Shown here: piece by piece, positions 1 to 64,000 of the stretch | Layout: every line of letters starts with the position of its first letter | How positions within the stretch are numbered: position 1 is the first letter of the stretch | Assembly (NCBI GenBank): GCA_031835245.1 | Contig: JAVKOQ010000025.1 | Coordinates: 241,001 to 305,000 of the forward strand | Source of the DNA: Balamuthia mandrillaris | Lineage: Eukaryota; Discosea; Longamoebia; Balamuthiidae | Direction of reading: 5' to 3' | DNA length: 64,000 nt | Translations under genes and position numbers: made by a program | The notes under the pieces: model-generated | Seen by the model: only the letters and a program-made list of their open reading frames with translations | What the model was told of the DNA's origin: nothing | Database searches by the model: none

Positions 1-41
1 CTTAAAAAACAAACACTTTGATTAACACAAACAAAAAAAAG

Positions 42-1934
42 CTCTCCTTCTCAGACAAAAGTTTGCGGCTGCAAAAGCAGGTGAAAGCCTTCATGGAGGA
101 ACATGTCTTTCCCAGTGAGAAGGTTTATGAAGAACAGCTAGACAGCGGTCTCTCTCGCTGGACCGTCCCTCCCATCATGGAAGAGTTGAAAGCCAAAGCC
201 AAGGTATGCCTACCACCATTTTCGGTTTCTTCTTCTCTCTTTCTGTTCTGCACTCTTCATCTTCTCGTTCTCCTCTCTGTTCTTTGCTCTGTCCTCTGCT
301 TCTTTCATTCTCTTCATTTCTCGTCTCTTCTCTCATTCTCGCGTGCTCTCTGCTCTCTGCTCTGCGTTCGGTTCTCGTGTTCACTCGTATTGCTCGTTCG
401 CTGCTCCTCTTTTGTCTCTTCTCTCATTCTTATTCTTTTCATATATTCAAAACGAGACAGGCAGCAGGACTATGGAACCTCTTCCTGCCGGACTCCATTC
501 ACGGCGCAGGTCTCAGCAACTTTGACTACGCCCCACTGGCAGAGCTGATGGGCCGCTCCTTCATCGGCCCCGAGGTGTTCAACTGCTCCGCTCCCGACAC
601 CGGCAACATGGAAGTGCTGGTTCGCTATGGCACGCCCGAGCAGCAAGAGAAATGGTTGAAGCCATTGCTGGCTGGCGAGATACGCTCTTGTTTTGGCATG
701 ACAGAACCTGAAGTGGTTCGTAGCCCTTTCGAGAAACGAAGCGAAACGGGAGAATAATTTGTGGTTTGTGTTTTTTTGTGATGGAAAGGCGTCTTCAGAT
801 GCGACAAATATAAGAGCCAGCATACAGCGTGAAGGCGACGAATATGTTATCAACGGACGCAAATGGTGGAGCTCTGGTCTCTTCTCTCTTCTCATTTCTT
901 TGCTTTTCTCTCGAAACCCTTTGGTTTAAGATACTAACCCTTTGATTGTTCCTTTTATATAATGAAGGAGCGGGTGATCCTCGTTGTAAACTTATTATAC
1001 TGATGGGCAAGACTTCCACTACAGGCGATATTCACAAACAACAGTCGATGATCCTTGTCCCTATGGATGCACCCGGCGTTAAAATTCTTCGCCACCTTTC
1101 AGTGTTTGGCTATGACGATGCTCCTCATGGTCACATGGAAATAGAGTTCAAAGTACTCCCTCATCTCTGTCTCTCTGTCTCTCTCTGTCTCTCTCTCTGT
1201 CTCTCTCTCTCTGTCTCTCTCTGTCTCTCTCTCTGTCTCTCTCTCTGTCTCTCTCTGTCTCTCTCTCCTGCTTTCCGTGCGCTTTTTCTTTTCATTGACA
1301 AATGCAAATCATAAATTTTAAAAAAAAGAACGTAAGAGTACCTGCCAGCAACATTCTCTTGGGCGAAGGTAGAGGCTTCGAGATAGCACAAGGTCGTCTC
1401 GGCCCCGGCCGCATTCACCACTGCATGCGCAGCATCGGTCTGGCCGAACGCTGCCTTGAGGCCCTTTGCGATCGCGTAATGAGCCGCACCGCCTTTGGCA
1501 AGCTCCTGGCTCAACAAGGAACCATCCTCCAGGACATTGCCCTCTCTCGCCAGGAGATAGACCAAGCTCGTCTGCTCACGTTGAAAGCGGCTCATTTGAT
1601 GGATACGGTCGGCAACAAAGTAGCCAGAGACTACATTGCGATGATCAAGGTGGTAGCTCCAAACATGGCCTGCCGCGTGGCGGATAGGGCTATTCAGGCG
1701 CATGGAGGAGCTGGCGTTTGTCAAGACTTTTTCTTGGCGCGGGCTTATGCTGGTCTTCGCACGTTACGAATTGCTGGTAACCTTTTTCTCCCCTCTTCTT
1801 TACGTTGTCTCCTTCGTCAGCAAGCAACCTTTTCTTTTTAACGTTTTCCATTTTTCAAAGACGGACCGGATGAAGTGCATCTTAGAACAGTGGCACTGTT
1901 GGAGTTGAGAAAGAGAAAGAACGCAAAGCTTTGA
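42..1934 (+). CDS. Acyl-CoA dehydrogenase, ACAD10/11 type (5' partial)
   Basis: This is the dehydrogenase domain of an ACAD10/11-like flavoprotein that oxidises acyl-CoA. Six exons join in frame: about 42-203, 461-715, 789-876, 968-1152, 1329-1776 and 1861-1934. Family landmarks are MTEPEVASSDATN (FAD/substrate loop), [29 protein letters not shown], the helix QAHGGAGV, and the terminal [17 protein letters not shown]. The protein ends in NAKL; AKL is an accepted variant of the peroxisomal PTS1 signal, so a peroxisomal location is inferred. No start codon lies in the window. The first visible exon probably begins after AAAAAAAAG at 41, and any N-terminal kinase-like domain of ACAD10/11 would lie upstream. 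The intron at 1153-1328 holds a TCTCTG repeat. The stop is only 38 bp from the stop of the opposing gene. Confidence 0.9.
1163..1266 (+). repeat. (TCTCTG/TC)n microsatellite in intron
   Basis: A pyrimidine-only run of TCTCTGTC-type units lies inside the fourth visible intron of the acyl-CoA dehydrogenase gene. It is pyrimidine-rich on the coding strand, like most intronic repeats in this window. Confidence 0.9.
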
Positions 1935-1972
1935 AAGAGAATCATTTGTACTAGAACGTTATAGACAGAAGC

Positions 1973-3661
1973 TCAGGCTTTGGTGGTCTTCTTTTTCTTT
2001 TGCTTCTCTTCTTCCTCTTCCTCTTCCTCCTCCTCTTCCTCTTCCTCTGCGCCTTTTTCCTTTTTCTCCTTATTCTTTTCTTCTTCACGTTTTCTCTTCT
2101 CTCCTCCTTCCTCTTTCTCCTTCGTCATCACTGCTTTCAGGTCGATGCATCTGTTCCTCTCCTCAGAGCCCCACCCCGGAATGGTTACCAGTATGGCAAC
2201 CGCTTGGTAGTCGTTCTCCAAGTGACCGGGCTCGTTGCCGTAGACGACTCTCTTCGCAGCAAACTCCGCCCATGCCGACCTGCGCACCTTGTTCACCCAA
2301 GTCACTCTGCCGTTATCATCAGGAATGGTATGTATCACTATGTCCCGTTCGTCGTGGCTGTCGATGTGGGGCTCGTAAAAATGGGCCAAAAGAGAGTAAG
2401 CTCCTTTAGTTGGGGTGAAGTTCTCCTCATCCTCCTCTTTCTTGCTGTCTCCTCCCTTTTTCGCTTTCTCTCTGGCCAACTCTTTCCTCATTTCATCGTT
2501 GTCATAGACAGGGGCCACCTTGACTGACAGGCCCAATACCGAGGCGATGGCGAAGAGCACGGCATCAGCTCCTTTCAGAATGGAAGCCATTCTCTTGTTG
2601 TAGAGATGCCATGTGTGAGGATACAAGTGCTGACAGGCAAAGCCCAACATCCCTCCATCTTTCATGAAGGCAGCACAGCTCAGCGCCTCCAAGAAGCTGT
2701 TGCGAAGAGGCAGAGGCACCATCTCTGTCAAGAAGGAGAACCTTCCTTGGTCCTTTAGGTCATCCCACGGATTCTCTGCGGGGTGCCTGTACTTTTGCAT
2801 GTGTTTGTCTTTGTTTTGTTTGTCACACTCACTTCCAAGATAGCATTCCGGCTTGTCCTGTGGTTTGTCCCATGTGGCCTTGTTTGCGTCGTCCTTCTCA
2901 ATCGCATAAAGGTTGTAGGTGATGGTGACCCGATGGCCATCCGTGACAGGGAGGATCTCGTGCTCACAGTCTGAGTAAAACGCTGCCCATCGCATTTGGT
3001 TTGGGGCTTCTGCCGTCGAACTCCAATCCACCACCACTTGGTCTTGTCTCGAGCCAGAAGAAGCTGAAGAGGAGGAGGAGGAAGAGGAGGAAGAAGCTGC
3101 AGAAGAAAGGGGATGGTGAACAATGAGCTCACCACCAGAGAACACGGTGGGCAGGCAGACCACCAAAGAGCCAAACATGTCAGGGGAGCGAGGGGTGTCC
3201 ACATGGCTCTTGAACCGTCCCCCTGGCCCGTACACATTCAGCTTGTAAGTCTCCAGGCGGATGGCCCTGGCCTCCGGCATCATGGCTCGATGGATGTCCT
3301 CTGCGATGAGCGCTTCGCAAGGGTGGAAGTCCAGAGCAAAGTGAGAGGCATCCAATTTGAGGGCGTCTCGGTAGTCCTTGTCCAGCACCTCCTCCCTCCC
3401 TCTTCCAAACGTCGCTTTGGAACAAGCTGTTAGCAGAGGTTTCAGTTCTTGTTGTTGCTCTGCCGACTCAACAGGGAAAGTTGCGACGTGGGGTTGAGAG
3501 GTGGAGTCTCGAAAGTAGAGGTGGAGGCGGTCATTCGGGAGGTTGACGGCGCCAGTGCAGCAGAAGCGAGCCTGGATGCTGGCTGCCATTGTGGCCAGCG
3601 TCGAGAGCAAGACATTCTCAGCAAGCGTGCTGAGGGTAGGCAGTTCTTCCGCTCCTTCCAT
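1973..3661 (-). CDS. 2-oxoglutarate/Fe(II)-dependent oxygenase-like protein
   Basis: A single-exon, 562-residue protein. The middle part has the jelly-roll signature of 2OG-Fe(II) dioxygenases. H153-x-D155 (KSHVDTPRS) and H234 (DCEHEI) would bind iron, and R244 in GHRVTITYNLY would bind 2-oxoglutarate. The strand after HVD (GSLVVCLPTVFSGGELIVHH) is typical of the prolyl-hydroxylase-like branch seen in fungi and amoebae. A poly-Ser stretch at about 188-203 interrupts the fold between the first and second iron ligands. The last 50 or so residues are a Lys/Glu-rich tail that could act in nuclear localisation. The substrate cannot be told from sequence. The ATG at 3659-3661 is the first in the frame; no intron is needed. 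Confidence 0.8.
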   Translation of the reverse strand: MEGAEELPTLSTLAENVLLSTLATMAASIQARFCCTGAVNLPNDRLHLYFRDSTSQPHVATFPVESAEQQQELKPLLTACSKATFGRGREEVLDKDYRDALKLDASHFALDFHPCEALIAEDIHRAMMPEARAIRLETYKLNVYGPGGRFKSHVDTPRSPDMFGSLVVCLPTVFSGGELIVHHPLSSAASSSSSSSSSSASSGSRQDQVVVDWSSTAEAPNQMRWAAFYSDCEHEILPVTDGHRVTITYNLYAIEKDDANKATWDKPQDKPECYLGSECDKQNKDKHMQKYRHPAENPWDDLKDQGRFSFLTEMVPLPLRNSFLEALSCAAFMKDGGMLGFACQHLYPHTWHLYNKRMASILKGADAVLFAIASVLGLSVKVAPVYDNDEMRKELAREKAKKGGDSKKEEDEENFTPTKGAYSLLAHFYEPHIDSHDERDIVIHTIPDDNGRVTWVNKVRRSAWAEFAAKRVVYGNEPGHLENDYQAVAILVTIPGWGSEERNRCIDLKAVMTKEKEEGGEKRKREEEKNKEKKEKGAEEEEEEEEEEEEEEKQKKKKTTKA

Positions 3662-3900
3662 GGTTGGTTGCTTTGGCCGCTGCTTTGTAGGTTGGTTTTA
3701 GCCAGGAAGAAAACCCTTGTTTTTTGTCTTCTAAGTTTTAAATTAATATAATAGAAAACTTTTTGGATTTCGAGGAATATTTTAGCAATCGGTTCGACTC
3801 CCAACGTAGGACCTTTGTTTTTTTAAAAAAATAATAAATAAATAAAAAAATAAATAAAAAATAAAAAATAAAAATGAAACCGGATTTTTATTTTGTTGCT

Positions 3901-5454
3901 TTAGAGGAGCTCCTCGTCGCTCTCTTCCTGGTCGCTGGCGACGGGCAGCTTGGTCAACACCCTCTTGATGTAGTCCGTCAGCTCCTTGGCCTCCTTCTTG
4001 TCCACGCCGCCGGAGACGTAGCTCTGCACCAGCTCGGCGCTTTCCTTCTCGCCCGCCGGGATCCGGAGCACGTGGAGAAGCGCCCTTTCCGCGGCCAATT
4101 TGACGGGCAGGGAGGAGCGATCCTTCACTCGGATCATCAGCGGGGGGATCACCAGAGAGACAAGAGTGGACATCGTCTCTGGGAAGGCTTTTGCCACCCT
4201 CTATTGGTTTTGTTGTAAAAAAAAAAAGAAGAGAAGAAAAAAAAAAAGCTTAAACATCACTGAATAAACAAAACGAAAAGGTGAAACGGAAAGGAACCTT
4301 GATGGCATTGATGGAGGTGCTCTTGACTTCGTTGATGGGATCGCCGCTGGCCTTGGCGAGGAGGGGCATGTACTCCTCCACTGCAGCGCGGAAGATTGGG
4401 GAATGCTGCCCCTCATGCTTACCGCTTCGTAGAATGAGCTTGGCGCTGCATTCCAACGCTGTTCGCTTTATGTTAACCTGCACAGACAAAGAGTTTCGGT
4501 CAATATAGGCAACAACAAAAAAGCAAGCGAGAAAAGGAGAGGGGATGAGGGTTTTGAATAAGCCTCCGTGGTAGTGACAAAGAAACGAAATATCATCATT
4601 ACATCGTAAATCATGTCCTTCTTTTTCATCATTGACAAAATAAAACAAAAAAGAAAAAAGAAAAACGAAAGCAAAGAATAAGAAAAAAGCACAAACCTTA
4701 TCTTCTCTCAAACAAACGCGAACTTGCGCGTTAATAAGATGGTAGAGCTCCTCGTTGGCGACCAACCTGTCGAAGGCGTATCGAATGAGGTACAACACCG
4801 TCAGGATGTAGCTATGACGGAGCTTCCACTCCAACACACCTTCCAGAGAGAGCTCCGTTCGGACGAGGTTTTCAAAGAGACTGTCGGTTGTGTATTTACC
4901 GTAGGCTGCCAAAGAACGAGCAACCACGTCCCTTACGTTTTCTGCATTGGTTTTTTTTGTTTAAAATAAGGAAAGAGTCAAACAAACACAAAGAAATAGT
5001 CAGACAAGAGACTGCCGCAAAAAATTTACCTTCTTCATCGCCCAACAAGTCCAAAAGAGTGATGCCAGCTTTGTTAAGAACGGATTCGTTGATCTTGTCT
5101 CCAGCCGAAAGGAGGACGCTCTGCAGCGCCTTCAGCGTGGCCAGCTGCACTCCGCCTTTGTTCTCGCTGATGCCGGCCAAAAGGTCGGTCACCAGAGGGT
5201 CCACTCTTGTGTGCATTCCCATCAACTTGCCCAACGCTGATGCTGCTTCATCTCTGACCTCCTGGAAATATTAATGCAGAAAAATGGAAATAGAAAAGAG
5301 TGTTTAAGAAAGGAACACAAAATAAGAGGAAAGAAAAGAAATTAAGATAAAAGTAAAAGGGATCAGTTTTAAAAAGCTCGTTTCGTGAATCAACACCATT
5401 TTTCAGCGTGGAGTGATTATTTGTTTTGTTCATCATTCAAAAAAAAAAACTCAC

Positions 5455-5490
<36 letters not shown>

Positions 5491-8348
5491 CATACACAAA
5501 AACAATGAAGGGAAGAAGAAAAAACAAAAAAAAAACGTACGGCAGATGAATCATTAAGAGCACGGACAAACGTGGTCTGCAGCTGCGGCAAGAACGGCTT
5601 CAACATGACACCTCCTCTCGTCAACAACAGGCTGAGCGTCTTCAGGATAGCCGACTTGACGTTTCCAGGGAAGCGATCCGCTACGATACGGATCAGCGGA
5701 CCGGTGATCTTCACCACGTAGGGCTTCAAGGCGTCCATGGAGGTCAGCAGGATGACATCACCCAGGGCAGAGGCGCTGCTGGCTCTGACATCAGCGCTGC
5801 CGTACATAAGACCTTGCAGGAGAATGGGGAGCACCGAGTCCAGGCCTTTCTTCAGACAGAAACCTGGCAAGTAGTCTTTGCCCTCCTTGCGGAGGTCTTC
5901 CTCCACGTATCCCAAGTACTTGCGTATGTCCTCCACGTGGTTTGGCTGTACTTTCTTATCGATCGACTGCATTTGCTGATTAGTACTCTTGAGGAAGAAG
6001 GGTAAGGAAAAAAGAAGCAAGAACGCACGTTGGTAAGTTTGCCAAGAGCTTCGGCCGCGCTGGTTTGCACTTCAACGGAGGGATCGTTCATCATGGTGAG
6101 CAACGTTTTGATTTCGATGGGAATGAACGAGGCTATATCTTGTCCACTTTCAGCACAATAACTGCCAATAAGCTCCGCTGCGCCACTGCGGTAACTCTCC
6201 TGTGACACATTATTTCAAAAATTAGACACCAATAAAGGAAAAATACAGAATAAAATAACAAAAAAGCGAAACTACCTGTGGATCAGTGGCCAGTTTGTTA
6301 AGGTCAGAGAAGAGTAAATGCATGCCATCTTTTTTGACGCACAAGCACACTTGCTTGGCTGAGTGCAGAGCCTCCGCCTTGGCGGCCTCTTGCTCCGGCT
6401 CGCTGAGGTTCTCCAGGCCTGCTCCTGACATGGCGTTAAGCAGAGCTGGCAACACCAGAGACAGATGTTGGTAGAGCGCTGAGCCTGAAACCTCTGCCAA
6501 GGAGCTGAGCGCCTTGGCATTGAATGGCCTGCAAGGAAGAAAACAAGATGAGTGAAAGGATCGCTCGACAACAAACACTAAGGAAAAGGTACGTGATGGG
6601 AGGTCGAGTGAGCTTGGGCAGCAGGAAGGGAAGTATTATTTGAGCACGCAGAGTGAGAATTTGACGCAGGCCATCCAAAGCATAGTCGGAAAGCTCGTCG
6701 TTCTAGATTGAACATAAAGAGATTAAGGATTAGTGGCGAGCCATTGATTATTCATTTGTGACTATATTACCTCCAAGGCGTTGATGAGGCCAGGCAAGAT
6801 TTCGTCGATGGCCCGTCCGCCAACACTACTGTACAACCGGTCAAATGCCTTCGCTGCCGCTTCTCGCACTTCTTCAAGCCTGTTTGTTTTCCGTTAATAG
6901 TGTTGGGTGAGAGGAGGTGGAGAGAGAACAGGAGAGAAAGCCTAGAGAGGGGGGCAGATCGTAACTCGTCACACAGAGCCTTCTGAACGGAAGGCAACAG
7001 GATGGGCAGGTAATTAACAAGATCGGTGGGGGTAGCGGAGGCAGTAACCTCGCTGAGACCCAGGCACACTCCTTGCCTTGTGTTTGCATCGCCAGTCGCC
7101 AAGCCCTATGACAGAAGACGCAAGAGAAAATAAAATAAGGAAAAATAAATAAAGCAAAAGAACGAATTTGCGTTGATTGAAAAAATAACCTTCTCAAGCG
7201 TGGGAATGATTTCGGGCAGCACGCGGTCTCCAAGTTTCCCAACCAAATCTCCCAATGTCTTTCCAGCCACTGAATGCATGTTAGTTTGTTTTCAAAGAAT
7301 AAAATAAAATAAAATAAAAAACATGTACATTGACGTCTCTCTGTGTTGGTATTGCCCAAACTTTGGATGATGTTTTGCATCAGTTCGGGAATAATTTGAC
7401 GCAGGGTGGCTGGAGTGTTGTCGACAACGGTCTTCCACACCATGAGGGCGCGTTGTCGCACTGTTTGGGTGGAATCTGCACGAAGCATATAAAGGCGGGA
7501 CAAGATTTGTCCTCTCTGTTTCTTAGTCAGCGCTCGCGATAATACTGTTTGGAAAATTAGGTTGGTCAAATTCATACGGAGTAAAGAAATGACGATAGAA
7601 AAGAAAAGATACCTTTAGTAGATCCCTCTTCACCCTTACTCATTATGTGGAAGAGCAAGTCTCCCAGAAGCATCACAGAGGATTGACGAATGCGCCAGTT
7701 GATGTGGAACAAACCATCCAACAGAGAAGGAAGCATAATGTCCAACGCCTCCGTCGCGTATTGGGTAACGATGGATTGACCAGCCCTCATAGCCACATCT
7801 CGTACCATTTCTGCCCAAATGAAAGAGAAAAGAATTAGGATGAAAATGAGAAAAAGCAACGCCAAGCACCGATAATAAAGCAAGCCACTAACCAGTTTCA
7901 TCAGCAAGACCTTGCAAAATGGCTGGAAGAACTTCGCCCAGGTAAGACTCGAATTGCTCACCCAAAGCACCAGGCAGATAAACAAACAGACTGATAAAGC
8001 CCTCACGCACATGGGGTCTAGCGTCATCGATGCCTTTCTGAATGCTGGGCATGAGCTCATCGAACTTGCTCTCATCAGAACCAGCCAACACCTCGCTCAA
8101 CGCCTGAGCTGCACCAGAACGTTCCACAGTACCGGCATCCGATTCCATCGTTTGCAGCAGCCAAGGAATGAGGTCCTTGAAGTGCTCCTCGCCAATGCCC
8201 TGCACCAAAGTGCCCAAGGCTTTCGCGGCCACTGCTCGTACGTCGGGTATGGGATCGCAGACAATGGCTTTGAGGTTGGGCACCAACACCTCCAGGTAAG
8301 GGATAAGGTCCTTTTGTTCCGTCAACGAGCACATGTTGCCTACAATCT

Positions 8349-8383
<35 letters not shown>

Positions 8384-11300
8384 GATGAGATAAAAGCATG
8401 ATATATTGAATGAAAGCAAAAAAAGAGTTTACCTGTGCTGACTTCTTTTTTACTTCAGTCTTGCGGTCGCTAAGACCCCTAGTAAGGACAGGCATGACAA
8501 GTGCGAGAGAGGGCACATCGATCACGTGAATAAAGGATGTGCCCAACAGAGCGTCAAGAGCAGGTATGGTGCCAGTATCCGGATTGTAGATGGCTTGCAG
8601 CAAGATTGGAATAAGTCCTTGGATTTCTGGATTCTGAATCACTGATCCAATGTTCTATGTTTGGTTTGGGGGGGGGGGGACAAAATTAAGAAATAAACAA
8701 AAAAAAAAGAAGGAAGGAAGCAAGAAAGAAAGAAAACGCACATCCAGTGCCGTTCGAGCAGCTTCTACAACTTTAGCATGGGTGTCGGTAAGAACAGTGC
8801 TCAATTTAGGGACAATAGTAGGTAAACAGGAAGATAACTGCTTAGGATTACAGAACGCCATTGTGCCCAACAACTCCACGCTTGCCTAGAATGAAAAGCA
8901 AGCAAGTCAACCTACATAGAAAAAACGCTAAGGGGAAAAAGATAGAGCAAAGACGATACCATTTTGGTTCGCCAGCTTTGAGAGCGATCATCCAAAGCTT
9001 TGAGCAGAGGAGGAAGCACAAATTTGACACCATGACCGCTAAGGTTGCCCATGATGCATCTGGCAGTATCATAGGTGGCGTCTCTTACCTCCGGGCTGTT
9101 GTCAGAGAAAGCAGATAGCAGCTTGGGCAAGATACGGATGACGTAAGGCTCAAATGATAGTTTCAACACATTGGTGAGAGTTTCAAACTTTTAAATTTAG
9201 AAAAAAAAAGGATTAGAAACGTTCAAGCAATCAACAGAAAAACTGGTGCGAGAGGGAAGTCTACCGCAAAGAGAGCGCCTTGTCGGGTGTTAGCATGTTT
9301 CTTGTTCTCAACCATGGTGGTAAGCTTAGTCACGATATTATACTGCTTCAAGGAAGGCACACCAATGCCTTTAACCACACCAGCAAGACCGAAGGCGGCA
9401 CCCTTGCGTTCGCCATAGCTGGCGCCTTTGCCCAGTCTCTCCAACAGAGACTCCACGATTCGTTTGCGCTCCTCCTCATCCTTGATATTCTTCATCAAGA
9501 ACGTCAAGCATTGAGAGACAGCTTTTTGAACAGGTTCGGAGGGAGTCTTCAACACGGCATTCAAACGATTCACAACGTCGTAAATTTTTTCCTTTTTTTT
9601 TTTTGGTTAATGAACCCAATGGAGAGCATCAACAAGGAAAGGAACGAAATAAGACGAACCTTGGCTCCTTCTGGATCCAAATGACGAGCAAGAGTACCCA
9701 TGAAGATTACTACAGATTCTCTTATCAGATCGCCGCGGTAGGAATTCTCTACATCAGGTTTGTCCAAGTATCCCTCCAAAATTGGCAACAGCAGAGACAG
9801 GTACTCCTTTCCTTGTTCTGCAATGATGCTCATTCCCGCCTGAAATTTTAATTGGCCAGAAACAAAAATAAAACATTAAAACAACGAACACTTAAAGCAA
9901 GAACAGAAGAGAAGAAATGAGAATCGAAATGATCGGAGTTTACCTGTGTGGCGTGATCTCGTACAAGCTCATCTTCATCAGCGAGAGGCTCAGCAATCAA
10001 GAAACGGAAGATGGAGGGAATGGTCTTTTGCTCCACCACATGAGCGCAGGCACCCAAAGCAAGACACACCCCGCTTCGCATGTCAGCAGAATAGACCTTC
10101 ACCTCTCTGCAATAGTGCTCTCAGTATGGGGCGCATAATCGTGTCAAAACATTTATGTTTTAGTTACTTACTGTTTAGGTTCTTCCTTCATGATATCTTC
10201 TAGCGTTGTTGGCAATCTACCTTGCGCCAAAGCGGGATGCATACGATCATCTTGAGGTGGAGGAGGCACCTAGTCATAGAAGAGAGACAGTAAGAAAACA
10301 GGTCAGAGAGAAAGGAAGATATTGCAGATACGCACGTTTTCTTTGTAAAGTGCAAATAGTTTGGAAAAGATTTGTGAAGCCATGGCTGGGAATTGTTCGA
10401 TGGCAGCAGCAACAGCCCTAGCTGCCTGCCTTCGCACGTTCTCTGCCTTGGCAGCCAACACCCTAATCAAGTGATCCCACACGGCCGCATCGTTACTATG
10501 CAATCGCAATCCAGAACTCTCCCAGAGTTGGTTTGCCAATTGGCTGTTCTCCCCGGCTTCATCGCGAGTGCTATGCCACATACGTGCTTGAAGGTAGGGA
10601 TTATCTTGAGCCGACTCATCCAGCTCTGCCTCCGAGATGGCAGAGACATTGCGTAAGGCCTGCAAACAAGAGAGACGGATGTGAGCTTCGGGGTAGAGAA
10701 GCCCCTCCAACAGGGCATTCAGCTGGTTAGTCTCTAAGTGTTTGGCAAAGTCAAGGAGGCATTCGTGAGCGGCTGGGCGGAACTTGGCGGATACTTGCAT
10801 TTGATGGGTGAGTCCTCTGATGAACATGTCTGAGAAAGGCGCCGGCGGAATTGGTGCGTTTCTGTGGTTCACAGATTTCAAAAAACAAAAACAAAATGTG
10901 AGCATGATGCGGAGCGAAAAGATTACAAAAATAAAGAGGAGGGCGGACAGAAATTGTAAACCTGTGTTTTTGGAGGATGGTCATGGCTTGGCCTTGAGCC
11001 TCCAAAGCGAAAACATCCTCTCGCACCAAGGCAGCTTCAAGGATTGGCAAGTAAAAGCACATGGCAGCAGAGGATAACCTCTGGTGTTTAGGCAGTTCAG
11101 CAACAAAGCTGTGCATGTAAGAAATAACGGAAGTAAGAGCAGAAACTAAGCCTGTCTCTTCTTCAGATATTTCTTGACCTGTTTGATTGATGTTTTGTTT
11201 AACGTGAAAAGGACCCTGAACAAATAAAAGGGGTTTCACAAAACGTACCAGGAAGCGCTGGAATAAGAAAATCTTTGCCAAGATTGCCTGACTGGAAGAG

Positions 11301-11642
11301 ATACACAAGAGCATAACAAATCCTTAAACTAAGCAAACGAGAGAACTCAGGACAAGCCTTCTGTTCTTCTTGTTCCTCTGCTCCTTCATTCGCTGCCTCT
11401 GAGGTTGTCTGTGCCTCCAAAGTCAACGACTCAAGAGTTGGAATGACTCTCATGCAACGAGCGAGATCCTGCAGGGTCCGTTCGGCCTGCTCCCTCACTT
11501 CCTTGAAACGACCTGCTAACAAAGGCTTCAAGAAAGTAAACAATGTGGCTACCTCACTATGCAACTCCTAATTTTTATATTTTAGCAAAACGTAAAAAAA
11601 AGTAGATTAGAAAGGGAAAGAGAATAAAGAGAAAGAGAAGAG

Positions 11643-11686
<44 letters not shown>

Positions 11687-14600
11687 GAGAGAAACTAACA
11701 GTGGGAATTCTATAGCTAAATACAGAGATTGCTTGGAGGGTGGAAGTGATGTCATGGATCATACCAGCGATCCTACCACGCACAGTGGCTTGTTCCTTAA
11801 GTTTAGCGTCCCTCGCCGCTATTTCTGCTTTGGTCATTTTTGGACCCTATTAAGAATACAGGCAAAAGTGAGTCACCTTATCTTACGTTTTTTTCAACAT
11901 AAAATTGTTACCCCTTGCTCTTTCAGCTTTTTCTCTTCCAACTCCTTCCTAACTTGGGCTTCCCATTGCTCGTCTGCGTCTTTGTACATTCGTTGGCCTG
12001 AAATAATAACAAACGAGAATAAATGATCCACGTCGTAACGCACGTAAAAGTGGTTTTTAAACAATAATATTTACCTTTCAACACGCGAATGTTCTTATTT
12101 TCTCTTACTTGTGGGACGTAGACATCCGATTTGGGTTCCCAAAGCATGTCAGCAGGTGTTTTGTAGATATCTTCCTGTGCTTTGCTCACTCTTTCCAGGG
12201 TTTCGTTCTTGGCCAGCTGTCGTTTGATTTGGGAGATGATGCTGGTCAAACTGAAGGGCTTCTCTCTGACAACAGAAGACAGGCCGTTGGCGCTCGCTTC
12301 GGCAATCAATTTGTTGGGACTCAAAATACCCTCTGCAAGAGTTCAAGTTGAGAAAGCAAACGAAAATGTGTGAAAGGAAGTAGAGTGCATACCTTTTCCG
12401 ACTTGTTCGTTGTCCTCAAAGAAATATCGTATAATACTATCCAACACTTCATCACTGATAGGTTTCTGCGGCCGTTCCTCTTGTTCTCGCTCTTTTTCTT
12501 TCTCTTTTCCTTTCTCCTCTTCTTCCTCTTCCTCATCATCTTCATGTAGAGAGAGACGAAGGCGGTGCAAGCAGTCTTGCCAATTTGTCCATTGATGGTG
12601 AGGGAAGATATAAGGATGATGTGCTTCCACTAACACCCAAGGAAGAATGGCATCGGCATCAATTTGTGAGAGATTAGCGGAGTCAAATGGAAGGCAAGCA
12701 TGTAAGGCTTCGATGAGCACACGAGAGCGAAGCTCGGGCTCCATGTCTAGCTCTAAGAATAAGTCAGTGGTCGCAGAGTCAGCTTGTGCAGTGCTACTCC
12801 CCTAATTGATAGAGTGTCATCAGCTATCTGTAACAGAGGAGAAAAGGCAGGAAAGCAAGGAGAAAAAATGATACCTGAGCTTTGAGGAAGGCATAGAAAG
12901 TGGGTAATAATTGTTGCATGAGATCTGGTTGCTCCTTGTGAAGTTGTTGCAGTGTAGTTCTGCCCTCCTTTCGCACTTTCCATGACCGACAGACTAATAA
13001 ATAAATAACAACACTAAAGAATGGGGCCACCTCTATAACAAAGAGAGAAAAACATGGTATGAGTAATTGAGAATGTTACGCAAAAATGAACAAACCTTGA
13101 ACTACAAGCCCATTTGTTAATTTGCTGGAAGAACCAGGGTTCGTGATAACATGCCAATATTGCGAAACCAAGGCTTTGGTAAGTCCAACAAGCGATAACA
13201 ACTCAGGTTCTGCAAGATCCTTTAAGAAGTAGTGGCTGAAGAAGAACTTAGTAGTGGTGGAGGAGGCAGAGAAAAAGCTCTTCCAAAAATTTTTCTTCTC
13301 CAGCTTATCGCCAGTAGCAGCATCGTTTGCAGCAAAGAAAGCCAGAATGGTAAGAGTGTAGGCCAAGTCTTTCCTAAACTTCTTCTCTTTGATGGCGGCC
13401 TCCGTTTTTGTGATCAATGTATCCGCTGATGCGTGTGTGTGGCAACCAAGTTTTTGAAGAGAAGTTAGCAAAACCGCCAAACCCTCAAAGACTGGGCTGA
13501 AATGTACCTAAAGCATTAGAGGCTTGTGTAACCATCTTTTGGTTACCGTATTGGGAGGCGTGGGCAATGCAGCTCAAGAAAGCAAAACGGATTGCATCTT
13601 TGGTTTCTTTGAAGCCTTTAACAAGGAAGCAAATGGCGAACGAATGCTCAGATAATTAACATCTTATAAATTGCAAAAGAGAGTGTGTATGAAAAGTGCA
13701 CCTTTCAAGCAAAGATCCTTAGCCTTTTCAGGGAAGGCTGGAGCACAAGAGAGCCATAATCCTAAACATTCTAGAGCCTTGAGTTTTACATCGTCGCTGG
13801 CTGTATATTTAACAAGAGTAAGACATGAACAAAAGCTTGCAGCCATTGAAAGAGAAAAAACCTTCTTTGGCCAGTTGCACAACAAGTGTTTCACAGACAA
13901 CGTTCGCAAGTGCATCCCGATTGGAAACCGCCAAAGTGTTCTCATACACCGCTTTGAGAGCATCCACAATGTTTGCACGATTTTTTGGATCAGATTCAGC
14001 TGTTAACAACAGCAAACAAAAAAGGTGAGACGCCATATAAGCAATATAAACAAGTGAAAAAAGTGCACTATACTTTTGACCAAGTTGGAAACGCCTGTAG
14101 CTAATTGTAAAAGAGCATCCGGTTGCTTGCATTCCTTAGCAAGGGCACCTATAGCGTGAACAGCGCTATGGCGAATGGACTCATTCACGCTGCGAAGATG
14201 AGGGCTGATCATGTCGAAGAAGGAAGCACCCTTGGCAGCCTTACCACCAGGTGAGGCCACAGCATAAGCGCTGATGTCCAAAGAGATGTGTTGAATGAGA
14301 TAAGCCAAGTCCTCAATAATGGCTTCAGGATTCCGTTTCATGTAGCGGTCGATCACAGGAGACAATTGACTGAGATTCAAGTTTGAGGAGGAAAAAACGC
14401 AAGCACAAAACAATTTCGATTGTCAGCAGTGCTGACATGAAACAGATAGACGAGAGAAGAGAGAGTAGCGTTACCTGGCAAACTCCTCATCGGTCAACTT
14501 TTGCAACAAAGGAAGGAAAAACGAGTGCTGTCTCCGAGTGGGTGCAGTACGCTCAGAGAAGATCAACGCTATGTACCAATCTAAATACTTAGTCTGTCGA

Positions 14601-15869
14601 CACAACATGATATGTTAAAGAGCCGATATCACCAGGAATAAACGAAAAGAAAACAAAAAGAGAAAGAAAGGGGTATAAACAAAAAAGAAATGCACACCCG
14701 ATGTTGTTGTAAGAGTTCCTCTGTCTTGGCAGCAAAATGGAGGAGTTGACCGATGGCAGCACAATCGGAGCGAGAAGGCTTTTCCAAAGCTTTGAAATAC
14801 TCATCATAGGCATCGGGATACTACAAAACGAATACACGATAAGCAGATAGGATGGAAGGAAAAGCCGCAGCAAGATAGAAAAGCACAAACCAAATGGAAG
14901 ACTTTGGAAAATTGAGCAAAGGCAGCGTTACGAGGATAATTGGAATGCACATGAGAAACGAGGTGCAGCAGTTGGAACTGGACTTTGGCAAGCACGGAAA
15001 ACTTTTTGGACTTGACAAACTGGAAGTATCGTGGCTCTTGAGCAATGAAGTTGCTCCATCGCAACAGAGCGAGGCTCTTTTGTTCTGTGCTGTAATGATA
15101 AGAAAGAGAGTAATGTAAATGGAAAGTAATTGGCATGAAGGAATTGAGAAAAGAGTATGATACATTTGTAAGGCAGCGGAATGCGAGACGAATGCGTTTA
15201 TCTTCCCAAGTAAGCAATTCACAAAAGGCAAGACAAAGCTTTGCCAACTCGTTTCACTAACGCAAAAACAAGAAGCTGGTGAGTTTGGTTTTCTTGAAAA
15301 AATGAAAACGCAACAAACCTTTCCGAATGAAGCAGCCAAACGAGCAATTCTTCTACTGCCAGTTGACTGAGCCTATCAGCATAGCGCTCCAACGTCCTCC
15401 AGAACATCGCTGCCAGCTTCGTCGTTACATTCTCGTTCTTTGCTTCTCCCACAATTTCTTTCACGGAGAAATAAAAAATTGAGACAACAACAAGATAATA
15501 TTAACAAGAGCAAAGAAGAAGGAGAAGGGAGAGAAGCTACAAAAAAAACAAGTATAACATACCTTTCACAGGTGAAGCGACGCTTGTTCCTGCAAGAAGC
15601 TTCGGCAAAGCTTTTCGCCAAAGCCACAAACGCCGGTTGAGCGAGGAGGAAGCCACATGACGCTCCAACAAAGCGAGCTTCCTGTCAAAGTCCGTCTCCT
15701 CCTCGAGCTCTTCCTCCTCCTTGGGAAAAGCCGGAAGACGGTTCTCCTCCGAGAGGCGTCGCTGCAGACGTCTAGTTTCTCGCTGTTTGGCTCGTTTGTT
15801 TTGTTGGGAAGAAGCAGAAGTACTTCCTTCAACTTCTTTTTCTTTCTCCATTATGTGCAAGCTTTTCAT
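3901..15869 (-). CDS. GCN1: GCN1, eIF2-alpha kinase activator (HEAT-repeat scaffold)
   Basis: This very large gene is split into more than 30 exons and encodes roughly 2,600 residues of almost continuous HEAT repeats. GCN1 binds ribosomes and passes the uncharged-tRNA signal to the kinase GCN2 in the amino-acid starvation response. The central eEF3-like block is clear at 7893-8334 ([54 protein letters not shown]), followed toward the C-terminus by the region known in other species to bind the GCN2 RWD domain (about 6270-7550). The last exon (3901-4198) ends in an acidic QEESDEELL. Two in-frame ATGs six codons apart (15869 and 15851) can both start the protein; the first is used here. Introns are 50-150 nt and carry GA repeats on the plus strand at 8349-8380 and 11645-11682. 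I see no frame break. Exon borders were checked only in part. Confidence 0.93.
8349..8380. repeat. (GA)n microsatellite in GCN1 intron
   Basis: About 15 GA units lie in an intron of GCN1. They read CT on the coding strand. Confidence 0.9.
11645..11682. repeat. (GA)n microsatellite in GCN1 intron
   Basis: About 18 GA units lie in a GCN1 intron. They read CT on the coding strand. Confidence 0.9.
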
Positions 15870-16818
15870 TGAGAGAGAGAGAGAGAGAGAGAGCGAGAAA
15901 GAAAGCGAGAGCAGAGAAGAGAGGGCGTTAAGACACGATTTCGAAGCACATCCAAAAAAGAGCGAAATGAAATTACTTTTTTTTTCGTGCAACCCAATCT
16001 CTAACGATCCTACACTTCGGCAGCACTCAAAAAAAACAGCAATGGCTTGGCTACCCCTCCCTTTATGTTGGCGCTTACTCCTCCCTCCTTTTTGCTACTT
16101 TTTTTTCGAAGAGAAGAATGAGAACGCGAGAGGCCGACCAGTAGAGAGTGCATGAGGGGTCTTCGAAGGAATCCTGATTCCGCTGCTGACCTGACGTCAG
16201 GCAAACTGGACACTTTTTGCGAGAGGGCGCAAATCAAATTCCTCTGACTGAAAAGAAATGGCAAGGGAAAAAAGGACAACAAAAAAGTCCCTCCGCTCCC
16301 CCGCTGCTTTCAGCGCGGAAAAATCTTGTGTCGACAAGGACCACTGCCTCACCAAACCATTGCGCGTTAGTCAACCACTCCCTGCAAAGAGGAGAAAATG
16401 AAAAATAGGTTTTTTTTTGGTACTGTTTGGCGATGATTGCCGATAAGGGGCTTCAAAGGTCTCGGCCAGTTCAAAGCGCACTCCTTTCCATGTGACAAAC
16501 ACTCGCGACTCCTCTCTGGAGTTTTTGTGGACCTCGAGGAGGGAGGGATTCGCGACACGACGGGGCTCAAAGATGCTGCGCTTGGATGGTGTGGTAGTCG
16601 ATTGTGTAACGTTACATAGCCCATCTAGTTGGATATTTCCATGAAAATAGCAGCTCGCAGGGGAGGACCGTTCATCCAAAAAGTTTAAGGCTGAGCCATC
16701 TGTTGGCGCCCCTCCTTAAAGAGCCATTTTAAGGACCCTACCTTTGTAACTCTCTTTGCCGGGGAGTGCTTTGCTGCCCACTTGCAACGTGCACACAGAC
16801 AGGACGGAAAAAAAAAAT
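15870..16818. promoter_or_regulatory. Divergent promoter region of GCN1 and MFS transporter
   Basis: A 949-bp gap separates two genes read away from each other. It begins with a (GA)n run at 15871-15892 in the GCN1 leader. It holds a perfect TGACGTCA palindrome at 16192-16199, a CRE/bZIP-type site 323 bp upstream of the first GCN1 ATG, and a TGTCGACA box at 16329-16336. No convincing gene is seen inside; a 102-codon minus-strand frame at 16371-16679 has no recognisable feature. Confidence 0.5.
16192..16199. promoter_or_regulatory. TGACGTCA palindrome (CRE-like)
   Basis: Perfect 8-bp palindrome, the consensus site for CREB/ATF-type bZIP factors. It lies between the divergent GCN1 and MFS starts. 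GCN1 belongs to the pathway whose effector in fungi and animals is a bZIP protein, so a feedback role is possible but only inferred. Confidence 0.45.
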
Positions 16819-19398
16819 ATGCCACGGCTGGGTGACTCTCCTTTCGTCCTAACGGATGAAAGGGATGAAACGTCCAGCACCTCCGCCTCCTCCTCCTCCG
16901 AAGAGGAAGCCTCTCCCTTTCTCTCCTCTTCCTATATGAAGGACGGTGATGGGGCCCAAAACGGATCGCTAGCCGCGGGAAAAAGCCACGAACAACAACG
17001 AGCAGAGGTTCATGTGGACAAACTCGTCGACAAGCTTTGGCAAAGCAAAACTATGACAGAGACTGCGGCGATGACAACAACAACAGACGAAAAACCACCA
17101 CAAACGCCTCTTCCCAAGAAAAAGATGTTTGTGCTGTTGTGTATTGTCTTTTCGGAGGGGTTCTCCGGGACAATGTTGTTCCCTTTCATCGCATTCATGG
17201 TTCAGAGCTTTGGGGTAGCCGATGACGACAAGGTTGGTGTCTCTTTCCTCTTTTCTTTTTTGTTTGGTTTTTCTTATCTTAAATATCTTTACCAACAAAC
17301 AACAGGATATTGGTTATTATGCGGGTTACGTTACTTCTGCTTTTTATCTCGGCATGTTTTGCAGCAAGTACGTTATAGTGGGCACCTCTTTTCTCTTCTT
17401 TCCTGTTTTTTCTTCTGTCATTCTTTTCTTTTTTCTTTTTTTCTTTCTTTCTTCCTTTGTTTCTATCGATTTTTTATCTTGAAAAGGGAATTATTAACGA
17501 ATTATCATTGATAAATTTTCAATAATCTAAAACTATCCATTAATTATTACCCAAAAGTTTCTTTTGGGGATGGCTTTCGGACCGGAAAGGGCGGCGGCCG
17601 GTGCTTCTGGCGGGCATGGCCGGCAATGCGGTCACGACCCTCCTCTTTGGCAGCAGCCACACCTTTTACTGGGCGCTGGCAAGCCGTTTCCTCAACGGCT
17701 CTCTCAACGGTGTTTCTGCGGTGACCAAGACCTACATTGCCGAGGTCACCGATGAGACCAACCAAGCCTTGGGGTTCTCGTTGAGGGCGGCAGGCTATGG
17801 CCTGGGAGGCATCTTGGGACCTTTGCTGGGAGGCGTCCTGGCGGCTCCTGCAAAGCGGTTTGCTTGGCTGGAGGGCACATTGTTTGATGGCGGGCCGGAA
17901 GTCGGTGAGGGAGGACTCATTGGAGCGGGCGGCAATGGAGACGGCGCGAGTGGAGGGTATCCCTATCTATTGCCGTGCATGGTGGCGGCCACGGTGAACG
18001 TGATTGGACTGGTCTTTGGGTATTTCTTCCTGACGGAGAGTTTGCCCGAAATAGTGGCGAAGAATGAGGAAGCAAAGCAGAGGAAAGCGAAGGAGGAGAG
18101 GAAGAAGCAGAACCGGAAGATGAAGAAAAAGGAGAAAGGCTTGCTGTCGGGAAGGAAGAGAGCAAAGAAGGGGTGGGAAGACGTGGAAGGTGAGGACGGA
18201 AAGAGCGTACGTGGAAGGATACAAGAGTGGATTAAAGAACGAACGAAGAAAAGGAGCAACTCAGCTGTCTTCATCCCGTTGGAGTCATTATCCACTGAAG
18301 AGCCCTTCAGTGAGGAAGAACAGGATCACCAGGCAGAAGATGAGATGGAAAAACAAGATGAGGAGAGTCTTCAAGATGAAGAAGAGGATGACGAAAAGCC
18401 AGCAATAACAGAACCCGTTATTGTTGTGCCTGAAAAGCGGCCGAGCATGTTTAGCATCCTGAAAGACAAGTGGGTCATGGTCACCACGGCTCTTTATTGT
18501 GGGGTGTGCTTCGTGGACTTGGCTTTTGTGGAGGTTTACAGCGTTTGGAGTCTAAACTCACCTGATGACCCTCAAGCTCCTGGCTTGGGTTAGTTTTTCT
18601 TCTTCTCCCTTCTCCTCCTCTCTTTCCTTCTCTCTTTGTTGCCAGTTTGTCTTCGCACCTTGTTGGCTTATGCCTGTCATTGAAAAAGGGTTTGATAGTT
18701 TACACATGGGCCTACCAAGCGCCTGTGCGGCCATCTCCATCGTGCTCTTCCAACTGTTCTGCTATTCTCCTATTGATAGAAGGCTGGGCTCCTTGAAGAC
18801 CTATCGCATGGCCATCGGCACAACCGTCTTCCTGATCGGCGTCTTTCCGTCCTTGCATTTCCTGGTTGGAGTAACGCCTGGCAACTGGTTGATGTGGGCT
18901 CTGCTTCTGCCTTGCTATGCCTCCATTCGGTTGTGGACTGTCGGCGCCTATGCCGCCATCAGCATCTTGGTGAGTTGCTCACTGCCCTTGCTTTTTGTTT
19001 AGCTGCTTTGATGCGTTGACCTGTCGTTAACCCGTGAACGATAGATCAACAATGCGGCTGGTAGGAGTCGGCTAGGTATTGCAAATGGCATGGCAACTGC
19101 TCTTGGCGCCTTCGTTTGCATGTAAGCTCTTCTCCTTCTTTAATTCTCTTTTGCTGCCTTCTGTCGTGCTTTGCTCTTCTCTCGTTCTCTTCATCTCCTC
19201 ATCTGTACGTTGTCCTTTTCCTCACTTGTTTAAAGGCTGGGACCATCATTCGGAGGAAGTATGTTTGCCATGTCAGTACAAGGCTCCACCTTTCCTTTCA
19301 ACTATCACTTTGCGTTCCTGGTATTTTCCGTCCTGCATGCCATCAACTGGCTCTGCACTTTCACAGTTCCTGCCTCCATTAATACTCGTAAACGTTGA
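16819..19398 (+). CDS. MFS transporter with long charged central loop
   Basis: Six exons (16819-17232, 17306-17367, 17558-18588, 18689-18969, 19045-19121, 19236-19398) join to 675 residues in exact phase. The hydrophilic N-terminus (about 110 residues, Ser/Glu-rich) precedes TM1. The MFS motif between TM2 and TM3 is split by an intron and reads GWLSDRKGRRPVLL after joining. TM4-5 carry RFLNGSLNGVSAVTKTYIAEV and GGILGPLLGGVLAAP. After YFFLTESLP comes a loop of about 150 residues, very rich in Lys, Arg and Glu, between TM6 and TM7. Overall it resembles ZIF/ZIFL-type or drug:H+ antiporter-like MFS proteins; the substrate is unknown. The fourth exon must start at 18689 (GGTTTGATAG) rather than at the earlier CCAG, because only this keeps the frame and gives GLGFDSLHMG. 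The ATG at 16819 is the first in frame. Confidence 0.9.
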
Positions 19399-19488
19399 AC
19401 AAAGAATGAAGATCGAAAAGAAAAGAAAGTTGCTGCTTTCTTATTTGTTTATACGTTTCTTTCTCTCTTTCGCTTTTGCTTTCTCTTT

Positions 19489-20463
19489 CTAATCATCATA
19501 CAATCGTCGTTTCTTCTTCTTCAACTTCTTCTGCTCAATGTACTTTTTCAACACCTTTTTGGGGATCTTCTTCTGCTTCTGCCTCTGCTGTTGTTCCTGT
19601 TGTTGCAGCTGCTGCTGCCATGCCTCCACATCAAAGTAATGCTGCATCTGCCTGCCGGCGCTGTCCGTCCACTCCCTGCCTTGCGCCTGGAAGCGGCCGG
19701 TGCGCACGTTGAACGTGGCCCGCTGTGTGTAGGTGTTGGCGTCTTGTGCCATCAACTTGGCCGCTATGGCTCGATCAGAGGAAGCATCCGACGTCGTTGC
19801 TGTTGAAGTTGAATAAGAAGAAGAAGCTGAAGAACCAGAAGAAGAATAAGAGGGATAAGAAGTTGAAGCATAAGCAGAGGAATAGTCATAAGTAGACGAA
19901 GAAGAAGTATCAGAGGATGGGTCATGATAAGAAGGCCATGAAGCAGAAGAAGAAGGAGTAGTGTAAAGGTAAGCGCCACCAGGGAATTGGAACTCGGGGA
20001 GGGAGTTGATGGAGGAGAAGGTGGTGTCGGGGGATTGGCGCACTTGGAGGTCGGCGGGCAGCATCCCTGCCAGCCACCAGGTTTGCATTTGGGAGAGGGT
20101 GTAGGGGCCTTGCTCGCTTTGTTGGTCGTCCAGGTAGTACCAGCAAGCCTCTCCTTCTTGATCATGTGCCTGTTGTTTTTGCTGTGTGTTCTCTTTTTCT
20201 CCTCCCTCTTCTTGTTCCTCCGCTTCTGCTTCTTCCTCCTCCTCCTCCCGTTGTGTTGGTTCATTGGATGTGCCGGCTTGCGCGGTCGTTAACGGAGGAG
20301 GGACCCCGTCTCCAGAACGCTCCGCTCGCTCTGCTTCCGCTTCTCTCCTTCTCTTCTTCCTGTCCTCGCCGTTGCCGCTACGTTTCTTCGTCTGTGCCGC
20401 CGCCGCTACTTCCTCCTCCTCCTCCGTGGTCGTAGCGGCAGCGCTTGGTGCCTCCTCTGCCAT
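19489..20463 (-). CDS. GYF-domain protein
   Basis: A single-exon protein of 324 residues. The N-terminal third is Glu-, Ala- and Lys/Arg-rich. A GYF domain follows (CWYYLDDQQSEQGPYTLSQM, then QTWWLAGMLPADLQVRQ); GYF domains bind proline-rich peptides and are common in splicing and mRNA-decay adaptors. A Ser/Tyr/Thr-rich linker (SYPSYSSSGSSASSSYS) leads to a C-terminal block (IAAKLMAQDANTYTQRATFN, then TGRFQAQGREWTDSAGRQMQ and YFDVEAWQ) ending in Gln- and Lys-rich helices. I cannot name that block, but its density of aromatic and charged residues suggests a conserved domain. A nuclear RNA-processing role is inferred from the composition. The ATG at 20461-20463 is the first in frame. It is convergent with the MFS gene, 90 bp between stops. 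Confidence 0.8.
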   Translation of the reverse strand: MAEEAPSAAATTTEEEEEVAAAAQTKKRSGNGEDRKKRRREAEAERAERSGDGVPPPLTTAQAGTSNEPTQREEEEEEAEAEEQEEGGEKENTQQKQQAHDQEGEACWYYLDDQQSEQGPYTLSQMQTWWLAGMLPADLQVRQSPDTTFSSINSLPEFQFPGGAYLYTTPSSSASWPSYHDPSSDTSSSSTYDYSSAYASTSYPSYSSSGSSASSSYSTSTATTSDASSDRAIAAKLMAQDANTYTQRATFNVRTGRFQAQGREWTDSAGRQMQHYFDVEAWQQQLQQQEQQQRQKQKKIPKKVLKKYIEQKKLKKKKRRLYDD

Positions 20464-21184
20464 TTTCTTGTCTGTTTGCTGCTTCGCTACGCTTTTTTTT
20501 TTTTGCCTCTCAGTGCCAGAAAACGGAAATGACGTCAACAAGTGCTTGTTTCGGAAGGTGAGATGGTGCACAAAACGTGCAGCATTATTGTAGGAAATGA
20601 CCTGACCACGAGGCCAAAGTCGTTTTTTTTTTCAAACCACCAATCCATAATCAATCATTTGACAAAATTAAGATTGCAGAGGAATGGAGAAAAAAAAAGA
20701 GAAGGACAAGGCGGGAGGGAGGCGTTACTTACGAAGATTTCTCTGCGCCATGGCAAAATGGTAGAGCGCTAGGGTAGTGGTTGCAGAAATATCAACTGCA
20801 ACATCATAACCATTTCTGATAACACGGGCAATTACTTTTGGTGCACGTTACACATTCTAAATAACGTCAGCCATGAGCGAGATTTAAGGGGAAAAGCACA
20901 GAAGATGAAACAAAGAGAGAGCGTAGCGGGGGGAGGCTTGTCGTGTCAGACTTTTGCTCCCTCATTCTTGTTTGTGAAAACCACAAAGCGCCTGCCAAAA
21001 AGCAAAACCCCTTCCCAGCCCCTTCCAATGAGGCCTAGTGTAGCGTAACAAGGTAAACTACTGAATCCCTCCTTTGCCCTCACTCTAAACCCGAAAACTT
21101 GAAAGAAAATGCTAATCTGACCCTCGCCTTTCTTTTTGTGCAACAAACTAGTTTACCACCACAAGAAAACATCACAGCCGCACC
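20464..21184. promoter_or_regulatory. Divergent promoter of GYF-protein gene and LRR gene
   Basis: A 721-bp intergenic region with no convincing gene. A perfect TGACGTCA lies at 20530-20537, 67 bp upstream of the GYF-protein ATG. The rest is mixed sequence with short A and T runs. A tRNA-like A-box near 20750 has no matching B-box. Confidence 0.45.
20530..20537. promoter_or_regulatory. TGACGTCA palindrome (CRE-like)
   Basis: Second perfect copy of the 8-bp palindrome also found at 16192 and 46177. It is 67 bp from the start of the GYF-domain gene, a position fit for a proximal promoter element. Confidence 0.45.
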
Positions 21185-23274
21185 ATGAAACCCTCTTCAT
21201 CTGCTACCTCTACTGGTAGCATGAAGAGCCTCCTTCGCAAAGCCGCTCAGGACAAGGACACCGCCCTGCTACTTCATGACCATCACCTGCAGGAGCTGCC
21301 CCCTCAGATCGGGACCGTCACTTCCCTCACCAAGCTGGACCTGACCTTTTGCCGCCTGACCACGCTGCCGCCGCAGGTGGGCAAGCTCTCCCAGCTGCAC
21401 AGCCTCACCGTCATGCATAACCGCCTGCGGCGCCTGCCTGGCAAGATGGGCAAGCTGCGCAGCCTACGGACTCTCAAGCTAGTACAAAACGTGCTAGTGG
21501 CTTTGCCACCTGAAATAGGGCAGCTCTCTCACCTCTCGGTCCTGCACTTGACTGGCAACAGGCTGGAGGGGCTTCCTCCTGAGATAGGCCGTCTCTCAGC
21601 CTCTCTCTCGTTTCTCAGCGTGGACAGCAACCGGCTGCAGTCTTTGCCCATGGAGATAGGCCTTCTGTCTTCTTTGCGGGTGTTGCAGCTGGAACACAAC
21701 CGCCTCACTGAGCTTCCTCCGACCATAGGCCTCCTCTCCAACCTTCATACTCTGGCCTTGTCCCATAACTTTCTTCGCCAACTACCTCCCGAGCTGGGCC
21801 GCCTTTCTGCTTGCCTCCGTACCTTGCTCCTCGCCGACAACTGCCTGCACTCCATTCCAAGCGAGCTCGGTCGGCTGACCTCCTTGAGAAAGCTCCTGTT
21901 GGGAGGCAATAAGCTTGTCTCTCTGCCATCAGAGCTGGGTCGGCTCTCTTCCTTGTTAGAACTGGACCTGTCTCGCAACCAGCTGACCTCTCTCCCAGCA
22001 ACTGGTCTTGGAGGCCTCTCCTCCCTCACTAGCCTCTCCCTCAAACGAAACCAGCTCTCAGGCTCCGCTGCTCTGCCCTCAGATATGACCCGTTTGACCT
22101 CTCTCACTCAGCTGAACCTCTCCGGCAATCGCCTTGATAATTTCCTGCCTCCTTTCCTCGCCGAGCAGCTCTCCCACCAGCTGACCGTGCTCTGCCTTTC
22201 CAACAATCAACTGACCTCATTACCTCCCGAGATCGGCCATCTCTCCACACTTTCCATCCTCCACCTGTCTCGCAATCGCTTAACCTCGCTCCCTCCGGAA
22301 ATAGGACTGCTCTCCTCCTTGGTCTTCCTTCACCTTCACCACAATCAACTGACCTCGTTGCCTCCCGAGATCGGCCTTCTCTCCTCCTCCTTGCAGCACC
22401 TCTCCCTCTCCCACAACCAACTGGGCCCCTCTCTCCCACCCCAACTCTGCCAACTCTCCTCCCTTCGCACTCTTCTCCTCTCTCACAACCGTTTGGAGAC
22501 ATTGCCAGAGGGAATGGGGCGAGGCATGTCCTCTCTCTCTTCCCTCAAATGCGACCACAACAGCCTCTCCAGGTTCCCCTCACAGCTGTTGGAGATTGTG
22601 CCATTGCAAAGCTTGGACCTGGCTCACAATCCTGCCATTCGAGTGAGGTTCCTGCCTTCATGCAAGATGGCCCATCGGCAGGTCTTCCGGAAGGTCTTCT
22701 TGGAGCAGGACGTGGGGTTCAGGCCCTTGACTGCCAGGCAGGTGGCCGCCAGGAACAAAAAGATGGAGGAAAGTTATTGCAAGAGGTATGGCGGAGGCGA
22801 TGGACCCATCCCTACTTTGCTGCATCTTTGCTTCAAGCGGTTGTTAAAGTTTGAAGTGGAAGAAGGAGAGGAGCTACAGGAAGAAGAGAAGCAGCATAAC
22901 AATAAGAACGAGCTGGACGAAGAGGATAATCACGCTGGAGAAAATGTGACAGCAGCTCCTGCGCCCGAACCAGAACCAGAACCAGAACAAGACGAGACAG
23001 GAGCGGAGGATCATCCCAACAGCAACGGCTTCTCCCTCTACTCTGCTTTGCCACACGATCTTCGGTGGCGTCTCAAAAGAGAGAGAAGGAAGTGCAGGGT
23101 GTGCGAGCAAACCTTTTTTGTGGAGGAGGGCAAGCCCACGCTCCACAAGTTTGTGTACCTCAAGGACGAGTCCTCCCTGTTCCGAGGCTACCCCGCCGTG
23201 CCCATCCGTGTGGACGAGCTCTGTTCTTTGGCTTGTTTTCGCTCTTTGGGTTCCTCCTCCTCCTCTTCTTAGGT
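21185..23274 (+). CDS. Leucine-rich-repeat protein with C-terminal Cys module
   Basis: An intronless gene for 695 residues. From about residue 30 to 480 there are about 18 LRRs of the short LPxEIGxLSxLxxLxLxxNxL class, as in the plant PIRL and animal SHOC2/LRRC families. The LRR block is followed by a charged linker with a Glu/Pro repeat (EPEPEPEQD). The C-terminal module has CRVCEQTFFVEEG, then about 35 residues, then ELCSLACFRSL: a CxxC...CSxxC arrangement that could bind zinc. I recall a similar tail in LRRC58-type proteins, but this is from memory. A second, shorter gene with the same order of parts lies at 61581-62764. No signal peptide or membrane segment, so it is probably a cytoplasmic scaffold. 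Exceptionally C/T-rich on the coding strand. Confidence 0.88.
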
Positions 23275-23523
23275 TCTCTCCTCCTTCTCCGCATGCACGT
23301 CGACAAGAAAGAACTAAATAAAGGTTGCCGAAAACCGTGTCGACAATAAGATGCACATATTTGTCGACTTCATAATAAATGTCGATTGTGTCGACAGATA
23401 ATACTATTACAGAGAGAGGACGGAAGAAGAGTGAGCGAGAGGGAGTGATTTTTATTTTGTTGAGAGGGGAGTGGGAGGAAAAAAGCTTCTGCGGAGGGGG
23501 AAGGAGCGGAATAGTTTAAAAAA
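23275..23523 (+). promoter_or_regulatory. GTCGAC-box cluster upstream of NAA10
   Basis: Four copies of GTCGAC lie at 23299, 23339, 23363 and 23390, with a near-match GTCGAT at 23381. Two of them extend to the palindrome TGTCGACA. All four fall within 97 bp in the 250-bp gap between the LRR stop and the NAA10 ATG. The same hexamer occurs in other promoter gaps (29866, 29889, 39507, 40927, 51524). Confidence 0.5.
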
Positions 23524-24747
23524 ATGGTAAGCATTCAAAGAGCGACGATTCAGGACTTGATCGCCATCCAAACGGCGAACTTGTCTTGTCTTCCTGAGAA
23601 CTACCAGATGAAGTACTACCTTTACCACCTTCTCTCTTGGCCCCATCTTTCCTACATGGCCAAAGACCACAAAGGCCGCGTTGTCGGCTACGTCCTTGCT
23701 AAAATGTACAACACTCACAGATCTCTGCTTTTTTTCCCACTATTTTCATTTTATGTTCTTCTCACTCACTTTGATTTGTTGCGGTGAAATCAAAAAATAG
23801 GGAAGAAGAACCGGAAGATGAGCCGCATGGTCACATCACTTCCCTCGCCGTGATGAGTTCCCACAGAAAACTCGGCTTGGCCACCAAGCTCATGCTCCAA
23901 GCTGGTTTGTGTGATGTTTTTGCTTTCGCTCTCTGTTCTCTTCTCTTCGCATCACTCCCTTTTCCTCTCCTCTCGTTTCGCCTTCCTTAGCGTTTTTTTT
24001 GTTTGACGGCACACAGAACAAGCTATGAGAGACAACTATGACGCTGCCTACGTTTCCCTTCATGTGCGAAGGAGTAACGTGGCTGCCCTTAACCTCTATA
24101 CTCACACTCTTGGCTTTCGGTAACCACACTCCTCTCTCTCACTCTCTCACTCTCCCTCTCTCCCTCTTCTGTTGTTCGCTTCGTTGCTGCTCGAACCACT
24201 CTTTCTCTCATTATCTTCCTGTCTGCTTCTCACTCTTTTCTTTGCCTCTCTCTCTCTCTCTCTCTCTCTCCATACGCTCTCTCTAACCGCGGTTTCATTT
24301 TAAAGGGTGAGCAAAGTAGAAAAGGCATACTATGCTGACAACGAAGACGCCTTTGCTATGGAAAAGCAGCTACGCGAGCCTAAGAAAAGGGAGGAGAATG
24401 CGGCCGAGGCGGAGAAGACTCAAACCACTCTCACCAGACGCACAGCCAAGAAATGGAGAGGAAGACCAGAGATGTCAGGCCTGGAGGGCGGCAGTCGATT
24501 GGGTGGCCGAAAAGGAGCAGCAACAGCAACAACGAATGAAGATGGAGAAGGAGCAGATGAAAAACCAGGAGAAGACAAGACCGCAGCTGAAACGAAAGAG
24601 AACAAATCAGAAGGAGAAAAAGGAGAAGAAGGAGCTGCAGAAGAGAAAGATAAGGGCAAAGACGCAGAAGCAAGTTCGGCCGATGCCAAAAAACGCGCCA
24701 AGAACGCCGCCAGAAAGAAGAAGAGAAGAAAGGGAAAGGGAAAATAG
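23524..24747 (+). CDS. NAA10: N-alpha-acetyltransferase 10 (NatA catalytic subunit)
   Basis: Four exons (23524-23705, 23801-23904, 24017-24119, 24306-24747) give 276 residues. The GNAT domain matches NAA10/ARD1 closely: [49 protein letters not shown], and the acetyl-CoA loop [11 protein letters not shown], then [17 protein letters not shown]. NatA acetylates N-termini exposed after Met removal, on ribosomes, with NAA15 as partner. After [15 protein letters not shown] the protein carries a tail of about 110 residues, rich in Lys, Glu and Ala, longer than the acidic tail of animal NAA10. The ATG is followed directly by GTAAGC, which looks like a splice donor, but the unspliced reading [12 protein letters not shown] fits the family. 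Intron 3 ends in a (CT)n run. Confidence 0.95.
24244..24271 (+). repeat. (TC)n microsatellite in NAA10 intron 3
   Basis: About 13 TC units near the 3' end of the intron, close to the branch-point and polypyrimidine region. Confidence 0.85.
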
Positions 24748-24912
24748 GAGACTTAATGCACTAACTTATTCATAACTAATAAAGCAAAATTAGTAAAAGG
24801 AAAACAAAAAACAGAGACACAAAAAATAACGGATATGATCTTTGCGCCGCCTTTTCCCCCATTCTGTTAAAGTCGCATTATTATTTTCCTACTTTACTTC
24901 TATCTGTTTCGG

Positions 24913-27900
24913 TTATAGATTTGATTTGACTTTCGGTTTGGCGGAAGAAGAAGAAGAAGAGGATGAAGAAGAAAAGAAATAAGAGGCAGGAGTGGTGCCC
25001 ATCAGACGACGCCGCATTTTGATCCACATGTCTTCCGTATCAATGCCCGCTTTTATCAGCATCTTGTTGAGCTTATTCGGATAATGCACGCTCGTTAGCA
25101 ACAAGTTATAGTCCTCTGGTGCCATCGACACAGGTCTTCCCGCCAACTTATTCATCTCTCCCCCTTCCCCTTCTTCCTCTTCATCTTCGTCCTCTTCCTC
25201 TTCCTCTGCTTCGTTCTCTTCTTCGCTCTCTGCTTTCTCTTGGTTTTCTTCTTTCTTTGTTGTTGTAATGCTATTCTTGATACGATGCCGTAGAGCTAAA
25301 CGAGGATTCCATTCTCTCTTGCCGCTCTTTCCTCCTCCTCTTCTTCGGCGACGTTGACACAGACGAAGATAGCGTCGATTCTGTCGGGCCACTTCCCTGA
25401 ATCCAGCGAACAGATGTCCGAAATCGTGTTCCATCGAAGGGCGGAAAAATTCAGCGCTGAGGTGCTCTCTTGCCAGTCGCGTCCGCGTGGTTGTGGCCAC
25501 ATCGGCGTTATGTATGCTTGTTAGGAGCTCCGAGGAGTAGAATAAGCTCATGTTGTCAAGATTTGTGCTTCCAGAGAGCAGATACTCTCCATCTATAATT
25601 GCGATCTTTGAATGCACGTAGATTGATTTTACTGTGAAGCAGGGCTGGTGTTAAACAAGGAGAAAACAAGGAAGAAGAAGAAGAAGAGCAAGAGGGGATG
25701 GGTACTTTTTTGAGTGCGGTCATCCTGTCGTACAATACCATAAATACCAACCCGCTTTGGAGCTACGCGATAAATCAGGTGCAAGTGATCTATAACTGTT
25801 CCCAAAGAAGAAAGATATGGTGAGCAACGAACAAAGGAAATAGAATAAAGGGGTGTGGACTACTTTGATCCTGTGACCAGTCAAACCACTCTCCAACGAT
25901 GCCTCGGGGCAAGTCCGTTTTGACGGGGGTAACAACGATGAGTTGCAATGCTGGATTGTGTTTAAGGGCCTGGCACATGTAATATGTCAAGGCAAAGTTC
26001 TGAAAGGGATATTGATGTTCCATATAAATACTCCGTTTTGCGCCTTGAATAGCTTTGCAGTATTCGTCAAACAAGTAATGCCTGTTTACAAGAAGAAAGA
26101 AACGAAAGAGTGCTTTAATCATCAGAGAGCAGAGAAGAAAAAAAAAATGAAGGGAAAGTCAAACCCTTCGAAAACGCCATTCCAAACACGAGTTAAACGA
26201 ATATTGCAGTTGGTAAATTGCATCTTTTTGATTAACCTTTGATGACGGCGGTGCCGTTGACATGTTTGCTGTGAAAACAAGAAAAAGAATGGTCAACAAC
26301 AACACCCAAAACAAACATAATAACAAAAGAACAAACCGATGCTCGAATGATGTGAGTCTGAGCACGAGTTAAAGCAGCATCCCCAGTGAATGCATGTCGC
26401 CATCGCTGCGCAAAATGAAGTTGCAGCCGTTGAACAACAGGTCCACTGAGCATCATATGAGTGTCATGCCAAAGTATTCTTGTGTTCAGAAATGGTACTT
26501 CCACCTCTTCTTTATCCTCCTCAGCACAAGAATAATGATGCCTATGAAATAGATGATGAGTTTGTTGGTTGGAGGGAGAGAAGGAAGAAAATGACTTCTT
26601 CCTTTCTTCTTCGTCCTGTTCTTCTTGTGGATCTCTTTCTTCCTGTTCTCCTCTTTGTTTTTCTCGTTCTCTAAGTTCTTTTTCGGTTGGCTGTCCCATC
26701 AACTCTGAGATTAAATTGTGAGTGAAAGAAACTATGAAGAAAAAGATATCAAACATGCTTGCCTGTAACAGCAGCAGATGGTAATGCAGAAGGATGTGGG
26801 TGAGGATGGGCTGAAGCAATTGGGTTGAACTCTTCCCAAAATGGACGAGGAGGAGTGTGCGATGGTGTGTCGTACCGTCCTCTTGCCATATCAAAACCCT
26901 ACAATAGTATTTAGTTAGTGTATGTGTGAATGAGAGAGCGAGAGACACAGAGAGAAAGGAGAGAGAGAGAGAGAGAGAGAGAGGAAAGAGAGATTGTACG
27001 CCGGTGAAAGCAATTGCATGTTCAGGACATTGAGCATCAATGAGAACCAGCTTTTCGTGGTGGCAGGAGTAGAGCCCCTTTGGATTGCCCGCTATAATGA
27101 CAATCACATTTGCATCCGCTCCATCATATGGATTGGAGTATTCTGAATTACCGTCTGGCTGTGTTTACCAAGAGAAACAGAAAAGAAAACAGAGAATATT
27201 AGAAGGTAACAAAGACATAAATAGAGGTAAAATACAATAACGAATTTTAACGCACCATGTTCATGATGTCAAACACCTTGCAAATAAGGTTAAGCTTACG
27301 ACATCTTTTCTGCATCTTCGCGACCTCTCGTTCTATTGACACTTCGCCGAGATAAAGGAAACGATTTAGCCTTGATAAGATTTCGTGCCGCCAAACAATG
27401 ATGCGAACAACTACTCCTGCCAATGCTCGTGATAGCAGAACATCCTTTTTGTTCATATGTTTAGCACATCAACAAGATGCATAAAATGAAAGTATAAAGA
27501 TGATGAACCTCTAAGACAACCCATTTTGAGGAGAGAGGAAGAGTCAATGAAGGTAATGGAATTTTGGACTTGTGGGTGCGAATAAGCCCAAAACCTAAAG
27601 ATATTTCCCAAGCCAAAATGCTTATCGTATGTTGTGCTGCCATCATGCACTGTAGTATCAACGGTAACATTAAAGCTTGTACGATAAGAGAAAGATAAGG
27701 AACGAGGATCAGGATGTACCTCGTAGATTCTTTCGAAAGTTTCAACGCCATCAATTAAGACATCAACACTATTGCCGTGAGTTGTTTGACTAAATTGGGA
27801 GCTACGAACGCTGTTCGGCTCTGCCGGAATGACAGATGAAGAAGGTGATGATGATGATGGAGGATCTTCCACTGATTGTTCGGAGCGTTTCAATAACTCG

Positions 27901-29228
27901 CGTTGACGAATGTAGTTATCTCGAAAGTTAACGTAGTCCCATGCCGCTGAAGGCACTACATGCGTTCCTTGTTTTATTGCTGTTGTCGTGTGGACAGATG
28001 AAGGTGGCAGAGAGGAAGAGGTAAAAGAAGAGGAAGAAGAAGAGGTAGGGATTAAAGCATGGTACTCCTTCGTCAATGTAAAGACAATGACATAGGAACC
28101 GCCTTCAGGGGAAGAGAGCGTCAAAGTTTTTGTTTGCCGAGTTTGTGCAGGATCCATCATAAACAATTCTTCTTCCTCTGGCTCCGCGCCTTCGTCTGCT
28201 GGTGACTCTACAACTACCGATAAGAACACTCCATTTTGTTGTTGCCTAGTTTTTTCCAACATATTCACTTCTTCCTCGATTTGCTGCTTGAGCAACGTTT
28301 CTTCGTTAATCATAAAGTTGTTCCTTCTTTTCTGTTTTCTTTTTTTCTTTCCTTTGGTTTGTTGTGTCTGCGTTTCTTTGTTTTCCACAGACTGTTGTTG
28401 TTGTTGTTGTTGTTGCTGTTGCTGTTTGTTGTCTTCATCTTTGCCATCATCATCTTCGTAGTAAAGAGAGGAGGCCGCATCGATGTCGCTCAAATCGAGT
28501 GCCATCAACTTGGCCGTTTTGTTTTGGAGGTGTTCATCCAGGGGAGTGACAGTGATGGATCCTAACACATGGTCTGAGAGCCATCCGTTGATGAAAAATG
28601 TAATTACAAAATTGGATAGCGTTGAGAATGTACCTTTAGAGTGTGATTTTAAAATTAGTTTTTAGGCTTAGAAAAACACGAGGCAACAACAGAGAAGAAG
28701 AAAAGGAGAACATCACGGATAAGAGATCAACAAGACAAACAGAAGGGCGAATAGAAAGAACGGCATACAATTGTTGGAGGTGTGAATGGTTGCAACGTCA
28801 TTGGACCCAAAAGTGCCAAGGTGATACCGGTTAGTGGTCCCTGGCAATATACTATGTGTACTGGCGTTCAACTCTACCTATGATTGTTATCGCACACAAA
28901 AAATCTATCAACTTCCTTCTCTCTCCACGCCTATGAAAGCAAAGGAGTTGACATTTGGAGGAAAAAATACCTCAGCGTAGAGCGGATCTTTGCGAAGCAC
29001 GGAAGACACTTGGCCAAGGCATGATACTTCATTCAGTGCAAAGCCGTAGGTCACTTGCACTGGTGCCAGTGAATACTCCAACTTGTAGAGAGGGCCTCCT
29101 CTGCCGAATGGCAATACCTTTGCCACAGCAGAAACATCAGTACATTACATGAAACGAAGGAAAGAAACGAGAGGAGAGAAAGACGTTAAGAAAGAGGGAG
29201 CATTGATAAAACAAAGAGACAGAGAAAC

Positions 29229-29260
<32 letters not shown>

Positions 29261-29825
29261 AAGAAGAAGAAGAAGAAGAAGAAGAAGAAGAAGAAGAAGA
29301 AGAACAAGAAGAACAAGAAGAACAAGAAGAAGAACAAGAAGAAGAACAAGAAGAAGAACAAGAAGAACAAGAAAAGACAAACTTTTTTCTGAAAAGAAAG
29401 AGGTTCGCTGAGAAACTCGAACAACGTGTGTCGCCCGAGGTTGTTGTAGAGCAGGGTCTGGTCCCCAACGCCATAGCTAAGCTGCAGTATGACCGGAGTG
29501 GAGGTGAAGTGGACTATCGAGGAAAAACTCTTCTGTTTAGCTTTGGAGTAGCGGCCCACAAAATATCGTCTGCCATTGTTTGTTGCAAACAAGTTCTCGA
29601 GGTTAAGAAGAGGGAAGAGAGCAAGAGAGAAGAGAAGAAGAGAAGATAAAGAACGAATCGACAAGAAAGAAGGAAGAGACAAAAGGGAGTTACCACGAAC
29701 CGTTTGGGTTGGCCTTGACTCCAGATGTCCAAAAAGACGTTGCGGGAGGGAAACTTTGGGGTGTAGTGCGTAAAGGCCGAGTCGGTGCTCAGCGTCAAGC
29801 TCAGCACCTGCAGCTTGAACAGCAT
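24913..29825 (-). CDS. Phospholipase D-like protein with two HKD motifs
   Basis: A multi-exon gene (about 12 exons, borders partly resolved). The N-terminus (exon 1, 29694-29825, MLFKLQVLSLTLSTDSAF) continues via the intron acceptor near 29598 into NLFATNNGRRYFVGRYS; this part is beta-rich and C2-like, but the match is weak. A polyQ run (12 Gln, 28387-28420) and acidic stretches follow. The catalytic half has ALAGVVVRIIVWRHE, first HKD motif CHHEKLVLIDAQ with downstream GFDMARGRYDTPSH, WRHAFTGDAALTRAQTHIIR, MEHQYPFQNFALTYYMCQAL, and the second motif VHSKIAIIDGEYLLSGSTN. Both His, Lys and Asp of each HKD are present, so it is probably an active phospholipase D that makes phosphatidic acid. The protein ends in a Ser run and KPKVKSNL. 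The introns hold GA and GAA repeats. Confidence 0.85.
26957..26985. repeat. (GA)n microsatellite in PLD intron
   Basis: About 13 GA units within an intron of the PLD-like gene. They read CT on its coding strand. Confidence 0.85.
29228..29375. repeat. (GAA)n tract in PLD intron
   Basis: Roughly 148 bp of GAA/AGA units with scattered AAC units on the plus strand. They form a TTC run on the coding strand of the PLD-like gene. Flanking exons splice across it, so it is not coding even though long open frames cross it. Confidence 0.85.
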
Positions 29826-30155
29826 GGCTGGCTTTGTTGTTTTCTTTCTTTCCGCTGTTTTTCACGTCGACATGTAAGCTTTTCTTAAGTCGACAAAAAT
29901 TTCGTCCGATCGATCCTTAATCCCTGCATTCTTTTTTTTTGCAAATATATTTTTTTGTTTTTTACAGGTTTAAACCTTTACTGTTAAACCGTTGTATAAA
30001 ACGGCAACAGCAGCACACCTCCCAAAGTGAAAAAAATAAATAAAAAGCAATCTTTGTTTCAAAACTTGCAAAAATTCTTAAATTGTTTTTAAAAAAGCAA
30101 AGAAAAAACACATATGTGATTTTTCTTTGTGGCTTTCAACAAAAAAAATAGACGT
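29826..30155. promoter_or_regulatory. PLD promoter with two GTCGAC boxes; AT-rich spacer
   Basis: A 330-bp gap between the PLD start and the stop of the next minus-strand gene. GTCGAC occurs at 29866-29871 and 29889-29894, 41 and 64 bp from the PLD ATG. The remainder is AT-rich and presumably the 3' end of the secreted repeat-protein transcript. Confidence 0.45.
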
Positions 30156-30871
30156 TTAGTAGTAACCACCATCAGTGTTGCCACCATCGTACTCAGGCTC
30201 AGGGAAGCGGATGTTAGGGATCTCATACTCGTACTTGATGTCAGGGACCTCAACGTTGGGAATCTTGATGTTAGGCAGCTTGATATCATCAACCTGGATC
30301 TTGGGAAGCTTCAAGACGGGGCCAGTCACGGTGGGGATCTGGATGTTGGGAATGTCCACGTTCTCGAGAATAAGGTCCTCAAGGCAGATCTCTCTGGCGG
30401 GAATGGAAGGAATGACGATCTCCTCCAATTGGATCTCAGGGATTCTGATGGTAGGAAGCTGGATCTTAGGGAACTTGATTTCTGTTTCGTTAAAAAAGAG
30501 AGTTAGAGAAGCTCGAATGAGAGAGAGAGAGAGAGAGAGCGAGAGTTACCCGGAATGTAGATCTTGGGACCCTTCACGTTAGGCAGCTCCAACTCGCCCA
30601 TCTCAATCTCAGGGAAGTAGACGTCAGGGACTTTAAGGTCACCGGGGCAGATGTCAGGCACGGTCACGTCTTCAAGGGTGATGTCATCAAAGCAGATCTC
30701 AGGCATGTCAATGGTGTGCTCGTACTCCTGCCAGGTGATGTCAGGAGCGGTATAGTCGCCACCGCTGCTGCTGGAAGTATCACCTCCATCATATCCGTAT
30801 CGTTTGTTGGGAGCGGCAAAAGCAGCAGTGCAGCAGAGGGCCATCAAGGCGAGGGTGAGAAGAAGCTTCAT
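30156..30871 (-). CDS. Secreted protein of hxhPx pentad repeats
   Basis: Two exons (30550-30871 and 30156-30481) join with phase 1 to 215 residues. The N-terminus is a clear signal peptide (MKLLLTLALMALCCTAAFAA). After a Gly/Ser/Tyr linker, residues about 64-190 run in one unbroken five-residue register: hydrophobic, any, hydrophobic, Pro (or Asp/Gly/Glu), polar. Examples are LKVPD, VYFPE, LELPN, IKFPK, IQLPT, IRIPE, IKLPN, IKIPN, VEVPD. An internal duplication relates EICFDDITLEDVTVPDI to EICLEDLILENVDIPNI. Similar pentads occur in AHNAK and periaxin, which are cytosolic. Only three Cys remain in the repeat region (60, 75 and 140) and there is no enzyme motif. A structural, perhaps cell-surface or wall role is inferred. 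A TATA-like TTTAAATA lies about 105 bp upstream. Confidence 0.85.
30517..30545. repeat. (GA)n in intron of pentad-repeat gene
   Basis: The single 68-nt intron of the gene is largely GA repeat on the plus strand, a CT run on the coding strand. Confidence 0.85.
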
Positions 30872-30972
30872 TGTTTAGTAGTTGCTGTTGTTGCGGTGCT
30901 TGTTCAGAGGCTGGCTGCTTGTTTTTTGTTTGTTTGTTGTTTTGTTGTGATGATGATCGGACTGAATGAGCT

Positions 30973-30984
30973 CCTATTTAAATG
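30973..30984 (-). promoter_or_regulatory. TATA-like element of pentad-repeat gene
   Basis: The minus strand reads ATTTAAATAGGAG here, about 105 bp upstream of the ATG at 30871. Such a clear TATA-like box is uncommon among gene starts in this window and would fit high or regulated expression. Inference only. Confidence 0.35.
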
Positions 30985-31304
30985 TTTCGCTTCGACCTGC
31001 GCCACACGTTTCAAAATTAGTGGAACAAGGCGGGGTGCCCGATAAGCCGTTCGTTCCTCTTGAATCTTCGCGTGAAACCCGTGCGTTACATGCCCATATG
31101 CGTTTCCAGCCAATCAGAAATCAGAAATACGAGTTTTCCAGGAGATTTACAGGAAATAATGGCTATCTTTGGTTATCGCGTCGTTACAAAAAACAAGGCC
31201 AGTGAGAGCCCAACCAAGAAATTTGAACGAAAGCAAGAGGAGAGACCCCGAAAAGAAGAAGGAGAAGTGCGTTTCGCTTGTGCTTTATTTTTTTTGGCTG
31301 GGAT

Positions 31305-32551
31305 TTACAGGTAGCCTACAGTCTTGGTACAAGGTTAGAGTGGGAGAGGGAGAGGGAGAGAAGAGAAGAGAGAGGACAGAGAGAGAGAGAGAGAGAGAGA
31401 GCGAAAATGTACCTTATCATCAATGCGAATCCGTAACTTGGTTAGGTCTTCTTCTGCTCCTTCTTCCAATTTTTCTTCGTGGCCCGCAGAGTGATCATGC
31501 CCTGGCCGTGGGCGTGGTTGTCGTTCCATTTTCTTTCCTTTCACGGAAGAAGACGAAGCAGAGGAAGAGGCAGAAGAAGAGGAAGAAGTTGATGCGGAAG
31601 ACGAAGATGAAATAATGATACCAGCCATTGCACGAATGGATTGGAGGAGAAAGGAAGCATTATTTAACGATGAGTAAAACTCCCAATTCTTGAGGTAAAG
31701 TGCTTGCTCGGCGGTGGGATGCTCTCTGGCCAGGCTGGCTTGGCTGCGCCACCACAGCTCGTTGAGGCGAGGCGAAAGAGAGGAGTCAAAGGCCTCAGAG
31801 AAGAGTAGCATCGTTGGTAGAGAGAGAGGAAAACTGTTGGGCTGTTTGGCTCGTTGTAGTAATGCTTTTGGTAGACTGGCATACTCTTCCAACATCTGGG
31901 TATAGAGATTGAACCATAAGAGAAGATAAGAAAAAAGAAGAGAAGAGATAAGAGGAGAGAAGGGAAGAGAAAGTTACTGCTCTACAGTGTTTCGATTGAG
32001 AAAGAAAATAACGTTGCTGTGATGGCACATGCGCAGGAGCTTCGATCATGGCGATGGCTGGAGACATGAGCCCCATAGCATGCCACACCCTAACAAGGTT
32101 TGTTAAGCTAGAAAGCAAAAGAAACAAGACATAGCAACACAAACCGATTGAGGCCCATTGCTGACATTAGATAAGAACTATAGAGCAAATCATCAACCAA
32201 GTGCTTATGCCAATAATGCAGCCAACTGCCTTCATCCAGAGAAAACATATCAGCATGCATCCCATCGAGCAACACCACTCCTAATTTGTGTTTGTATTGT
32301 AAGGTGGTTTTTAGCGAGTGAAGAAAGCAGCAGAGAGAGAGAGCGAGAGAGAGCGAGAGAAGGATGAGTACCTCCCACTTGAGCAGTAAAATCAATGGCG
32401 AATTGTTCAGCAATATTAGCGCCAAGACCTCGCCCCACCAGTAGGAATGCTCCTGTTTCGCCTCCTTTCTTTAGCAATGTCTCCAATTCTTTCGCCTTTT
32501 TTTTTTTTTGTATTTTTGTCAAACATGAAGAAATGGAAGATAACTCAAACC

Positions 32552-32582
<31 letters not shown>

Positions 32583-33346
32583 ACCATTGTTGTCAGGGAG
32601 CGAGTATTCACAGGATGATATGAAGGAGCCGTTTGAGAGAAACCTAATCCATTGCGATCGTATGTACATGCACGCATTGTCGAGGAGAGTGATTCCACAG
32701 CGGACCAATGCTCGTTGTGGCTCATTCCTTCCCTTGGGATCTGAGCAAAACGAAAACATCCATTATTGTTTAGAAGGGAGGAGAAGACGAAGAAAGAAGA
32801 ACGAAGAGCGAAGAACGAAAAAGCAGTAGAGAGAAGAAGTTGAAGAAGGAGAAGGAGAAGGAGAAGAAGAAGAAGAACAAGAAGAAGAAGAACAAGAACA
32901 AGAAGAACAAGAAGAAGAGCAAGAAGGTATAAGCAGGAGAAGAACAGGAGAGACAAACCAGAACAACGGTAAGCGGCTTTTGGGCAGTGCGTGCTCCTTT
33001 GCAATACAAATGAAGCTACCATTAAAACAGATTTTAGCGTTCATCACAGAATCACAAAGAAGAATATGAAGAATGGCGAAAAAACCTTGTAGCCACCAAC
33101 GTCGAAGAGGTTACCAGGCGGTGAGGCCCAAGCGGCATGGCTGGCTTCGAGGGAGAGCATGGCTTGGTTGAAGCCAGCCAACGCCACCAGCAAAATCACG
33201 CAAGCCCAAACCAACGAGAGCGCTATGCTTGCGAAAAACGAAGCGGGACCATGTTCTCGTTGTTGTTGTTGTTGTTGCGGTTTTGGCGGTTCATGCTCCT
33301 GTGGATGTTGTGGTGGTTGGTCCAGCTCCTCCTCGTTTTCTTCCAT
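31305..33346 (-). CDS. Membrane-anchored alpha/beta-hydrolase fold protein, nucleophile lost
   Basis: About eight exons. Exon 1 (33086-33346) encodes a Gln/Pro-rich N-terminus, one membrane segment (ALSLVWACVILLVALAGF) and the first strand (LFDVGGYK). Later exons give LYCKGARTAQKPLTVVL, then RACTYDRNGLGFSQTAPS, the strand and helix AFLLVGRGLGANIAEQFAID, and GVVLLDGMHADMFSLDEGSW. These are in the order expected for an alpha/beta hydrolase. At the nucleophile elbow, where G-x-S-x-G is expected, the sequence is G-R-G-L-G, so the catalytic Ser is replaced by Gly. The C-terminus is a Ser-rich low-complexity stretch and ends DKTVGYL (last exon, stop at 31305). A non-catalytic or differently acting membrane protein is inferred. 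The start at 33346 is 175 bp from the start of the opposing SELENOF-like gene. Confidence 0.78.
32820..32935. repeat. (GAA)n tract in hydrolase intron
   Basis: GAA/GAAC repeat on the plus strand, inside an intron of the minus-strand hydrolase-like gene. Other GA runs lie in its introns at 31378-31402, 32334-32359 and 32556-32578. Confidence 0.8.
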
Positions 33347-33521
33347 CTTTGCTTTCTTCTTTGCTCAGGTTTATTCGTGTCGTCATGATCATTAATTTAA
33401 AATTTGTATCACTGAGATTTCTTAAGTCTACAAAAATGCTCAAAAGATTTTATGACGACGTCATTCCAACATATCACGTCGTCATGAGTTTAAACCAAAA
33501 AAAAAAACCAAAGAGAGAGAG
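33347..33521. promoter_or_regulatory. Bidirectional promoter with 10-bp inverted repeat
   Basis: Only 175 bp separate two divergent starts. The region holds ATGACGACGT at 33452-33461 and its reverse complement ACGTCGTCAT at 33476-33485, 14 bp apart, plus a partial third copy (TCGTCATGA) near 33380. The ACGT core resembles bZIP sites, including unfolded-protein-response elements, which would suit an ER-resident SELENOF-like product. That link is inference. Confidence 0.5.
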
Positions 33522-34134
33522 ATGAGAACGATCAGTTTGTTCGGCTCCCAGCAGCCGAAGAGTGTTTGGTTTGGCCTTGGCCACCTCCTGTCAGTCAGCT
33601 TCCTTGTCGTGGTGATCGTAGCAGGCGGCGTCGCTAACGCCGAATACCAGGAAGATTGTGTGGGGCTTGGCTTCACCAGCTCTCTCGTCTGTTCCTCCTG
33701 CGAAGAGCTGGCCAAGCACGTTGAAGATGCCGGTAAAACCCTTTCAAATCCTCTTTTTTTCGTATCTCTTTATTTTTTTCTTACTTTCTTTCTTTCAGAA
33801 TTGACGGCAGAGTGCAAGAGATGTTGCACGCCTGAAGTGCCGGATACTATTTTTGCTTCGGCCACGCTCACCATCAGCAAGAGCTTTTGGCGGTTCTACC
33901 CCCAATTGACCCAATGGATCAACGACAACGCTCATAGCTACCCCAACCTCGAAATACATGTTCGAACCAATCACTCTCTTCTCTCCTGTTCTCTCTCTCT
34001 TAGCTTCATCTCTTTCTCCCTTTTTCTGTTATCTGCGGCTCTTCTCACCTTTGCATCCAAACAGAAAACCTATGCCAGTAGAGTCCCGGCTCTAGACATG
34101 AAGAACGAAGACGGTGAAGTCGTCACCACCATCA

Positions 34135-34179
<45 letters not shown>

Positions 34180-34339
34180 ACAAAGCAAACGAAACAAAAA
34201 CTAACACGAAGAACCTCCTATCAGCATTGCGTCGTGGGATGTGGACACCTTGAAAGAGTTTCTGGATGCCAAGTTGGCCTCCGCGCCTTCGTCTTCTTCG
34301 ACCACCCGCAACAGCAATGAAGATGATATCAGCCTTTAA
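33522..34339 (+). CDS. SELENOF/Sep15-like ER protein lacking the redox motif
   Basis: Four exons (33522-33732, 33799-33959, 34065-34135, 34225-34339) give 185 residues. A signal peptide or anchor spans about 20-40. The Cys-rich domain follows: EDCVGLGFTSSLVCSSCEEL and AECKRCC, six Cys in the pattern of SELENOF, which in animals uses this domain to bind the ER glycoprotein-folding sensor UGGT. The thioredoxin-like domain keeps RFYPQLTQWI, PALDMKNEDGEVVTTI and SWDVDTLKEFLDAKL. Where animal SELENOF has Cys-Gly-Sec (and plants still keep the Cys), this protein has S97-K98-S99, so the redox pair is gone. No in-frame TGA is present, so it is not a selenoprotein. The tail is Ser/Thr/Asn-rich and has no KDEL-type signal. 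Confidence 0.85.
34139..34178 (+). repeat. (TC)n microsatellite in SELENOF-like intron 3
   Basis: About 18 CT units directly after the splice donor at 34136. Confidence 0.85.
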
Positions 34340-34375
34340 AAACAAATGGTTCGTGAGAGAGAAACTTAAAATAGT

Positions 34376-34406
<31 letters not shown>

Positions 34407-34690
34407 AGGAGGAGGATAGTTTGTTTTTGTTTAGGATTCTTTAATACTATTAATATTATTATTTACAAACAAATAATAAACAAAAGAAAAAAATAGGAAG
34501 TGCTGCAATGTGTGATAACAAACAAAAATACAAGTGAAGAAGCAGAAGACAAAGTTAAAAGAAAAGAGAGGGAGACCATCATCATAGAACAAGAGCCCCC
34601 TCACAGAAAAGAAAAGAAAAGAAAGGAAAGATGACATCGTCACCAGAAGGAAAAAGAAAAAAAGAAAGCATCAAGGAGAGAGAGCAAGGC
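34340..34690. other. 3' spacer between convergent genes
   Basis: 351 bp between the SELENOF-like stop and the homeodomain stop. It holds a (GA)n run at 34376-34402 and AT-rich sequence. No gene is seen. Confidence 0.6.
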
Positions 34691-37336
34691 TCAGTTGGAA
34701 GAAGAAGCACCGTTGTTCTTCCTCTCGCGGGCACGTCTGTTTTGGAACCAAATCTGCACTCGCTCCTGAGAGAGTCCGATCTGCTGCGAGATGACCTCTT
34801 TGGTCTGACGGGTGGGCAGCGGGTTCATACGAAAGGCTTCCTCCAGGACAAAGAGCTGCCTGGCGTTGGGACAAATGCGCTTCAAGCGTTGTCTCTTGTT
34901 TTTGTTTGAAGAAGAAGTGGAAGGAGGAGAGTCGGTTGAAGCGGAAGGGGGAGGGGAAGTGGATGTTGATGTTTCGGTCGGATCCCGCTTTTGCTTTCTG
35001 TTGTTGCTCTTCATCTTAGTTGCTCTCTTCTTTTTGCTGTCTTCTTCTAAGGTAGGATGTGTTACGTTTGTGGGTGATTCCTCGCCAAGACTCTGCTCTA
35101 ACTTGACTTGTGCCAAAGTAGGAATATTGGAGGAAGAGACAAAGTGTTGTTGTGGCTGGTTCGTCGCAGGCACAACAACCGGATAGGAAGGAACTCGTGG
35201 CGCCAAACAGGATTGTATCGAGTTTGTTCTACCAACTGGCGAAGAAAAAGAAGAAGACAGGAAAGAGGCGGCAGGTTGTTGTACGCCATCGATACCGTCA
35301 CAGCTACCAAGCTTGTATATGTCCAACGTAACATTTGGTCGAATGCCACCAGAGACTGTGCTTGAGGCAGAAGCAGGGCCAGGATACGAATGACGCTTTT
35401 GGTCGGTTCTGCCACAAGCTGGAGCAGATGATCGTCTGTTGTTAGAGGAAGAGGATTGTTGTTGGTTTTCGAGCAACAACAGTTGTTGGCGAAGGCGAAG
35501 TTGGATCTGCTTTTGCTTCTCGCAGAGCAGTTGGATCTCATCTGTGGGTTCATGAGCTACAGCTCCGCTTGCAGAAGCAGCAGAAAAAGATCCGCGGTAC
35601 AGTGACGTGAACGGAGACTGGGGAGGGCTGTGAGAAAGTCTCCATTGATGAATCGCCCTTTCGCAGCTGGCCACCCCTTCGTCGGACGACGGACTGGAAC
35701 TTCTTCTGTTGATCTGCCAGTCCGGCATTGTTGACTCCGGCCTTGTGGTTGTCGCTCTCTCTTGGTCCATATCGTTGCTCTTCCTATCAACAGGCACGAA
35801 TCGGTGATGCGGTTGCAGAGGAGGGCACTCGCCGGAGAGCATTTGAACGCGTGCTCTCTTGCTGGCAGCAACAAGCAGCTGAGCGGCTTCTACTGGGTGC
35901 TGAATGACTCTCTGGTAGGAAGTTGTCTCGTGATTGTTTTGGCTACTGTTCATCATCATCATTCTCTTCATCATCATCTCCTCCTGACTTCTTTTTCTTC
36001 CCCTTCCATCTGCCAGTTGGTGTTGCTGTGCTGGGAAAGAAGAAGCACTGTTCATCTTCGGTGCCAGATGGTGAGGTTGAAACTCGATCTGCAAAGGCGG
36101 AAGCTGAAATGAAGAAGTGCAGGGGATGTTCGGCATGGATGAGGACAGCGGAGGCAATCGGATGCGCTCAGTCTCTCCCTCTTCCTTCTCCTCTTCCTCC
36201 ATCTTTTGCCACCGTTGGAATGGAATGAAGGCGGAGCTCGAGGATGACGATGAAGACGCAAAGGAAGAAGGAGAAGAAGAAGAGCGTGGACGACAACGAA
36301 GTATAGCACTATCTTTGTCGTCATCAGCAACAGTGCCGAGCAAGGAAGAAGACGAAGGAGAGCGAGGAGGAGACGACGACGGAGAAGAGGCCGTGCAACC
36401 GTCTTGCAGTGACGAGAAAGAGAAGCAGCTGTCCTCTGCCAGCGTCTTCTGTAGTGGTTGTGGCTGTGAAGTGCTTCGTGCACGTGTGGCAATGGTAGTG
36501 GTAGTGGCCAACGATGGAAGCTGCCACAATGACGACGCATCACTGGCTGCAAAGTTGTTCACAAAAGGAACTGCAGTGCTACGCGGGCGACTGTGGTTTC
36601 TTCGTTGGGGAGCTCCCGGAGAGGACGCTGACGCCACAGGTTTCTCCACTTCGCTGTTGTCTTCGTGGTGGCCAGGATCAGTCTTCTCGTTCTTGGTGGA
36701 GGCAGGGGTTCCAACCGGGGATCCCCTTCTTCGGTGGTGCGGCTGTTGGCTGCTGGTGGACCCTCTTCTTCTTCGGTGGGGCTGCTGCTGTTGCTGCTGC
36801 TGCAGTGGCAACGGAGCCACCAACAAGTCAGCAAAGCTACGCTGTGGTTGGATGCCTCCTCTATTCTCCCCTGCAGCTGCTACGTTTTTTGCCAGGTAGA
36901 CAAACGAAGCCGCAGCAGAGGAAGAACGTTCGAGCTCCAGGGATGTAGCCGCCATCGAGAGCATTGGTAACAGTCCGTTCCTATGGTCGTTGTCCGCTAC
37001 TTCGTTTTCTGTCAAAAAAGTAGTGGTTGTCGGTTGAATGCCCTGCTTAGTGGTGGTGGTGTCTTCCGTGGGTGGCGCGTGTGGTGTTGTTTGTGTGATG
37101 AGAGAAGAAGAAAAAGCGGCGGAGAGTTGATCAACGGAAGTAGCGGCGGTGGGATTTTTTGGGTTGTCCGTTGATGATGACGAGGAAGATGGAGGAACGA
37201 GCAGAATTGGGGAGGTCGTGGTCGTTGAGGGCGCAGCAGGGGTGGCCAGAGCGGTGCTGCTGCTGTTGACGGCGCCCAACGTTTCCTCCGTGTCTGTGTC
37301 CTTTGAGGCGGATGGCAACCAACAGGAGATCTTCAT
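34691..37336 (-). CDS. Homeodomain transcription factor with long disordered N-terminus
   Basis: A single coding exon of about 881 residues. The homeodomain is at the extreme C-terminus (KNKRQRLKRICPNARQLFVL, helix 2 TRQTKEVISQQIGLS, recognition helix ERVQIWFQNRRARERK), with the invariant W, F, N and R. Everything before it is low-complexity: Ser, Thr, Pro, Gln, His and Met runs, so about 800 residues are probably disordered activation or repression sequence. The ATG at 37334-37336 lies two bases after a TTTCAG acceptor (AG at 37338-37339). A matching donor AAG|GTGAGT lies at 37547-37548, so a 210-nt leader intron is likely. Joining leaves the upstream frame open, but no upstream ATG is seen in that frame. 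Confidence 0.88.
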   Translation of the reverse strand: MKISCWLPSASKDTDTEETLGAVNSSSTALATPAAPSTTTTSPILLVPPSSSSSSTDNPKNPTAATSVDQLSAAFSSSLITQTTPHAPPTEDTTTTKQGIQPTTTTFLTENEVADNDHRNGLLPMLSMAATSLELERSSSAAASFVYLAKNVAAAGENRGGIQPQRSFADLLVAPLPLQQQQQQQPHRRRRGSTSSQQPHHRRRGSPVGTPASTKNEKTDPGHHEDNSEVEKPVASASSPGAPQRRNHSRPRSTAVPFVNNFAASDASSLWQLPSLATTTTIATRARSTSQPQPLQKTLAEDSCFSFSSLQDGCTASSPSSSPPRSPSSSSLLGTVADDDKDSAILRCRPRSSSSPSSFASSSSSSSSAFIPFQRWQKMEEEEKEEGETERIRLPPLSSSMPNIPCTSSFQLPPLQIEFQPHHLAPKMNSASSFPAQQHQLADGRGRKRSQEEMMMKRMMMMNSSQNNHETTSYQRVIQHPVEAAQLLVAASKRARVQMLSGECPPLQPHHRFVPVDRKSNDMDQERATTTRPESTMPDWQINRRSSSPSSDEGVASCERAIHQWRLSHSPPQSPFTSLYRGSFSAASASGAVAHEPTDEIQLLCEKQKQIQLRLRQQLLLLENQQQSSSSNNRRSSAPACGRTDQKRHSYPGPASASSTVSGGIRPNVTLDIYKLGSCDGIDGVQQPAASFLSSSFSSPVGRTNSIQSCLAPRVPSYPVVVPATNQPQQHFVSSSNIPTLAQVKLEQSLGEESPTNVTHPTLEEDSKKKRATKMKSNNRKQKRDPTETSTSTSPPPSASTDSPPSTSSSNKNKRQRLKRICPNARQLFVLEEAFRMNPLPTRQTKEVISQQIGLSQERVQIWFQNRRARERKNNGASSSN

Positions 37337-37337
37337 C

Positions 37338-37547
37338 CTGAAACAAGGTAAGCGAGAGAAGAGCAAGACGGGTCAGAGCAGATTTTGGGAGCTAAACACA
37401 TGAATTAAGGAGTTGTAGCGAGAGGCGCATTCGAAGAATGGGTACAACTATGCTAAAATGATCATTCTCCCTTTTCTTTGGCCAAAGCGCATCGCTCCAA
37501 ATCCGTAATGAAAGGCGGGATAAGGAAAGGAGGGGAGTTCGACTCAC
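37338..37547 (-). other. Probable 5'-leader intron of homeodomain gene
   Basis: Donor AAG|GTGAGT and acceptor TTTCAG|G flank 210 nt on the minus strand. The start codon follows one base after the acceptor. No coding potential is evident inside. Confidence 0.55.
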
Positions 37548-37548
37548 C

Positions 37549-38717
37549 TTTTGCCGGTTTTGAATTTAAACGGGAAGATACGGGCAAGTTGTAGTAGCTT
37601 GGGGGAGATTTGAGGTGGCTCGTGAATGAGGGATTGGAGTGTTGAGCGGCGGAACAAAGTAGTTGTTGGCCTCAAATGGGGGCTTCGCGTGTGATGGCCT
37701 TGACAGAGGTAGTGTGGGTGTTGTTGCTGCAGTCGCCGTGTACAACCGTTCCCACAAAAAAAATGCTTCAATATCCACCTACAAAAAAACCCAGAGCAGA
37801 GAGGGGTTGCACTTCTTTTTGCTCTTGGTAGTGCAGCTCCTGCGGAGGTCGTTTTTTTGATTGCAGTAGCTTCGTGTGTGTTGCGTCAGTACAGTCTGTA
37901 CTTTTTTTTTCTTTTGCTTGTGCCTGTGGAGAAGATGGCTTGACCGAATAAAAAAACAAAAGCCGAATAGAGCTCCCTTCTTTTTTTTATTTATATTGCC
38001 CATGTCTATTTGCCAGTGTCGGTCTCATCGGTCATCCGCACTTCCGCTGAAAATATCCATGACACAATGTCCCAAAACCAATATTCCGTTTGCGAGAGAC
38101 GTTCTTTTCGATAGCGCAACGCCTTAATTGTCAAAAAAGAACCAGATCCAACACCGATGTTTAGAGAGCAGTCAATTTTGGGATGCCTGACGTGCGATTT
38201 GCCGCCGCCTTTTAGATTGTTGGGATTGAACATTTCTTCTGGATGGAACTCTATTTGGGCGTTAGTGCAGGAAATCTCGCGGAGGGAAGCAACAATTTTG
38301 GATGGCCATTCTATTAATGAGGGGTGGTTGTTTTGTTAGAGCGGTTCGAGGTTGACCGAACCGCAGATCGAGTCCTTTCTTGTTTGACTGCGGCAACTCG
38401 GGAGAAAACACGAACAAAAACAGAGAGGGTGAACAAGGCAGCACCTCATATTTGTCAGAGCTCAACCCCAGAATGATATATGTCATAGAAATTGAGCAGC
38501 CCAATAGTGTGCGGCGGTCTTCTTCCGCCCAATGCACAAGGAGGGAATTTCGAGCTAAAAACCAATCGAAAAAGGAGAAATTTAAGTAATTAATGGAATT
38601 GGATTGTAACCCCAATGGAATATCAAAGGGAGTTGGCCAATGGTATGAAAAAATATGGTGTGCACAAATCCTGCCCTACTTCAGCAAAAAAAAAGAATGC
38701 TAAGCAATATGGAGGGA
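37549..38717. other. Intergenic region with orphan frame and hairpin
   Basis: Holds the leader exon of the homeodomain gene (about 37549-37780) and then a spacer. An open minus-strand frame runs from about 38006 to 38336 (about 110 codons, EFHPEEMFNPNNLKGGGKSH, ending EVRMTDETDTGK) and overlaps another minus frame at 38262-38615. Neither matches a family I know. An 8-bp hairpin (GCGGTTCG / CGAACCGC) lies at 38341-38364. This may be a decayed gene or element. Confidence 0.35.
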
Positions 38718-39335
38718 TTAGCTGAGGTCCAGCACCAAGGCCACATTGTCTCGGTCCAGGAAATCGACACACTCGCACTCGTGGCTGGCGGCTTGAGCGG
38801 TGTAGAAGCGGCCGTAGCCGTAGGGCGGCTGGTGCCACGTGTCCACGTTGATGGTCACCGAGCGCGAGCCATCAAACTTGAACAAGCGTAGGTCCTCCGC
38901 GCGAAGCTTCTCCGTCGGAATGTCCGAAGCGGCAAGAAGGAGCGCAAAGGGCTGTCCCTCCAAAGGGGCGAACAACTGCTCGCTGGTAGGGTGCTTATTC
39001 ACTTCCCTCGTAAGAAACTTCTCTTCCACCGCTTCTTCCTCCACGGCAAGGCCCGTTGTGTACTCGTCCGCTTTGATGCCGTTGTTCTTGGCACGGATGC
39101 TCTCCCCATCGCGACGCACGACGAACTCTCCGTGGGCTATTTCGGCTCCCTCCACCGTGGTGTAGACGTTCTCCCGCAGCTTGTTCATGTCGTGCACGAC
39201 ATAGCGGCCGTAGCGTTGGAACGACTCGGCATCAGGGTTATGAACGACCGGCACGTGAACCAGCTGGGCGCCTTGGAAGGCCTTGCGAGAGTGGTCAGCG
39301 TAGCCAGAGGGGTTGTTGTTGTTGTTGTTGTTCAT
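38718..39335 (-). CDS. Ureidoglycolate lyase-like enzyme
   Basis: A single-exon protein of 205 residues. After MNNNNNNNPSGYADHSRKAF comes a domain of the ureidoglycolate lyase (AllA/DAL3) family. That family splits ureidoglycolate to glyoxylate and urea in purine/allantoin breakdown. Signature parts are HPTSEQLFAPLEGQPFALLL, LRLFKFDGSRSVTINVDTWH and YGYGRFYTAQ, and the end VDFLDRDNVALVL. These correspond to the conserved H-S-Q-F-P-L, DG...GVxxxxxxWH and F..DR blocks of the family. The ATG at 39333-39335 is the first in frame and is followed by seven Asn codons (a GTT/AAC repeat). A GTCGAC box lies 172 bp upstream (39507-39512). Assignment rests on motif recall. Confidence 0.75.
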   Translation of the reverse strand: MNNNNNNNPSGYADHSRKAFQGAQLVHVPVVHNPDAESFQRYGRYVVHDMNKLRENVYTTVEGAEIAHGEFVVRRDGESIRAKNNGIKADEYTTGLAVEEEAVEEKFLTREVNKHPTSEQLFAPLEGQPFALLLAASDIPTEKLRAEDLRLFKFDGSRSVTINVDTWHQPPYGYGRFYTAQAASHECECVDFLDRDNVALVLDLS

Positions 39336-39544
39336 TCTTCTATCAGCGCACTCTCTCTTTCTTTTCTCAAAGGGTGCTTCACGGGGCAAACAAAAAAATA
39401 GAAAGCAAAGGATTATTCAGATAACTGCCGAAATTATCAACCAACAAAACTTTAAAAGGTATGGAAACTCGAATAATCGATAAATTATCAAGAAAAAGTA
39501 CACGTAGTCGACAAAATTGCAACCCACGATCCAACAGGTTATAA

Positions 39545-39950
39545 TTACAACAGTAGCGATGAAAGAGTGGCGCCACAACCGCCATCCTCATTGCCATCCT
39601 CATTGGTGCCGTCTTCTTCTCCATCACTATTGCCATCAGCTGTCCCAGTGCTGCTGCCGCTGTCTATGCTGCCTTCAGGACAGAAAGTAATGGTATAGTC
39701 TCCTTCGTCAGAGCACGCATGTGTATTCTCGTCGTCCTTTGGAGAGAGAGAGAGAGTCAATGAATTGAACCAAGCAATTGATAACTTCAACTTACAATAG
39801 GCATCAGCACAATTATCCTCGTTTACAGACGGATCTCCTAGACAATACAAGTCATGGCATTCAGATTGTAGCCTCATCGGACCATTATATCCTGTTTCAC
39901 CGCCAACATCCACGCAGCACTATCGCGCAAAAGTACTGTGAGGGCAAGAG

Positions 39951-39994
<44 letters not shown>

Positions 39995-40452
39995 AGGTGC
40001 CACAGAGAACGCATGCCCTAGATAGAGTGAGAGAGAGAGAGAGAGAGAGAGAGGATCTACCTGGTAAGAGAAGCACTGGTCTCCAGGACAGCCTGGCGGA
40101 ATAACCGAAATATCATAAAAGTCTAAGTCGGAGAACCCTACACGCGCATACTCACCTAAGAAAAAGCACAGCCGCCCACAATAGATAAGAAACGTTTACC
40201 TGTATTGAAAGAAAACTCGGCCAAGGTAGCGCTTGCCTCTGTGCCATGCTGAAACTTGCCGCTGACTGGGCCGGCAGGAATGGTCCAAGTCCCCTCTCCG
40301 CCGTTCCCCTCCAAAGTGAAGAGCAGCTCCGTATTCCAGTAGATATCTCTAGAGGTGGCACATTCGTTCACAAGAGTTACGGCGCGACCCTGCGCCAGGT
40401 GGCAAAACAGGGGCAGAGCAACGAGAAGAGCCCACCACGAGAGTGCGTGCAT
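39545..40452 (-). CDS. Small secreted thaumatin-like protein
   Basis: The signal peptide is MHALSWWALLVALPLFCHLA. Exon 1 (about 40199-40452) carries AVTLVNECATSRDIYWNTEL and TWTIPAGPVSGKFQHG. It splices to GFSDLDFYDISVIPPGCPGD, then to CCVDVGGETGYNGPMRLQSE, NCADAYC, DDENTHACSDEGDYTITFCP. This order (TLAEFxxNGF..DFYDxS, DAY..xxDD, Y.I.FCP) is that of thaumatin/osmotin-like proteins. The C-terminal 40 residues are Asp/Glu/Gly-rich and end CGATLSSLLL. Between NCADAY and DDENTHAC there is an intron-like 59-nt stretch (GTAAGT...CCAAAG). Splicing it would create an immediate stop, whereas leaving it in keeps the frame open with about 18 extra residues. Function may be antimicrobial or carbohydrate-binding. 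Confidence 0.75.
39953..40053. repeat. Two (GA)n runs in thaumatin-like gene intron
   Basis: GA runs at about 39956-39988 and 40030-40053 lie in the same intron. They read CT on the coding strand. Confidence 0.8.
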
Positions 40453-41043
40453 GTTTGTTGGTTTCGTTTATTGTATTTTGCTTTTTATTTTTTGTTATTG
40501 AATTGTTATTGAATTAATTGCTTGGCGATTCGCAGCTTTTACTTTAGGCGAAAAGGCAATGGGCTACAGGTCTTCCCGCTAATAAACTGAGATGAAGACA
40601 ATCGACGCCGAGATACCTGCGGACCCTGGGTGAGGGCATAGCTCATTGCAAAAGAGTTGGCCGGTTGCAGACACCTATGTACGTTCTCCACTCAATACAC
40701 TGGGGGAAAAAAAAACAATCATATTCCAGAAGGAATGACCCAGTAGAGCGAGAAAGGCCAAGATCCTTTTTCATTGAGCACTCAAGCGAACTCAGGTCGT
40801 TTTGGAAGGAGTTTTTTTTTTGTTCAGCAAGGCTTCAAAACAACTCAGGATGTCAATGGGACCACAGAGCTTGCATTCCAGGAAGACCTGCCCCAAAGGA
40901 ACATGCAGGAGTGAGCCAGCGTTTCTGTCGACACGTTTTTTTGAACTTTTCATTGTGCGAAAATTTTCCTCGAAAAACTTTCACCAGTGAAAAAAAACCT
41001 TCAACAGGAAGCAGAGGAGAGAGAGCGGAGCAGAGTCGCAAGA
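40453..41043. promoter_or_regulatory. Divergent promoter of thaumatin-like gene and REV1
   Basis: 591 bp between divergent starts. One GTCGAC box at 40927-40932 lies 112 bp upstream of the REV1 ATG. The rest has AT-rich sequence near the thaumatin-like start and no gene-like frame with recognisable content. Confidence 0.4.
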
Positions 41044-44000
41044 ATGCAGCAACCCTGGGCCAGCCCAGAGTACGCCAATGCCTGCACCTTGGTGCCAGCA
41101 GCTGCCGTGACTGAGGAGGAGGCCCGAAGCGCCAAAGCTTCGAGCAGTGGTGGTGGCGTTGCACCGCCGCCTCCTCCCGAACCGAGATCCCGAGCGTGGC
41201 GCTCCTACATGGAAGCCAAGAAGGAGAAGCTGACGGAGCAGTTTAGGTTTGTCAAACAAAACGAAACTTTTTTTATAGTCTCCCTTGCTCTTCTTACTCT
41301 TTTTTGTGTTGGAAAAAAAAAACAGAAATGTGTCCTACTATGAAGAGACGGAAACTGCGGTGCATAGTTCTATCTTCAAAAACGTTGTCATTTGGGTCAA
41401 CGGATACACTACGGTGCACTTCTTCTCTTGTGCTTCGTCGTTGCTTTCTTCTCCGATGTTTTTTGTTTCTTGTTCTTTTATTAGCTTATTTTTTTTCTCC
41501 TAGTTATTCTTGTTCTTATGCTTCTTGTGCCTCTTCTTCTTTTTCTTCTTCTTGTGCTTCTTCTTCTGCTTCTTCTTCATCTTCTTTCTCTACTGTGTTT
41601 TCTTCTCCATTTTCTTCATTTTCCTTGTTCTTGTGGTCTTATTGCTGTTTCTTTTGCCTCTTGTATAGCCAAGTCTGCATGACTTGAGAAGAATGGTGGT
41701 TGCCAATGGTGGAAGCTTTGTTCAGTACTTCAATGGCACAGTTACCCACATTGTTGCCTGTAACCTTACTAATGCCAAACACGACCAATACAGGTACTCT
41801 CTTTCTTCTTCTCCTTCTCTCGTTCGAGCTTTTGTTGTTCTTCTTCATTTTCTTATTTTCTGCTCTTCCTCCTTCTGTATAGTGACTTAATCGTTTCTTT
41901 TTTCTAAACAGTAATCGCAAAGCAAAGGTGGTGAGACCTGAATGGCTAGTGGACAGCGTTCGTGAAGGCAAGCAATTGCCTTCCACCAATTATCTCTTGG
42001 AGAAACCGACTTCTTCCAGTTCTAAAACAACCGAGATGACTCGTGGTCATTCTAGCCACCAAGGAAGAACAGCAACCGATCCCAACTTTCTGGAATCGTA
42101 CTTCAAGTCCTCTCGCCTACACCATCTTTCCACGTGGAGATCACAGTTCGAGGAAGAACTGAAACAATACTTGCAATCGTTGGAACCTGAAGAAAAGGAA
42201 AAGGAGAGAAGGGATGAGGCTACAAAAAGGACTCATCTCATTGCCTTTGAAAAGAAAGAAGACATAAAGAAACTGATTAAAAATAGAAGTCCAGGAGAGG
42301 AAGAGGAAGAGGAAGAGGAAGAAGATTATGTGGATATGGAGGAAAGTGAGGAATTCGAGTCGACAATGCCAGTGCAACGCCGAAAGGAGAGTCCACCATC
42401 CCGAGTTATAATGCACGTTGATATGGTTTGTGTTTGTTTTCTCGCTCTTCAAGAGGCTGTTCCGCTAACATCTTCCATTCGGAATGGACATTTACAGGAT
42501 TGCTTTTTCGCATCTGTGGCCCTTCTCGATCGTCCTGAGTTTGTTTTTTTTTTTTTTGACTTCTGTTTCTCTTCGCTTCTTATCTAACAGGGCTTGTTTT
42601 TTTCAATCTTGTTGAACAGGTTGAAAGGTAAACCAATCGTGGTTTGCCACAGCGACTCTCCCAAAGGGACCAGTGACATAGCTTGCGCCTCCTACGAAGC
42701 GCGCAAATATGGCGTGAAGAATGGTATGTTGGTAGGAATGGCAAAGGAGCTGTGTCCACAATTGGTAGCCGTGCCGTACGACTTTGATAAGTATGAAAAG
42801 ATATCGAAGCAGATGTACAAAATATTCGCTCGCTATACGCGTCGCATCCAGGTGGTTAGCTGCGATGAGGCATTGCTTGACCTTAGCGACCATCCTGTTG
42901 ATCCTTGTGATGTTGCTCACAAACTTCGTAGGTTTGTGTGTTTGTTGGTTACTTCTCCTTCTTTCTTTCTCTATTCCGTGTTTCTTTTCCTGCATTGTTT
43001 TCTGATATTTTGATGTTGCTGTTACATCTAGCGATATATTTGCAGAAACAGGTTGCACAGCATCTGCTGGAATCGGTCACAACATCTTGCTGGCCAAACT
43101 AGCAACCCGCAAAGCCAAACCCAACGGACAATATTTGCTCTCTGCCGCAGAAGCTCCTCTTGTCTTGGCCACGTTGCCTGTTGCGTCTCTTCCCGGCATT
43201 GGCTGGAAGCTTCGTAAACGATTGAAAAATCTGAAGAGCAACGTTGAAAACTGCTCTGACATTCTTCGTGTGGACAAAGAGGAGCTTCATCAACAATTTG
43301 GGCAGAAACTTGGAGAGAAGATTTGGAACTATGCTCGAGGTATTGATGAACGTCCTTTACAGCTTAATAAGGTCTCGTTATTTCTCCTATGTTCTTTCTT
43401 TCTACTTGCCATGTTGTTTACTTACATTCAAATTCAGGTAAGGAAGTCAATGGGAGTGGATGTGAATTGGGGTATCCGGTTCACTCAAATGGAAGAAATG
43501 CGCAACTTCATGCTTGCTTTATCACAAGAGCTTTCCAACCGGTTGCAAAAAGCCTCCTTGAAAGGCCACAGTCTTGTCCTCAAGGTTTTATTGCTCTCTG
43601 TCGCCTTCTTTCGACTTTCTTCTTATCTTTCCTTTTTTCCAATCGAAAATATAAAGCTTAAGAAAAGAAAAGAAGATGCGCCAGAAGCTTACAAATATTT
43701 AGGACATGGCATCGTCGACTCTCTTAGTCGATCCACTTCTCTCTCCTCCTTCACCGACTCGCAGGCAATCATTTTCGAGGAGAGCTGGCGACTGTGGACT
43801 CAACTTAAAGTGGCAGTTGAGGACGTTCGCGGGGTTGGCATCCATATGCAACGTTTGAATAACAACAGCAACAATAGGAATGAAGCGAACCAAGAAAGGA
43901 AGAAGACAAGCAACGTTACCTTGTTTACAGCCTTCGAGAGGCAACGAAACAAACAACTCAACGCAGAATCGGAAAAACAGCACCAACAACCAAATCGAAC

Positions 44001-44831
44001 AGGAGAAAGAAACGAACAAAAAGCAGCGAAAGAAGTTGCATCGGTTGTTGTTGCTGCGAACAAGAAGAAAGCGACAACGCCAACGAAGCCGACAAGCACA
44101 AAAAGAGGAAGACGAAAACGCGACAACGAAGACACCATCACGCTTACTCAACGTTACCGCATCAACACAAACAAGAAGAAGGAAAAGCAACCTCTTCTTG
44201 TACCTCCGTTGGTAGCTGAAAACGAGAACGAGAAGGAAATAGAAGAAACGAAGAGAAGAAAAACTACAACCACTAATGCTGTTGTGCCGTTACATTTGGA
44301 ACCGGTGGAAAAGATGCTCTCACTGTTAAATGTTGGCGAGGAAAAGGGTATTGGTGAACGACTTTCCTTTGGACAGTATGCGCAAACCTTTCGGCATTGG
44401 ATAGGCGAAAAGGCACCGATGCTGGTTTGTATCTTTCATTCCTCTTTTTTTTATTATTTCTGACTTGTGTATCTCTCAACAACAGGAACAGGAAAGCGAG
44501 GAGTTAACAGAAATATTGGTGGGGTACATTCACCGCTGCCTTGAAGATAAACTATTGGAAGACGCACATGCTGTGCTGCTTACTCTTTGCCTGTAACTAT
44601 TTTTTCTTTGTTTATTCATTTATTTATTTATTTTTTGCCCATTTCGCTAACATTATTTCGCTCTGTTGTTACAAAAGGGAGGCCAAGCGAACCACGTCCA
44701 TTCAACCCCTGTTCGACGCGGTTTTAAGGGAGGCCACAAGCCTCCTCCGTCAGCATTACCGGCGACCAGGCCTCCGCTTCCCCTTCTCTCCCTTCTTCAG
44801 CACGAACCAAGGAACCAGCCACCCAACGTGA
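41044..44831 (+). CDS. REV1: DNA repair protein REV1 (Y-family polymerase)
   Basis: Eleven exons join exactly to 932 residues: 41044-41246, 41326-41413, 41669-41793, 41912-42425, 42498-42538, 42620-42931, 43032-43371, 43438-43584, 43657-44424, 44486-44592, 44678-44831. REV1 inserts dCMP opposite lesions and recruits polymerase zeta. Visible parts are SYMEAKKEKLTEQF, a BRCT domain (IFKNVVIWVNGYT, GGSFVQYFNGTVTHIVA, VVRPEWLVDSVREGK), catalytic motif I HVDMDCFFASVAL, AKYG-type fingers (ASYEARKYGVKNGM), SCDEALLDLSD with the catalytic Asp-Glu, TASAGIGHNILLAKLATRKA, and GIGWKLRKRL. The last two exons give a helical REV1 C-terminal domain (ILVGYIHRCLEDKLLEDA, LFDAVLREATSLLRQHY). The region between little finger and C-terminal domain is Asn/Lys/Thr-rich; no ubiquitin-binding motif was recognised. 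The stop is 70 bp before a transposon. Confidence 0.94.
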
Positions 44832-44903
44832 CCGCGTCCATTATGAAGATCTTCTTCTCTTCTCTCGCCACGTTTCTTCCGAAATTCCTTTTTGTCTTTT
44901 ATT

Positions 44904-44975
44904 GAGTGAAAATGGGCATGATTGGGTGGTTAACGTCTGGCTGGATTGTTTTCGCGGAGAATAAAATCATTTCCT
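44904..44975 (+). repeat. Left terminal inverted repeat of the transposon
   Basis: About 70 bp, beginning GAGTGAAAATGGGCATGATT. It matches the reverse complement of the right end with only a few differences. Confidence 0.85.
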
Positions 44976-45175
44976 GGATAAGGCTATCCTCAAATTGAAA
45001 ATAACTCCCTGCAAGGAGGACTTCATAGCTGGCAAGTAAAAGATAAAAAACTAGAGAGGATGTAGTTGGTTTTTGCCCCCAAAAAAAGGTGTATATAGAA
45101 GAATGTGGATTAAAGAGTTAAAAAAAATATTCATTGTTTTTTGAAGTTTTGAAGTGAAACAAACATAACACAAGT

Positions 45176-46030
45176 TTAAAAGTCCTCATACTGCTCATAT
45201 CTGCGCTTTCTTGTATTTTCTAAATATCTTCTTTTTGCTTCTTTTCTTTTATTTTCTCTCTCAATCGCGTTTTCTTTTCTTTCTCGCATTTGAGCACGAT
45301 AATATTGGCGCTCATCAACTGCTAACGGGTGGGCAGAAAGTAGATGCTCATTGGTAAGAAGGATGAGAAGATCAATGTTAGCATCAAACTTGTTGTGGTC
45401 ATAGGGATAGGGCTTGCGTAGAAAGGCCCAAAGCTTGTACATTCGTCCAAAAAAGCATTCTATAGGCACCCGAAGCTTTGCTAGCTCTCTGTTTTGAAAA
45501 CGTTCTGCTGCTGTCCTCACCTGAGATTGTTTTTTGATAGTTATTCTTCGAAAACCAGGAGTATCTTGAGCTGGGCCAACATAACCTTTGTCAAACAATG
45601 CACTCCAGCTTGTTTCCGTATTACCATCAACACGGTGGATCATGGCAGTCTCTTGGGCACTTTTGGTAAGGTATGGGATGTAGGCCGAGTAGTGCTCTTT
45701 GAGAATGGAGTAGTCATGTCGGGCTCCAGGTGCTCCAGGAAAGGAGAACAGAGCAAAGTGAGGAGGAGAGGCCATCACCGCAACTTCCTTCTTCAACGCA
45801 TAGATTCTGTTCTTTCCATCAAAGTAGTGTTTGCCTTCCTCAAACCGAGAGTTGTTTGGACGAAAGACTTCCACACTGGTAGAGTCAACGAGGAGGGCAA
45901 TGTGAGCGTATTGGGAGAGCGTTTCATCCTCGTCCATCAAAGGGATTGGTCGGCGACGATTGCCTTGCCACCATCTGTCCTCAAGCACCTCCAAAAGGAT
46001 GGGCCGGATCCTGTTTATCGCAGCTTCCAC
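45176..46030 (-). CDS. DDE_Tnp_4-type transposase (PIF/Harbinger superfamily)
   Basis: 284 residues, the only gene of the transposon. The three acidic residues of the DDE nuclease are seen at LLVDSTSVEVF (first Asp), GAPGARHDYSILKE (second Asp) and RVPIECFFGRMYKLW (Glu). Other family features are the block FDKGYVG and the C-terminal LLILLTNEHLL. The tail is rich in Arg, Lys and Glu. It cuts and inserts element ends; the inverted repeats are the presumed substrate. The ATG at 46030 leaves about 150 bp to a TGACGTCA palindrome inside the element. An additional upstream exon cannot be excluded. The frame is intact, so the protein may be functional. Confidence 0.9.
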   Translation of the reverse strand: MEAAINRIRPILLEVLEDRWWQGNRRRPIPLMDEDETLSQYAHIALLVDSTSVEVFRPNNSRFEEGKHYFDGKNRIYALKKEVAVMASPPHFALFSFPGAPGARHDYSILKEHYSAYIPYLTKSAQETAMIHRVDGNTETSWSALFDKGYVGPAQDTPGFRRITIKKQSQVRTAAERFQNRELAKLRVPIECFFGRMYKLWAFLRKPYPYDHNKFDANIDLLILLTNEHLLSAHPLAVDERQYYRAQMRERKENAIERENKRKEAKRRYLENTRKRRYEQYEDF

Positions 46031-46176
46031 GGTGGTTTGTTTTGTCTCTTCGCTTTGTTCGTTCGCTGCGGAAAACGGGCGTAACAGTGAACAACCGCGA
46101 AGTAGTTACGTTTGCCACCGGAAATATTACATTTCGGATTATCTTATTTGGCTCCATAGAAAAAGTAAATCACATT

Positions 46177-46184
46177 TGACGTCA
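46177..46184. promoter_or_regulatory. TGACGTCA palindrome inside transposon
   Basis: A third perfect copy of the palindrome seen in two host-gene promoters (16192, 20530). It lies 147 bp upstream of the transposase ATG, within the element. It could serve as the transposase promoter element. Confidence 0.4.
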
Positions 46185-46212
46185 TCATCCCGTTCGGAGG
46201 ATTAAGGAAACC

Positions 46213-46284
46213 TGGATATGATTTTATTCTCCACGAAAACAATGCAGCCACACGTTACCCACCCAATCATGCCCATTTTCACTC
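46213..46284 (-). repeat. Right terminal inverted repeat of the transposon
   Basis: Reverse complement of the left arm with few mismatches. The terminal bases read CACTC, followed by the ATT duplication. Confidence 0.85.
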
Positions 46285-46287
46285 ATT

Positions 46288-46909
46288 ATTATTTTTTTAA
46301 TTATTATTTGGGTTGAATTGATCTGAGTGTTGCTTTTATGGCAAATCGCCGGATAAAAAGGGGTGCACCCTTCAATTGTGGGTTGTTTAAATTTATTTTT
46401 TTAGTTGAATAGAAATCCGGTCATATTGCTGTCACCGCCGCCGCCGCCGCCGCCGCCGCCACGGGAAAAACAATCGGACAACGGCAGAGGAGCACATCCG
46501 TGTTTCCCCCTCTTGGCTTCTTTCATTTGTCACACTTGTCTTGCTGTGCCCCGTTTGAGTTTAGGTATCACAACACCTCCTTCGCGCTATCTCTCTCTGC
46601 TACCACTTTTTTTTAAAAAAAACTCCTGCTGCTGTCACCTTCCCCCCCCCTATCGTGGTTTTTTTTTTTCCAAGTGTGTGTGTGTGTGGTTTTTTTTTTT
46701 TAATTTATGGTTTTATTCTTTTTTCTTTGGCTTTGACAGTTCTTTTTCTTCTTGCAAACCTTTTTTCTTTAAAATAACCAATCTTCAAGAGAGAGACCTC
46801 CTCCCCTCCCCCCCTTGAAAGCGCCCCACCCACAGCTATACACACACACACACACAACAACAACAACAGCACCACAGCTGACACGCACACACACACAGAA
46901 CCAAAAAAG
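46288..46909. other. Promoter/leader of the SLC35B-like gene
   Basis: 622 bp with a (CCG)n run at 46437-46461, poly-T runs, and CA repeats close to the ATG (46845-46856 and around 46885). Strongly pyrimidine-rich on the coding strand in the last 300 bp. No gene is seen. Confidence 0.4.
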
Positions 46910-48472
46910 ATGTTGGAAAACGCGAACCTGCGGTTGATATTCTGCGTGGCGGGGCTCTTTGGCTCCTTCCTGCTCTACGGCGTGGCGCAGGAGCGCATCA
47001 TGACGCAGCCCTACGGCGAGGACCCTGAGACCGGCAAGGAGCTCATGTTCACCTCCTCCGCCTTCCTGGTCTTCATCAACCGCATCGTCTGCGTGGTGGC
47101 CGCTGCCGGCATTTTGCTCTACAAGGGGGAGAAGCTGAACAACCAGGCGCCCCTCACCAACTACTTTGCCATCTCCATGTCCAACGTGTTGGCCACCTAC
47201 TGTCAGTATGAGGCCCTAAAGTCCATCAGTTTCCCTACCCAAACGTTGGGCAAGTGTGGCAAAATCATTCCTGTCATGATCACCGGTGCGTTCATCTTTT
47301 GTTTTTGACATTGTTGTTGTTGTTGTTAATGATGAGGCTAATTATATTCTTTTTTTTCCAACACAAAGGAACCTTTCTGCTGAAGAAGAAGTATGGAGCA
47401 AGTGACTATCTTGAGGCGTTGGGTATCACCACTGGTTGCATGATTTTCTTGCTCACTGGAGTACGTTTTTTTTTGGCTTGATTCCGTTTAGCGAAACCCT
47501 CTTTTAACTCTCTTTTCTTCTCTTGCTTCCCTCTTCTCTCTCGTTCTTCTTCTTCTTCTTCTGCTTCTTCTTCGCTCTCTCTTTTATGAAACAGGACATC
47601 AGTGGAGGAAATGACAAGACGGACACCCCTTGGGGACTGTTCCTCATGGCTGGCTATCTGTTCAGCGACAGCTTTACCTCTGTCATCCAAGGTACTTTAT
47701 TCTTCTTTGTCCCTATTTCTTTTTCTGTTTCGTACTTGTCTTCTCCCCTCCCTTGGTCTTTCTCCTGTATCTCTGTTGCTAGTTTCCTCTTCCTCTTTTC
47801 TCTTCTCGTAGTTGCTGATGTCCATTCTACAAACAGAAAAACTGTTCAAGGATTTCTCTGTGTCAACATGGAGTCAAATGCTTTGGGATAACATCTGCTC
47901 TGCTGTCATCAGTATGATTGGTTCGTTCGCCTTCTCTTTCTCCTTTCTTCGCTTGTCCTCAAAAACTTTTGCTCATTCTTCATGATCACCTTCCCAAAAC
48001 AACAGCTCTCCTTCTCAGCGGCACCTTCTTCTCTGCCTTTCAGTTCGCGATGACCTACCCTCAACTTATGTTCGACGCCCTGCTGCTCTCTTTCTTCGCC
48101 TTCACCGGAAAGGCCGCCATCTACTACACTATCAAGGAGTTTGGCTCCCTGATCTTCTCCATCGTGATGACCACCCGCCAGTTTGCCAGCATGGTCCTCT
48201 CCAGCCTCATCTTCTTGCATCCCTTGACGATGTACCAATGGCTGGGCGCCCTTATCGTCTTTGGCATCATCTATTACAAGACCGTCAACAAGAAGAGAGG
48301 AGGCCATGGGCACGGACACGGATCAGCCAAACCTTCCTCCTCTTCTTCATCGGGAATGAAGGCCGTGGTGGGCGATGACGAGGAGGCGAGGATGAAGGCA
48401 AAGGGCCGGGAGGAGGACTTGCAGTCGGTGCTTGTGGATCCTGTTGGCAAGGAGAGCAAAGGCTCTTTCTAA
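46910..48472 (+). CDS. SLC35B-family nucleotide-sugar/PAPS transporter
   Basis: Five exons (46910-47285, 47369-47460, 47595-47691, 47837-47920, 48006-48472) give 371 residues with about ten membrane segments. The hallmark is YCQYEALKSISFPTQTLGKC with GKIIPVM, then LFLMAGYLFSDSFTSVIQEK, LLSFFAFTGKAAIYYTIKEF and VMTTRQFASMVLSSLIF. This pattern is closest to SLC35B2-type Golgi carriers of PAPS (the sulfate donor), but UDP-sugar carriers of the same family are alternatives. The cytosolic tail has a His/Gly run (HGHGHG), Ser run and acidic end, not the KKxx ER signal of UDP-galactose carriers. Short introns (about 75-145 nt). The stop is 109 bp from the NHP2 stop. Confidence 0.87.
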
Positions 48473-48581
48473 AAAAAACATAAACACACAAAACGATCTC
48501 CATTAACTCTTTTTTTTTTTCCAACAAGAACAAAACTTTTTTTGGGTGATGACGAAGAAGAGAAGCAAAGATGATTGTTAT

Positions 48582-49293
48582 TTATGCAACGTGAAGGGGA
48601 ACGGGCAGGGCTTTGATTTCGGTCTCCAGAGCTTGCAGCTTGGAGTTAAGCTTGGAGTCCTTTTTGGGGGAGATGAGAACGCAGCTGGTGGGGCGCTTGC
48701 AGCCGCTGCTCGCTCCGAGCTCTTCCTTGCTGGGCACGTAGACGTAGTGGATGTTGGCCTCCTCGCAGAGTACCGGCAAGTGGGTGATCACGTCCAGCGG
48801 AGTGATGTCTCCGGCGATGATGCAAACGCTGAAGAGGTAGAGGAAAGGACAGGTGTGAGGCAGGAGTAGGATGGATTTCGATTTTTTTCATCTTCAAAAA
48901 AAGAGCGACAAGTAGAAATGAATAAAGAGTGGGGAAAAGAAGCAAACGTACCCCTTCTCATTCTTTTTGATTGATTTGATGACTTCTTTTACACCCCGCT
49001 TCAGAGCCTTTTCCTTGGCGGCTGTTTTTTTTTTAAAAAAAAAAAAGATAAAGAAGGTAAGAGAAGACGGCAAACAAAAACAAGGCCGGTGGTGTGAACA
49101 GAAAAAAAATTCTCTTGCCGACGGGCAAAAACGGACCTTTCTTGTTCAACTTGAGGATCTTTTTGCTGAGGGGCAAAGGTGCCAGAGGTTGTGCGATCTC
49201 GTTTGTGTGATACACCTTCTCTTCCGTGTCCATCGCCTTCTTCTTCTCCGAGCTCTTCTTGCTCTTCTTCTTCGGTGTGGAGTCCTTGCCCAT
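48582..49293 (-). CDS. NHP2: H/ACA snoRNP subunit NHP2
   Basis: Three exons. Exon 1 encodes the Lys/Ser-rich start MGKDSTPKKKSKKSSEKKKA and LAPLPLSKKILKLNKK. Exon 2 gives AAKEKALKRGVKEVIKSIKK (RNA-binding helix of the L7Ae fold). Exon 3 gives CIIAGDITPLDVITHLPVLC, YVYVPSKEELGASSGCKRPT and SCVLISP. This is the standard NHP2 order. The protein binds H/ACA guide RNAs and works with dyskerin, NOP10 and GAR1 in pseudouridylation of rRNA in the nucleolus. The ATG is at 49291-49293. The start codon and leader of this gene also occur as a decayed copy near 60463 (see segmental duplication). Confidence 0.93.
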
Positions 49294-50068
49294 TTTGTTT
49301 TTTGTTTCCTGTGTGTGTGGCCTGCCTGCGCTTCTTTCTTCTTCTGCTTCTGGCTTCTTTCTTTTTCCCCCTTTTTTTTGGCTTTTCCCCGTTTTTTCTT
49401 TCTCTAAATGCCAGCTTTTCAACCTCGTACGCAAGAGAAAAGTCGAAAGGACTCCAAATTCATCTATTAGGTTAGTAGTTTCGGTGTTTCGGGAAGTTTC
49501 CGATGACGTGTGCCGTTCAACTCCGGAGGTGGCCACAACAGATAAGAAAAGGTAGCAGGAGGAGGAGGAGGAGGGTTGGAGAAGCCGCCGCAATGGAAGC
49601 AAAACTCGATCTGGTTCTTGCCCAGCTTAAAAGCCTTTCCGATGAAGTCAACAGGCTGAACACAGGCCAAAAGATAATGTATGCACACCAACCCTCGATG
49701 CTTCGTCAGGGGTCCCTGCCGAAAACAACAAACATGGTTGCTGACCTTCCATCCTGTTTCTTGAGGTTTGCCAAGCAGCAAAACATGCAAAAGGCCCCTG
49801 TGAACCTCTTGAAAAAGTTCCCAACCAAGAAGGAGCCTTGCCCCCCATCTACCCTCCCTCCTACAGCTCGTTGCTGCTCGCCGACAATGAGGGAAACGCT
49901 GCTGGATGGAAGGCCAAGCAGAGCCTGGCGCTCATACGATTTTATGACCCAGAGTATGAGTCAGATGAAGAGGCCCAAAGCACTTCCCCTCGCCGCCGTG
50001 TAAAACTGGCCTCGTGTTTGGGGTTTACTCCCTCCCAGTTGCTCCTCGGCTATAAGATGCAACTGTGG
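49276..50068 (+). repeat. Segmental duplication copy A (NHP2 start + coiled-coil frame)
   Basis: About 0.8 kb shared, in inverted orientation, with 59696-60480. Landmarks in both: the NHP2 start ATGGGCAAGGA (minus strand here), AGAAAGAAGCGCA, TCAACCTCGTAC, ATCTATTAG, CGATGACGTGTGCC, and a coding-like stretch. On the plus strand at 49593-50003 this reads a coiled coil (KLDLVLAQLKSLSDEVNRLN) and AKQQNMQ, then changes frame near 49795 to YPPSYSSLLLADNEGNAAGW and RFYDPEYESDEEA. Identity stops after CTGTGG at 50068. Confidence 0.85.
49593..50068 (+). pseudogene. Broken coiled-coil frame, copy A
   Basis: The frame starts MEAKLDLVLAQLKSLSDEVN and stays open to 50003. Compared with copy B it lacks one base in the G/C run near 49795, so the part homologous to copy B's YDPEYESDEE continues in another frame (49838-50095). 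Copy B has its own single-base loss elsewhere, so neither copy is intact. The protein is not one I recognise; a short coiled coil plus an acidic C-terminal part is all that can be said. Confidence 0.6.
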
Positions 50069-50174
50069 GGCGTAGATAAGAGAGACCTGGACTAAGGCAG
50101 AAGAGAGAATGGAAAAAAACAAAGAGAAGTGAACAACAGGAAGGGGCTGGAGTTTATGGCTGGAATACTCAAAC

Positions 50175-50803
50175 TTAGTGAAGCTTTCCGGACATCATCT
50201 TTACAAACTCGTTGTAGTCCACTTGACCGTCTCCATTCACGTCCGCCTCACGAATCATTTCATTGATCTCAGAGTCGGAGAGGTTCTCGCCGAGGTTCAT
50301 CATGACCTCCCGCAGCTCTGCCGGCGAGATGAGACCGTTGCCGTCCTTGTCAAAGACCTTGAAAGCCTCACGCAACTCATCGTCGCCCTCACTGTCCGCC
50401 AACTTCCTCGCCATCATTGTCAGGAACTCATCAAAATCGATTTCCCCGTTTCCTGTTTACACATACCAATAAAAATTAGAGAGAGATCATAAAGCATAGA
50501 TTTGATGGAGATGAAAAAGAAGAGTATTGAGAATAACATTTTAAAAGGAAAGGTAAAGAGCAGTTTACATAAGGAGAGAAGAGGAACGAGAAGGAAAAGA
50601 AGAGGAGAGAACAAAAGGAACGAACCATCGGCATCAACCTCGTGGATCATGTCTCTGAGTTCGGTCTCGGTGGGGTTTTGGCCCAAGGACTTCATGACGG
50701 TGCCGAGCTCGTCGATGGAGATCTGGCCGTTGCCATCTTTGTCAAACAGGGAGAAGGCCTCTTTGAACTCCTCGATTTGCTCTTGAGACAATTTTTCCAC
50801 CAT
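50175..50803 (-). CDS. Calmodulin
   Basis: Two exons (50626-50803, 50175-50452) give 151 residues with four EF hands: [24 protein letters not shown] (split by the intron after DADG), [12 protein letters not shown] and [12 protein letters not shown]. The central helix ([18 protein letters not shown]) and [12 protein letters not shown] identify calmodulin, the small cytosolic calcium sensor. The end GKLH differs from the usual K at the terminus and adds a few residues. All twelve-residue loops keep acidic residues at positions 1, 3 and 12, so four calcium sites are expected. A CaM-kinase-like gene lies about 6 kb away (57122-59445). Confidence 0.96.
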
Positions 50804-51731
50804 TTTTATTTTTTTAAAGCTCTTTTGTTTCTTTCCGTCTGATTATTGACTGTTGTTTGCCGCAGGTAAATTATAAAAAAATCCATTATAAACAAAAAAC
50901 GTTTTCTACCACAAACAACATAAAAAAAAAAAAACACGCGCACACAAAATCATATTAACCAAAGAGAAACAAACGAACCTTTGGTTGAACGTGAATGAAA
51001 GGGGGGACACAAAAGGGAGGTCGAACGTGCGTTTCTCTCTCTTTCACTTTCTTTCTTCTTTTTTTTGGCTGTTTCGAATTTTTTTTAATTGCGGGGGCTC
51101 GCTGAGGGGTGAACCGTAATCCGTTAGGGGAACTTTTCGCCCAAGGAAGACGCCAGAATGCTGCTTGTGTGCAGGTTTCTGTGCAACAACTCCAGGCGGG
51201 GTCCGTTGCCGATCCCAATGCTCTTCCTTTTAAGCTCTTTCGACAGAGAGAGCTTGCCTGAGCTGTGCTTCGTCCCACCCCACCCGTTTACGCCTTAGAG
51301 TGGTATTCGTGAACTTTATTTCACCAATAGTTGTTCTACCACGGAGCCCTCGTAAACCCACAACGAGCCGCGCAGCCATGGGAGCTCCCTGTACACAACA
51401 TATGTTTATGTACGCCTTTTATTGTGTTCACCCATAAGGGTAACGATGAAGCGCCGGGCAAAACAAAGCCGGGGACCGGCTTAGCTCCGGTTTCTATCAA
51501 AAAAATGGCTGGCGGGTTTACTTGTCGACTTTGTTGCAATTTTTATGGTCATTTTGACCACGCCCGTGTTCCTCCAACAGATCTTTTCGCGCACGATGTG
51601 TGCTGTTGTTGACCTCTCTAGCCGCTCCGAAAACCTAAAGAAAAAAAAGTGTAGCAAACGAGTAGCAGCAAAGAAGAAGATCTTTTCCTTCAGAAAAACA
51701 GCACTGAGAGAGAGGAGAGGGATAGGGCATC
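50804..51731. promoter_or_regulatory. Divergent region between calmodulin and UBFD1
   Basis: 928 bp without a convincing gene. The part from about 51090 to 51500 is GC-richer than the rest and holds a perfect 7-bp hairpin (AAGCCGG-GGA-CCGGCTT, 51466-51482). A GTCGAC box lies at 51524-51529, 203 bp upstream of the UBFD1 ATG. Poly-A and poly-T runs lie next to the calmodulin start. Confidence 0.4.
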
Positions 51732-53040
51732 ATGGAAGCTTCAGCAATGGACGTGGTTTCTGCCACCAAAACATCAGAGGCAACAGGCAATGACGTTGCC
51801 GCCACCACCACCAACTCCTCCTCTGCCACTGGTCCTGAGGTGGGAGGGGAGAAGGTGAAGTTCACGCTCACCTTCAAGAAACAAAAGTTCGAGGTGGAAT
51901 GGCCATTGGAGGACACCATTGCCAACCTGCGCGCTCACTTTCATCAACTGACGGGTGTGCCTGTGCCCCTCCAAAAGATTATGTTTAAAGGTTTGTCCCT
52001 CCTCCCTTCCTCCCGCTCTTCCTCTCAAACTAATCGCTCGTTTTTTTTTTTGAAAAGGACCTCTTACTGGCAACACTCTGCGTGAAGCTGGCTTGAAAAA
52101 TGGTGCAAAGGTGATGCTCATTGGCAGCACGCTCAACGAGGTTGTGCAAGTGAACATCACTCCTGAACAAACCTCTGTGGCTGAAGCTGAAGGTGAGAAA
52201 TCCAACCTCTCCACCTTTATTGTTAGTTTTGTTTACACTTATTATTATTTTCTAACTCACTGCTTCCCATCGTTGTGAACCCAACAGAGGCCAAGACCAA
52301 AGAGCCACTCTCTGAACAAACGGCAAGTCATCTCTACACTTCACTCTCTCCACTCACCGTCTCCTTGCTCTTGTTGCTCTCTGCCAACGTGGCTAACGTT
52401 TTGTTTCGCTTTGTACAGAAGCATAAAAAGATTTTGGAAAAGGGGCTTCCCGAAAATGCAATGCCAGGCATCAAAGGAAGAAATGTATACTACCTCACTT
52501 AACCTCCTTCCTTCTCTCTTTACTTCTCTTCTTCTTCTCACGTCATGCGGTGTATTACTCAAAAAGGAGCCATTGCCAGAGGCTCCACTCGTAGGAATCT
52601 TGAACAACAGAGGTACCCCCGTGCGTTTAACTTTCAAGGTACTCAGTCAGTCCTTCCTGTTATATGTGCCATCACGTTGTCTCACCTGTTACACAAAAAA
52701 CAAAAACCCACAGGTTTGGTCTCAGGAACTGTGGATATCTTCCAAGACAAGTACTCAGCAGCTTCCATTCGCCTCCATCAAAGCCATTCACTCTGAGCCC
52801 ATCAAAGGGAAAGAAGAATATCATATCATGGTTAGCCCTTCTCTGCTGTTCTCTTTCCACTTCCCTTCTTCTTTATTCTTGATTGTTTCGTATTCAAAGA
52901 ATGGCAAACTTACTGTTACATTTACATCCGTGTAGACCCTACAATTGGGACAAAGCGAGAACAGCAAATACTGTCTGTACTACGTGCCTAATCAGTACGT
53001 AAAAGCCATCAAGGACGCTATCCTTGGTGGGTTTATCTAA
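51732..53040 (+). CDS. UBFD1: UBFD1, ubiquitin-domain-containing protein
   Basis: Seven exons (51732-51990, 52058-52192, 52288-52322, 52419-52484, 52567-52638, 52714-52830, 52936-53040) join to 262 residues. An Ala/Thr/Ser-rich start leads to a ubiquitin-like fold (VKFTLTFKKQKFEVEWPLED, TIANLRAHFHQLTGVPVPLQ, LTGNTLREAGLKNGAKVMLIG). The rest is diagnostic of UBFD1: KHKKILEKGLPENAMPGIKG, RGTPVRLTFK, LWISSKTSTQQLPFASIKAI, KGKEEYHIM, YYVPNQYVKAIKDAILGGF. Its role is poorly known even in animals. Intron 3 (52323-52418) must use a GC donor (ACG|GCAAGT), because no GT site nearby keeps the frame. Confidence 0.93.
52323..52418 (+). other. GC-AG intron of UBFD1
   Basis: Donor GCAAGT and acceptor GTACAG join SEQT to KHKK in phase 0, giving the family's KHKKILEKG. 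The nearby GT (GTCATC) would cause a stop. Confidence 0.75.
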
Positions 53041-53178
53041 GTGTTGCCCTCTCTTTTTCATTGTAAGTAATCCTTTATTAAACAAACTTAAAACCCTCAT
53101 TCTTTTTTGTTTTTAGTTCTCTCTTCTCCCTTCTCTTCTCTCGTTGCCTTTCTTCTCTTTCCTCTTTATTATTGTACT

Positions 53179-54054
53179 TCAATGATAGAGGCGAGCCAAA
53201 TTACGAACGATAAGAAGCACGATCTCACGCGGCAAATGCAAAGCACCCTCCACCATCTCACCTCTCAACCTGACCTCACTCAACAACAATGCTCTAACCG
53301 CCGCCCTAAACTCTTGCGGATACTTTTCATGCACCGCTCTCTCCGCTCGCCACTCCTCCAACTCAAACCATTGCAACTCTCCCTTTCCGCTTCTCCTCCT
53401 CCTTCTTTTCGGCAACTCGTAAACAAGCTTGCCTTCCTCTGCATCCGCAAAACGAATGACCTGCAAGGTGGCAGGACCGTTGGGCTGAACGCAGCTTGTT
53501 CGACAGTCGCTGCCCTCCCATACCTCTTGATAGTACTCGCTGTCATACTCCTCGATGCGGGACAAGGTGAAGCGTTGCGTGCGGTCATAGATGCAGCTGT
53601 TGACGCCGCCGCGAAAGGCGTTGTTGACGCGTTGGAAGAACCATTTCTTGCCGGCGGCGATGGCCTGGGCTTTGTCGGTGTAGACACGGTACTCGGGGAG
53701 GACGTAGATATCGTAGACAGCCGGCACGATGGTAGTTACCACGAGGTAGATGGGGCCAAAGGCAGTTTTCACCGCTACCTGTTCTTTGGATTCATCATCG
53801 CTTTGTTCATCTTCTTCGTCTTCGTCTTCGTCTTCCTCCTCTTCCTCCTCTTCTTCGTCGTCCTCTTTGTCTTCCTCTTCTTTTTGTTTTGCTTCTTCTG
53901 GTGTTTCCGCTTTTTCAGTTTGTTGTTCTTCCGGCGATGTGCGTTGTTGCTTGGTCGGCCTTTGTTGTTGCTGCTCCTCCTCTTCTTCACGACCCTCCCC
54001 CCCGCTTTCCTCCAACGGTTCGCCCGCCTTTCTCTTCCCTGCCGCCTGTGACAT
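53179..54054 (-). CDS. Acidic protein of unknown function
   Basis: A single exon for 291 residues. The first 95 residues are Glu/Gln/Lys-rich with a long Glu/Asp run (about 70-90). The folded part begins VKTAFGPIYLVVTTIVPAVY and contains DKAQAIAAGKKWFFQRVNNA, YDSEYYQEVWEGSDCRTSC, LQVIRFADAEEGKLVYEL and LQWFELEEWRAE. The extreme C-terminus HLPREIVLLIVRNLARLYH resembles the first helix of an F-box, but it is too short to call. I do not recognise the family. The basic-acidic layout suggests a nuclear protein. Its ATG at 54052-54054 is the first in frame. The stop is 138 bp from the UBFD1 stop. Confidence 0.7.
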   Translation of the reverse strand: MSQAAGKRKAGEPLEESGGEGREEEEEQQQQRPTKQQRTSPEEQQTEKAETPEEAKQKEEEDKEDDEEEEEEEEDEDEDEEDEQSDDESKEQVAVKTAFGPIYLVVTTIVPAVYDIYVLPEYRVYTDKAQAIAAGKKWFFQRVNNAFRGGVNSCIYDRTQRFTLSRIEEYDSEYYQEVWEGSDCRTSCVQPNGPATLQVIRFADAEEGKLVYELPKRRRRRSGKGELQWFELEEWRAERAVHEKYPQEFRAAVRALLLSEVRLRGEMVEGALHLPREIVLLIVRNLARLYH

Positions 54055-54854
54055 TTTTTTTCTTTTTCTTTTGGGCAAAAACCAAACTGAATCGTTAACC
54101 CAATGAAAAATCAAAGAAATCACCCGGATCCGGCAAAAAGGAAAATTAATCATCACGATCGGGCGAATGGCGGCGCAATTTCCGGGGTAAATGCAGCCAA
54201 AAAGGTAAAGAAGAAAAAAACACAAACAAGTTTAAAAAAAAAAGTCGCTTCGGCCAGAAAGAGTAGCAGCAGCAGCAGCAGCACTGGGTGAAGAGGTACG
54301 TTGCACACAGCTCCACATTATCCTTCTTCCATCTTCTTTCTTTCTTTCTTTTTTTTTACTTTACTTTCCATGCTCCTCTTGCTTTCTCTTTCTCTCTGCC
54401 AAAAAAAAAAAAATCTTTGTTACGAGATTTTTTTTTCTTTTCCAAATCTTTCAAGAGAGAAAGTGAGCGAAATAGAAGAGAAATTCAAGAACAAGCAGAG
54501 AGCAAAAAAAAAAAGTGAAGAGCGAGAGGGAGGCTCAGAGGTGATGAGGCGTTGTCCCCTCAAATTTTAAAAAGACAAAAAAAAAGAAGGAAGTGTGAGA
54601 GAGACGACAGCGAGTTGTCCGCTGTTTTTCCTTTTGGGTTTGGCGAACAAACCGACAGAACCAACTTCCTTTTTTCTTTGTTCCTCTTTCTGTTTATTTG
54701 TTGGTGGTTTTCTTCTTCTCCTTCTTCTTTTGCTTTTTTTTCAAACGATAGAACACAACCAACCAACACACGCTGTTACTCAGTGGTCAGCCTCCACACC
54801 TTTAATTTGGAAGGAGAGTTTGAGAGAGAAGAAAGAGAGAGAGAGAGTTGCAGA
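54055..54854. promoter_or_regulatory. Divergent region between acidic-protein gene and UGPase
   Basis: 800 bp. It holds CAG repeats (54263-54282), long T and A runs around 54340-54440, and a (GA)n run at 54826-54847 just before the UGPase ATG, in the transcript leader. No gene is seen. Confidence 0.4.
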
Positions 54855-57028
<2,174 letters not shown>

Positions 57029-57121
57029 ACTAAACAAGAAACCTCTTGTGCTATTTTTTTTTTTTAAAATAAACAAAAATACAAAAAAAAAACGAATGAA
57101 CGTTTCTCTTGTTTTTCTTCA

Positions 57122-59130
57122 TCATATGTGAAGAAAACGATTTGCAGTTGAAGTTGTGGTGGAAGCAGCAGCAGCAGCAGAGGCTTTTCTTCTTTGTGCT
57201 ATGGTGGACTCGAGCGGCGTTTTGAAGAAGAGACCATCCCGCTGCACGTCGATCGCTTTGTTCATGGAGGAGCGGAGCGTTTGCCGTTTGTCCATCGTTA
57301 GCTCTTGGTCCTGCTTGGTGGCTCCTGGTCGGTCCAGTTCCTCTTCTTCCTCCTCTTCCTCCACTTCTTCAGTTGCTGCTTCTGCTGTAGGTTTTTCAGG
57401 CGTGAACCATGCGTGCTTTAGCGTTTGTTTTGTGGTGTAACGAATTGCTGGATCTTTTTCTAGCAGATGTCTTATCAATTCTTTGGCTGCATTTTTTTGT
57501 TGCAAGCTGGTTTAAAACAAAACCACGAAAAGAAAGAGGAACGGAGTTCCTTACCACAACCAGAAACGAGGAGAGAATCGGGATCAGCAGGAAACTCGTA
57601 GAGGCCTTCTTCAACGAGATCCATTATCTCTTCATCGTCCTCGCCATGGAATGGTGGCTTTCCAAATAAACTATTCCACAAATTCATAAGAAAGAAGGAG
57701 GAGAGGGAGAGGGAGGCAAAAGTGACGTACACGAAATACATTACACAACCAAGAGCCCACATGTCAACTCCATTATCATAAATTTCATTTGCTACTATCT
57801 CAGGCGCTGCGTTCATTTTCAGTGAGAAGGACGAAGAAGCCAAAGAAGCAGAATAAGGCGAAGGAAAGGAGGAGGAGGAGGAGGAGGAGGAGGAGGAGGA
57901 GGAGGAGGAGGAGGAGGAGGAGGAGGAGGAGGAGGAGGAGGAGGAGGAGGAGGAGGAGGAGGAGGAGGAGGAGGGAGGAGGAGGAGGGAGGAGGAGGAGG
58001 GAGGAGGAGGAGGAGGAGGAGGAGGAGGAGGAGGGAGGAGGAGGAGGAGGAGGAGGAGGAGGAGGAGGAGGAGGAGGGAGGAGGAGGGAGGAGGAGGAGG
58101 AGGAGGAGGAGGAGGAGGAGGGAGCAAGAGCAAGATCTAGAAGAAGAAGAAGAAGAAGAAGAAGAAGAAGAAGAAGAAGAAGAAGAAGAAGAAGAAGAAG
58201 AAGAACAAGAAGCGAAGAAATACAAACCAACGTAGTTGACAGAGCCGCAAGGGGTGGCCAAGCTGTCTTTGCCAAACTTTGCCAATCCAAAGTCAGTTAT
58301 GCAGATATCCGTTTTTTTAGGATCTTTGGAAGAGCACAACATATTCTCCGGCTTAGGAAAGAAATAAAGAAAGGTTAGCAACATGGGAACAACTTAACAA
58401 CAAAAAAAGTAATCCATCGTTGAACATACCTTCAAGTCTCTGTGACAGATGCCTTTGTCGTGGAGATAGTCCAATCCTAAACACATCTGACGGATGATCC
58501 GGCGGGCGTCTGCCTCGCTGAACTTTTGGTTTCGTACAATAGCGTCAAACAGCTCTCCACCTTCCATCCTTTGGAAACAATGTCACAACAAATAACAGAA
58601 CGAACGCGCGAGGAAGTGATGAGAAACATGCGACAAAAGCATAAGAGGAAAGAAAGAACCTAACGAAAGAAAGGGCGATCAAATAAAAGAACAACGAACA
58701 AAGAAGAACGAAGAAGAAGAAGAAGAACAAGAACAAGAAGAAGAAGAACAAGAACAAGAACAAAGAAGAAGCACAAGAACAAGAAGAAGAAGAAGAAGAA
58801 GAAGAAGAACAAGAACAAGAAGACGAAGCTAAAACGAAGAAGGAGACGGAGAAGTAGAAGGAGAATATGAGATGGGCGAAAGTACAAGTCGAGAACGAGG
58901 CAAATGTCCAAATGGGACTCATAGATTTGGTGCACTTTAACAATGTAAGGGTGGTCGCACTCCCGAAGGATGTCTATTTCGGTGAGCACCCGCTGCTTTC
59001 TCTTGGCGGTGTCTATCTTGGCCTTGTCTATGATCTTGATGGCATACTTCTTTCCGGTCGTCAGCTGAACGCCTAAAACTACATCGGAGAAACTCCCACT
59101 ACCAATCAAACAAGGGAAGTTAAAAAAAAG

Positions 59131-59161
<31 letters not shown>

Positions 59162-59445
59162 ACTTGAAAGAAACGAACGTACGTTCCGATAATGTCTTCA
59201 AACTCATAGACCTGGTCAACGGGTGGATTTATGACAGAGTCCCTCACAATCTGTTCCCAACTCAAAGGCGGGGAGTTGTCCTCTGGCAGCTCGCTGATTT
59301 GTTTGTCGGTGGTCTCCCCGCCGTCCTCCTTCTCCGACAGTTTCTCTCCTGGCACATCCCCATCAAACTCCTCTTTCCTCCGAGGTGGCTGTTGCGGCGA
59401 GCCAAGATTTGGCTCAAGCACACTTTGTTGTGCCATTTCTTCCAT
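57122..59445 (-). CDS. CaMK-family Ser/Thr protein kinase
   Basis: About eight exons. The N-terminal 80 residues are charged and precede YEFEDIIGTGSFSDVVLGVQ (P-loop formed across an intron). Kinase landmarks are KKYAIKIIDKAK (Lys), ICLVLDLMEGGELFDAIV, the catalytic loop ICHRDLKPENML, ITDFGLAKFG, GSVNYVAPEIVA, VDMWALGCVMYF, and RYTTKQTLKHAWF. All catalytic residues are present. After the domain come a Glu run and DKRQTLRSSMNKAIDVQRDG, a tail seen in CaM-kinase relatives. A calmodulin-binding helix is possible but not certain. The intron between the activation segment and APE carries an unusually long AGG/AGA tract (57867-58206). The ATG at 59443-59445 gives MEEMAQQSVLEP. Confidence 0.9.
57867..58206. 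repeat. (GGA)n then (AGA)n tract in kinase intron
   Basis: About 255 bp of nearly pure GGA units (with occasional GGGA) followed by a short link (58122-58137) and about 69 bp of AGA. On the kinase coding strand it is an all-pyrimidine (TCC)n/(TTC)n stretch. The exons on each side join as YV-APEIVAN, so it is intronic although long open frames cross it on both strands. Confidence 0.92.
58702..58830. repeat. (GAA)n/(GAACAA)n tract in kinase intron
   Basis: Imperfect GAA-type repeat in the intron between ICLVLDL and MEGGELF. Another GA run lies at 59136-59159 in the preceding intron. Confidence 0.85.
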
Positions 59446-59695
59446 CTCTCTTCTTTTTAAACTTTTAAAAAGAAAAAAGTCTCGTGTCGTCGCTGGCCAA
59501 ATCTCAAAAGTAAAAAAGACGAGCTACGGTTTCGCGGAAGAGTGGACATACGGCAGCCATCAAGCGTGTCTCAACAAGTCCACCCAGAGCAGCAAATTTT
59601 TATTGGCAGCAAAATCAAGAGGTACTTTGGGTGGAGTCCAGGTGTGTGGCCATGTTGCTATGACGTGAGCCTTTTGGGCTACCACGCTCTCACTT

Positions 59696-60271
59696 CCACA
59701 GGTGCACCTCATAACCGAGGTTCAGTTGGGAGGGAGTAATCCCCAAACACGAGGCCAGTTTTACACGGCGGCGGCGGGATGTGGTTGGGGCCTCTTCATC
59801 CGACTCATACTCTGGGTCATAAAATCGTATGAGCGCCAGGCTCTGCTTGGCCTTCCATCCAGCAGCGTTTCTCTCATTGCCGGCGACCAATAACGAGCTG
59901 TAGGAGGGAGGGTAGATGGGGGGCAAGGCTCCTTCTTGGTTGAGAACTTTTTCAAGAGGTTCATAGGGGCCCTTTGTCATGTTTTGCTGCTTTGCAAACC
60001 TAAAGAACCAGGATGGAAGGTCAGCAACCATGTTTGTTGTTTTCTGCAGGGACCCTGACGAAGCATCGGCCTCGTGGGTCGGTGTGCATACATTATCTTT
60101 TGGCCTGTGTTCAGCGTACTGACTTCTGTATTCAGCCTGTTGACTTCATCGGAAAGGCTTTTAAGCTGGGCAAGAACCAGATCGAGTTTTTCTTCCATTG
60201 CGGCGGCTTCTCCAACGCTCCTCCTCCTCCTCCTGCTACCTTTTCTTATCTGTGGTGTTTCCCTCCTTTTT
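59696..60271 (-). pseudogene. Broken coiled-coil frame, copy B
   Basis: Same ancestral frame as at 49593-50068. The N-terminal part (frame within 59977-60315) and the C-terminal part (59690-60031) lie in different frames because of a one-base loss. The C-terminal part is the longer open version here (LPPIYPPSYSSLL, KQSLALIRFYDPEYESDEEA). Unknown family. Confidence 0.6.
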
Positions 60272-60480
60272 TTTTTTGTTGCTTTTTGTTTGCCACCTCC
60301 GGAGTTGAAAGGCACACGTCATCGGGCAACCTCCGAAACTCCGAATCCGCTCTAATAGATAAATTTCAGAGTTACTTGGGTACGAGGTTGAGCAGCTGGG
60401 CACGTCGGAGAAGGACAGAAAGAAGCGCAAGCAGTGCGGAGCACGCCACACGACAGCCAACAATGGGCAAGGAGGAGTGG
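59696..60480 (-). repeat. Segmental duplication copy B
   Basis: Inverted copy of 49276-50068. On the minus strand it reads the coiled-coil frame (KLDLVLAQLKSLSDEVNRLN, then 18 extra bases giving EVSTLNT) and, in another frame, FYDPEYESDEEAP and SCLGITPSQ. One base is missing in the G run after LRQG (near 60050) relative to copy A. At its far end, on the plus strand, ATGGGCAAGGA at 60463 is a relic of the NHP2 start. It reads 16 codons (MGKEEWKRGEG...) and stops at 60511-60513. Confidence 0.85.
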
Positions 60481-60513
60481 AAGAGGGGAGAGGGGAGAGG
60501 CCCCAGACAGTAG
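60463..60513 (+). pseudogene. Relic of NHP2 first exon
   Basis: ATGGGCAAGGA and the preceding leader (AGAAAGAAGCGCA, CCACAC, AACA) match the NHP2 start at 49293. After about six codons the likeness ends, and the frame stops at 60511-60513. Confidence 0.7.
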
Positions 60514-61474
60514 GCAAAGAAAAGCACACCTGATTCAGCGGTCAAGCGCTACTTTTCGAAAGAAAAAAGCGGTATGCATCCCTTCCCCTTTCTTTCTTTC
60601 TCACCCCCCAAGGAGAGACAGGGCAAATCGAATTTGGTGATTATCTCACTAGCGAGTGGCGCAGAGAGGAGAATCTTTTGTGTGTGTGAAACGCGACAAA
60701 CGAGAGTTGGGAGAGGATCAGGAGAGTAACGGAGCGAATTGTGACTTTTAGGCGAGGGCTTGAGAGGAGGCGGCTTTCTAAATCTATATCTTGGAGCTTT
60801 GTTGTTTCATTAATCTGAAGAGAGAAAAACATCATTCCTTCCTTTAGCTTAAGTTTTTGTTTTGTCACCCACTTTCTTGTTCAGCAGTAATCGCCTGAAG
60901 GAGTAAGACGTTATGGAGCTATTAACTTAGGCTCTGGTTGTGTCGTCGTCAAAAGTGATGGGACAGAGGCTCAAAAGGTACGTCAAATTGGAGAGAATGA
61001 GTGACAAGGGAGCGAAACCACTGAGCGGAAAGTAGGGCAGAGAGGAAAGAAGAAAGAGAGGAAGAGAGAGAGAGAGAGAGAGAGGCAGAGAGGTAGAGAC
61101 AAGAGCAACGATGGGAGAAAAGAGTGAGAGGACGAGAAAAGAGAATGAGAGAAAGGGAGAGGGAGAGAGAGGGAGAGCGAGAGCGAGAAGTCAGCCAGCA
61201 AATAGAAAGGAGAGGGAAGATTAGGGAGAAGAGATATGAGAGTTGCTAAGAGCAGGGAGAGCAGGGAGGGGCAGAGAGAATACAGCTCTGACACATCCTC
61301 AGCAAAGGCAGGTGCACGCTTAATTGGGGGCGAGAGTTCTTTGCTTTTCACAAAAAGGCAACCAATACTTTGGCGCCACAACAGCCCGACTATCGTACAA
61401 CGTATTTTACGTGGAGCCCAGACGCAAGGAAAAAGTAAAGAAAAAATTAAAAGTGAGACACCGCACAACGCAAG

Positions 61475-61580
61475 GTACGTTGCCCGTTGTTGCTCTTTAA
61501 CCATTGACCCCGTTTTCGCCAGGCCAACACAACTATTTTTTCTTCTTGTTCTTCTTTATCGTGTTTTATTCACTTTGTAG
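61475..61580 (+). other. Probable leader intron directly before the LRR start codon
   Basis: Donor CAAG|GTACGT at 61474/61475 and acceptor TTTGTAG at 61580; the ATG begins at 61581. It mirrors the leader intron of the homeodomain gene. Confidence 0.5.
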
Positions 61581-62764
61581 ATGCCGTTCCATTCCAAACC
61601 GGAAGATGTAACTCAAAATGCCATACAAGAGTGGCTTGCTGAAAATGAAGTGCGAGACCCCGAAGAAAAGCGTGCTCTTCTTCTGCAATCAGTAGAGCTT
61701 GGCACACTTCCTGTTTGCTCTCTATGCTCCCTTCATATTACTTGGTACCTTTGCTTTTCTCTTCTCCACGCTTTTATTTGTTCTGTTCTCTGCCCTCTTC
61801 TCCGCTCTTTTCTCTGATCCTTCTTCCCTGTCCCTTCGCTCTACTCACATTTTTTAACAAAAGGCTGGTTTTAGAAGATGCCCACATACACACCATTCCG
61901 CCGGAGATCAACTGTCTTTGCTCGCTTGAAGGCCTCCGCTTAGGGCGCAATCGTTTGAAAACATTGCCCAAAGAAATAACTTGTCTCAACAAGTTGTTAG
62001 TGTTGGACTTAGACCACAACTGCCTTTGTTCCCTTCCTCATACTATCCATGGGTTGAGCAATCTTCAGTGTTTACACCTTCGTGGGAACTCTTCTTTACG
62101 TTGCTTGCCATGTTCCATCCTGCAGCTGCGTTTGTCCGAGTTTACCATCGACGAACTTACCACCAAAGAAGAGCAGTTCCTACACTCGTTTTTTGATGGT
62201 TGCAAAAAGAGAAACGACAGCTCAGCCATTCCTACCTATCATGCGCCCAACGACATAACTCCGCAAAAACAAGAAGAGGATGAAGAAGTCGAAGACGAAG
62301 CTGAAGAAAAAGAGAGCAAAACGAAAGTTTGGACGAGCTACACGCCGAGTTCGCTGGTAGACTTGTGCTTAGCGCATTTAGCATGTGCTCGTGAACAACA
62401 CATGGCCAAGGAGGAGGAAGAAGAGGACGAAAGAGCGAGTGACATTGCGTTTTTACCCGAAGAGTTAAAGCACAGCCTGCAATGCAAACGTAAAGAATGC
62501 CACGCGTGTTCCGCTCCTTTTTTCAACAGGGGAACTATCGACGAGCAGATTGAACGAAGAACCTGGAAGCAGCACTGCGACCTCCACGACGAAGAGCAGC
62601 CAGAGGAAGAGAACGAAGAGGAAGAGCGTTTATGCCGTGTTCTGAGGAAACTGTGGAGAAGAGCGCCCGCTCAGCAATTTTGTTTCTGTTCGTTGTTGGG
62701 CAGAAAGGTCCTCCTTCACGGAAACTACTGTCTTGCTTGTGGCGGCTCTCCTTCTGCCGTTTGA
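61581..62764 (+). CDS. Short LRR protein with Cys-rich C-terminal module
   Basis: Two exons (61581-61744, 61864-62764) give 354 residues. About four LRRs lie in the second exon (IHTIPPEINCLCSLEGLRLG, LKTLPKEITCLNKLLVLDLD, LPHTIHGLSNLQCLHLRGN). A linker rich in Glu and Lys follows, then TPSSLVDLCLAHLA and FLPEELKHSL. The C-terminal module has KECHACSAPFFNRG, an acidic spacer, FCFCSLLGRKV and NYCLACGGS: several Cys pairs. Order of parts and the CxxC-FF signature match the larger LRR gene at 21185-23274, so the two are probably distant paralogues. A zinc-binding role of the Cys pairs is inferred. An apparent leader intron ends directly at the ATG. Confidence 0.8.
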
Positions 62765-62798
62765 CTTCACCGCCGCTTTGCTCTAACAAGCCTCCCTT

Positions 62799-62802
<4 letters not shown>

Positions 62803-62833
<31 letters not shown>
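62803..62833 (+). repeat. (TC)n in 3' region of LRR gene
   Basis: About 14 TC units between the stops of the convergent LRR and Cache-like genes. Confidence 0.85.
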
Positions 62834-62835
<2 letters not shown>

Positions 62836-62894
62836 CAACTTAACAACAGTTTCATGCTTCTCCTTTTAGTTGCTTTGTTGGAATAGAAAAAGGA

Positions 62895-63910
62895 TTAAGC
62901 AGGAATCATTCCAGCAAAGTTGAAGTTGATATCAGTGGATTGGCAAACACACTCCTCACACTGGTCAGGGCACGTCTCGCAGGTCTCCGCCTCAGGACAG
63001 CCCGAGCAAGGAAGGTCCAGGTTGAGGTCAGCAGCCACGACACCCCCCTCGAAACGTGCGGTGAAGGAGCGGGACACGAAACCAGAGGAAAAGGTGTAGG
63101 GGAGGGTCCAGCCCTCTCCGTGCACGAACCAGGGCCTCTGCGAGGGGATGTATTCGCGTTCGTCCACGCTGACGGTGGTGCGCAGGCTGCCATCCTCAAA
63201 GAGGTTGTAGGTGTAGATCTTGCTGTCTCTGAAGAAGGCGGGGCACAGGATGGTGGCGTAGTATTGCTCCTGCCCGGATGCACAGATCTCTGAGCCCGTT
63301 ACCTTTTTGTGTGGTGTGATGTTGCAGCAGAGGTTAGTGGAGAGAAAGGTGGTGACTTTCAACAACTGACACAAACAAACTAACAAAGGAGACAGCGCTT
63401 ACATCGTTGGCACAGTTGAACAAGCTGATGTAGACATCATTCCCGGTGGCCAGGTACAGGTCAAAGACCTCATCGCTCTCGGAGAGTCGCATAAAGTTCA
63501 ACAAGCGGCTGGTGATTTCACTGAGATCCTCCAAGCTGGCAGCGTCTCCAGGGTTCTTGATGGTGGTAGCAGCGGTAGTGAGGACCAAAGGAACAGCGTC
63601 CTTGTTCATCAAGCAGAAAGAGCAGGGCTCCCTGGGTGTTCTATCCACACCGACCCTGCCCAGGCCGTATGGAGCCAAGATGGTGGTCACCACCTGTTTG
63701 GTGTCAGAGTCAGGGTAGGCCTCGCTCCAACCTTCCTGGGTGGGCCACCAGGGGCGAGAGGTTGGGTCGTAGGCGGAGGAGCCGGTCTCTTCGGCGGTGG
63801 CAATCTCAAAGGGGACGTCGTCCTCGATGATGAAGTCATGGCGATCCTCATCCCCAAAGAAAAGGGGGTTCCTTACGTTGGCGTAGTACTTGGTGTTTCG
63901 GCACAAGCTG
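62895..63910 (-). CDS. Cache-domain-like secreted/surface protein (5' partial)
   Basis: Two exons are visible (63404-63910 and 62895-63302); a further exon must lie beyond the window, because an acceptor TTTCTCACAG precedes the first. The sequence has two related sensor halves. Half 1 has AYDPTSRPWWPTQEGWSEAY and VVTTILAPYG. Half 2 has EREYIPSQRPWFVHGEGWTL, PYTFSSGFVSRSFTARF and GGVVAADLNLDL. The YxPxxRPW...W...Y and GVVxxDLxL patterns are those of extracellular dCache ligand-sensing domains. Near the C-terminus is a Cys cluster (CSGCPEAETCETCPDQCEEC), then STDINFNFAGMIPA and stop, without a kinase or membrane segment. It may be a soluble or surface ligand-binding protein. Confidence 0.72.
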
Positions 63911-64000
63911 TGAGAAAGGTGTAAGCGGCTTTGCAGGAGCAGGCACTAAAACGGGCAAAACGGAAAAGAAAGAAGCAAACCCAGAAGCAGCGCCCTCATA

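Follow-up and report, generated by a model that had tools for sequence, protein, structure and literature searches.

The window analysed here, a 64,000-nucleotide stretch of contig C24 from Balamuthia mandrillaris, holds a gene for what we judge, from sequence, to have about an even chance of being a secreted structural protein, in which an ordered beta module of fixed length would be tied by heptad arms into the cell coat or cyst wall. We infer all three elements of this reading, and our certainty is highest for secretion, lower for order and lowest for linkage. The host is a soil-dwelling amoeba capable of infecting the brain, in agreement with the earlier note on this DNA, which had spoken of a protist.

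The gene lies at positions 30156-30871 on the minus strand, with its start codon at 30871 and its stop at 30156, the same interval that had been proposed before, and its spliced translation is a product of 215 amino acids from two exons, neither of which gives the protein alone. Exon 1 (30550-30871, minus strand) holds the signal peptide, the linker and the pentads up to residue 107 together with the first base of codon 108; a CT-rich GT-AG intron of 68 nt in phase 1 follows (30482-30549, minus strand), and exon 2 (30156-30481, minus strand) carries the remaining pentads, the tail and the stop. At the N-terminus stands the signal peptide MKLLLTLALMALCCTAAFAA (residues 1-20; 30812-30871, minus strand), recognized by inspection and without a predictor. 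It leads into a short Tyr/Gly linker (residues 21-54; 30710-30811, minus strand) made of a YDGGDVx array in short form and a APDITWQEYEHTI neck, then into the pentad domain of about 29 xIxIP pentads (residues 55-203, 149 residues; 30195-30709, minus strand, with the intron within), and finally into a GGYY tail (30159-30194, minus strand) whose end reads YDGGNTDGGYY. The earlier claim of a secreted protein with a signal peptide is very probably correct; a similar signal-peptide-like start is seen by inspection in all 21 intact close copies of the gene. Upstream, a TATA-like box sits 111 nt 5' of the ATG (30975-30982, minus strand), as a pattern match without a control run; such boxes occur in 21 of 26 upstream stretches, in pentad and heptad gene sets alike, and a CA-rich leader is likewise common to the two sets. 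Both features are ordinary.

Within the pentad domain, 27 consecutive pentads keep a single register (residues 57-191), and the span 55-203 includes the end units. Over that longer span, one slot holds 18 of the 23 prolines and two slots hold 51 of the 63 hydrophobic residues, and there are 17 instances of the string hydrophobic-x-hydrophobic-Pro, whereas 20,000 residue shuffles gave 4.0 on average and never more than 11. The repeat had been described as uninterrupted, which is nearly true of the 27 units in register; some Pro slots, however, hold D, E, G or R, a few hydrophobic slots hold P, G or A, and the register stops at KYEYEIP. On a hydropathy/charge plot, residues 57-191 fall on the folded side of the Uversky line (0.512 vs 0.448). 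The internal duplication that the earlier note had read in a quoted pair of segments finds no backing: the 16-pentad offset of that pair has p = 0.008 but is one lag of 21, the best run in the protein has p = 0.56 given the all-pentad background, and in the family profile p is 0.13 for the 16-pentad lag and, family-wise, 0.64 for the largest z over all lags. Growth by internal copying is rejected as well, because the pentad core keeps one length across the 21 intact close copies and six representatives.

In the organism's own genome (64.8 Mb, 775 contigs), the pentad family occupies 28 loci, 24 of them close and 4 divergent. The DNA search yielded 48 matches, of which 16 rows that matched the CT-rich intron only were dropped before counting, as was locus L026, to give 25 loci (24 close copies and the C100 member); a query with the divergent C100 member (L025) added those on C149, C377 and C5. 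Three of the close copies (L008, L023 and L024) look broken and were excluded from the alignments and selection tests, leaving 21 intact; in the alignment, L019 was taken minus one residue after the start, and in L009 and L020 an in-frame Met further upstream was disregarded. The intron fits the same place in all 24 close copies, as modelled by a search built to look there, with lengths of 60-189 nt. Since the intact copies form 14 groups at 97% core identity, some of them are probably alleles or recent duplicates. Contigs C213 and C136, with two members each, align collinearly for about 20 kb at an identity that is mostly 89-93% but drops to 77-79% in places. The window copy has only about 1 kb in common with these contigs: DNA similarity to the C213 copy covers the gene with about 216 nt upstream and at most 118 nt downstream (30038-31087, minus strand), and similarity to the C136 copy covers 30091-31087 (minus strand). 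The rest of the window matched none of the five stretches compared, except for paralogue matches to the gene. The protein database searches found a single family member, P0004, annotated as 'hypothetical protein QOT17_019997 [Balamuthia mandrillaris]'; it starts at an upstream Met, which puts about 50 residues ahead of the signal peptide, and ends at the internal stop of the C325 copy (L024). The earlier note had overlooked the paralogues, the conservation of the intron and the fusion to a YDGGDVx heptad module.

The length of the pentad region is constant in all members compared. The core measures 163 residues in all 21 intact close copies, and the distance from the MP pentad to PEP is 149 residues in each of six representatives (L001, L009, L017 and the C100, C149 and C377 members). 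The representatives of the three deep lineages retain the pentad domain length without an indel at 45-51% identity, and seven aligned representatives, at 45-77% identity to the window protein, are gap-free over residues 56-203, with 47 invariant columns in the whole seven-member alignment and conservation of the irregular elements P76-G77-D78, P135, G161-P162 and Y193-E194. The deep members carry two introns (C100), one (C149) and three (C377); in each, no other set of GT-AG joins restores the protein reading. The heptad array is absent from all three.

Selection on the core is purifying and acts slot by slot. Pairwise Nei-Gojobori dN/dS lies between 0.06 and 0.39 in 18 hand-picked pairs of the 210 that could be formed. 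In the comparisons of L001 with L009, L011 and L017, which share one branch and have 27-28 codons per slot, pN and pS are 0.38-0.43 and 0.39-0.52 for the middle slot, 0.17-0.18 and 0.36-0.43 for the first hydrophobic slot (hyd1), 0.10-0.13 and 0.62-0.68 for the second (hyd2), 0.07-0.12 and 0.49-0.57 for the Pro slot, and 0.19-0.28 and 0.45-0.53 for the position after Pro. Between subfamilies the middle slot is thus close to neutral, or nearly free, and conservation marks the hydrophobic and Pro slots. The nearer pair L001-L004, however, shows constraint on the middle slot (pN 0.19, pS 0.69), which speaks against its full neutrality. Across six representatives, hydrophobic residues fill 93% of the hyd1 cells, 82% of the hyd2 cells and 0-18% of those in the other slots, as is typical where buried and exposed positions alternate. 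Constant length together with slot-specific selection argues for a folded domain of fixed size and regular geometry rather than a drifting disordered tract. No clear coil superperiod emerged; among 160 tests, hyd2 volume gave the strongest signal, at lags of 5 and 7 pentads (uncorrected p 0.001-0.002).

Pentapeptide-repeat proteins offer a geometric comparison, having a five-residue repeat with two inward residues per repeat and a normally small slot that is usually Ala. The Balamuthia pentads have the same period and may likewise point two residues inward, and for one distant low-complexity database match, P0001, the precomputed label is PF13599, a pentapeptide-repeat family like PF00805; the domain might be pictured as a four-sided (Rfr) beta-helix with a bulky core and four pentads per coil. 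We regard this as improbable. Bulky I/V fills the normally small slot and Pro occupies the corner slot, the four-pentad superperiod was not found, and no pentapeptide-repeat Pfam model matched in seven representatives and single protein tables. The pentads could instead form a disordered or polyproline-like chain serving as a flexible or elastic spacer, by analogy with the PEVK-rich pentads of periaxin; a review (PMC7072810) deduces from their composition that these are extended or disordered at least in part, and states that there is no experiment on the matter. High Pro content would suit such a tether, but an invariant domain length, the conserved irregular elements, the constraint on the hydrophobic slots and the high hydrophobicity of the pentad run would not, and we consider the spacer unlikely.

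A role at a lipid surface deserves somewhat closer attention, though we still think it rather unlikely. Here the small secreted protein would bind lipid, or lie on a membrane, through an amphipathic, proline-kinked pentad beta belt resembling that of ApoB-100, which is the best PDB match and the only PDB sequence below E = 0.1 (2.7e-4 with one protein, 1.1e-6 with the profile). Sixty-six residues align with it gap-free, and the belt (PDB 9bd1, residues 2623-2754) is a proline-punctuated run of alternating hydrophobics in a secreted protein, as here. The reversed sequence found nothing and one residue shuffle missed ApoB too, and one pentad-order shuffle retrieved it only at E = 3.8. Against this, in a fuller test with 5000 shuffles of each kind, the observed alignment score was reached 465 times when the pentad order was shuffled, 245 times when residues were shuffled within slots and 2382 times when the ApoB pentads (a trimmed piece) were shuffled. 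The similarity is thus not clearly above the shuffled controls and seems mostly to reflect the shared pentad pattern; homology to ApoB was set aside as unlikely, and we read the likeness as probable convergence on the pentad rather than common descent, although a small excess over the controls persists. The two proteins also differ in build, ApoB-100 having 4,563 residues, whereas the Balamuthia protein has 215 and no Vitellogenin_N domain (PF01347). Genome-wide, PF01347 scored above its cut-off of 24 once, at 24.4 bits, in what by eye looks like an armadillo-type repeat protein, and a large lipid transfer protein in this genome was rejected as a candidate. Finally, a multi-copy protein with the form of a secreted one, for which no homologue was found outside Balamuthia, could act as an adhesin or secreted effector on prey or host instead of having a structural part. 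This strikes us as very unlikely, given that the scans found no catalytic, lectin or pore domain and that selection is purifying, not diversifying.

No Pfam or NCBIfam model fits the pentads convincingly in seven representatives and single protein tables, so that the earlier suggestion of a new family holds in the sense that the pentads have no convincing match to any curated family. In NCBIfam, one of the seven members matched one family, at E = 0.044. Calycin_like (PF13944), a known beta-barrel family, gave matches at E up to 0.1 in six of seven representatives, and the whole-protein score of the C149 member passed the cut-off (32.7 vs 30), the only one to do so in five tables; the pentad proteins, however, match only part of the profile, the best stretch covering 23-28 of its 124 positions and no single stretch passing. 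Pfam scans of the pentad proteins revealed no PDZ domain, no cellulose-binding, wall-binding or lectin domain, and no catalytic or pore domain. The known cellulose-binding and lectin domains of Acanthamoeba cyst-wall lectins are therefore not found here, which leaves room for a wall protein of another kind.

Protein-database searches yielded no convincing homologue outside Balamuthia. The first returned one low-complexity hit (P0001) among 184 candidates and the profile search returned P0003 and P0004 among 541; P0001 and P0003 are the only non-Balamuthia hits, and their pentad runs are more monotonous or shorter. P0003, Cetraspora pellucida 8266_t from a fungus, resembles our protein in its signal-like start and in a brief series of comparable pentads, but the match spans 36% of the query (E = 2.4e-5) and its pentads give way to hydrophobic membrane-like segments; the likeness is probably convergent. 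A heptad-plus-pentad query found nothing at E 1e-3 among 7,993 scored sequences, a weak negative, because Balamuthia's own heptad proteins were missed too and P0004 was excluded by the length limit. No viral or prokaryotic relative emerged from searches with two peptide patterns each, which are of limited reach: they matched 199 times in viral and 73 times in prokaryote contigs, and none of these matches was confirmed. Nor did the C100 member (L025) match phages by tblastn. The family is not named in the portions of the open-access literature that were searched.

The comparison with AHNAK and periaxin that had been drawn before is apt as far as the pentad idea goes and fails for domain context and compartment. 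Long runs of hydrophobic-x-hydrophobic-Pro-polar pentads characterize AHNAK, and the Balamuthia protein and both vertebrate proteins have such runs in common. AHNAK and periaxin, however, are intracellular and far longer, and periaxin and AHNAK2 are PDZ-linked, whereas the amoebal protein has a signal peptide, as recognized by inspection, and a pentad domain fixed at 149 residues without PDZ. The pentad motif of periaxin is described in the available text of PMC7072810.

The second module of the family is the heptad. Fourteen of the 21 intact close copies (L009 to L022) have as their linker 4-15 YDGGDVx heptads in a row; the window copy has the short form, with 2 units by simple count, and the number ranges from 2 to 15 across the 21. 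A heptad query against the own genome returned at least 190 matches (150 of 442 candidates scored), and a hand count among the matches listed gives at least 40 further heptad loci without a pentad match, some of which will be alleles. The 17 heptad regions that were read (L038-L054) begin with signal-peptide-like stretches and a motif that is similar among them, mostly xYGxGDV, and have long heptad arrays. In 12 of them the protein closes with a SAASxxAFWF-like tail, and L041 and L047 have their array divided between frames. Heptad-array genes were seen on contigs C73, C343, C50, C438, C169 and others. A shortened heptad array exceeded the Pfam cut-off for PF21930, a beta-helical trimerisation domain (32.2 vs 27), and for DUF3869 (27.5 vs 24.5), in short pieces each time, and both matches are leads only. 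The strings YDGGDV and YDGGD retrieved no relevant paper from the open-access literature.

Several other features of the window and the assembly may be recorded. In the window, a long open frame at 34691-37372 (minus strand) ends in a homeodomain-like stretch, the leucine-rich-repeat proteins at 21152-23272 and 61649-62764 (plus strand) resemble each other in a Cys-containing segment at the C-terminus, and an open frame at 45176-46105 (minus strand) resembles a transposase-derived protein, all as judged by eye. Very long AGG and AGA tracts of 83 and 24.7 copies (57867-58212) adjoin exons that by eye are protein-kinase-like. A frame at 54519-55664 (plus strand) resembles, again by eye, UDP-sugar pyrophosphorylase, an enzyme whose product feeds cellulose-type wall synthesis. 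The assembly holds two differing eukaryotic 18S rRNA genes, L030 on C10 and L031 on C24, scoring 1310 and 1663 bits to RF01960. A Balamuthia 18S probe matches the C10 gene only. Primer BalaR1621 matches the C24 gene only, and both genes hold BalaF1451 exactly (primer as given in the accessible text of PMC7473209). Contig C3 bears a bacterial rRNA operon (L029; RF00177 at 1507 bits and the start of RF02541), which indicates that the assembly also holds bacterial DNA. Its universal-primer site contains neither BalaF1451, BalaR1621 nor the probe; the contig is bacterial, be it contaminant, food or symbiont.

Returning to the structural protein, one may picture each pentad as a short beta-strand, its two hydrophobic residues turned inward and its nearly free middle residue outward, with Pro and an acidic or polar residue at the corner. 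The pentad domain would then be an ordered, elongated, beta-rich rod of constant length, and the Tyr/Asp/Gly heptad arms could join it to the heptad-only proteins through self-assembly, Ca2+ or tyrosine cross-links, in the extracellular matrix, cell coat or cyst wall. More speculatively, the coat or wall might be built from two modules so far without a counterpart elsewhere, a new beta-solenoid of proline-cornered pentads that never varies in length and a YDGGDVx heptad polymer rich in tyrosine, with fusion proteins that carry both and so link the rigid rods into a heptad matrix; this we put forward as a doubtful but conceivable extension. The accessible parts of PMC8040595, PMC10471605, PMC9596261, PMC12419007, PMC7072810, PMC7473209 and PMC8569187 contain no expression or location data on pentad proteins.

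Balamuthia infection is rare and almost always fatal, according to the available text of PMC10471605, and the portions of the literature found give no protein-level description of the surface and cyst wall of this amoeba. The two linked multi-copy repeat families, both predicted to be secreted, are candidates for wall proteomics, antibodies and diagnostics. Furthermore, with its fixed length and one nearly free slot, the domain may serve as a small-protein test case for the fold of the xIxIP pentad, which occurs also in AHNAK, periaxin and ApoB.
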